Origin: Deltaproteobacteria bacterium
Lineage (GTDB): Bacteria; Desulfobacterota; Syntrophobacteria; BM002
Assembly (NCBI GenBank): GCA_022340745.1
Contig: JAJDNL010000053.1
Coordinates: forward strand, 1-40,964
DNA length: 40,964 bases
Direction of reading: 5' to 3'
Program-made: the position numbers and the translations under genes
Part shown: piece after piece, positions 1 to 40,964 of the stretch
How the letters are laid out: each line of letters starts with the position of its first letter
Position numbering within the stretch: the stretch's first letter is position 1
The notes under the pieces: model-generated
Databases searched by the model: none
Told to the model about the DNA's origin: nothing
What the model saw: the letters and a program-made list of their open reading frames with translations, nothing else

Positions 1-134
1 AGGAGCATGGGGCATGGAGCATGGGGCATGGAGCATGGGGCATGGAGCATGGGGCATGGAGCATGGGGCATGGAGCATGGGGCATGGAGCATGGAGCATG
101 GAGCATGGGGCATGGAGCATGGAGCATGGAGCAG
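1..134. repeat. Heptameric tandem repeat array (GGAGCAT/GGGGCAT), truncated by the window edge
   Basis: Direct reading: ggagcat ggggcat ggagcat... repeated about 18 times with a 7-bp period and frequent 14-bp higher-order alternation. Confidence 0.95.
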
Positions 135-136
135 TG

Positions 137-280
137 AGCAAGGAGTCAGGAGTCAGAATCCAGAATTCAGAAGAAAAACAATCAAAAGTGGTTTCTTCTC
201 AACTACTGGCTACCGTCTACTGGATTCAATGAATTTGCCTTACGCCTTGCGCCCTGCACCTTGTACCGTGTTGCATTTAG
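137..280. repeat. 7-bp period repeat patch (AGTCAGGAGTCAGAATCCAGAATTCAGAAG ... CTACTGG/CTACTGG; then TACGCCTTGCGCCCTGCACCTTGTACC)
   Basis: Direct reading; a closely similar patch occurs at 33737-33832. Confidence 0.8.
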
Positions 281-1281
281 GAGAAAGCAATCGAGAAAAT
301 AACAAGAGCCGCAACAAACAAAAACACAGCCACCCAGGAGGCCCGGTAGACCAGGCGGCAACAGCGGCGAATGTGCTGGGGGCCAACCTCTTCACCGCCA
401 TCCCCTAACCACGGTTTGTCTACCGTTCTATCCGGATAGAAGGTGGGCCCTCCAAGCTTGACTCCCAGAGCCCCAGCTACAAAGCTTTCAGAGTGGCCGG
501 CGTTGGGTGACAGGTGCTTCAGCCGATCACGCCTGGAAATTTTCCATCCTGCCCATGCTTTCTCCCCACTGAGAACCGCTCCTATAGATAAAATAATAAG
601 GGAAAGGCGAGCCGGCAAAAAGTTGGCCAGATCGTCACATCGGGCGGCTGGCCGGCCAAAGAGGAGATAGTGCTCACTCCGATATCCCACCATTGAGTCG
701 AGGGTGCTTATTGCCTTAAAAGTAAGCATGCCCACTATGCCTGCTGCCACAGGTGCCGGGCAGCCAAGCACATGGCTGCAAACTGCTGTCACGGAGTACC
801 AAAACAGAGGTGAGAGAACCCCATCAACGAAATTCTCCGCCACACTCTCCACCGCTCCTCTCGCCACACCCGCGGGATTTAAATTGGAGGTGTCTCGCCC
901 TACAATTTTCTGGAGTTCATTCTGGGCCTGGGCCAAGTCGCTCCTGGCCAGAGTTTCAGCAATTGGTTCGGCGTGCTTGCACAGATCCTTTAATGCCAGG
1001 CAAGAGTAAGCCAGATAGAGATCCAAAACTGTAGTCAGGTAGGGATGCAGCCCACCAATGAAGTGCCGAAAAGTCAAATAGGTGCCAATGGCAAGCCCGA
1101 TTGTCATGGTGACCAAAACGATCCCGCCACCTGAGCTCGACCATCCCAGCCGCAGCAATAGTTTCTCGAAAGCAGAAATAGCAGCGCCTATGAGTCGAAC
1201 CGGGTGGAAAGGAAAGGGAGGATCCCCCAGAAACAAGTCCAGGATAAAGGCGAGAAAGAGTATGGCGGCGGCAAGGATCAT
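277..1281 (-). CDS. cbiB: Cobalamin biosynthesis protein CbiB/CobD (adenosylcobinamide-phosphate synthase)
   Basis: 334-aa polytopic ORF; motifs DLFLGDPPFPFHPVRLIG, ARGAVESVAENFVDGVLSPLFW, ANFLPARL and SFVAGALGVKLGGP are typical of CbiB. Confidence 0.93.
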   Translation of the reverse strand: MILAAAILFLAFILDLFLGDPPFPFHPVRLIGAAISAFEKLLLRLGWSSSGGGIVLVTMTIGLAIGTYLTFRHFIGGLHPYLTTVLDLYLAYSCLALKDLCKHAEPIAETLARSDLAQAQNELQKIVGRDTSNLNPAGVARGAVESVAENFVDGVLSPLFWYSVTAVCSHVLGCPAPVAAGIVGMLTFKAISTLDSMVGYRSEHYLLFGRPAARCDDLANFLPARLSLIILSIGAVLSGEKAWAGWKISRRDRLKHLSPNAGHSESFVAGALGVKLGGPTFYPDRTVDKPWLGDGGEEVGPQHIRRCCRLVYRASWVAVFLFVAALVIFSIAFS

Positions 1282-1388
1282 AATGTAAGACTGTTCAATG
1301 TGTTTTTGCTCATAGCAATCAAATAGTTAAAATATTATGTTTTGGATAGTTACCGTTAATAAATTCTCGGTAAATATCTGTTTATGCT

Positions 1389-1412
1389 CTGGATTCCCGC
1401 TTTCGCGGGAAT
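1389..1412. repeat. dRS3-like palindromic repeat (GGATTCCCGCTTTCGCGGGAATGACG)
   Basis: Perfect inverted repeat ATTCCCGC TT(T) GCGGGAAT, followed by a partial GGATCC/CCGGCGGGGATCCAGG segment to about 1485. Confidence 0.65.
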
Positions 1413-1535
1413 GACGTAGGTCAGATATCGCCCGTTATCCTGGTACCGCATCCCGTGCTGGATAGACTCCGGCGGGGATCCAGGTAGATAGAAGTTTCAA
1501 GGCATGCAAAGAATAGATTATTGAACAGGCTCAAG

Positions 1536-2627
1536 TTAGGAGTAACGAATAGAACAGCTTTGCATCAGTTTGAGGACCCGGTCGTTTTCTTCCCCTTGGC
1601 GAATAGCCATGCGAAAGAAGTTGTTCTCCAGTCCGGGAAAGTTGCGGCAGTCTCGGAAGTGAATCCCCGAACGCAACATAAAGCTGAGAAAGTCATCCAG
1701 GTCGTTTGTTTGGATCCAGCGAGCCAAAAGAAAATTAGCTGCAGGTTCAAATGCCTGAAACCCGGAAATTTCCCTTATCCGGGCCAAAACCCTTGGTCTT
1801 TCCTGGCGAATAAGCTGGACTACATTATCCTCGTAATCAGCACAACCAATCAGTTTCAGTGCCACTTTCTCGGCAACACGGTTTACGCTCCACGGTTCTT
1901 TGAGGGGACGCAGCCGGGAAATTGTGTCGGGATGGCCGACAACAGCGCCCAATCTCAGACCGGGAAGTGCAAAGAATTTAGTGAGTGAGTGGAAGACAAG
2001 AATATTCTTTTGCGGTGGCTCCTGCCGGATCAGGCTCACCTCTTCCGGCTCATCAAAAAACTGGACAAAAGCCTCGTCCACGAGAATCCACTTGCTGGGG
2101 AAGGAGGCGGCAAGATCCAGGAGAAGTTGCCGGGGAAATACGGTGGAAGTGGGATTGTTTGGATTGCCGACAAAGAGACCGTCAGACTCGATCATAACCT
2201 CCTCGAGTATATCAAAGCCTGGAGGGGCAAAACTTTCTTCGGCCCCAAGTTTCACCTCTAGCACATCTGCCCCGGCAGCCAAGCTTGATCTGGTATAGTC
2301 ATGAAAGGAAGGGGTGATCACTGCCACTTTCCGCAATTGCAGAGCCCGGGGCGTCAGGTAGATGAGTTCGGTAGAACCGTTGCCTGCCAACACCCTGGCC
2401 GGATCCAAATCGAACCTTTCCTGGTAGTAGCGCGCCACCCCCTGTCCATCCACACTGGGATAGCGATCCACCTCCGCAAGAAGTTCCTGCCAAATGGCTT
2501 TGATCTCTGGGGGAACACCCAAAGGGCTGACATTGACGCTGAAATCGAGAATTTCTCGAGCATCAATCCCTAACCTTTTCAATTCCCGTTCCGGATCACC
2601 ACCATGGAGGTGATCTTCATTAGCCAT
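1536..2627 (-). CDS. cobD: Histidinol-phosphate aminotransferase-like protein, probable L-threonine-O-3-phosphate decarboxylase
   Basis: PLP-dependent class I/II aminotransferase ORF with HGGD, ILDFSVNVSPLG, GNGSTELIYL, NPNNPT and SLTKFFALPGLRLG. Start set at the ATG at 2627 (GGAGG upstream); the longer ORF start at 2684 lies in the adjacent repeat. Confidence 0.88.
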   Translation of the reverse strand: MANEDHLHGGDPERELKRLGIDAREILDFSVNVSPLGVPPEIKAIWQELLAEVDRYPSVDGQGVARYYQERFDLDPARVLAGNGSTELIYLTPRALQLRKVAVITPSFHDYTRSSLAAGADVLEVKLGAEESFAPPGFDILEEVMIESDGLFVGNPNNPTSTVFPRQLLLDLAASFPSKWILVDEAFVQFFDEPEEVSLIRQEPPQKNILVFHSLTKFFALPGLRLGAVVGHPDTISRLRPLKEPWSVNRVAEKVALKLIGCADYEDNVVQLIRQERPRVLARIREISGFQAFEPAANFLLARWIQTNDLDDFLSFMLRSGIHFRDCRNFPGLENNFFRMAIRQGEENDRVLKLMQSCSIRYS

Positions 2628-2644
2628 CCTCGATTCCTCCAAAT

Positions 2645-2893
2645 TGTCATTTATAGTCATTTGGCCACTGCAAGTGGCCGTCACTACGCTGCGCTGTCAT
2701 TAGGTAGTCATTAGGTTACTTATTTGGCTTTGAGTACGCTACGCTGTCACTATGCCTTCGGCGTCATTTATTGTCATTAGGTCAGTACGCTACGCTGTCA
2801 CAGTTGACTCTCATTGTGGCCTTGAGACAATTTATTGACAGCCGTAAGGCTTGATGACGGGCGCAGCCCTCATGACGGCGCAGCCAAATGACT
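2645..2893. repeat. TGAC-hairpin modular repeat block, copy 1
   Basis: Hairpins GGCCACTGCAAGTGGCC (2663-2679), GCCTTCGGC (2754-2762), GCCGTAAGGC (2841-2850), GGGCGCAGCCC (2859-2869) and GGCGCAGCC (2877-2885), separated by GTCATTT/AAATGAC linkers. Confidence 0.85.
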
Positions 2894-2921
2894 AAACAAG
2901 TCCTTTAACCATATGCCCGCA

Positions 2922-3701
2922 CTAATGAACTAACCACCCCCATCCAATACAACCGGGCAGTAGATTGCCCAGGATGGCGGCCAGGAGTAAAAGGGTTACT
3001 TCTATTATCTCGTTCCCGGCCCCTAATAGATCACCGGTGATACCACCCATATGTCTCCTACACCAAGCCCCATATACCCAGGTTATGACCTGGGCGACAG
3101 CCAGAGCAACCAAGCCCAAAGGTCCGTAGGCCAGGGCTGCGATCAGGACAACAGTAAATGCAGCCCAGCGCTGATAAGCTGAAGCATCCTGAACAAAAGG
3201 AAGGGCAGTCCCGCCCTCACTTCTGGCATAGGGCAATGTCACCGCCAGCTGGACCTGCATGGTTCGGGAAAGCATGTGAATAAGAATCAGCCAAATTGTG
3301 GCTCCGGCCGCAACCAACCTGGCGAAAGCCAACCACTTGCACAGCAAAGTGAGGATGATGGCCACAGCGCCAAAGACTCCCAGCCGGGTGTCTTTCATAA
3401 TCTCGAGGCGCTTACGTTGATCCCAGCCTCCACCCGCCGCATCAACAAAATCCGCCAGACCGTCCAGATGAAGCGCCCGGGTACTTATAACGCTTGCGAG
3501 AAGCATCAGTGCTCCGATACCCATAGGCCAACCGCCACCGTTGATAATTCTATTGATGAGGCTGATAGCCCAAAGAAGGAGTCCGAGGACGAGACCTACC
3601 AAGGGGAAAAAGGGCAAGGATTCGCTGTGTTTTGAAGCATCCTGACCAGGAACAGGAAAGATGGTCAGGGTCCGAAAGGCTGTTACCAATCCGCGTAACA
3701 T
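2922..3701 (-). CDS. cobS: Adenosylcobinamide-GDP ribazoletransferase (cobalamin synthase)
   Basis: TIFPVPG, FFPLVGLVLGLLLW, TRALHLDGLADFVDAAGGGWDQRKRLEIMKDTRLGVFGAVA are CobS signatures. Confidence 0.95.
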   Translation of the reverse strand: MLRGLVTAFRTLTIFPVPGQDASKHSESLPFFPLVGLVLGLLLWAISLINRIINGGGWPMGIGALMLLASVISTRALHLDGLADFVDAAGGGWDQRKRLEIMKDTRLGVFGAVAIILTLLCKWLAFARLVAAGATIWLILIHMLSRTMQVQLAVTLPYARSEGGTALPFVQDASAYQRWAAFTVVLIAALAYGPLGLVALAVAQVITWVYGAWCRRHMGGITGDLLGAGNEIIEVTLLLLAAILGNLLPGCIGWGWLVH

Positions 3702-3747
3702 GTCACCTCTGTCAGTGTTCTTGTATGAGTAGTAGGCAGCTGTGCAC

Positions 3748-3920
3748 TGGTCATTTGGTCATTAGGCCACTGGACGTGGCCGTCATAAGCCTGGCGGCGG
3801 TCAGTTGGGCTGCGCCCGTCATGAGGCCTGACGGCCGTCATTAAGTCATTATGTCTTAACAATAAATGACAGCGAAGCGCAATGACGGCTTTAGCCAAGT
3901 GACGCGAAGCAAATGACCTG
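3748..3920. repeat. TGAC-hairpin modular repeat block, copy 2
   Basis: Hairpins GGCCACTGGACGTGGCC (3765-3781), GGGCTGCGCCC (3807-3817), GGCCTGACGGCC (3825-3836) and GGCTTTAGCC (3887-3896), with GTCATTA/AATGAC linkers. Confidence 0.85.
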
Positions 3921-3970
3921 TGCCCATGCAAAAGAAATAAGGTTGAGTCCTAGTGTTGGCCAGGAACCAC

Positions 3971-5035
3971 TTATGAATCTGCTTTAGAACTGACTCCGGC
4001 CGAGTCAAAAGTTGCCATTTCATTGTAAATCTTGACTGCAGCTTCAATTACCTGCATAGCCAGAGCTCCACCGGTTCCTTCTCCCAACCGCAGGTCTAGA
4101 TCAAGAATGGGTCGAATTGCCATTCTGTCGAAAAAGGTGCGGTGACCAGCTTCTGCTGAACAGTGACTAAAAAAGAGGTAGTCCGCTACTGATCTGCTGA
4201 GCCGCATGGCTACAAGGGCTGCGGCAGAGGAGATAAAACCATCCACCACCACCGGAAGTTTCCGTCCGGCCGCGGCCAAAATAAGTCCGCAAATCCCGGC
4301 GATCTCCAAGCCTCCTACGGCGGCAAGAGTGGTGAGAGGATTCTGGAGCATATGTCCATTTACTGTGAGGCTGCGCTCAATGACTTCTATTTTATTCTTT
4401 AACCTAGTATCGTCGATTCCGGTGCCTCTGCCAGTTACCTCAATTACTGGGCAAGGAATCAGGGCAGCATAGAGAGCGGAGGAGGGAGTTGTGTTGGCAA
4501 TCCCCATCTCACCAGTGCCTAAGAGAGTCACACCGTCGTCGGCAGCACCGTTGGCGAGGTCCACTCCAACCTGGATCGCTTGGATGGCCTCCTCCTCACT
4601 CATGGCGGGGCCTGCACTTATATTGTCAGTCCCACCCCTTACCTTTTTTCTCACGAGCCCAGATGCACCTTCCAGAGGGTCAGCCACGCCAATGTCCACT
4701 ACCTGCAGATCAGCCCCGACGTGCCGGGTCAGAACATTAATGGCGGCCCCACCCCCAAGCATGTTGTAGACCATTTGAGGTGTGACTTCGCTGGGAAAGG
4801 CGGAGACCCCTTCTGCGGCAACACCATGGTCACCGGCAAAAGTGACTATACGCTTCTTCGCCAGGCGTGGGGCGGTTGTCCCTGTCATTAAGCAATAACT
4901 GGTAGCCAGATCTTCCAAAAAGCCTAAACTGCCAGGAGGCTTGGTAAGGTTATCCAGGTGAGCGCGAATTTCGCTTTCCAGGCTTCGATCGACGGGAGTA
5001 ATCGCATTAAGTATAGGTAAGAGTCTTTTCACCAA
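3971..5035 (-). CDS. cobT: Nicotinate-nucleotide--dimethylbenzimidazole phosphoribosyltransferase
   Basis: [66 protein letters not shown] and [14 protein letters not shown] are CobT signatures. Confidence 0.96.
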
Positions 5036-5057
5036 TCATTCCTCCAATTCTAATTTC

Positions 5058-5150
5058 GCAGAGCGCATAGCGCCAAGCGCATAGCGAACAAAGACTCTTC
5101 CTAACATGATTTTAAACGCTCTGCGCCATGCGCTATGCGCTACGCGGTTT
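5058..5150. repeat. 7-bp period inverted repeat (GCATAGC/GCCAAGC ... GCGCCAT/GCGCTAT/GCGCTAC)
   Basis: Left arm gcagagcgcatagcgccaagcgcatagcg; right arm cgctctgcgccatgcgctatgcgctacgcgg is its approximate reverse complement. Confidence 0.75.
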
Positions 5151-5152
5151 CT

Positions 5153-5668
5153 TCATTTAACCCGGAGGGGAATTCCACTGACCGAGAAAATAACCTCGTG
5201 AGCTCGTTCGGCGAGAATCTGGTTGATACTGCCCGCAGTGTCGCGGAAGAGACGAGTGGCACCGTCCGCGGGAATAACCCCCATGCCAACCTCATTTGTG
5301 ACCAAGATGAGATGGCAGGGGGGGGTCTCGAGAATCTCCAAGAAAGCATCGATTTCTGGACAAGTCTCATCAGTGAGTTTTTCGCGATGAAAAAGGTTGC
5401 CAAGCCAAACTGTGATACAATCGAGTACGGCCACCTCGGTTTCTCTCGGCAATGCTTTGAGAGCCATCGCCAGGTTAAGCGGCTCCTCCACGGTTAGGTA
5501 GGATGAATCCCGTTCGCGTCGGTGGCGATCGATGCGGGCCCGCATCTCCTCATCTGTGGCTTCGGCAGTGGCGATAAAGGCTTTGTTATTATAAGAGGCT
5601 GCGAGTTCCAGGGCGTGTTTACTCTTGCCGCTTCTGCTGCCACCAGTTACCAAAGTAATCCGCTTCAT
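5153..5668 (-). CDS. cobU: Bifunctional adenosylcobinamide kinase / adenosylcobinamide-phosphate guanylyltransferase
   Basis: TGGSRSGKSKHALELA (P-loop), FIATAEATDEEMRARIDRHRRER, VTNEVGMGVIP. Confidence 0.95.
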   Translation of the reverse strand: MKRITLVTGGSRSGKSKHALELAASYNNKAFIATAEATDEEMRARIDRHRRERDSSYLTVEEPLNLAMALKALPRETEVAVLDCITVWLGNLFHREKLTDETCPEIDAFLEILETPPCHLILVTNEVGMGVIPADGATRLFRDTAGSINQILAERAHEVIFSVSGIPLRVK

Positions 5669-5689
5669 AGAACACTTCTATCATGACTA

Positions 5690-5865
5690 AGTTTTCAGGT
5701 GTCGGGTTTCAGGTGTCAGCAAAAAAGATATAGAAGAGAAACCTGAAAAATGAAACCAGATATCTTTAGATTTGGGAATGCACATTGCGGACTTTGAGTT
5801 GAGATTCTGATTTGCAATTTTCTTTAATAAATCCGCAATCCGCAATCCGCAATTACCACAACTCC
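5690..5865. repeat. 7-bp period repeat patches (GTCGGGT TTCAGGT GTCAGC ... GAAACCTGAAA; AATCCGC x3)
   Basis: Direct reading of tttcaggtgtcgggtttcaggtgtcagc and aatccgcaatccgcaatccgcaatt. Confidence 0.7.
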
Positions 5866-5928
5866 GTCACTCGAGCAGAGTTTCGCATCGAGGAAAGACT
5901 CTGCAAATCCCCTTTGGGTCTGGATTCT

Positions 5929-6444
5929 TCATTTCTCCACTCCCACCCGAGCCTTGATGCCTCGAGCGAAGTAGTGTTTGACTCCACGCATTTCGGTGAC
6001 CAGATCAGCGCGCTCAATCAGCCGAGAATGAGCATAGCGGCCAGTGATGAGCAATTCAACTCCCTCAGCCCTTAGGTCGATGAGATCGAGAACCTGGTCA
6101 ATCGTTATTAGGCCGTAATGAACAGCCACATTCGCTTCATCAAGAATCACTAAGCGGTACCGACCAGAAGCAATAATCTCAGCGATTTCCTGGTAGGCTT
6201 TCTGAGCCAACCTTCGATCTTCCTCTTCAGGCTCTCCCTTTATGAAAACATTTCTTCCGTACGTCTTGATGGTGAGATGATCTGAGAATTGTGCTAAGGC
6301 CTTATGTTCACTGTATTCTCCAGACTTTAGAAACTGACCGATGAAGACTCGCCAACCAGCCCCTAAAGCCCGAATGGCAAGACCAATGGCAGCGGTGGTT
6401 TTGCCCTTACCATCACCGGTATAGACTTGGACGTAACCTTTCAC
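5929..6444 (-). CDS. cobO: Cob(I)alamin adenosyltransferase (CobO/BtuR type)
   Basis: MKGYVQVYTGDGKGKTTAAIGLAIRALGAGWRVFIGQFLK (P-loop); LDEANVAVHYGLI; ELLITGRYAHSRLIERADLVTEM. Confidence 0.95.
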   Translation of the reverse strand: MKGYVQVYTGDGKGKTTAAIGLAIRALGAGWRVFIGQFLKSGEYSEHKALAQFSDHLTIKTYGRNVFIKGEPEEEDRRLAQKAYQEIAEIIASGRYRLVILDEANVAVHYGLITIDQVLDLIDLRAEGVELLITGRYAHSRLIERADLVTEMRGVKHYFARGIKARVGVEK

Positions 6445-6459
6445 TACTTTCTAGCCCTA

Positions 6460-6639
6460 GCCCGGATATTTTATGAATCACTTGCTGCGACCACGGATAT
6501 GGCCGTCCTTCCTGGCGTCCTCGGGTGTCGGCCCCTGCGACGTACCATTCAGGTACGCCTCGGAACCAACACCCTGCGGTTGCCAGGTGCCACGACCATC
6601 TTAGTGGTCTCGCGACAGCAATTCATGAAATATCCGGGC
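6460..6639. repeat. ~180-bp near-palindromic MITE-like element
   Basis: Left arm GCCCGGATATTTTATGAATCACTTGCTGCGACCAC...ATGGCCGT..CCTGGCGTC..GGGTGTCGG...GTACC; the reverse complement of the right arm reads GCCCGGATATTTCATGAATTGCTGTCGCGAGACCAC...ATGGTCGT..CCTGGCAAC..GGGTGTTGG...GTACC. Complementarity continues to the central GTACCATTCAGGTAC. Confidence 0.8.
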
Positions 6640-6704
6640 GAAAAAAAGACACGGAGACGCGGAGATCATGATTCTTCTCTCACCGCATCGCCGCATCGCA
6701 TATA

Positions 6705-7115
6705 TTATGCGGCTGATTCCTCCGCACTTTTTGTCATCTGGCCACGCACTGCACGCACTGAATGGTTGACATAATTTTCGTCGAATCGGTACACCCCGCC
6801 ATAGTAAAAATCAACGTAGCAGGCCACATGGTGACCGCGGGTAGTCGAACTCCAGAAGCAGCGCTGCGAACCAAATACAGGATCTAAATAAAGGCGCTTA
6901 CTGTTCTCTCGAGAGAGGATAAGGGTCGATAATTCCTCGTTGTTAGGGAGGCGCCAGTTATTATGACCAGCGAAACCTTCATCGTTTAATTGCTGGATAT
7001 ACTTTTCTGCTTCAGGCCAGATAATCCGTTCCGGGGCTGTGTCTTTCTGCCAGATGAGATTGGTCTCCCCATCAGTCACAGTGCCATCGCCATTGTCAAT
7101 GAATCTAGTCGCCAT
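6705..7115 (-). CDS. DUF1566 (Lcl C-terminal-like) domain protein
   Basis: FIDNGDGTVTDGETNLIWQKD..., GHNNWRLPNNEELSTLI, CFWSSTT...GGVYRFDENYVNHSVRAVRG. ATG at 7115 preceded by GGAGG. Confidence 0.8.
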   Translation of the reverse strand: MATRFIDNGDGTVTDGETNLIWQKDTAPERIIWPEAEKYIQQLNDEGFAGHNNWRLPNNEELSTLILSRENSKRLYLDPVFGSQRCFWSSTTRGHHVACYVDFYYGGVYRFDENYVNHSVRAVRGQMTKSAEESAA

Positions 7116-7207
7116 AGGTTCCTCCGTTAGATAGCCCAAAACCGTATTAGTGGTGTAATGTTCTTTATTCAAACTCGATAACCTGATCCTCAAGGCCAGT
7201 TCTTGTA

Positions 7208-7320
7208 AGATTTATGATTTATGATTGTAGATTGCAGATTGAGGCTGCATGCTATTCCTTACCGCGAGGTATTGAGCTCTTAAATCTAAAATCTGCATTC
7301 TTAAATCTAAAATCGCCAGA
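7208..7320. repeat. Dispersed inverted 7-bp repeat element (GATTTAT/GATTGTA/GATTGCA ... AAATCTA/AAATCTG), copy 1
   Basis: Aligns by eye to 39848-39966 over its full length, including the interior GAGGTATTGAGCT.TTAAATCT. Confidence 0.85.
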
Positions 7321-7325
7321 TTCCG

Positions 7326-8234
7326 TCACTCTACACGGAAGTACTGTAGTTGAAGATCGGTCAGAGTCTGCAAATAGTCCTCGGCGTACAAAAGATCATT
7401 GCGGCTTTGAATCTCGCCAAAAATCAGGGGGAGAAAGAAGCGAAGATCTAGGCCCACTTCGTTGAAACCTCGCGAATTAGCCTCATGAACAACAAGAATT
7501 GAGTAATAAGTGGTCAGCAGACTAATTCTGGAGTCTCGGCGGTACAGATAAGAATGGCCTCCCAAGGTGTTGAGAAAGAAGCCGGCGTAGCGATACATAA
7601 TATCCAAATTGGCTGTGGAAGATTTCTGCTGGTCGCAGGTCCGTCCACTCATGAGCCAGTAGTACAGGACACCCATGAGGGGCTCTGCCAGATCTGCTTC
7701 ATACTGGAGCACCTCGCGAGCGATATTCATTTTTTCCCTTCTCAATAGCCGAAAGAAATAATGGCTATTTTCAATTATGATCGAGGGTCTGTACGCTTCC
7801 GCGCTTATGGTTGGAGGCTTTTTCTCAAGTGTAGCGAGAATGTCCGTAAAAAGAGCCCAGCTGTCGCGGTAAGTCTTTTGAGAGCGGAAGGTTTCACCAG
7901 CATCTAAATATTTGCAGAAGGCTCGGAGTGATTGTTCAAGTTCCACACACTTCATAGTACTTGGCGCAGCTCCTTTTGCCAGAGGAGATGAAGGGCCAAA
8001 GACCTGACGTAGACGTTCCGCCGGGCGCAATGGCTTCGGTTCCGTTCCCTCCTGCATCTCAATGATGATACCCTCGAGTTCTCTCGTTCGCTCCATCCAG
8101 GCATGCCTTTCGGCATTGACCTTCTCCTCTGAGATTCTTTCAACCACCACATCCCATTTCCACACTACCAAGGCCAGTATTGTCCCGATTACAATGACGG
8201 TCAGGAGAAGGAAAAATGAAATACGTTTTGCCAT
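7326..8234 (-). CDS. Hypothetical protein with N-terminal membrane anchor
   Basis: 302-aa ORF; RISFFLLLTVIVIGTILALVVWKW hydrophobic segment followed by a soluble domain; family not recognised. Confidence 0.7.
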   Translation of the reverse strand: MAKRISFFLLLTVIVIGTILALVVWKWDVVVERISEEKVNAERHAWMERTRELEGIIIEMQEGTEPKPLRPAERLRQVFGPSSPLAKGAAPSTMKCVELEQSLRAFCKYLDAGETFRSQKTYRDSWALFTDILATLEKKPPTISAEAYRPSIIIENSHYFFRLLRREKMNIAREVLQYEADLAEPLMGVLYYWLMSGRTCDQQKSSTANLDIMYRYAGFFLNTLGGHSYLYRRDSRISLLTTYYSILVVHEANSRGFNEVGLDLRFFLPLIFGEIQSRNDLLYAEDYLQTLTDLQLQYFRVE

Positions 8235-8329
8235 GATTAGTTTTGCCTACAGATATTCCACCGCCTCCAAGAAAACCAGGGTTCCAGAAGGTAACAGAGT
8301 CAACGGTTTTCTTCGGGAGGTATGCTCTG

Positions 8330-8347
8330 GCCCGGATATTTCATGAA
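8330..8347. repeat. Solo copy of the terminal sequence of the 6460-6639 element (GCCCGGATATTTCATGAA)
   Basis: 18/18 identity to the reverse complement of the right end of the 6460-6639 element. Confidence 0.7.
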
Positions 8348-8373
8348 AATGCTACAGCGAACGCGTTCCCCGT

Positions 8374-8462
8374 AGCGACTTGACCTGAGCGACTCGACCT
8401 GAGCGACTCGACCTGAGCTCGTCGACAGGTCTCGTCGACAGGTCTCGTCGACAGGTCTCGCT
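8374..8462. repeat. Head-to-head tandem repeat: 3 x 14-bp (CGACTCGACCTGAG) then 3 x 13-bp (CTCGTCGACAGGT)
   Basis: Direct reading; GACCTG occurs three times in each arm in opposite orientation. Confidence 0.9.
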
Positions 8463-8947
8463 GCAGGGATTCAATCCACCTCAGGCGAACGCCTTCTGAC
8501 GCGTTTTTCCTCGGCGTGGACATGCAACATTCAGGTAAAGATTTTTGCTGGTGAAATCTTCCACAACCATAGGATGCTTACCACTTTTTCTTACGAAAAT
8601 CCAGGGAATTTGTGCATGAGAGCGCCAAGTTCATAGCGTGAAGGGAACAAGACAAATCATTTCGGATTACGGGTTGAGGAAAAAGCTGAGAAGTCGGAGG
8701 TTGGACATCTTACGCCGGAATAATTTCTGTGAGACCTAAAATAACCTAGTTGAAATATGGTGCGCTATGGTAAGATAAAAGTGACCCCGATAAGCCGCGC
8801 GAGGGGACTTGATTCCGAGAAGACCAACCTACGAATCCGCTCATGTACTTGGAGTGAGGCCAGTTGAGATCCCGGAACAACTGGAAGGGACAATAGGTGG
8901 CGGTGAGTCAAGCAGCGCGATGGTTTGTCGGGGTTTTCTTCGGAATT

Positions 8948-11179
8948 TCATTTTACCAGTTCTTCTAATCCTTGTTTGAGCTGCTTCTGTTTTTTTTGGT
9001 TCAGAGGCGGCTCGGCAGTTTGCTCGGCAGGCTGCTTCTTCTCCGGTTTCTTCAGAAGCTTTTTTCCTTCTTTCTTTGCCATTTTAGCCAACCAGCGCTG
9101 ATCCAGCCCATATACTGGTTCATCTATGGTGCCGGTTACCGTGAGGGGGAGCTGAACGAAGCCATGCTTATCGGCAATCTTGGTTGCTATATCACGAAGC
9201 GGCGGGATTTTGCCAACATACTGAGCTCTGATTTGGAGGGATAGATGCACGTCAAGCGTTTTGTCCACTAGACTCGCGGTGCCAGTACCTTCGGCTTGGA
9301 CTATAGGTCCCACCAGATGAAACCTTTTGAGGGTGGCAATTCCCTTGCTGGTAAGTACCCTTGCAGTGACCTGGGAGAAGCGGAGATGTTGGAGATCTTC
9401 CGCTTGGAACAATTGTGCAAACTTGACGAAGAGAGGATGTCCAGAGAACTCTGCCTCATTGATGTTCAAAATAGTACGGGACTGAACTGCGGGCAGATTA
9501 GTGCCACTCCCCTTTGCTCGCGAAATCATGTTGACATTACCCGACCAGCTCCCCTTCGTTTGCGGCCAAAAAGCAGCTATGATTTCGTCCAAGAGTATAT
9601 TCTCTGTGTAAATGACGGATTGAAAAGGCGGGCCCGGCGACTCGACATCGCTCTTCACACTTCCTCCGAGTGCACCACCATACAGTGATGCTGATAGTGG
9701 TTCCACTCGAAGCTTGCCGTTTTGGAGGATAAGCTTACAGTCCACATTACTTACAACTAGTTTGTTGTATAAGAACCAATCCAGATGAATCTCTCCCTGG
9801 GCATCCAGTGAGATGGGCTTTGGTCCTAACTGGCCAACTGTAGGTGGCAGATTGGCTTCGGCAGCGGGACTCGAGGCAACTGGCTCCACCACCACGTCTT
9901 TCCTTTGATCAGTACCAGGGGTGGATTCGGTTTTCAAGTCAGGCTTTTCCGGTGTCCCCTCAGATTTCTTTGTCGGTTCGCTTGGAACCGCGGGAGTTGT
10001 TGATTCAGAGCCGGGTTCTGGCACCACATTTTCCGCTAAATGCTTATCCCGTGCCGCTGGTTGCCCGGGATCCGCCTTGGGTTCTTCGCTTGGAGATGGC
10101 GTCCCTGAAAAGAGTGCCAGGAGTTCATCCAGTTTGATTTGAGGCGAATTCAGAGTGAAGTCGAAGTGAGGCCTTTGCTGCCACTGCGTAAGCACGCCCT
10201 GGATCTTGGCTTTCTGACCATTAAGCTCGAGATCGAGATTACCTATATCAAGGGTCTGTTGGGAACGAACTGCATCCAGTTGAAAACCGGCTTCAATCTG
10301 GAGGGTTTTTGTTAGGTTTTCGTCTTTTTTTATTTTGAGCCCGCTGAGGGCAAGGCTGCCTTGGGTTAAGAAGTGGTCAAAATCCTCTACTGCCACGGCT
10401 GCTTCCATTGTCAATGTGCCCTGCTGAATAAGGTCTCGGGGATTGCCGGCAATAAAAGGACTCAGAATGGTAAGATCGATCCCTTGGAGATTCATCTTCC
10501 CTTTCAGGCTATCTTTGGCCAGGTCATACGTTCCTTTGATGATCAGAGATCTTTCGTCTGCTCCCTGGACTTGCCCCTCTATTTCGAACGGAACGGGGGC
10601 AGTGGTTGAAAAGTCAGTGAAACGCGATCTGATGCTGCCTACTCTTAACGTTGCTTGGGGCTGCTGAGAAAGATCTACCAAGTTCAGTTGCCCATCTTGC
10701 ATAGCAAGCAAGGTAATAAAAAGGGGGACACCGGCGGGCTCTCTGTTGTGCTGCCTCATGGCAGGTGCAGTCTTTTCCGCCTTGGCCATCTCAGGAAGGA
10801 GATCGGCAATGTTCAGCGATCCGTCTTTCTGCCGGACAAGGGTGATCTCCGGCCTGGTAAACGCGAGGGTGTGGATGACGATCCTACCCTTAAATAGCTC
10901 CTTGAATTTCCATCGAAGCTCCAGCTTTTCGCCTTTGAGCAATGGAGCATCAGCACCCTTTTTTCGTATCTCCAACCCCTTGACACAAAAACCACGAAAG
11001 CCAACGCTAGCCTCTGCCAAAGTCACGTTGCGGTGCAGATAGTGTTCCAAAGGAGGCGTAATCATGGCGGTTATGAGTTCGCTGGTAAAGTAGAGCCGGA
11101 CAGACAAAACAAGTATCAAAACTAGGAGAACCAGCCCACCCAATATCAGAGCCGGCTTTTTATATTTCTTCGGCAACAT
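8948..11179 (-). CDS. AsmA-like / DUF748-type large periplasmic protein
   Basis: 743 aa; N-terminal TM; YFTSELITAMITPPLEHYLHRNVTLAEASVGF, LELRWKFKELFKGRIVIHTLAFTRPEITLVRQKDGSLNIADLLP and C-terminal LTVTGTIDEPVYGLD are typical of the AsmA superfamily. Confidence 0.8.
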   Translation of the reverse strand: MLPKKYKKPALILGGLVLLVLILVLSVRLYFTSELITAMITPPLEHYLHRNVTLAEASVGFRGFCVKGLEIRKKGADAPLLKGEKLELRWKFKELFKGRIVIHTLAFTRPEITLVRQKDGSLNIADLLPEMAKAEKTAPAMRQHNREPAGVPLFITLLAMQDGQLNLVDLSQQPQATLRVGSIRSRFTDFSTTAPVPFEIEGQVQGADERSLIIKGTYDLAKDSLKGKMNLQGIDLTILSPFIAGNPRDLIQQGTLTMEAAVAVEDFDHFLTQGSLALSGLKIKKDENLTKTLQIEAGFQLDAVRSQQTLDIGNLDLELNGQKAKIQGVLTQWQQRPHFDFTLNSPQIKLDELLALFSGTPSPSEEPKADPGQPAARDKHLAENVVPEPGSESTTPAVPSEPTKKSEGTPEKPDLKTESTPGTDQRKDVVVEPVASSPAAEANLPPTVGQLGPKPISLDAQGEIHLDWFLYNKLVVSNVDCKLILQNGKLRVEPLSASLYGGALGGSVKSDVESPGPPFQSVIYTENILLDEIIAAFWPQTKGSWSGNVNMISRAKGSGTNLPAVQSRTILNINEAEFSGHPLFVKFAQLFQAEDLQHLRFSQVTARVLTSKGIATLKRFHLVGPIVQAEGTGTASLVDKTLDVHLSLQIRAQYVGKIPPLRDIATKIADKHGFVQLPLTVTGTIDEPVYGLDQRWLAKMAKKEGKKLLKKPEKKQPAEQTAEPPLNQKKQKQLKQGLEELVK

Positions 11180-11356
11180 TGATTCCCTCTACGTTTGCTT
11201 GGTTAAATTGGCAGTAACCTATAGCTTTTTTCCCTACATGTCAAAGTGGATAAAAGTTTTATGCAAACCTCATACCCATATTCATCTTAGGGCGAATAAA
11301 TGACGGCCGGAGATAGTAAGACCAGGAACTAAGACCTAAGTACTAAGCTCTCACAA

Positions 11357-11677
11357 GTCATTACACTACGCGCATCCGCGCTCCGTTGTCACTCGGGCTG
11401 CGCCCGTCATCAGGCCTTACGGCCGTCATTGGTGGTCATTTGCCTTCGGCGTCATTTATTCGCGCTCGCTGCGCTCCGCTCAGTCCCGCAAGCGGGTCCC
11501 TAGTCTGGGCTGGCGCCCGTCATTTATAGTCATTATGTAGTTATGTGTTTTCTTTATTATCTATAATCATAAAGACCTAGTGACAACAAGTGACAGCGAA
11601 GCGTAATGACGGCTTTAGCCTAATGACGGCCACTTTCAGTGGCCAAATGACCATAAATAATGCCGCAGGCAAAATGA
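11357..11677. repeat. TGAC-hairpin modular repeat block, copy 3
   Basis: Hairpins GGGCTGCGCCC (11395-11405), GGCCTTACGGCC (11413-11424), GCCTTCGGC (11442-11450), CCCGCAAGCGGG (11485-11496), GGGCTGGCGCCC (11507-11518), GGCTTTAGCC (11611-11620) and GGCCACTTTCAGTGGCC (11628-11644), with GTCATT/AATGAC linkers. Confidence 0.88.
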
Positions 11678-11751
11678 CTCTATCGCTGATTGCTTTAGAT
11701 CGTTCGCAATAAAATGGTGGGTTCGTGAGGGAGGATTCGCGGTCCGCTCTT

Positions 11752-12822
11752 CTAAGTGCGGCGGGTAAGGGTATAATCAGCGATTTCGAGAAAGGAATCT
11801 AAGGTAGGTGAGGGTGGAAAAATTGACAGAGCTGATTTGGCCACAGCAATATAATTGCTCGCAAGCTGGTCAGTGTAGTCGAGTCCCTGATACTGTTTGA
11901 TAATTGTTTTTACCTCAGCAAAGGCTTTTTCATAATTACCCTCTGAGGTGATGAGTTCAACCAGACGCTGGCGGTCCACTTCGTTACTTGACTGCAGAGC
12001 GCGAATGAGGGGTAGGGTGATCTTGCCTTCCTGAAGATCCTTCCCCACAGGTTTGCCAAATTCCTCCTCACTGCCGGCATAGTCCAGGAAGTCGTCTCTA
12101 AGCTGGAAAGCGATGCCTAGGTTGAGGCCGAATAACCGCATGGCATTTTCTTGCTCCTCGTCAACCTCACCAAGGATGGCACCGATCTGGCATGCTGCCG
12201 AAATGAGAATCGCAGTCTTACGTGTAACAACCTCAATGTAGTCCTCTTCAGAGATCTCCAGGTTGTCACTGTTGATGAGTTGGAGTACCTCACCTTCAGC
12301 CATGGAGGTGGTAGTTTCCGAGAGGACCCGGAGGATTCTTAAGTTGCCACTCATCACGGTGAGGAGAAAGGAGGTGGCCAGAAGAAAATCACCCACGAGG
12401 ACAACAGCGGCATTGCCCCAGAGGGTGTTGGCCGATGGCCTGCCGCGCCTCAATTCAGCATTGTCCACAACATCATCATGTAGAAGGGTGGCGGCGTGCA
12501 GATACTCGAATACGATAGAGAGGGCATATTGATAATTGCCTTGGTAGTTGGATAATCGGGAGGCAAGCACCATCAACAGAGGGCGCAGACGTTTTCCCCC
12601 GCTGCGCATGATGTAGCGGGTCACAAGAGCGATAAGTGGAACACTTGAGTGCAGATTTTTTTTGATTTCCTCCTCGATGAGCTGGAGGTCATCATCCAGC
12701 TGCGCGAAGAATGAATACTGGGGGGGTGTCAAGTCTTTTGCGGTGCTCTTGGAGGACAATGGAGACGTTCCTGAGTTAAAGTTAGGGCTGGAAAAACGCC
12801 AGAACACTTCTACATAGCCCAA
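11752..12822 (-). CDS. ispB: Polyprenyl synthetase (octaprenyl-diphosphate synthase-like)
   Basis: GGKRLRPLLMVLASRL, ATLLHDDVVDNAELRRGRPSANTLWGN (first Asp-rich motif) and AFQLRDDFLDYAGSEEEFGKPVGKDLQEGKITLPLI (second Asp-rich motif). Confidence 0.92.
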   Translation of the reverse strand: MGYVEVFWRFSSPNFNSGTSPLSSKSTAKDLTPPQYSFFAQLDDDLQLIEEEIKKNLHSSVPLIALVTRYIMRSGGKRLRPLLMVLASRLSNYQGNYQYALSIVFEYLHAATLLHDDVVDNAELRRGRPSANTLWGNAAVVLVGDFLLATSFLLTVMSGNLRILRVLSETTTSMAEGEVLQLINSDNLEISEEDYIEVVTRKTAILISAACQIGAILGEVDEEQENAMRLFGLNLGIAFQLRDDFLDYAGSEEEFGKPVGKDLQEGKITLPLIRALQSSNEVDRQRLVELITSEGNYEKAFAEVKTIIKQYQGLDYTDQLASNYIAVAKSALSIFPPSPTLDSFLEIADYTLTRRT

Positions 12823-12939
12823 ATTGAGCCCATTGTCAAAATAATTCTAGTGTTTACCTACTGTCTATCCAGTAAAGCGCTCATGCCTTTAGCTCAGCAT
12901 ACTCTGCATACTAGATTTCGATAACCGCTATTATTTACT

Positions 12940-13077
12940 AACCACAGAGACGCGGAGAGCACAGAGGGATGCAATTGCAGATTGTTGATTGCAGATTGGT
13001 AAATATTAGGGGTCAGATTGGTTTAATTCTACAATCCACAATCCAAAATCTAAAATGTTCTCTGTGCCTCAGTGGTG
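12940..13077. repeat. Inverted composite repeat (ACCACAGAGACGCGGAGAGCACAGAGG ... CTCTGTGCCTCAGTGGTGAA) enclosing 7-bp GATTGCA units
   Basis: Outer arms are approximate reverse complements; the interior contains attgcagattgttgattgcagattgg and acaatccacaatccaaaatc. Confidence 0.7.
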
Positions 13078-13154
13078 AATTTTCAATCAGATGTTCTCCC
13101 GCCGGCATAATTCGGGTAAAAGTACCTGATCTTTCTATAAATTCCAGGTGGATC

Positions 13155-14501
13155 CTATTTGGCGTTTTCAACAATTTCCCCGACCAGATCATAAGGGTGA
13201 GCTTCGGTAATGAGCACATCCATAATCTCACCCACCTGACCGAAGCCTTTATTAATAAAGACGCAACCGTCGACATCAGGAGCTTGCGATACGAGGCGAC
13301 CCTCCAGGAGGAGATCTGTTTCGCCACTCACTCCTTCAACCAGGGTCGGCTGGACAGTGCCAACGAGTTTCTGGTGGTAATCCAGGCTGACTTTTCTCTG
13401 CAGACTAACAAGTGCCTGAAGCCGTTCCTGTTTGACTGTTTCTTCCACAACATCCTTTAGCCGTGTAGCTTTCGTCCCTTTTTCTGGTGAATAAGTAAAT
13501 ATTCCCAACCGCTGGAAAGCCGCCTTCTCCACAAACTCATAAAGCTCTTGGTAGTCCGCCTCCGTTTCTCCTGGGAATCCCACTATAAGTGTAGTCCTAA
13601 GAGTTATCTCCGGCAGATATGAGCGAATGAAACCAATGATTTCATGGAATTCCTCGGCAGAACCGGATCGACCCATGGCCTTGAGCAATCGTACGGATAC
13701 GTGCTGAAAAGGAATGTCGAGATACTTGCAGATGCAGTCATAGGACGCCATAACTTGTAGGAGTCTGCGGTCTACCCTCTGGGGATAGCTGTAGAGAACC
13801 CGAATCCATGAGAACGCGTCACTCTTTGCCAGGTCTGCCAAAAGGTCGGAAAGACGGGGTTCAGTGCCCAGATCCATGCCATAAGCAGTGCTATCCTGCG
13901 CCACCAGATTGAGCTCTATCACCCCCTGAGAAGCCAGCCATTCAGCCTCTTGAAGCAGGTCGTGCCGGGGCCGACTGCGGAAAGGACCACGGATGGCCGG
14001 GATCGTACAAAAAGTACAGCGGTTACTGCAACCTTCCGCAATCTTGAGGTAGCCACTGTAAAACGGAGTCGAAAGGACTCGGTGAGTTTCCGACGTCATC
14101 AAAAATCTGGGAGACTCTATACTGAGCCTTTGCGGGTCCCCTTTCTGAAAGTTGGCGAGGAGAGAAGGCAGCCGAGCAAACGAACTGGTGCCAACAAAGA
14201 GGTCAACTTCGGGCATTGACGTGGCCAATTTGCGGCCGTAACGCTGGGGCAAGCATCCTGCCACCACAAAAAACTTACACTGTCCTCGCTCTTTGGCTTG
14301 GGCCAATTCCAAAATGGTATCGATGGATTCCTGAGTGGCACTCTCGATAAAACTGCAGGTGTTTACCACGATAAGCTGAGCCTCAAGAGGATCCTCTACT
14401 GGCTTGTAGCCGCCATTCGTGAGAGCGCCCAGAATGACCTCGCTGTCAACCCGATTTTTCGGGCAACCCAAGCTTCTGAGATAGAAGGTTGTTGGTTTCA
14501 T
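13155..14501 (-). CDS. rimO: Ribosomal protein uS12 methylthiotransferase
   Basis: SLGCPKNRVDSEVILG, VVNTCSFIESATQESIDTIL, AEGCSNRCTFCTIPAIRGPFRSR (radical SAM CxxxCxxC), TTLIVGFPGETEADYQEL. Confidence 0.96.
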   Translation of the reverse strand: MKPTTFYLRSLGCPKNRVDSEVILGALTNGGYKPVEDPLEAQLIVVNTCSFIESATQESIDTILELAQAKERGQCKFFVVAGCLPQRYGRKLATSMPEVDLFVGTSSFARLPSLLANFQKGDPQRLSIESPRFLMTSETHRVLSTPFYSGYLKIAEGCSNRCTFCTIPAIRGPFRSRPRHDLLQEAEWLASQGVIELNLVAQDSTAYGMDLGTEPRLSDLLADLAKSDAFSWIRVLYSYPQRVDRRLLQVMASYDCICKYLDIPFQHVSVRLLKAMGRSGSAEEFHEIIGFIRSYLPEITLRTTLIVGFPGETEADYQELYEFVEKAAFQRLGIFTYSPEKGTKATRLKDVVEETVKQERLQALVSLQRKVSLDYHQKLVGTVQPTLVEGVSGETDLLLEGRLVSQAPDVDGCVFINKGFGQVGEIMDVLITEAHPYDLVGEIVENAK

Positions 14502-14573
14502 GAGGAATGTCCCTCGTCAGTCCAGACCTTAACTATTAACCGGTGTGGGGAAGGGCGTCAAGGCAAGTAGTAG

Positions 14574-14770
14574 GCATAGGGCATAGGGTGAGAGGTCAGA
14601 GATCAGAGGACAGAGGTCAGCAGGCAGATTCCAGCTGACAACAGGGAGCCATTTCAACTAGGCACCAAATCTTAAGGTGTCAGGTTTCAGGTGTCAGAAA
14701 TGAAAAACAAAAAGGCTGAAACCTGAAACCTCAGTGCTTGCTCCATGCCCCATGCTCCATGCTCTATGCG
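14574..14770. repeat. Cluster of three 7-bp period patches (GGCATAG; GGTCAGA; GTCAGGTTTCAGGT...; GCCCCATGCTCCAT)
   Basis: Direct reading; includes the inverted pair ggtgtcaggtttcaggtgtcag ... ctgaaacctgaaacct. Confidence 0.75.
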
Positions 14771-14796
14771 GGAAAAGGCCCAAGGGGTCTTTTCCC

Positions 14797-15762
14797 TCAT
14801 GGTCGCCATGACACCACGGTGTGTACATCGATCTGGTGGAAAGCAAAGAGGCAAAAAATGACCAGGGCGAGCGCCACGAGGATGGCAAGACCTGGTCGCA
14901 TCCGCGGGACAGGTTTGTTTGGATTTTGCCAGCCCCGGCCCTGCCGCAAGAGAGATACTGCACTCATCATAACGTAACATGCAACCGCAAATGGGGGGAA
15001 GCCAAAGAAACCGAGGAGGGGCATTTCAAAGATCTTCAGCCAGCCGACGTGTGGCACGGTGTAGACCCACTTGGTGAGGGCCCAGTAGTTCCAAAACTCC
15101 CACAGCAGGCCACAGATGGCGCCAGCTGTCAGCAGGAGATAAAAGGTGCGGAGAGTCCCCTGCTGCCACTCCCGCATCAAAGAGCGCAATCCCAACCGGT
15201 GCGTAAGGGGTTCGAGGAGAAATATAAAAATACCCCAGACCAGCGGAAAAAAGAACTGAGGCCAGACAAGGGGCAAGACCAGGAAGACGAGCCCCGTGAT
15301 TACAAAAGGAACATACCAACGAGTAGAACCGGAGAGAGGTCGCAGTCGCGATTTCTTGAAAAGACCGTAACCATCCAAAAGCTCCATGGTTTCAAAGAGC
15401 CCCGGGAGCACAGTGGCGTAGCACACCGCGTATCCAACCCAGCGTTGGAGCATGTTTTCAGGCACCATGACGTAGTGCCAGTTGTTCAAAACCACATTGA
15501 ATAATTCAAAGATGAGCCAGAAACAGACAGACCAGGGTAAAAGGAAAAAAAACTCCCGCGGATGGTTCTTGAGCAGTGAACTGCCCTTACGGCGGTAGAC
15601 GAGCCCATCAACAATCAAAATGTACGGCCACCAGGCAAGAGGAAAAAACCAATAACCCACCACCTCAATGTCGAAAAAAAGCAGAACTTGGGCAGTGACG
15701 AGCGCGCAGAGACCTACCCAACCGTACAGAGGAAAGGGCCGACTAGTGGACAAGGTTCTCAT
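14797..15762 (-). CDS. Hypothetical polytopic membrane protein
   Basis: 321 aa with many Trp-rich hydrophobic segments; family not recognised. Confidence 0.75.
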   Translation of the reverse strand: MRTLSTSRPFPLYGWVGLCALVTAQVLLFFDIEVVGYWFFPLAWWPYILIVDGLVYRRKGSSLLKNHPREFFFLLPWSVCFWLIFELFNVVLNNWHYVMVPENMLQRWVGYAVCYATVLPGLFETMELLDGYGLFKKSRLRPLSGSTRWYVPFVITGLVFLVLPLVWPQFFFPLVWGIFIFLLEPLTHRLGLRSLMREWQQGTLRTFYLLLTAGAICGLLWEFWNYWALTKWVYTVPHVGWLKIFEMPLLGFFGFPPFAVACYVMMSAVSLLRQGRGWQNPNKPVPRMRPGLAILVALALVIFCLFAFHQIDVHTVVSWRP

Positions 15763-15807
15763 CCTTATTCAGCCTTATATCGCCAGATAGCAGATTACAA
15801 TGACGGA

Positions 15808-16040
15808 GGTTTCAGTGTTCAGGTTTCAGTGTTCAGGGATGAGTATGCAGGGTTCAAGCTTGGCCTTGGTGTTTTTTCTTGCTGACACCTGACACCTGAC
15901 ACCTGACACCTAAAACCTTCAGGTTGCAGATTGCAGAATTGTTCGAGTTTCGGTGGCCCTGGTAAATTTTAGTTGCAGCCAAGTCACCCAATTCTGCCTG
16001 AGCAAGTCATCAATCTGCAATCTACAATCCGAGATCTTAA
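15808..16040. repeat. Two adjacent inverted 7-bp repeat elements (TTCAGTG/TTCAGGT ... CTGACAC x4; ATTGCAG ... AATCTGCAATCTACAATCC)
   Basis: Direct reading; CTGACAC four times perfectly, with complementary left arm. Confidence 0.8.
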
Positions 16041-16137
16041 ATTTTTTTGCTGTTATCGATTTTTTTCTATAATGTCAACCACTTTTGTGACCCTACTAAA
16101 AAGCCTAATTTTCACGTAAATTTGTGAAAAAAAATGC

Positions 16138-16166
16138 TTGCAGATTTCTCTATTACAGGGTATATT
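16138..16166 (+). promoter_or_regulatory. Candidate sigma70-like promoter upstream of sat
   Basis: TTGCAG - 17 bp - TATATT. The -35 box is weak (3/6) and the -10 box is 5/6. Confidence 0.35.
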
Positions 16167-16651
16167 CACTCCAACATTGTTAAAGATAGTACAAAATCAG
16201 CCCAGCCAATGTATTTTCTCTCCCCTCGCAACGGGGTGGTGCTCAGGCATTTACTGGGCCCGAACATGGAGGGATTGGCAGAAGACGCCTCCCCCTTGAG
16301 CCTATTGCAGATGAGACTTTCCGGTTTAGCGAAACGACAACCAAACGTTTCATGTGCCGGAAGAATGAACAAACGCGGTAGCCCCAGAGTCGTGTGAGCG
16401 GATTTTGCCCCGCCACCTGAAAGGGAAAAATCTCCGAAACGCGACACTGTGGGGATCGAGGCGGCATTGCCGATCGAGGTTAGAGCAAATTTTCACAAGC
16501 ACGAGGCGGGATAGGATAGTTTTGCGCTTTTTGTAGGAGTGGATGATAGAACTCCACTGGGTTGTTGAGAAGGCGGGTTGAGTAATAGAGCTTGCCGTAA
16601 CTCATATAGGTTTTGGAAAACGCATACTCATTGAAGAAGGGAGAACAGGAA

Positions 16652-17920
16652 ATGGCGAAGTTGGTACCTCCACACGGAAAAGAGAGAAAGCTGAAGCCGC
16701 TGCTGCTCGAGGGCGATGCGCTCAAGGCAGAAGTTGAAAAGGCTAAGACCTTAAAGAAAGCTCCCATGACTTCGAGGGAAGCCTCTGACGTGCTCATGCT
16801 GGGCATCGGCGCTTTCACTCCGCTCGAAGGTTTCATGGGCTATGATGACTGGAAGGGCGTTTGCGACAACTACCTGATGACGGATGGTACTTTCTGGCCC
16901 ATTCCCATCACCCTGTCGGCGACCAAAGAGTTGGCAGACAGCATTGCCGACAATGAAGAGATCGCTCTTTTGGATGTGGAACATGACGAAATCCTGGCCA
17001 CCATGAAGGTGACGGAAAAGTACACCATCGACAAGGTCCACGAGTGCAAAGCGGTCTTCGGGACCGATGATGCCGAGGGCCATCCCGGAGTACAGAAGGT
17101 CATGGCTCAGGCGGAGATCAACCTGGCCGGTCCCATCAAGGTGCTCAGTGAGAGCTTTTACCCCACAGAGTTCGGCGACCTTTATCAGACACCGGCCCAG
17201 TCTCGAGCAATGTTTGAGGAGCGGGGTTGGGATACGGTGGCGGCGCTGCAGCTCAGAAACCCCATGCACAACTCCCACGCCTACCTGGCCTGGATCGCTA
17301 TCGAGGTCTGTGACGGCGTCTACATCCACCAGTTGATCGGCAAGTTGAAAGAAGGCGATATTCCCGCTGAAGTGAGGGTTGACGCGATTCAGGCCCTGGT
17401 GGATAACTACTTTCGCAAGGAACGGGTGCTGCAGGGCGGCTACCCCATGGAGATGCGCTACGCCGGTCCCCGTGAAGCCTTGCTGCACGCTTGCTTCCGC
17501 CAGAACTATGGCTGTAGCCACCTGATAGTCGGCCGTGACCACGCAGGCGTGGGTGACTACTACGGCCCGTTTGACGCTCAGAAGATCTTCCTGGAAATCC
17601 CCGAGGGCTCGCTCGAGCTCAAGCCCTTGCCCCTGGACTGGACCTTCTACTGTTACGATTGCGGTAGCATGGCCTCCATGAAGACCTGCCCGCACGATGA
17701 GAAGGCGGTCATCGATGAGGACGGCAACCACGTGAGCGGCTCGCGGTTGCTGCTGTCCGGCACCATGCTCCGTAAGATGCTCTCCGAGGACAAGCCGGTG
17801 CCCAAAGAGTTCTCCAAGCCCGAGGTCATCAAGATCCTCAAGGCTTACTACGCTGGCCTCGAAGAAAAGGTGGAGATCAAGCTTCACGGCGCTGCCACCG
17901 GCGATGTCGAGAAGAAGTAG
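16652..17920 (+). CDS. sat: Sulfate adenylyltransferase (dissimilatory type)
   Basis: [18 protein letters not shown] (HxxH-type), [59 protein letters not shown]. Start chosen at 16652 after a GGGAGAACAGG region. Confidence 0.96.
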
Positions 17921-18153
17921 TGAGATAATTGGTCGAAAAAGACCAAGTGACAACCGGCGAGGGCGGAGGTAGTATCCCGCCGATTTTACGAACGGCATAG
18001 AAGTTTTGCTTTCTATGACCACCTAACAGGTAAACAATATCCATTGGAAGGGAGGTGAGTGTCGGCTATCAAAGGTTCCGGGGTAGGTACTCCGGGGCTG
18101 TACTGAGTGATCACGTATGATTTTTAAGTCAATAAAGATTAGGAGGGAAATCA

Positions 18154-18591
18154 ATGCCAAGTTACGTCATTGATGAAAAATGTGACGGATGCAAGGGGCA
18201 GGACAGGACAGCCTGCATGTACATCTGCCCCAACGACTTGATGATCTTGGACGTGGATGCCATGAAGGCTTACAACCAGGAGCCCGAGTTCTGCTGGGAG
18301 TGCTACAACTGCGTAAAGATTTGCCCCCAGCAAGCTATTGACGTCCGCGGCTACGCCGACTTCGTGCCCATGGGCGCCAGCGTGGTGCCGTTGCGCGGAT
18401 CCGAAGACATCATGTGGACAGTCAAATTTAGAAACGGCACCATCAAGCGCTTCAAGTTCCCCATCCGCACCACGGACGAAGGTACTGCCGTGCCCGATGG
18501 AGGCTTTACTGAGGGCGCTGGCGATCTCAACGACCAGAACCTGTGGACTGAACCGGCATCACTGGGAGTTGATGCGCTGCCCACCAAGTAA
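18154..18591 (+). CDS. aprB: Adenylylsulfate reductase subunit beta
   Basis: MPSYVIDEKCDGCKGQDRTACMYICPNDLMILD...CWECYNCVKICPQQAIDVRGYADFVPMGASVVPLRG (2x4Fe-4S); upstream of aprA; GGAGG RBS. Confidence 0.98.
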   Translation: MPSYVIDEKCDGCKGQDRTACMYICPNDLMILDVDAMKAYNQEPEFCWECYNCVKICPQQAIDVRGYADFVPMGASVVPLRGSEDIMWTVKFRNGTIKRFKFPIRTTDEGTAVPDGGFTEGAGDLNDQNLWTEPASLGVDALPTK

Positions 18592-18608
18592 TTGAGGAGG
18601 TGAAAATA

Positions 18609-20498
18609 ATGGAAGCTTTTGAAACCGTCGAACTGAGTACTGATCTTCTGATCGTCGGCGGCGGCATGTCCGCTTGTGGTGCGGCCTTTGAGGCGTCTTA
18701 TTGGGCCAAGAAGAATAATCTGAGCGTGCTTATGGTTGACAAAGCTGCGGTAGACCGCAGCGGCGCGGTGGCCATGGGTCTTTCCGCCATCAACACCTAT
18801 ATCGGTATTGACCGCAATGAGAACACCCCCGCGGACTTTGTCAGCTATGTCCAGAATGACCAGATGGGAACCGTCCGTGAGGACCTGGTCTACGACATTG
18901 CCCGCCACGTTGATTCCTCGGTGCACCTGTTCGAGAAATGGGGACTCCCCATCTGGAAAGATGCCGAGGGCAACTATCAACGCGCCGGCCGCTGGCAGAT
19001 CATGATCAACGGCGAGTCATACAAAGTGATCGTGGCCGAGGCCGCCAAGAACGCCCTGGGTGTGGACAACATCATCGAGCGGCTGTTCATCGTCAAGCTG
19101 ATGACCGACGCCAATGACCCCAACCGGATCGCCGGAGCCGCAGGCTTCAGCGTGCGCGAGAACAAAGTTTACTTCATCAAGGCCAAGGCCATCTGCTGCC
19201 TGTGCGGTGGCGCCGTGCACATCTTCCGACCGCGCTCCGTGGGTGAAGGTCTGGGACGCACCTGGTATCCACCCTGGAACGCCGGCTCCAACTACGCCAT
19301 GATGGCCCAGGTTGGTGCCGAGCTGGCCCAGATGGAAAGCCGTTTCATCCCCACCCGGTTCAAGGATGGTTACGGCCCGGTGGGCGCCTGGTTCCTGTTC
19401 TTCAAGTCGTCGGCCACCAACGCTTTCGACGAGGAGTACATCAACAACCTGGACATGCTGAAGCCCTGGGCACCTTATGACACTGCCAAGCCAGTGCCCA
19501 CGCCGTTGCGAAACCACCAGATGATGGTGGAGTCCATGGAGGGCAGAGGCCCCGTGTTCATGAGGACTGAGCGGGCCATCGCCGCCCTGGCCGAAAAGTA
19601 CAAGGATGACCCCAAGGTTTACAAGAAGAAGATGAAAGAGCTGGAATCCGAGGCCTGGGAAGACTTTCTGGATATGACGATCTCCCAGGCGCTGCTCTGG
19701 GCCGGCCAGAATATCTTCCCGGAAGAGAAGAAATCTGAGATCATGGCAGCCGAGCCTTACTTCATCGGCTCCCACGCCTCCCACGCCGGTATGTGGGTGA
19801 GCGGACCAGCAGATCTGGCACCGCCCGAGTGGAACTGGGGCTACAACCGGATGACCACGATCAACGGTCTGTTCACCGCTGGTGACGGGGTGGGCTGTTC
19901 TGCTCACAAGTTCTCTTCCGGCTCCCACGCCGAGGGACGGATCGCCGGTAAGGCCGCGATCAAGTTCCTGGTGGAGAACCCCGGAGATGTGAACCTTGAT
20001 GCCGGAAAGTTCGAGGAAATCAAGGCTGAGATCCTCAAGCCCTTGAAGACCTACGAGGAGGGCAAGAGCTACACGGTCACAGACGACATCACCCCCAACT
20101 ACATCCGGCCAAAGATGTTCTTGTTCCGCTTGAACAAGATCATGGACGAGTACGCCGGTGGTACCTCCATGTGGTACACCACCAACAAGGCTATGTTGGA
20201 GCGGGCCCTGGAGGAACTCAGAATGCTCTATGAAGACTCAAAGTTTCTGGGCGCCAACGGTCTGCACGAGTTGATGCGGGCCTGGGAGAACTACCATCGG
20301 TTGTGGACCTCCGAGGCCCACGTGCGGCACCTCCTGTTCCGTGAGGAAACCCGTTACCCGGGTTACTACTACCGCGCTGACTTCAAAGAGGTCCTTGACG
20401 AGGCGAACTGGAAGGTGTTCACCATTTCTAAGTGGGATCCAGCCACCAGAAAGTGGTCTATTCGCAAGGAGCCCGTGCAGAATTGGTTGGGCGTATAA
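18609..20498 (+). CDS. aprA: Adenylylsulfate reductase subunit alpha
   Basis: LLIVGGGMSACGAAFEA (FAD), AINTYIG, GSNYAMMAQVGAELAQMESRFIPTRFKDGYGPVGAWFLFFKS, FTAGDGVGCSAHKFSSGSHAEGR. Confidence 0.98.
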   Translation: MEAFETVELSTDLLIVGGGMSACGAAFEASYWAKKNNLSVLMVDKAAVDRSGAVAMGLSAINTYIGIDRNENTPADFVSYVQNDQMGTVREDLVYDIARHVDSSVHLFEKWGLPIWKDAEGNYQRAGRWQIMINGESYKVIVAEAAKNALGVDNIIERLFIVKLMTDANDPNRIAGAAGFSVRENKVYFIKAKAICCLCGGAVHIFRPRSVGEGLGRTWYPPWNAGSNYAMMAQVGAELAQMESRFIPTRFKDGYGPVGAWFLFFKSSATNAFDEEYINNLDMLKPWAPYDTAKPVPTPLRNHQMMVESMEGRGPVFMRTERAIAALAEKYKDDPKVYKKKMKELESEAWEDFLDMTISQALLWAGQNIFPEEKKSEIMAAEPYFIGSHASHAGMWVSGPADLAPPEWNWGYNRMTTINGLFTAGDGVGCSAHKFSSGSHAEGRIAGKAAIKFLVENPGDVNLDAGKFEEIKAEILKPLKTYEEGKSYTVTDDITPNYIRPKMFLFRLNKIMDEYAGGTSMWYTTNKAMLERALEELRMLYEDSKFLGANGLHELMRAWENYHRLWTSEAHVRHLLFREETRYPGYYYRADFKEVLDEANWKVFTISKWDPATRKWSIRKEPVQNWLGV

Positions 20499-20515
20499 GT
20501 AAAACCTGATTGATC

Positions 20516-20552
20516 TTGCTCCAGGCGCCGCATCGGCGCCTGGAGCAATTTT
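20516..20552 (+). terminator. Rho-independent-like terminator after aprA
   Basis: Perfect 15-bp stem TTGCTCCAGGCGCCG-CAT-CGGCGCCTGGAGCAA followed by TTTTCT. Confidence 0.85.
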
Positions 20553-20710
20553 CTGTTTGTTCCTTTCAATTGCTGCATGCTCTGCCCTTCAACCCGGGCT
20601 GATGTGCAGCGAACGATGATTCGCTTTTATGGGTTGCGGATAGCTTTCCTTTCATTTTCTGGGACAAATGCTGAGGGCTGCTGTCTGTTCAAGGACCTTT
20701 CCTAGAGATT

Positions 20711-20854
20711 TCAGGGAAACCGTATTCTCTCCCTGAGTAGGTTCCAAGAATCTAAACCCTATGGTGATTGCCCGGCAATACGGCTACAGATACAGAACTG
20801 GGAAGTTCCGGCGGCGACAAGTTCATGCGCGCCGGGCAACCTCCCTAGGGTTTA
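20711..20854 (+). promoter_or_regulatory. Candidate structured leader upstream of qmoA
   Basis: Hairpin TCAGGGA...TCCCTGA (20711-20736), then long imperfect stem TAAACCCTATGGTGATTGCCCGGC / GCCGGGCAACCTCCCTAGGGTTTA (20753-20854) enclosing GAACT-GGGA-AGTTC. Confidence 0.6.
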
Positions 20855-20917
20855 GTCGTAACTCTTCCTACGTACAATCTTGCCCTAAAGTAAAACCAAA
20901 TACCTTGGAGGAATGCG

Positions 20918-22180
20918 ATGGCTGATGAAAAGGCTTTGACGGAGAGTATTTTAGTGGTGGGCGGCGGTATCAGCGGCCTGACCACAGCGGTGGAGGCGGC
21001 CGAGGCAGGCCGCGATGTTTTTATTGTTGAAAAGCGGTCGTATCTTGGCGGCCGGGTGGCGCAATTGAACCAGTACTTTCCCAAGCTCTGCCCGCCCAGT
21101 TGCGGCCTGGAAATCAACTTTCGTCGCATAAGACAGAATCCCCGGATAAAAACGTTCACCATGGCTCAGGTGGAAAATATATCTGGAGAGGAAGGAAACT
21201 TTGATGTGACCATCAAGCTCAACCCGCGGTATGTGAATGAGAATTGCACGGCCTGCGGGGAGTGTGCCGCAGGGGTCACAACTGAAATTCCCAATGAGTA
21301 CAATTACAACATGGACAAGATCAAGGCTGTCTATCTTCCTCACGACATGGCGTATCCCATGCGCTATGTGATTGCCCCGGAAATTATCGGCACAGAAGAG
21401 GCAACCAAGGCCAAAGAGGCCTGCCAGTATGACGCGGTAGATCTGGAGATGCAGCCTGAGAGCGTAACCCTCAAGGTAGCATCTGTTGTCTGGGCCACCG
21501 GTTGGAACCCTTACGATGCCACCAGGATGGAAAATTTGGGCTACGGCACGGTCCCCAATGTGATCACCAACGTGATGATGGAACGGTTGGCGGCCTCTGA
21601 TGGTCCAACTGGCGGCAAGATTGTCCGGCCCGCAGATGGCAAACCGGTGGAGAGTGTCGCTTTTGTACAATGCGCCGGTTCCCGGGACGAGAACTACATG
21701 CCCTTTTGCTCCCACATCTGCTGCTTGGCCTCACTCAAGCAGACGACCTACGTTAGGGAACAGCTCCCCGATGCCAAGGTCACCATCTTCTACATTGATA
21801 TCCGAGCTTTGGGCAAATATGAGGAGTTCTACACCAAAGTTGCAGCTGACGAAAATGTCACCCTCATCAAGGGCAAGGTTGCCAAGGTAGAGGCAGATCC
21901 GGCCAGCGGCCAGATTGTCGTCGAGGCCGAGGATATCTACAGCGGCAGTAAAAGCCAGGCCAAAGTGGATCTGGTGGTGCTGGCTACCGGTATGGAGCCC
22001 AGCACAGCCACGGCCAGGGTGCCCGCTGATGTAAGCTACGACGAAAGCGGCTTTGTGGTAAGTGAGAAGCCGGGAATCTATGCTGCCGGATGCGCCAGAA
22101 GGCCTCTTGATGTGGCGACTTCCAACCGAGATGCCACCGCTGCAGCGCTCAAGGCCATTCAATCTACGGTGAGGAGGTAA
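20918..22180 (+). CDS. qmoA: Quinone-interacting membrane-bound oxidoreductase subunit QmoA (HdrA-like)
   Basis: ILVVGGGISGLTTAVEAAEAGRDVFIVEKRSYLGGRVAQLNQYFPKLCPPSCGLEINFRRI; FVQCAGSRDENYMPFCSHICCLASLKQ; follows aprBA and precedes qmoBC. Confidence 0.95.
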   Translation: MADEKALTESILVVGGGISGLTTAVEAAEAGRDVFIVEKRSYLGGRVAQLNQYFPKLCPPSCGLEINFRRIRQNPRIKTFTMAQVENISGEEGNFDVTIKLNPRYVNENCTACGECAAGVTTEIPNEYNYNMDKIKAVYLPHDMAYPMRYVIAPEIIGTEEATKAKEACQYDAVDLEMQPESVTLKVASVVWATGWNPYDATRMENLGYGTVPNVITNVMMERLAASDGPTGGKIVRPADGKPVESVAFVQCAGSRDENYMPFCSHICCLASLKQTTYVREQLPDAKVTIFYIDIRALGKYEEFYTKVAADENVTLIKGKVAKVEADPASGQIVVEAEDIYSGSKSQAKVDLVVLATGMEPSTATARVPADVSYDESGFVVSEKPGIYAAGCARRPLDVATSNRDATAAALKAIQSTVRR

Positions 22181-22184
22181 TCCA

Positions 22185-24419
22185 ATGGAGAAGAAAGTAG
22201 GGGTTTATATATGTAAAGGCTGTGGAATCGGGGATTCCCTGGATATAGAAGCCCTGGCCGCGGTTGCCAATGACGAATTCAGCCCAGCGGTTTGTAAAGA
22301 CCACGATTTTCTGTGCAGCAAGGCAGGGGTGCAGGTCATCCAGCAAGACTTGAACGGAGATGACGCTGTGAATGCAGTGGTGGTGGCGGCCTGCTCCCCC
22401 CGGGTCATGCAAGATGTGTTTGACTTCGGGCCGAGTGTGGTACTGGATCGGGTAAACCTTAGGGAGCAAGTGGTCTGGTGCCAGCCCGCAGGGGAAGAAG
22501 ATACCCAGATGATGGCCGAGGATTACCTGCGACTGGGGCTTACCAAGGTTGGGATCATGGAGCCCTTGGAGCCCTTCCAGCCGGAAGAGGAAATGTCAAA
22601 ACGGCTGCTGGTAGTGGGCGGCGGCCTTGCAGGTATTACTGCCTCTGCTGAAGCAGCAAAGGCCGGCTATGAGGTGGTGCTGGTGGAGAAAGAAGCTCAG
22701 CTGGGTGGCTGGATGAATAAACTCTACAAGCAGGCTCCCATGAAACATCCTTACACCGACCTGGAGGATGTGGATATCGCTGATCGCGTCAAGGCGGTGG
22801 AAGAAGACAGCAATGTCACGGTGTATACCGGGGCCACCATGGAGAAGATCGAAGGTGCCCCATGTCTCTATACGGCACACATCAAGCAGAACGGCAATGT
22901 GGTGACCGAAAGGGTGGGAGCCATTGTTGTGGCCACCGGCGCTGTGCCCTATGAAGCCAAGAAGCTCAAGCATCTTGGCTATGGGAGCTGCGAAAATGTG
23001 GTTACCAATGAAACCATAGAAGAGCTTGCTTCAAAGGGTACGATTACGCGGCCCTCTGACGGCCAGCCGGTAAAATCGGCGGCCTTTGTTCTGTGCGCCG
23101 GCTCCCGGGATCCAGAACACCTGTCCTATTGCTCTTCCACCTGCTGCATTGAGTCTTTGAAACAGGCCAAATACTTGAGGCTCCAGGACAAAGATGCCAA
23201 AGCCTACATAATCTACAAGGATATGCGGACGCCTGGGCACTATGAGTTGTTCTACAAGAGCATGCAAGAGGATGAAGGTCTGTTTCTCACCAAGGGCGTG
23301 GTGAGCTCCGTCACAGAGGATGAGAACAAGAACGTGGTGCTGGAAGTGGATGATACCCTGCTGGGCGAAAAGATTCAGCTGAAGGTGGACATGCTGGTGA
23401 TGGCAACCGGCATGGTGACAAATGCGGCCATTGGTGAGGAGGTCGAGCTGGTTCTGGAAGATGAAGAGGAGGGTGCGGCCGAATTAGAGGACGTGCCTGC
23501 CGACACCATCATAAAGTCAGACATGCTCAACCTGGAATATCGGCAAGGGCCGGAGGCGCCACCTTTACATAATGGCTTTCCGGACTCACACTTCATCTGC
23601 TTTCCCTACGAATCTCGGCGTACGGGCATTTATTACGCGGGTAGCGTACGGGCTCCCCTGGACGGGCCCAGCACCATCGATGACGCTGGCGGAGCCGCAC
23701 TCAAGGCAATCCAGTGCGTGGAACTCACTTCCCAGGGTATGGCCGTGCATCCCAGAGCCGGGGATATGAGCTATCCGGATTTCTTCATGGACCGCTGTAC
23801 CCAGTGCAAACGCTGCACGGTGGAATGCCCCTTCGGGGCAATCAATGAAGATGCAAAGGGCAACCCGCTTCCCAACCCCACCCGCTGCCGTAGGTGTGGG
23901 GTCTGCATGGGTGCCTGCCCGGAACGGATCATCTCCTTTAAAAATTACTCGGTTAAGATGATCGGTAACATGATCAAAAGCATCAACGTGCCTGACGAGT
24001 GGGACGAGAAGCCCCGATTCATTATCCTGGCCTGTGAAAATGACGCCTATCCGGCGCTGGACATGGTGGGTATTACCCGACAGCAGATCAGTCCCTGGGC
24101 CCGGGTTATTCCCATGCGCTGCCTGGGCGGTTTGAACCTGATATGGATCGCCGACTCACTCTCCAAGGGGATAGATGGTATCTTGCTGCTCGGATGCCGC
24201 CACGGTGATGACTACCAGTGTCACTTTATGAAGGGGAGTGAGCTGGCAGAGATTCGGTTGTCCAAGGTTGCGGAAACCCTGGATCGCTTGGCCCTGGAGT
24301 CCGACCGGGTGCAACTGGTTCAATTGCAGATCACCGATTATCCCGATCTACCCAGGATCATCAATGAGTTCTCAGAAAAACTGGATGAAGTTGGTGCGAA
24401 TCCCTATAAGGGTTTCTAG
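22185..24419 (+). CDS. qmoB: Quinone-interacting membrane-bound oxidoreductase subunit QmoB (HdrA/MvhD-like)
   Basis: HdrA-type FAD domain LLVVGGGLAGITASAEAAKAGYEVVLVEKEAQLGGWMNKL, FVLCAGSRDPEHLSYCSSTCCIESLKQAKY, two 4Fe-4S clusters CTQCKRCTVECPFGAI/CRRCGVCMGACPERII, C-terminal MvhD-like region. Confidence 0.95.
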   Translation: MEKKVGVYICKGCGIGDSLDIEALAAVANDEFSPAVCKDHDFLCSKAGVQVIQQDLNGDDAVNAVVVAACSPRVMQDVFDFGPSVVLDRVNLREQVVWCQPAGEEDTQMMAEDYLRLGLTKVGIMEPLEPFQPEEEMSKRLLVVGGGLAGITASAEAAKAGYEVVLVEKEAQLGGWMNKLYKQAPMKHPYTDLEDVDIADRVKAVEEDSNVTVYTGATMEKIEGAPCLYTAHIKQNGNVVTERVGAIVVATGAVPYEAKKLKHLGYGSCENVVTNETIEELASKGTITRPSDGQPVKSAAFVLCAGSRDPEHLSYCSSTCCIESLKQAKYLRLQDKDAKAYIIYKDMRTPGHYELFYKSMQEDEGLFLTKGVVSSVTEDENKNVVLEVDDTLLGEKIQLKVDMLVMATGMVTNAAIGEEVELVLEDEEEGAAELEDVPADTIIKSDMLNLEYRQGPEAPPLHNGFPDSHFICFPYESRRTGIYYAGSVRAPLDGPSTIDDAGGAALKAIQCVELTSQGMAVHPRAGDMSYPDFFMDRCTQCKRCTVECPFGAINEDAKGNPLPNPTRCRRCGVCMGACPERIISFKNYSVKMIGNMIKSINVPDEWDEKPRFIILACENDAYPALDMVGITRQQISPWARVIPMRCLGGLNLIWIADSLSKGIDGILLLGCRHGDDYQCHFMKGSELAEIRLSKVAETLDRLALESDRVQLVQLQITDYPDLPRIINEFSEKLDEVGANPYKGF

Positions 24420-24548
24420 TCCTTGGACTCATACGTTCTATGCAGAACTTATTCGCTCAGGACTAGTGCAGAGCAAGCGGAATTAGCCTCTGCTCACGAG
24501 AAGATAAAACGTCTAACTTGCGCATCGAAGCACTAGGAGGTAATTACC

Positions 24549-25922
24549 ATGGCAGATGAATCCGCAGTGCAAGTAGAGAGTAAAGCTGCGACCCTGATTG
24601 AGCCCGATCTGAATTTCGTTCGGGAGCTCAAAGAGGCGGGGGGAGACACACTAAAGAAGTGCTTTCAGTGTGCCACCTGCTCGGTGGTCTGTGCGCTTTC
24701 TCCCGATCAGAAACCCTATCCCCGCAAAGAAATGGTGTACTCCCAGTGGGGTCTGAAGGACAAGTTGGTAAACAATGTCGATGTCTGGCTTTGCCACTAC
24801 TGCAATGACTGCTCGACCCATTGTCCCAGAGGTGCCAGGCCCGGAGATACCCTGCGAGCCGTCCGTGCCCTGAGCTTCCGGCATTTTGCCTTTCCCAGCT
24901 TCATGGGGAAGATCGTCGGTGAGAAAAAATACTTACCGATCATGCTTGCCATCCCGGTGCTCATCCTCTTGCTTGGCATTAAAATAGCAGGAGGCCATAT
25001 CCCTGAGGGAGCGGTGGAGTACCGTGACTTGTTTCCACTCCTTCTGGTGGATGCTATCTTTGTCACGGTTACGTTCCTGGCCATAGGATCCATAGGGTTT
25101 GGCCTTTGGAACTTTTTACAAGGTATACACGCCAATGCGGTCGCGGAAGGCTACGCGGAAGATAAACCGCTGGCGATGGGCGACTATGTCAAGAGCCTGA
25201 TCTCGGTAATTCCCACCATTTTGTTGCACGACAAATTTAAGCTTTGCACCACCAACCGCGATCGCTACTGGGCCCACATCCTTGTGTTGGTTGGCTTTGT
25301 GGGTCTGTTCATTGTTACCAATTTAGGCTTTGTCGGCATTTATGGCGGGCCCCTTCTCGGCATAAATACAGATTTTCTGGCTCCACCATACTCAATTGCC
25401 AACCCGATAAAGTTGTTCGCCCTGCTTGTGGGCATCGGGTTGCTGGGGGGTATTCTCCTGGTAATCGCCAATCGGCTTAAGCCCAAAGATGCCGAGAGCA
25501 CCATTAGCTATCTTGATTGGTCTCTGATTGTTGCTGTCTTGGTCACGGTTTCCACAGGGCTTCTGACCTGGATTGGCAGGGTGGGCAATTTGGGTACTGT
25601 CGCCTATGGTATTTACTTCCTGCATCTGGGTTCAGTCTTCTACATCATCGCCTACCTGCCCTATAGCAAACTGGCCCATATGTTCTACCGCACAGTAGCA
25701 ATGGGCTACGCTGCTTACATCGATCGGCCTTTTGGGGTAGAAGGAGTCGCAGCTGCACCTGTGGCCGCTCCAGAAGTTGAGCCGACTCCGGCTGCCGAAG
25801 AACCGGCCGCCGAGGCGGAACCGGTGGAGGAGAAAGCTGAGGCTCCTGCGGAGGTTGAGGCTGAAGCTCCTGCAGAGCCTGAGGAAGAAAAGCCGGCAGA
25901 AGAGGAAGAGAAGAAAGAGTAG
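24549..25922 (+). CDS. qmoC: Quinone-interacting membrane-bound oxidoreductase subunit QmoC, with acidic Ala/Pro/Glu-rich C-terminal tail
   Basis: HdrC-like CFQCATCSVVCALSPD / CHYCNDCSTHCPRGARPGDTLRAVRAL plus HdrE-like membrane domain; tail EEPAAEAEPVEEKAEAPAEVEAEAPAEPEEEKPAEEEEKKE. Confidence 0.94.
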   Translation: MADESAVQVESKAATLIEPDLNFVRELKEAGGDTLKKCFQCATCSVVCALSPDQKPYPRKEMVYSQWGLKDKLVNNVDVWLCHYCNDCSTHCPRGARPGDTLRAVRALSFRHFAFPSFMGKIVGEKKYLPIMLAIPVLILLLGIKIAGGHIPEGAVEYRDLFPLLLVDAIFVTVTFLAIGSIGFGLWNFLQGIHANAVAEGYAEDKPLAMGDYVKSLISVIPTILLHDKFKLCTTNRDRYWAHILVLVGFVGLFIVTNLGFVGIYGGPLLGINTDFLAPPYSIANPIKLFALLVGIGLLGGILLVIANRLKPKDAESTISYLDWSLIVAVLVTVSTGLLTWIGRVGNLGTVAYGIYFLHLGSVFYIIAYLPYSKLAHMFYRTVAMGYAAYIDRPFGVEGVAAAPVAAPEVEPTPAAEEPAAEAEPVEEKAEAPAEVEAEAPAEPEEEKPAEEEEKKE

Positions 25923-25950
25923 AGTAGCTTACAACCAAAATCGAGCTATT

Positions 25951-25987
25951 AAAAAGCCCGGTCCTCTCTAGGAGGCCGGGCTTTTTT
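25951..25987 (+). terminator. Rho-independent terminator after qmoC
   Basis: AAAAAGCCCGGTCCTC-TCTA-GGAGGCCGGGCTTTTTT. Confidence 0.92.
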
Positions 25988-26017
25988 GGTACGATTTGCA
26001 AAAGAACAGAACATGAA

Positions 26018-26121
26018 CCTCCTCTCCCCTTGAGGGGAGAGGACTAAAGTGAGGGGTGAGAAGGCTGTCATATTGCCCCCCTCACCCTAACCCTCTCCCC
26101 CCAGAGGGTGGAGAGGGGATT
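26018..26121. repeat. CCTCTCCCC/CCCTCACCC-type inverted repeat (MITE-like)
   Basis: cctcctctccccttgaggggagagg...gtgaggggtga ... cccctcaccctaaccctctccccccagagggtggagagggg; arms complementary. Confidence 0.75.
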
Positions 26122-26211
26122 TTTAACCGGCTATGGTGATAGAGAAATAGAGGATTTCATTTCAATGACAGAGTTTGCAAAAACGTTCCAACGTGTCTAT
26201 AGTTAGAGATG

Positions 26212-26283
26212 TGGCATATGAGATATGGGATTAAAAAGAGAAGGTATTTATCTCACATCCCAAATCTCACATCTCACATCAAC
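26212..26283. repeat. 7-bp period patch (ATCTCAC units)
   Basis: atctcac atcccaa atctcac atctcac atcaact, with partly complementary upstream gtggcatatgagatatgggat. Confidence 0.65.
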
Positions 26284-26321
26284 TGGTGAGAAGGCTATTT
26301 CAATAGACAGGGAGATTATTC

Positions 26322-26711
26322 ATGCCCAGTGAATCTGAGAACAACAACGGCATGCCCGTAATTGACACAGGCGAGTCCTGCCCAACCTGCCACCAATACT
26401 TCGACAAAGAGGATGAGTGCTGGGGAAACTACGTACCCCTGACCCGAGATGAGGAAGCGATTCTAGCGCAAATGCGAACGGTAAAGGCAAAAGTAACCGA
26501 GACCAAGAGACGGCTAGAAGAATTTGAGGGTCGAAATGGATTCAAGCCGGTAAGCGGCGATGCTGTGGATGAGACAACCACCGAAGAGCAGAGCCAATGG
26601 CTAGAGCTGAAACAGAATATGGATACGCTCAGAGAGGAATGGCGGCAGCTGGATGAGAAACGCCAGGAAGCAGCAGCATTCAGGATGAAGATCCTGGGGC
26701 ACGATGACTGA
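26322..26711 (+). CDS. Hypothetical small protein, coiled-coil-like
   Basis: 129-aa ORF with N-terminal CPTCHQYFDKEDECW and charged helical C-terminus. Confidence 0.6.
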   Translation: MPSESENNNGMPVIDTGESCPTCHQYFDKEDECWGNYVPLTRDEEAILAQMRTVKAKVTETKRRLEEFEGRNGFKPVSGDAVDETTTEEQSQWLELKQNMDTLREEWRQLDEKRQEAAAFRMKILGHDD

Positions 26712-26715
26712 TAAA

Positions 26716-26767
26716 CTAGGCACTCCTTCGACAGGCTCAGGACAAGTAGGGACTAAGCACTAGGCAC
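26716..26767. repeat. CTAGGCACTCCTTCGACAGGCTCAGGACAAGTAGGRACTAARCACTAG repeat, direct copy
   Basis: Nearly identical to the reverse complement of 31891-31941. Confidence 0.88.
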
Positions 26768-26867
26768 TTCGAAAATTTCGAATTGCGAAACTGGGAACCC
26801 GCCCCCAGGGTGGGAGTCCGAAGGACAATTTCAAAATAGAAAATTAGAATTTTGCCTTCCGTCCTCT

Positions 26868-26955
26868 GATGTCTGACCTCTGATGTCTGATCTCTGACTT
26901 CTGGCTTCTGAATACTTGCTTTTGGTCCCCAGTGTTTAGTTCTTGGTGCCTAGTT
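26868..26955. repeat. 7-bp period patches (GACCTCT/GATGTCT...; GTGTTTA/GTTCTTG/GTGCCTA)
   Basis: Direct reading. Confidence 0.75.
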
Positions 26956-26959
26956 AGAT

Positions 26960-28291
26960 CTACTTCTTGCCTTCCTTTATCTTCTTGAGATGATTGATCG
27001 CCCAGGAAATGCGAGGTTTTTTCCCGATCCTGTTGTTAACTTCCTCAAGGGTGGGTAGAAGATCAACCCGATCTCTCTTGCCGAGGACCAGCCCAGCCCA
27101 ATCCACCACCGCAGGCACCTCATGGTCGAGAAGTTCCTGCAAGAAATCATCCACACCAGGTGCTTCAAGGTTGCTCAACATATTGATGAAACCCACCTTA
27201 AGTTCATCAAAGTCATGGTCACGTCCAAAAACATCACGGATGTATGGGAGTACGTCAGGTCCAAGAGCTTCAAGGTGCTTGAGGCAAGCCTCAGAGACGT
27301 AGTGATAATTGAACATGGTGATATCCATGAGGCTGCGAATGGCCATCTCTGTGGAGTAATGCGCAAGTATATCTGGGACGAATAGCGTAGCCCAGGAAAA
27401 CTGGCTCATAACGTGGACTAGATAGGGAATGGCATCCGGGCCGACCTGCTTGAGCTGATCTATGGTGGGCGCCAGAGCCTCTTTCCTCTGCTCGAGCCCC
27501 TGCTCTTGTTGGGCGGGGAAGCGCTCCAGATCGTTGGCGGAACGCAGTTCAACAATGAGAGCGGCAACCTCAGGATCTGGAGGCTCGGGTAGTAGGCCGT
27601 TATATTCCTCGGCCTTCAAGGCTATCCAGTATTTTTCCAGCCAGGTCTCAGGGGCATAAAAGTGAGGTGCTCCACTGTCGTCACCCTCTGGTAAGCGCTT
27701 GTGACGACCGTGTTCAATAAAGAAGGTTTTTTCCTCTTTTGCCACCTCCCAGCGGCTGCGGCAGAGAGCAATGGCCTCGTCATGTTGACTCGTAGACAGA
27801 TAGGCAGTGGCCAGGGTATCATGGATTCGGTCATCCTCGGGATAGGTTGAGGTGAGATTGCTGGCATAACTGATGGCCTCTTCGTAATTGTTTGCCGCCA
27901 GAAGATCGAATCCTTGTACCACGTATTCGGGCGGCCCCTCCTCTTCAGCTGCCGGCTCCTGAAACTCCACACTGCCACGCAAGAGATCTTTGATCTTTTC
28001 ATGTTTGCGCAAGCAGCATTTCTTGTATTTCTTTCCAGAACCGCACAAACAGGGCTCATTACGACCAATTTTGCGTTCGGCTGCTTCACCCAGCAAACTT
28101 GTTTGGTAATGCTGCTGGGCAAAAGAATCGCTCAGGGCGATCAACTGTTCAGGGGGCATACCCACTTGTTGGGCAATCTCCTCAGGGTTTCCACCTTCCA
28201 TAACTTGGAGGATGGCATCCATTATCTCTTTGTTGGGCTTTTCTTGGTTTTCTGTGTCGGTCACTATTGAACTCCCAAAATAATACAGCAA
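26960..28291 (-). CDS. SEC-C metal-binding domain protein with TPR/HEAT-like regions
   Basis: IGRNEPCLCGSGKKYKKCCLRKH SEC-C motif; downstream helical repeats. Confidence 0.82.
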   Translation of the reverse strand: MLYYFGSSIVTDTENQEKPNKEIMDAILQVMEGGNPEEIAQQVGMPPEQLIALSDSFAQQHYQTSLLGEAAERKIGRNEPCLCGSGKKYKKCCLRKHEKIKDLLRGSVEFQEPAAEEEGPPEYVVQGFDLLAANNYEEAISYASNLTSTYPEDDRIHDTLATAYLSTSQHDEAIALCRSRWEVAKEEKTFFIEHGRHKRLPEGDDSGAPHFYAPETWLEKYWIALKAEEYNGLLPEPPDPEVAALIVELRSANDLERFPAQQEQGLEQRKEALAPTIDQLKQVGPDAIPYLVHVMSQFSWATLFVPDILAHYSTEMAIRSLMDITMFNYHYVSEACLKHLEALGPDVLPYIRDVFGRDHDFDELKVGFINMLSNLEAPGVDDFLQELLDHEVPAVVDWAGLVLGKRDRVDLLPTLEEVNNRIGKKPRISWAINHLKKIKEGKK

Positions 28292-28294
28292 TGG

Positions 28295-28435
28295 AAATTT
28301 GAAAATTGGGGAATTAGAAAATTGGAAAAGTAGTAAATCATGGAATGGAATACTCGCAGACTGATTGCAAAATGCTTCAATCTTTCAATGAAGAGTCCCC
28401 TAATTTCTAATTCTCTAATCGACTAATCTCTTCTC
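28295..28435. repeat. 7-bp period inverted repeat (GAAATTTGAAAATTGG ... CTAATTTCTAATTCTCTAATCG)
   Basis: Direct reading of A/T-rich approximately complementary arms. Confidence 0.6.
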
Positions 28436-28586
28436 ATGAAGGCGTAAAAGTATCGCAGGCACCAAGAAAAGTCAACGAGTTAGCGAAATAATGCACAATT
28501 AAAGGTGGCAAAGAAAGAACACGATGCTTATACTATAAGTTGATCAAAGAAAACGGTTAAAACATGGGTTAAGAAAGGAAATTTTT

Positions 28587-28910
28587 ATGGATATGGAAAA
28601 GCCGAGGAATCCAGTTATCGTCACTTACTGTGAAGCCCTGATGAGGAAAAAAGGACTTGAGTTGGATGATGAGAACAAAGAAAAAGAACTGGACAGAATG
28701 TACAGTCTTTACGAAAGCATGCTTGGCCGCAGGATGGTTGAGACCCTGCCAGAAGATAAGAAAGCTAAGTATCTGGAAATCCTTCGCGACTTGGGGCAAC
28801 TAAATATGGAGACAATTGGGGAGATTTTTGGAGATGGCATAGCTGACCCCGCGGTGATCATGAAAGAAACGCTTGAGGAGTTTACTGATATTTATCTGGA
28901 GAATCGATAA
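28587..28910 (+). CDS. Hypothetical protein, small and helical
   Basis: 107-aa ORF; family not securely recognised. Confidence 0.6.
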   Translation: MDMEKPRNPVIVTYCEALMRKKGLELDDENKEKELDRMYSLYESMLGRRMVETLPEDKKAKYLEILRDLGQLNMETIGEIFGDGIADPAVIMKETLEEFTDIYLENR

Positions 28911-28955
28911 CAGAGGGAAGGCGGTTCGACAGTAGATAGACAAGGAGTTCAAACA

Positions 28956-29222
28956 ATGATTAAAGAGGAGCGTCCCACGTGCCCACACTGTGGAGAACCG
29001 ATGCTCAAGTGGCAGCCACCGGCGGTAAATACCTGGAATGAACCTTATCACTACGTCTGTTTCAATGATGAATGTAGCTATTATGCTGATGGCTGGGACT
29101 ACATGCAAAAGACCCGGGAATCAAAGTCTTCCTATAGATGTCGGTTGAATCCGAGGAATAATATCTGCAATCCTATTCCGGTGTGGAGCAAACATGATTT
29201 GAAAGACGGGATTATTGAATGA
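28956..29222 (+). CDS. Ogr/Delta-like zinc-finger protein
   Basis: CPHCGEPMLKWQPPAVNTWNEPYHYVCFNDECSYYADGW; two CxxC-type zinc-ribbon halves. Confidence 0.7.
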   Translation: MIKEERPTCPHCGEPMLKWQPPAVNTWNEPYHYVCFNDECSYYADGWDYMQKTRESKSSYRCRLNPRNNICNPIPVWSKHDLKDGIIE

Positions 29223-29369
29223 AATAGAAAGCATAGGGCATGGAGCATAGGGCATGGAGTAGAAAAATCAGATTTGTCGTAGGCCCTACTCTTATTGAGC
29301 CTAGTGCCTAGTTTTATTGCTGACTTCTGATCGTTGACAGCTGAAAGCTTATGGAAATGGCAGTGGGAA

Positions 29370-30182
29370 TCATCTTCTTCCCATTGCCCTTTTTTTTGTC
29401 TGTAGTACATTTTTCTTTGGCTGCATTGTTTTCTTGCCGAAAATGGCAAATTGTAACCACCTGAAGGCAAATTTGAGCAGTTCTGTCTCATCAGTCCGGA
29501 TTGCAGAGACGGTCCTCTTGTCAATTCGAAATAGAGTCAACAATCTGCTTTCGAAAACAAACTGCTTGAACACATCCAGGTTGTAACAGGCCATAAAGTA
29601 CATCTTGAGCTTTTCATCAGTTATGGGCGGCGGGGTATTGTCTTCTTTACTGGACTGATTTATCTTCATCCACAGGCTATTCATCTGGTTGTAGAGCTCG
29701 AGTCCCTGGTTTTCCAGCCACTCCTTATCCGTCCACTTTTTTTGCTCGTGGAATCCAAGACAGTGTGGCTCTTTTACCAAAAAGTGTTGTTCTTTCACTA
29801 TGCCGCCAACGTATTTGGCAGCCCGCGCTACAGGGTACAGACGGCAGGCGCCAGGTCGATCTTCATAAACAGTACACCCCTCTGACTGCAGAAAAGGACA
29901 AGTCTTTTTAGAATCTTTTTGCATCTTGAGCATCAGCATAGGTAAGCCGCAATTGTGTCTGACCTCGTCAGCAGTGTGTTGATCCAAAAACTCACTGGAG
30001 GAAACCCCCAACCTGTTTTTGAGACGCAAAACATCGTAAGGAGTAAGGGCAAGATCGAGATCGGAGCAGCATTTCGTAAAGCAGGGAACACCGGGGTGGC
30101 AAGCGAAGGAAAATTTACCATCCACCATGGGCTCCATCCTACTTTTTTTCAGCTCTTTGCTATCTAGCATGTTGTCTGTCAT
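29370..30182 (-). CDS. YkgJ-type cysteine cluster protein (paralog 1)
   Basis: FSFACHPGVPCFTKCCSDLDLALTPYDVLRLKNRLGVSSSEFL; GCTVYEDRPGACRLYPVAR. Confidence 0.85.
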   Translation of the reverse strand: MTDNMLDSKELKKSRMEPMVDGKFSFACHPGVPCFTKCCSDLDLALTPYDVLRLKNRLGVSSSEFLDQHTADEVRHNCGLPMLMLKMQKDSKKTCPFLQSEGCTVYEDRPGACRLYPVARAAKYVGGIVKEQHFLVKEPHCLGFHEQKKWTDKEWLENQGLELYNQMNSLWMKINQSSKEDNTPPPITDEKLKMYFMACYNLDVFKQFVFESRLLTLFRIDKRTVSAIRTDETELLKFAFRWLQFAIFGKKTMQPKKNVLQTKKRAMGRR

Positions 30183-30241
30183 CTATTGTCCTCAGCAATC
30201 TACGTTTTCAATTTTTTGCCACTTTAGGCATTCTAGCTCGT

Positions 30242-30955
30242 TTACTGTCTCACTTCCCGCTCAGCCACAGTTTTCAGCCAAGAGAAGGCAAATTGCATAA
30301 GGACAAGATCGTCTGTTTTCAATGCATCCTGATCCACTGAAGGCTGGTCAACCATTTCGTAAAGCTTTTCCTTAAAAACCTGATCTCTGAAGCGGTCGAG
30401 ATCGTAGCAAGCAAGATAGAAGATGTCGGCAGCCCCAGGATATTCTTTTCTCCAACTGGTCAGCTTTTCGTCCTCAATGAGTTCTGCAAACATCTGATTC
30501 CACTCGTTATATGGTTGAAGGCCCTGATCCTCAAACCAATCCCCTAAGCGCCAAACCGTGTCGTCCTTGAGGCCCAGACAACGAGTGGAATCCACCAAGG
30601 GGATGAATTCTGTACCTGATTCATTGGCGTCCATGGGGTACATCCGGCAAGACCAGGGGCGCTGCTCACGTATCCTGCAACCCTTCTCTCCCACAAAGTA
30701 GCACCTTTTTTCGTTTTCTTCGTCCATTTTGAATTGGACGGCTGGGAGAGAGGTTTGCGGTGCTAGCAGTTTTTTGGTGTATTTCTCGAGGAACTCAGTG
30801 CTGGATATTCCGAGACGATTCTTCATCTGGACAATGTCGTAAGGTGTGAGCAGAATGTTCACATCCTGGCAGCACTGGGTAAAACAATCAATTTCGGGAT
30901 GACAACTAAAATGAAAAATATCCTCAAGGCCAAGACCCTTGTTGGTTTCGTTCAT
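30242..30955 (-). CDS. YkgJ-type cysteine cluster protein (paralog 2)
   Basis: FHFSCHPEIDCFTQCCQDVNILLTPYDIVQMKNRLGISSTEFLEKYT; GCRIREQRPWSCRMYPMD. Confidence 0.85.
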   Translation of the reverse strand: MNETNKGLGLEDIFHFSCHPEIDCFTQCCQDVNILLTPYDIVQMKNRLGISSTEFLEKYTKKLLAPQTSLPAVQFKMDEENEKRCYFVGEKGCRIREQRPWSCRMYPMDANESGTEFIPLVDSTRCLGLKDDTVWRLGDWFEDQGLQPYNEWNQMFAELIEDEKLTSWRKEYPGAADIFYLACYDLDRFRDQVFKEKLYEMVDQPSVDQDALKTDDLVLMQFAFSWLKTVAEREVRQ

Positions 30956-31112
30956 CTGCCATTCTCATTTCGTCTGAGTGGAGTTTAAGCTTCCTGCAGC
31001 CCGCCTCAGGCGGACTACGGGGAAAGCGCTCGCCCCGTTGAATTTCCCGAAGGAAACCCTATTCAACAGGGCAAGCTAGAGCATTTTCAAAGCAGAGTAA
31101 AGTATACACGTT

Positions 31113-31388
31113 TCACTTTGGGGGGCTCTTTCTTTTGCCGAGCATCGCCTTGAAGTTGCGGAGCCTTGGACTGGTGTGGATGTACTTCTCCACGAGATTC
31201 AAAGTGGCCTGATCCTCGCAGAGTATATCTCTACATCGGCAGCGTTTATTACACTTATCGCAAAAATAACTCTCGTCAAGTGGGTTACCGCATGAACACT
31301 GGGGTTCCATGACCAGTTGCCCATCTTCGAGGTAAGCGTAGTAGGCGCCAAGTTCTACAGCCCCAGCGTCTCTTGAGATTTCACTCAT
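31113..31388 (-). CDS. Hypothetical Cys-rich protein
   Basis: CSCGNPLDESYFCDKCNKRCRCRDILC zinc-ribbon-like; start at MSEIS (31388). Confidence 0.6.
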   Translation of the reverse strand: MSEISRDAGAVELGAYYAYLEDGQLVMEPQCSCGNPLDESYFCDKCNKRCRCRDILCEDQATLNLVEKYIHTSPRLRNFKAMLGKRKSPPK

Positions 31389-31499
31389 CACGTCTTCTCC
31401 TGAGATGTGCTTTTCGACCAAGAGGAAATTACTAGATTGAGATAAAAAGAACAAGCTATTATAACCCGGCTCTTACAAAAGGACCAGTGGTTTGTGAAC

Positions 31500-31530
31500 G
31501 AGCATGGGGCATAGAGCATGGAGCATAGAG
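31500..31530. repeat. GCATGGR heptamer patch
   Basis: agcatggggcatagagcatggagcatagag. Confidence 0.8.
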
Positions 31531-31890
31531 AAATACAGCTGGCAGCAAAATGTCAGAGGGCGGGAGCATGAGCTCTAGCTGAAAAGATCCATTCAGTTAA
31601 CACCTGTATTAAATATTGAATGTCGAACAAGAAATTTCGAATTATGAAGTTTATTGTTCTCTTGCTTCTAGCAAGGATTATCCTAAACGAACAATTCAGA
31701 GGATAAAATCAACTGATCGCGCCTCTGGATCAGATATTCTACTCTCCTTCGACATTCATTATTCCTTGTTCAATATTCTGCGGTTCAAGCCAACAGCGGC
31801 CTAGGTCTACGAAAGAGCAGCTACCTTTCACCATTCACATTGTGCTCTATGTCTCCTGGATTCTGACTCCTGAATTCTAATTCACTTTGG

Positions 31891-31941
31891 TGTCTAGTGT
31901 TTAGTTCCTACTTGTCCTGAGCCTGTCGAAGGAGTGCCTAG
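31891..31941. repeat. Inverted copy of the 26716-26767 repeat
   Basis: tgtctagtgtttagttcctacttgtcctgagcctgtcgaaggagtgcctag. Confidence 0.88.
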
Positions 31942-31949
31942 CTTTATTG

Positions 31950-32666
31950 CTATCCCCTATCTGCCCGGATGGTCTCATACGCTGCATTGATGAGGGTCAT
32001 CTTTTCGGCATGTCGCTGTTGGCTAACCTGGTCCAGGTGGGCAAGGTGGTCTGGATGATATTTCTTTGCAAGTCGTCTATAAGCGGTCCTCAGTGCCTCT
32101 TCAGAGACTTCGGGCTCCAGTTCCAACAGGGCATAGCAGCAGGCCGGATCCAGTTGGGGTGGGGTGGTTCGATATCGGGACCTAATAGCCTTCCATTGAG
32201 CTGGAGTAAGGTTCAAGGCCTCAGCAATTCGGTGCAGAAGTATGAACTGAGGTTCTTGCAGGGGCCCTTCAATGAGCAAACAGAGTGTAGCGAGGATTTC
32301 AAGCAATCGGTGGCGCATATTTACATCTGAGTGGTTCTTAAAGGTCCTTGCCATGGCATCAATGTCCAGGTCCACTTCGAGGAGCCGCTGGAGAAGCTCT
32401 GCTGCCATATGCTCGTCTTCGGCGTCGAATTGAAAGAGTCTGGAGATGAAACCTACCGTCTCTCTTGTATCCTCAGGAGAGGGAGCAGAGTTGGCCTTCA
32501 AAAAAAGGGTTGTGAAGCCAAGGAGGTTAGCTATGAGCAGGTGGCCTTCTTGGGCCTCGAGTTTGGGCGTCAGCTTATGGCCTGCCATATAGCCGAGCAC
32601 GGCACCAATAGGGCCTCCGACGAAATATCCCAAGCCTGCACCCACCGCCTTCGACCAACCTCTCAT
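31950..32666 (-). CDS. DnaJ-domain protein (DjlA-like, with Gly-rich N-terminal segment)
   Basis: GLGYFVGGPIGAVLGYMAGHKL N-terminus; C-terminal CYALLELEPEVSEEALRTAYRRLAKKYHPDHLA with HPD. Confidence 0.85.
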   Translation of the reverse strand: MRGWSKAVGAGLGYFVGGPIGAVLGYMAGHKLTPKLEAQEGHLLIANLLGFTTLFLKANSAPSPEDTRETVGFISRLFQFDAEDEHMAAELLQRLLEVDLDIDAMARTFKNHSDVNMRHRLLEILATLCLLIEGPLQEPQFILLHRIAEALNLTPAQWKAIRSRYRTTPPQLDPACCYALLELEPEVSEEALRTAYRRLAKKYHPDHLAHLDQVSQQRHAEKMTLINAAYETIRADRG

Positions 32667-32902
32667 CTCGTCTCCGAATCGTAAAAACCGGTCAGTGAAA
32701 TTTCCTTGACACTATGCCACGTCGATGTTAGCTTGCGCAAGACAATTTGAACCCTTTGAAATCAAAGGGGATTTTAGCAGGATGTAACCTCTGGTTCAAG
32801 CAAGGAACTGGTGAGGACAAAAGCAGTACTCATAACGGTTGCATGCTCGGAACTCTTGTGGAGGATCCGTGTCTTAATGTAAGAGAGGGAGGACACCATC
32901 CT

Positions 32903-33685
32903 ATGAAAACCATGATGTTGACACTCGTATCAGCAGCCTTGGCCGCTCCTGCTGGCGGGACTCCCCGCAATGGTATCATCGACATGATACTCGGTGCCGG
33001 TGCGGTAGTGAAGCTCGTGCTCATCATATTGATCTTTCTCTCCATCGCCTGCTGGGCGATTATTTTTCTGAAACATAGAGTCTTGAAAAGAGCAAGCAAA
33101 GAAAGCTCTCGCTTCCTCGATCTATTTTGGAACAGCAAGAATCTTGCGACTGTTTATCGAGAATCCAAGAAAATGGAGGATAGTCATTTGGCTGAGATTT
33201 TCCGAGTAGGTTATATGGAACTCGGTAGGCTGACCAAATCCAGCGATCGTGAAAAAGCGGGAGATCCCAATGAGTTGGAAATGGCACTGATGTGGAGCGA
33301 CAATATGGAGAGGGCTTTACGCAGCGCTGTCAATGGTGAGGTGCAGCGGCTGGAGAAAGCCCTCACCCTGTTGGCTACCACGGGTAATTCCGCGCCATTT
33401 ATTGGGCTCTTCGGCACAGTGTGGGGTATAATGGTTGCTTTTCAGGGCATCGGTCTCAAGGGATCTGCAACGTTGGCTGTTGTGGCACCTGGTATCTCCG
33501 AAGCGCTCATAGCGACCGCTGCTGGTCTGGCCGCGGCCATTCCCGCTGTAATTGCTTATAATCATTTCTCCAGTAAGGTGCGAAATCTCGAGACAGAAAT
33601 GGTCAATTTCGCCAATGATTTCTTGAATATTGTGAAAAGAGATTTGGCGAGACGCTCCAGCTTGGCGGAAAAAAGTGAGGGGTAG
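32903..33685 (+). CDS. tolQ: TolQ/ExbB-family proton channel protein
   Basis: SIACWAIIFLKHRVLKRA, LEKALTLLATTGNSAPFIGLFGTVWGIMVAFQGIGLKGSATLAVVAPGISEALIATAAGLAAAIPAVIAYN. Confidence 0.95.
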   Translation: MKTMMLTLVSAALAAPAGGTPRNGIIDMILGAGAVVKLVLIILIFLSIACWAIIFLKHRVLKRASKESSRFLDLFWNSKNLATVYRESKKMEDSHLAEIFRVGYMELGRLTKSSDREKAGDPNELEMALMWSDNMERALRSAVNGEVQRLEKALTLLATTGNSAPFIGLFGTVWGIMVAFQGIGLKGSATLAVVAPGISEALIATAAGLAAAIPAVIAYNHFSSKVRNLETEMVNFANDFLNIVKRDLARRSSLAEKSEG

Positions 33686-33736
33686 GAAATTTCTGCTACG
33701 GAGAACTAGGAAGTAGCCAGTATGCGCTAAAAGCAA

Positions 33737-33832
33737 GAAGTCAGGAGCCAGAATTCAGAATCCAGAAGGAAGCAATGCAGATCGAATTCCCCTCAACTAC
33801 TGGCTGCTGGCTGCTGGCTACTGGATTCGAGT
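33737..33832. repeat. 7-bp period inverted repeat inserted between tolQ and tolR
   Basis: aagtcaggagccagaattcagaatccagaagg...ctactgg ctgctgg ctgctgg ctactgg attc; similar to 137-230. Confidence 0.85.
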
Positions 33833-33889
33833 TCTAGTGTTTTTGGCGAGCCTTTGTTGGCCGGCCAACAGGTTCGAAGAGGTGTCTCC

Positions 33890-34303
33890 ATGGAACTAAA
33901 TCGTGGAAGCCGCAGGCTAATGTCTGAGATAAACGTAACACCCTTTGTTGACGTTATGTTGGTGCTGCTCATTATTTTCATGGTGACGGCGCCAATGATG
34001 ATGCAAGGTGTGGATGTCAATTTGCCACGAACTACCACGCAACCCATTGCCTCTGAAGAAGAGCGACTGGTGATTTCCTTAACGGCAAAACGTGACATAT
34101 ATATGAACGAGTACAAGATTTCCCTGGAGTCACTGCAGAGGAAACTGCAAACCATTTTCAAGAACCGGCCGGATAAAGCTGTGTTTCTCCGTGCGGACCA
34201 GAAATTGCCCTACGGGTTCGTTATGGAAGTGATGTCTGCTATTCGTCAAAGTGGGGTCAAGAGAATGGGAATGGTTACCGAACCTTTGCAAGAACTACCA
34301 TGA
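33890..34303 (+). CDS. tolR: TolR/ExbD-family protein
   Basis: MSEINVTPFVDVMLVLLIIFMVTAPMMMQGVDVNLP. Confidence 0.95.
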   Translation: MELNRGSRRLMSEINVTPFVDVMLVLLIIFMVTAPMMMQGVDVNLPRTTTQPIASEEERLVISLTAKRDIYMNEYKISLESLQRKLQTIFKNRPDKAVFLRADQKLPYGFVMEVMSAIRQSGVKRMGMVTEPLQELP

Positions 34304-34388
34304 TTGACGGCACAGTAAAAGGTCCATCCGTCTGCCGCAGTCGGATGCATTGCGCTGTCGCTGAGTTTTAATTTCTTGCGAGTCCATC

Positions 34389-35195
34389 ATGTTAGCGGAT
34401 GCTGTTTATCGCACCAGACTAAGGACACATGCAGATAGGAAATTGATGTCTCTGATGTTGGCATGTTCTCTTGTTCTTCATGGTGTCCTGCTGATGGTTG
34501 CCACAGTTAAGTGGGGGCTACCCTTTGGAAAATCGCACTTGGCTCCGGTGTACTCCGTGGAGTTGGTGACCTTGCCTGCTGCCCGTACAAAGAAGTTTCC
34601 TGCGATCAATACCGGCCGGGGAACAAGGACGATGGCGCGACCGCAAGCAATCGCAATCCCGCGCTTTCGAACGAAAGAGCAAGCGTTAGCCCTGAAGAAA
34701 AAAAGTCGATCCCCAGCACCGAAGGACGAGACAGAGGAGGTTAAGTCTGCTAAAGAAGTCTTGACCAAAATTGAGCGACGTCCACCCCCACAACCGACGG
34801 TGTCGAAAAAGCCAGTAGAGGTGTCACCTCAGGCTGCTCCAAGCAAGCAGAAGGTATCGCTCGTGAACATAGGTGGTATGAAGGGTGGTGAACTCAGCCA
34901 GGCTTTGATGCTCTACCGGGCGCTGGTCAATGAGAAAATAGAAAGCAATTGGGTGCTTCCTGAGCGGCTCAGTGAACAAACAGGAGGCCTTGAAGCAGTA
35001 GTTGTGGTTCGTGCTCGTAGGGACGGCACCGTATTTGATATTAATTTTGAAAAGAAGTCCGGCAATTCTTACTTCGACGACTCGGTGCTTAAAGCTATCC
35101 TTAAATCAAAACCTTTTCCTCCATTTCCTGATATCTACAGCCCTCAAGAGGAAGAGATCGTCATTCGCTTCGCACCTGAAAACCAGAGATCTTAG
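34389..35195 (+). CDS. TonB/TolA C-terminal domain protein (TolA-like)
   Basis: N-terminal TM, Lys/Pro/Glu-rich linker, C-terminal YRALVNEKIESNWVLPE...VVVRARRDGTVFDINFEKKSGNSYFDDSVLKAILKSKPFPPFP. Confidence 0.87.
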   Translation: MLADAVYRTRLRTHADRKLMSLMLACSLVLHGVLLMVATVKWGLPFGKSHLAPVYSVELVTLPAARTKKFPAINTGRGTRTMARPQAIAIPRFRTKEQALALKKKSRSPAPKDETEEVKSAKEVLTKIERRPPPQPTVSKKPVEVSPQAAPSKQKVSLVNIGGMKGGELSQALMLYRALVNEKIESNWVLPERLSEQTGGLEAVVVVRARRDGTVFDINFEKKSGNSYFDDSVLKAILKSKPFPPFPDIYSPQEEEIVIRFAPENQRS

Positions 35196-35199
35196 TACA

Positions 35200-36549
35200 A
35201 TGCGTTACTGCTACTCCCGGAACCTTCGTGCCTCTTTGCTCTGTCTGTCGGCCTTTCTCCTGGTTATCTTCCAGGCGTTTCCTGCTGCAAGCAGGATTTA
35301 CATTGATATTAACTCCCCCCTGCAAAAGAAGATCCCCATTGCCATTCCACGTTTTCACTACGAGGGTGGCGATGGTGTCAACCTGTCAATGGGAAAAGAT
35401 CTGGCAGATACACTGAACAATGCCTTGGCCTTCAGCGGTTTGTTCCAAGGGTTAGATCCCGCGGTATTCCTTCAAGATCCTGAAAAAATGGGGGTTACGA
35501 AGGAGGAAATAAAGTTTTCCGAGTGGAGATTTCTTGGTGCCGATCTATTGGTGCGAGGTAGTTACCAGATTCAGGGTCAGAAATTGGGATTAGTGATTCG
35601 TCTTTTTGATGTGATTAACCAGAAGCTATTGTTGAAAAAGATTTACGCCACTGATCTGAGTGCTGCACGGCAAACCATTCTCACCTTCGCAGACGAGATG
35701 ATGTTGCACTTAACTGGTGAGCTTGGGATTTTTCATACTCAAATCGCTTTTGTGGGGGATGCTACCGGCAAGAAAGAAATATATCTTGCTGACTTTGATG
35801 GCTCTCATATCCGCCAGATGACTCGCGACAGCGATATGAACCTCGCACCGGCCTGGGCACCGGACGGAAAGGAAATTTCCTATGTTGGTTATAAGCGAGG
35901 GAATCCGGATCTTTACACTATGGATCTCAGCACGAAAGTTGGAGAGCCCATCAGTATGCGTCCAGGGCTTAATATAGCGCCCACCTACTACCCCAAAGGT
36001 GGCAAATTGGCCGCCACCTTGAGCTTTACTGGCAACCCCGAGCTCTACCTATTGGATGCCAAGGGTGATATACTAAAACAACTGACGATTAACTGGTCTA
36101 TAGATGTTTCTCCATCTTGGGCGCCTGATGGCCAGAAGCTGGCCTATGTCTCAAACCGAGCGGGGATACCGCAGATTTACGTCTTGGATCTTGCCACAGA
36201 GCGCAGCACGCGCTTGACTTTTGAGGGCGACTATAATACTTCACCTGCCTGGTCTCCCCGTGGTGATCGAATACTCTATGCTGGCTTGCATGATGGCAGG
36301 TTTGATATTTTTATGATAAACCCAGATGGTACGGAATTACGCCAGCTTACAGGGGGTGAGGGGAACAACGAAAATCCGTGTTGGTCTCCAGATGGAAGAT
36401 TGATTCTTTTTCAGTCAGACCGCAACGGCAGCCCAACCCTCTGGGTGATGCAGGCAAATGGCACGGACCAAAGGAGGCTTCGTCTTAACCTTAACGGTTC
36501 CCAAACAGAGCCTGACTGGTCTCCACGATTGACGAGAGCAGCTCCTTAG
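35200..36549 (+). CDS. tolB: Tol-Pal system beta-propeller protein TolB
   Basis: N-terminal YIDINSPLQKKIPIAIPRF; repeated PAWAPDGKEISYV/PSWAPDGQKLAYVSNRAG/PAWSPRGDRILY/PCWSPDGRLILFQSDRNG blades. ATG at 35200. Confidence 0.95.
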   Translation: MRYCYSRNLRASLLCLSAFLLVIFQAFPAASRIYIDINSPLQKKIPIAIPRFHYEGGDGVNLSMGKDLADTLNNALAFSGLFQGLDPAVFLQDPEKMGVTKEEIKFSEWRFLGADLLVRGSYQIQGQKLGLVIRLFDVINQKLLLKKIYATDLSAARQTILTFADEMMLHLTGELGIFHTQIAFVGDATGKKEIYLADFDGSHIRQMTRDSDMNLAPAWAPDGKEISYVGYKRGNPDLYTMDLSTKVGEPISMRPGLNIAPTYYPKGGKLAATLSFTGNPELYLLDAKGDILKQLTINWSIDVSPSWAPDGQKLAYVSNRAGIPQIYVLDLATERSTRLTFEGDYNTSPAWSPRGDRILYAGLHDGRFDIFMINPDGTELRQLTGGEGNNENPCWSPDGRLILFQSDRNGSPTLWVMQANGTDQRRLRLNLNGSQTEPDWSPRLTRAAP

Positions 36550-36689
36550 TAGTATAAAGGGACCCAGCAAAAACGGCTGGCCGAAAAATTGTGTGGTGTT
36601 TTGCTCCAGCCGCCGGGTTGGTTGCATTTGGTTGGGTTTTTGCATAGGGCATGAAGGAAGTGTTGACAAGGAGAGGAGGGTAATGAAGC

Positions 36690-37265
36690 ATGGGTAAGAG
36701 CAGAGCGTGGATTTTCGGTGCAATCATGTTGGCTATGCTGCTGGCGCTACCAGTTTCATGCGCCAAGAAACAGGTAACGATGGAAACCCAGGAAATGGCT
36801 GCAGAGGAGGGAACGGGACAACAGATGGCTGAAGATGAGGCAGCTCGTCGGGAAGCTGAAGAGATGCGACGGGAGCGAGAAGCACGCCAGAAGCAAGAGG
36901 CGGCTAGTATGTCTGAAGCAGCCAGACAAGCAGCCTTCGAGGATGAAAACATTCATTTTGACTTCGACAAATATGTTCTCACTCCCCAGGCCATGATGAT
37001 CCTGGACGACAAGGCGGCATATTTGCGCGAACATCCTGGAGTGCGCGTACTCGTTGAGGGTCACTGCGACGACCGCGGTAGCAACGAGTATAACTTGGCT
37101 TTAGGTGACCGCCGCGCAAATAGTGCGAAGGATTACTTGGTCAAATCAGGGGTGGCTGAGGGTCGAATTACCACCATTTCCTATGGTGAAGAGCAGCCCC
37201 TCTGCAGGCAGCAAACCGAGTCTTGCTGGTCCAGGAACAGAAGGGATCACTTCAGCATTAGATAG
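36690..37265 (+). CDS. pal: Peptidoglycan-associated lipoprotein Pal (OmpA family)
   Basis: Lipobox-like LPVSCA; IHFDFDKYVLTPQAMMILDDKAAYLREHPGVRVLVEGHCDDRGSNEYNLALGDRRANSAKDYL. Confidence 0.95.
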   Translation: MGKSRAWIFGAIMLAMLLALPVSCAKKQVTMETQEMAAEEGTGQQMAEDEAARREAEEMRREREARQKQEAASMSEAARQAAFEDENIHFDFDKYVLTPQAMMILDDKAAYLREHPGVRVLVEGHCDDRGSNEYNLALGDRRANSAKDYLVKSGVAEGRITTISYGEEQPLCRQQTESCWSRNRRDHFSIR

Positions 37266-37771
37266 GTATCTGCGCTTGCGCAGGCTGTCTGACCGTACCA
37301 GGTTTAATCAGTACCAAGGTAACAGGTATCGGTCCTGGCTATCCATTGCTGGGCCAGGACCGACTCCTGTTATACAACTCAGATTTTGTTCCGGTTGAAT
37401 GAGTCTACAGAGCTGATTCAACCTGGGCGCCACAGTGGTTGGGCAGGTAGCACGCACGTTTGCCTTGGTTCATGCTGCCTCGTTTTGGGAGCACTATTTC
37501 ATACGCAGGTGTGCGAAGTAATGCACTCTGGGGCGGATTTCTTCGCCCGCCTAGCCGTGTTTTTAACTCACATTAGAAAGAAGGCTTTCCAGATATTCAC
37601 TCCACAGTATCTGCCGTCTCTTTTTCATACGCATCATTCTGGCGCTCCCCTGGACAACCCACGTCTGGCTGTGATTTTTTCCACCACAGTGGAGGCAGTA
37701 TTTTAGAAAAGTGTTGTTGTTACAAATGGTTGGGAGTACAGGGGGGTGAGCAGTGATGGGGAGTAGTTGAG

Positions 37772-38698
37772 ATGAATAGAATTGACGCCACCGACATAAG
37801 AATGGGTTTTATGAGAGCCGTTGTGCTGGGATTGCTGTTCTCTTGTATTGGACTCGGTGGTTGCGCTACCCAACAAGATGTATCCGTACTGCAGAGGCAA
37901 ATCTGGGACGCGCGTCGAGAGCTGGATAAGACCAAAGCCCAGTATGCCGAGTTAGAAAAGGCCACGGACGAGAAACTGGAGGCCGACCGTCAGCCACTTC
38001 GTCGCAATCAGGCAGCAGTGGGAGCGCAAATGGACCGAATAGAGCTCGAGCTCGGACGGCTGAACGGCCAGCTGGAGGAAGCTGCGGCCATGAACGAGCG
38101 AACCGGGGTGCGGGTCAGTGAGATGCAGCAAAAGCAGATGGAATCGATGATGGAGATTCGTAAAACCGTGGAAGACCTGCAGCGAGGACAGAGCCTGATG
38201 GCCAGCTACCTTGGACTTCAAGAACTGGTAGTCACCTCGACAACGGGATCACCGCAAGAGAACAAGGCAGGCAAAGCTCAATCCGGTGCGGCAGAGGTGA
38301 AAACTGCCAGCAAACCACCCCCCTCGGATGCAGAAGGGCTTTATGACAAGGCTTTCCAGCTTTTTCGGGGTGGAAAATTCGAGGCAGCACGGGTGGAATT
38401 CAACAGCTATCTTAAGCGTTTTCCGAAAACTGATTTAGCCGACAATGCTCAGTTCTGGCTGGGTGAATGCTATTATTCTGAGAAGAGATATCAGGACGCT
38501 ATAGCCGCCTATGAAAAGACTATCAAGGACTACCCCACGAGCGACAAGGTGAGTAGCGCTCTGCTCAAACAAGGCATGGCCTTTGTAGAGTTGGGAGATA
38601 AGACTGCTGGAAAGATACTTCTGAAAAAAGTGATTAAGGGTTATCCGCAAAGCAACCAGGCCAAGATTGCCCGAAACAAGCTGACCAGGATCAAGTAG
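37772..38698 (+). CDS. cpoB: Cell division coordinator CpoB / YbgF (TPR)
   Basis: Lipobox-like GLGGC, coiled-coil, LYDKAFQLFRGGKFEAARVEFNSYLKRFPKTDLADNAQFWLGECYYSEKRYQDAIAAYEKTIKDYPTSDK. Confidence 0.92.
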   Translation: MNRIDATDIRMGFMRAVVLGLLFSCIGLGGCATQQDVSVLQRQIWDARRELDKTKAQYAELEKATDEKLEADRQPLRRNQAAVGAQMDRIELELGRLNGQLEEAAAMNERTGVRVSEMQQKQMESMMEIRKTVEDLQRGQSLMASYLGLQELVVTSTTGSPQENKAGKAQSGAAEVKTASKPPPSDAEGLYDKAFQLFRGGKFEAARVEFNSYLKRFPKTDLADNAQFWLGECYYSEKRYQDAIAAYEKTIKDYPTSDKVSSALLKQGMAFVELGDKTAGKILLKKVIKGYPQSNQAKIARNKLTRIK

Positions 38699-38718
38699 GA
38701 CTAAGGGCGTACCTCATA

Positions 38719-38790
38719 GGTCATCTCGCTTTGCCGTCATCCATGGTCGTCTGTGGTGGCGATGCAATGACGGCGCAGCCAGATGACCTG
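38719..38790. repeat. Small TGAC-hairpin modular repeat block, copy 4
   Basis: GGTCATCTCGC...GCCGTCATCC ... AATGAC-GGCGCAGCC-AGATGACCTG; ends as copy 2 does (ATGACCTG). Confidence 0.65.
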
Positions 38791-38842
38791 ATGCTTGTGA
38801 TTGGCGCTTATTTTTCCATGGCGCCCAGAAGGAGAAATAATA

Positions 38843-39835
38843 ATGTACACCGAAAGGCTAATTCCATTTTGGAGACTACTGATTGTTTTGGCTCTGATCA
38901 CCCTGGTCTCGCCGGCATACGCAGGTGAAAGTAAGTCTGCGGAAAAGAAGGCTGCGCTGGTCAACGGCACGGTTATAACGCAGGCTGAGTTAGATAGCGA
39001 GACGAGCCGATTTCTTGACCGTTTGCAGAGAACGGGCAGGTTTCCCAATGATTTAGAGCGCAGTCAAATCAAAAAACAAGTGCTTGAGAACCTTATCGCT
39101 CGAGACTTGCTCTATCAAGAGAGCCAGAAAAAGGGTATCAAGGTCGATCAAAAGGAGATTGATGAGCAATTAAGTGCACTCAAAGGGCGATTTCCCAGTG
39201 AAGCCGAGTTCAAAAATGGTTTGAGCAGGATGAATCTGACTGAGGCAGATTTGAGGTTTCAGTTTGGGCGGGATATGGCTATTAGGAAGCTCCTTGAGGG
39301 TCAAATTGGAGACAAAATTGTTGTTTCTGAGAAAGAAGCCAGGGCTTACTATGATGGCCACCTGGAAACTTTTAAGAAACCTGAGCAGGTGCGAGCCAGT
39401 CACATTTTGGTCAAAGTTGATCCAGAGGCAGACGAAGCGAAGAAAGCTGAAGCACGGAAAAAAATCGAGTCGCTCCAGACAAAACTTAAGAAAGGCGAGG
39501 ATTTCGGCGCTCTTGCCAAGGAGTATTCCGAGGGTCCCAGCGGTCCTAAAGGTGGTGATCTAGGCTTCTTTGGGCGGGGTCAAATGGTCAAACCTTTTGA
39601 AGATGCAGCTTTTACCATGAAACCTGGACAGGTGAGCAACCTGGTCGAGACCAGATTCGGATATCATCTCATCATGGTTACCGACAGAACACCTGAGAGC
39701 ACACTCTCTTATGATGAGGTCAAAGAGAGGCTGGAACAGTTCTTGAAGCAGCAGAAAGCCCAGGCAGCGATAGCTGAATACGTCAAGACCCTCGAGGGAA
39801 AAGCAAAGATAGAGAGGTTTGTAGAAGAAGGATGA
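38843..39835 (+). CDS. Periplasmic peptidyl-prolyl cis-trans isomerase (SurA N-domain plus parvulin rotamase)
   Basis: Signal peptide; VRASHILVKVDPEADEAKKAEARKKIESLQTKLKKGEDFGALAKEYSEGPSGPKGGDLGFFGRGQMVKPFEDAAFTMKPGQVSNLVETRFGYHLIMV. Start at 38843 with AGAAGGAG upstream. Confidence 0.95.
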   Translation: MYTERLIPFWRLLIVLALITLVSPAYAGESKSAEKKAALVNGTVITQAELDSETSRFLDRLQRTGRFPNDLERSQIKKQVLENLIARDLLYQESQKKGIKVDQKEIDEQLSALKGRFPSEAEFKNGLSRMNLTEADLRFQFGRDMAIRKLLEGQIGDKIVVSEKEARAYYDGHLETFKKPEQVRASHILVKVDPEADEAKKAEARKKIESLQTKLKKGEDFGALAKEYSEGPSGPKGGDLGFFGRGQMVKPFEDAAFTMKPGQVSNLVETRFGYHLIMVTDRTPESTLSYDEVKERLEQFLKQQKAQAAIAEYVKTLEGKAKIERFVEEG

Positions 39836-39847
39836 CGAGCAAACCTC

Positions 39848-39966
39848 TATGATTTATGATTTCAGATTGTAGATTTCAGATTGTGGATTGCAGATTGAGG
39901 TGCATGGAATTTTAAGGGAGGTATTGAGCTTTTAAATCTTAAATCTGCATTCTAAAATCTAAAATC
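39848..39966. repeat. Dispersed inverted 7-bp repeat element, copy 2 (of 7208-7320)
   Basis: gatttat gatttca gattgta gatttca gattgtg gattgca gattgag ... gaggtattgagcttttaaatcttaaatctgcattctaaaatctaaaatcgcc. Confidence 0.88.
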
Positions 39967-40067
39967 GCCGGACCTCCCTACTCCAACAGACTACCGCATG
40001 TAGGAAAGACATCAAACGCCCTCTCTGGGGATGGTTCCAAGCCGGGTTTTGGGTCCGGATTCATAGG

Positions 40068-40104
40068 GCAGTCTCTCTGGGCGAGATAGGCTGCCCTTTT
40101 TGTA
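40068..40104 (+). terminator. Rho-independent-like terminator
   Basis: GGGCAGTCTCTCTGGGCGAGATAGGCTGCCCTTTTT. Confidence 0.7.
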
Positions 40105-40146
40105 TGTAGGTACAAAGCGCGTTGTATCAAGGGATGGTGGCCGACC

Positions 40147-40964
40147 ATGTCTGATCTCTTAAATAAAGCCTTACGCTATCGTTGGCTCATCTTCTGGGTT
40201 CTCGCCTTCAGCTACATCTTGGTCTATTTTCATCGTCTTTGTCCGGCGGTGGTAGCCGTGGATATGATGCACGATCTCCAGGCTGGAGGCACCTTACTCG
40301 GGTTGTTGAGTTCGGCCTATTTCTATCCGTATGCTCTCATGCAGCTACCGGCTGGTCTCCTTTCAGATTCTTGGGGCCCGCGGCGATCCATTACCCTGTT
40401 CTTCATTGTAGCCACCCTTGGTTCCATCCTGCTGGGCTTTGCACCCTCGGCTTTCTGGGCCATCGTCGGACGTACTCTGGTGGGACTGGGTGTTGCCATG
40501 CTCTTCGTGCCTACCATGAAAGTATTGGCAGAGTGGTTTCGGGTCAGGGAATTTGCCACTATGACCGCCATTCTCATGGTCATGGGGGGTCTCGGCTCCC
40601 TCACTGCTGCTACTCCCCTGGCCCTTCTCAGCAACTGGATCGGCTGGCGTCTTTCCTTTGTGGCCGTGGGCGTTTTTACCATGGTGATGGCTATCCTGGT
40701 TTGGCTCTTTGTGCGTGATCGACCTGCTGATCTTGGCTGGCCTTCACCAGCAGAATCCGTAGGCGCGAGTCCGCCCTCAATCGGGCTCCTGGAGGGAATG
40801 CGACGGGTGCTTGCCTACCCTCGATTCTGGCCTGTGGCCATCTGGTTCTTTTTCGATTGCGCTATCTTTTTTTCTTTCGGCGGGCTCTGGGGCGGCCCCT
40901 ACCTCATGCAAGTCTATGGACTGACAAAAGCCAAGGCAGGTCACATCCTCTCCATGCTGGCAAT
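40147..40964 (+). CDS. MFS transporter, 3' truncated by window end
   Basis: Own translation: MSDLLNKALRYRWLIFWVLAFSYILVYFHRLCPAVVAVDMMHDLQAGGTLLGLLSSAYFYPYALMQLPAGLLSDSWGPRRS...; open to the window end, not in the supplied ORF list. Confidence 0.88.
   Translation, partial: MSDLLNKALRYRWLIFWVLAFSYILVYFHRLCPAVVAVDMMHDLQAGGTLLGLLSSAYFYPYALMQLPAGLLSDSWGPRRSITLFFIVATLGSILLGFAPSAFWAIVGRTLVGLGVAMLFVPTMKVLAEWFRVREFATMTAILMVMGGLGSLTAATPLALLSNWIGWRLSFVAVGVFTMVMAILVWLFVRDRPADLGWPSPAESVGASPPSIGLLEGMRRVLAYPRFWPVAIWFFFDCAIFFSFGGLWGGPYLMQVYGLTKAKAGHILSMLA

Follow-up and report, generated by a model that had tools for sequence, protein, structure and literature searches.

Two-armed arrays of TGAC-tagged mini-hairpins, apparently an undescribed relative of bacterial REP repeats, in uncultured Desulfobacterota

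REP repeats are recognised by sequence and by RAYT. The CGTC-tagged REPs include dRS3 of Neisseria and RPE-4/6 of Rickettsia (Di Nocera et al. 2013, PMC3733652). In DNA chemistry, GNA or GNNA loops carried on at least two G-C pairs make extraordinarily stable, nuclease-resistant mini-hairpins, with GCGAAGC melting at 78 C (PMC4686876), and hairpins of the d(GCGNAGC) type are, as cited in that paper, the work of Hirao, Yoshizawa and co-workers. Here we describe two-armed arrays of hairpins tagged with TGAC, apparently a so far undescribed relative of bacterial REP repeats.

The window analysed is the whole of contig JAJDNL010000053.1 (40,964 nucleotides), from the MAG of an uncultured Desulfobacterota bacterium (3.9 Mb, 301 contigs, 95.8% complete). 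The block studied here is flanked by a DUF748/AsmA gene (8948-11179, minus strand), whose start faces it, and by a polyprenyl synthetase gene (11752-12822, minus strand), whose end faces it; through the latter, the closest named relatives are FCS_Desulfobacterota_29 and Desulfobacteraceae BM002 (93%), with bin435 next. The sequence-only reading had seen in this block TGAC/GTCA-tagged hairpins in two opposed arms about an A/T-rich centre, and the layout was borne out. GTCA starts at 11357, 11388, 11406, 11425, 11435, 11451, 11519 and 11529, always left of the centre, and TGAC at 11581, 11591, 11607, 11624, 11648 and 11675, always right of it. Within 11357-11677 (321 nt) there are 13 such tags, against a mean of 1.87 and a maximum of 7 in 2000 dinucleotide shuffles. 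Seven tags carry a hairpin at the foot (stem of at least 3, loop of 3-5), for which the same number of shuffles gave a mean of 0.18 and a maximum of 3.

The stems of the block are not random but come mostly from a small recurrent library, each in many copies: GGCC-GTAA-GGCC, GGGC-GCA-GCCC, GCC-GNA-GGC, GGC-GNA-GCC, AGC-GNA-GCG, GGCCAC..GTGGCC and AACGAAGCGC..GCGCGAAGTGT. About eight stem modules recur in the source genus. The stems listed in the sequence-only reading are present in the block, but CCCGCAAGCGGG belongs to a nested 49-nt element and most of the differing stems prove to be members of this library. Missing from that list was the AGC-GNA-GCG unit (11595-11603), which has a stem of just 2-3 bp and is the commonest unit of the genome. 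Table 1 gives the parts of the block and the other arrays of the window.

Table 1. Arrays in the window, their parts, and the basis or a remark for each.
Feature	Coordinates	Strand	Basis or remark
Entire two-armed array (GTCA tags in the left arm, TGAC tags in the right)	11357..11678		Read in sequence; shuffles
Module M3, on the TGAC strand AACGGAGCGC-GGAT-GCGCGTAGTGTAA, GCGC/GCGC stem, inner GNA/GNA mismatch loop; GTCA tag 11388-11391	11361..11387	-	Recurs with other N in GNA
Module M2, GGGC(GCA)GCCC; tag 11406-11409	11395..11405	-	Foot-hairpin scan
Module M1, GGCC(GTAA)GGCC; tag 11425-11428	11413..11424	-	Foot-hairpin scan
Module M5, GCC(GAA)GGC; tag 11451-11454	11442..11450	-	Missing at the same place in sister G001
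Nested 49-nt element M8, contains CCCGCAAGCGGG	11459..11506	-	Dispersed or in head-to-tail arrays elsewhere
M2 variant, GGGC(GCCA)GCCC; tag 11519-11522	11507..11518	-	Foot-hairpin scan
A/T-rich centre	11533..11580		Replaced in the sister species' orthologous arrays
TGAC + module M4, AGC(GAA)GCG, commonest genome unit	11591..11603	+	Genome-wide pattern and token counts
TGAC + GGC(TTTA)GCC	11607..11620	+	Foot-hairpin scan
TGAC + module M6, GGCCACT(TTC)AGTGGCC	11624..11644	+	Foot-hairpin scan
TGAC, linker, GCC(GCA)GGC, outermost TGAC	11648..11678	+	Read in sequence
Second two-armed array, 3' of cobS-like gene (2922-3701, -)	2645..2893 (about)		Window comparison
Third two-armed array, 5' of cobS-like gene (2922-3701, -)	3752..3918		Window comparison
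Fourth copy, small, weak, degenerate	38718..38788		Window comparison; tag-pair pattern

Apart from its copy in the window, the 49-nt element M8 (AAACTGGGAACCCGCTTGCGGGACTGAGCGGAGCGCAGCGAGCGCGAAG) is found at L090:3650-3790, L080:12720-12820, L089 and L091. It stands by itself, in head-to-tail arrays that lack TGAC, or nested with a hairpin on one side and TGAC on the other. At L087:15358, L186, L222, L226 and L035:3200, the element has inserted into a further dispersed repeat (TTTCATGAATTGCTGTCGCGAGACC...GATGGGCGTGCCACC).

The possibility that the family was confined to the four loci of the window is refuted by the genome as a whole, where the pattern AATGACN{6,34}ATGAC has 358 matches against 68 for its reversed control. 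BLAST with the block returned 95 matches, spread over dozens of contigs. Hairpins follow the tags in the source-genome DNA sampled as well, with a foot hairpin in 242 of 478 TGAC-to-TGAC tokens as compared to 104 when shuffled; 109 of these have GNA triloops and 29 have GNNA tetraloops. The strict unit AATGACNNCGNAGNNNNATGAC is present in 86 copies in the source genome and 102 in the sister genome G001 (BM002), with 0 for the control. It was found in all 11 genomes examined from the source genus g1 (ten) and a sister genus g2 (one); 45 further genomes of the class had none. The proposal of a REP/BIME-like family of TGAC-tagged two-armed hairpins is supported across the genome and the genus, and we regard the arrays as almost certainly a real, REP-like repeat family. 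A search of the open-access literature found no description of TGAC-tagged mini-hairpin arrays, literature matches to sequence words being irrelevant ones only, and the block had no match among plasmid and phage records. The multicopy repeats of Geobacter metallireducens differ from the TGAC arrays, going by the part of their description that was available.

Arrays number in the dozens in the source genome and are intergenic; for this genome and G001 together, 97 of 101 lie outside called ORFs. Units are stacked head to tail, forming two arms that point away from each other on either side of an A/T-rich centre. Every GTCA comes before every TGAC in 24 of the 32 arrays of the source genome and in 21 of the 26 of G001, where shuffled orientations lead one to expect 2.7 and 2.5, respectively. 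Discordant tag pairs make up 38 of 647 in the source genome and 23 of 503 in G001, and none of the 101 arrays is convergent or mixed when judged by its hairpin units.

The typical unit, on the TGAC strand, consists of TGAC, a mini-hairpin with a C-G closing pair and a GNA or GNNA loop, then AA and the next TGAC. The loop rule is clearest in the 12-nt tokens, meaning each stretch of that length between two TGACs in the source-genome DNA sampled (n = 108), for which no hairpin was required and which, save for three loci, were not selected by their loop. C at position 3 (93 tokens), G at 4 (89), A at 6 (90) and G at 7 (92) are each kept in 82-86%, while position 5 is free (A 43, C 19, G 22, T 24). 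The stems of these tokens are mostly AGC/GCG, GGC/GCC and GCC/GGC, and a GNA loop is present in 77 of the 85 source-genome tokens whose inner 2 bp pair. Longer tokens contribute GGGC-GNA-GCCC and GGCC-GNNA-GGCC. By inspection, the longest module, M3, has a GNA/GNA mismatch within its stem, and N is variable there too. GNA loops were counted in 118 of 122 cases in G001, a figure biased by the picking of some loci with a pattern containing CGNAG. The earlier suggestion that structure plus tag, rather than stem sequence, is what is conserved thus holds in part for the source genus: the c(GNA)g or c(GNNA)g loop is strict with its N free, but the stems form a limited library.

The loop rule sits on the TGAC strand. 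Since the two arms have this strand on opposite sides of the duplex, top in one and bottom in the other, the rule does not follow the direction of transcription and points to DNA. This bears directly on an explanation at the RNA level, in which transcribed arrays would serve as mRNA stabilisers, processing sites or attenuators within operons. Gene context agrees with such a role, since co-directional genes flank 57 of the 82 arrays classified and convergent genes another 19, as do the GNRA-type loop of M1 and the strong RNA folding of the block (z -4.1). Folded as DNA, however, the block is equally far from its shuffles (z -4.3), no RNA fold is predicted for AGC(GNA)GCG units, the window has no Rfam match at gathering score, and the rule tracks the tag strand rather than the transcribed one. 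We consider an RNA element unlikely. Folding energies of the two strands are mostly equal, and the argument for single-stranded DNA rests on the published melting data because the energy parameters used contain no GNA bonus and show little strand difference.

Comparison to the sister species shows where arrays change. At three window loci, the outermost modules are shared on both sides while the middle differs, with the edges of change at tags. At the DUF748 locus, two modules that the sister lacks, M5 and M8+M2, lie in the window between conserved GTCA tags. At the L232/L217 locus, just one of the species has the 49-nt M8, placed between a hairpin and the TGAC that follows. At one further locus the whole array is inverted between its outermost tags (local score 189 inverted against 33 direct, with a shuffled maximum of 23). 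Across this handful of loci, read partly or largely by eye, the edges of module exchange, gain and loss coincide with the tag, and the outer modules stay in place while the centres are replaced. Precise empty sites in sister genomes, which had been suggested for comparison, were not found. Other intergenic filler replaces the array where a sister lacks one, and the three candidate loci have an array in G001 and unrelated filler in the source genome, so de novo insertion is not demonstrated.

Intergenic filler in the source genome and its relatives (for example L082, L191, L232, window 33660-33875) contains several degenerate tandem repeats of about 7 nt, namely AGGCACT/AAGCACT, GGCAGTA, TGAATTC/TGACTTC, AATCCGA and CGCGTCTCCGTGTC. 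These often occupy positions where the sister species has an array.

Related units occur outside the source genus. G193 belongs to a different family of the phylum; of its 23 TGAC-to-TGAC tokens, 15 have a foot stem of at least 4 bp, against 1.0 when shuffled. All 15 stems differ, so that conservation of structure and tag without stem sequence is fully upheld in this distant family, where GNA or GNNA loops occur in part only. In G319, GCCC(GAA)GGGC and related units are found throughout a gas-vesicle cluster. IMG/VR contigs L143, L163, L159 and L178 have AGC(GNA)GCG units between genes, and two of them, L178 and L143, encode terminase and other phage genes closest to those of Bacteroidota phages. 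Most of the 45 matched IMG/VR stretches are single matches, probably coding or chance. The reversed control pattern gives matches in some other genomes, which in our view reflect the existence of other heptamer repeats; those genomes were not counted. AATGAC heptamer and octamer arrays (G279, G023), which lack hairpins, and non-hairpin AATGACGTTGTG arrays (G030) have only the tag in common with the family and were not counted as members. Given such tandem AATGAC without hairpins and a control that is not silent, little weight can be given to the tag by itself outside g1, G193 and G319.

Several observations belong beside these. Arrays at L249 and L250 (G319 contig 29; another Desulfobacterota family) crowd the gas-vesicle gene cluster and seem rare elsewhere in G319; horizontal transfer of the cluster together with its arrays is possible. 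As a carrier of the enzyme the cluster was rejected, the ten genes examined there being gvp, hsp70, AAA, two-component or unknown, with no transposase. Bacteroidota-type phage contigs L143, L144, L149, L159, L163 and L178 show intergenic TGAC + AGC(GNA)GCG with CAATGAC linkers. Contigs 1, 2, 7, 13 and 16 of G023 hold long octamer tandem arrays, AATGACTC/AATGACTT, without hairpins.

The sequence-only reading had linked the hairpins to a Y1/RAYT transposase, and this link is unsupported. The source genome has no match to Y1_Tnp (PF01797). Y1_Tnp matches exist in 12 of the 13 genomes examined from the order, and at 0 of the 12 inspected loci of relatives do TGAC-GNA units appear beyond chance in flanks of about 1.5 kb, two isolated matches being the only ones. 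With neither the source genome nor the 12 relatives having a unit-flanked Y1 gene, a dedicated partnership with Y1/RAYT was rejected; any enzyme serving the units is unlikely to be a Y1/RAYT of their own with its gene next to them. One could still suppose RAYT-mobilised REPs whose Y1 gene was lost or is missing from the assembly, as the source genome is a MAG of 95.8% completeness and Y1_Tnp is widespread in the order. The bare flanks of the relatives' Y1 genes, a tag that is not GTAG, and a genome rich in units that lacks Y1 make this very improbable.

Tag-edged exchange could come from ordinary recombination or template switching between repeats. Passive palindrome dynamics, for which no dedicated enzyme is needed, would involve extrusion or fork stalling, an SbcCD-type cut at the centre, and repair that copies from other arrays or switches template into them; micro-homology would come from AATGAC and the hairpins, and stable hairpins would persist by driving the process. 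The turnover of centres with outer modules kept at three loci, the in-place inversion of one array, the mosaic of recurrent modules and the absence of a transposase from the Y1_Tnp search all agree with such dynamics, which we hold to be quite possible and the chief competitor of the enzyme model set out below. Against them, exchange points share only about 4-6 nt, and two features are left unexplained: the recurrence of TGAC with unrelated stems in other families and Bacteroidota phages, and the kept C-G closure and loop G and A around a free N.

The mechanism that we favour, with reserve, is one in which single-stranded DNA hairpin cassettes are cut and joined at TGAC by a putative trans-acting enzyme. 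The hairpin would act in single-stranded form, which replication forks or the extrusion of a cruciform would expose. A strand-transfer enzyme acting in trans would read the tag and mini-hairpin together and would cut and join next to TGAC, so that units would move as cassettes; insertion next to the tag is modelled on IS200/IS605. These models borrow mechanics that are established for IS200/IS605, SbcCD and REPs themselves. The enzyme model and the passive palindrome model have most predictions in common, and the former is placed above the latter because the tag is constant across unrelated stems and lineages. More speculative is a broader version, in which an enzyme family recognises TGAC plus an ultra-stable GNA/GNNA mini-hairpin with almost any stem and shuffles such structure-coded cassettes into intergenic two-armed arrays, both across several families of bacteria and in phages from a different phylum.

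Among known systems, the GTAG (GTRG) REPs, BIMEs and REPINs served by RAYT/TnpA-REP resemble the TGAC arrays in their foot tetranucleotide, high copy number, intergenic position, inverted arrangement and mosaic clusters. Both are short, extragenic, multicopy palindromes (here, 97 of 101 arrays outside ORFs and 86 strict units in the source genome). The TGAC arrays differ in a tag that is TGAC throughout, in far shorter stems with several per array, and in having no Y1 gene in the source genome and no unit-flanked Y1 gene in relatives. The alternating orientation of BIMEs is absent, the arms being uniform and divergent (24/32 and 21/26, with 0/101 convergent or mixed). Hairpins of class 3 TnpA(Y1) (PMC6006769) also have an atypical foot tetranucleotide and reach high copy number in some genomes, but their foot is CnGA and they flank their genes, neither of which is true here. 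The ends of IS200/IS605 likewise pair a hairpin with an adjacent tetranucleotide that is recognised in single-stranded DNA; the arrays have no full element, transposase, left and right end pair or demonstrated insertion, and as to mobility of that type they show module edges at TGAC in orthologous arrays and no clean empty site.

The d(GCGNAGC) mini-hairpins and the TGAC units obey the same rule, a GNA or GNNA loop, its N free, carried by two or more G-C pairs. The motif is known from chemistry; the literature search turned up no family of genomic repeats described as being built on it. What is conserved here is the tag together with a thermodynamic rule from DNA chemistry, the C-G closed GNA/GNNA loop, while stems may vary. 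If correct, this would give the d(GCGNAGC) mini-hairpin a natural role and point to a candidate single-strand-DNA enzyme not yet described.

The CGTC REPs (PMC3733652) share with the TGAC arrays short extragenic palindromes, inverted pairs and the lack of an associated transposase (Y1_Tnp being what was searched for here). They have stems of 8-9 bp including AT, loops of 4-5 nt, a CCA tail, a CGTC, TGTC or CCTC tag, and rare clusters. In the TGAC arrays, stems are 2-7 bp without AT, loops are GNA or GNNA, tails are AA with no CCA, arms normally contain several units, and tags stand on either side of a unit. Yet on the other strand most units read (C/T)GTCATT, which matches CGTC plus the stem-opening AT of the CGTC REPs, except that here hairpins flank both sides. 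Conservation of the tag and the loop rule would offer a link between the TGAC arrays and these orphan repeats, which are likewise without a transposase.
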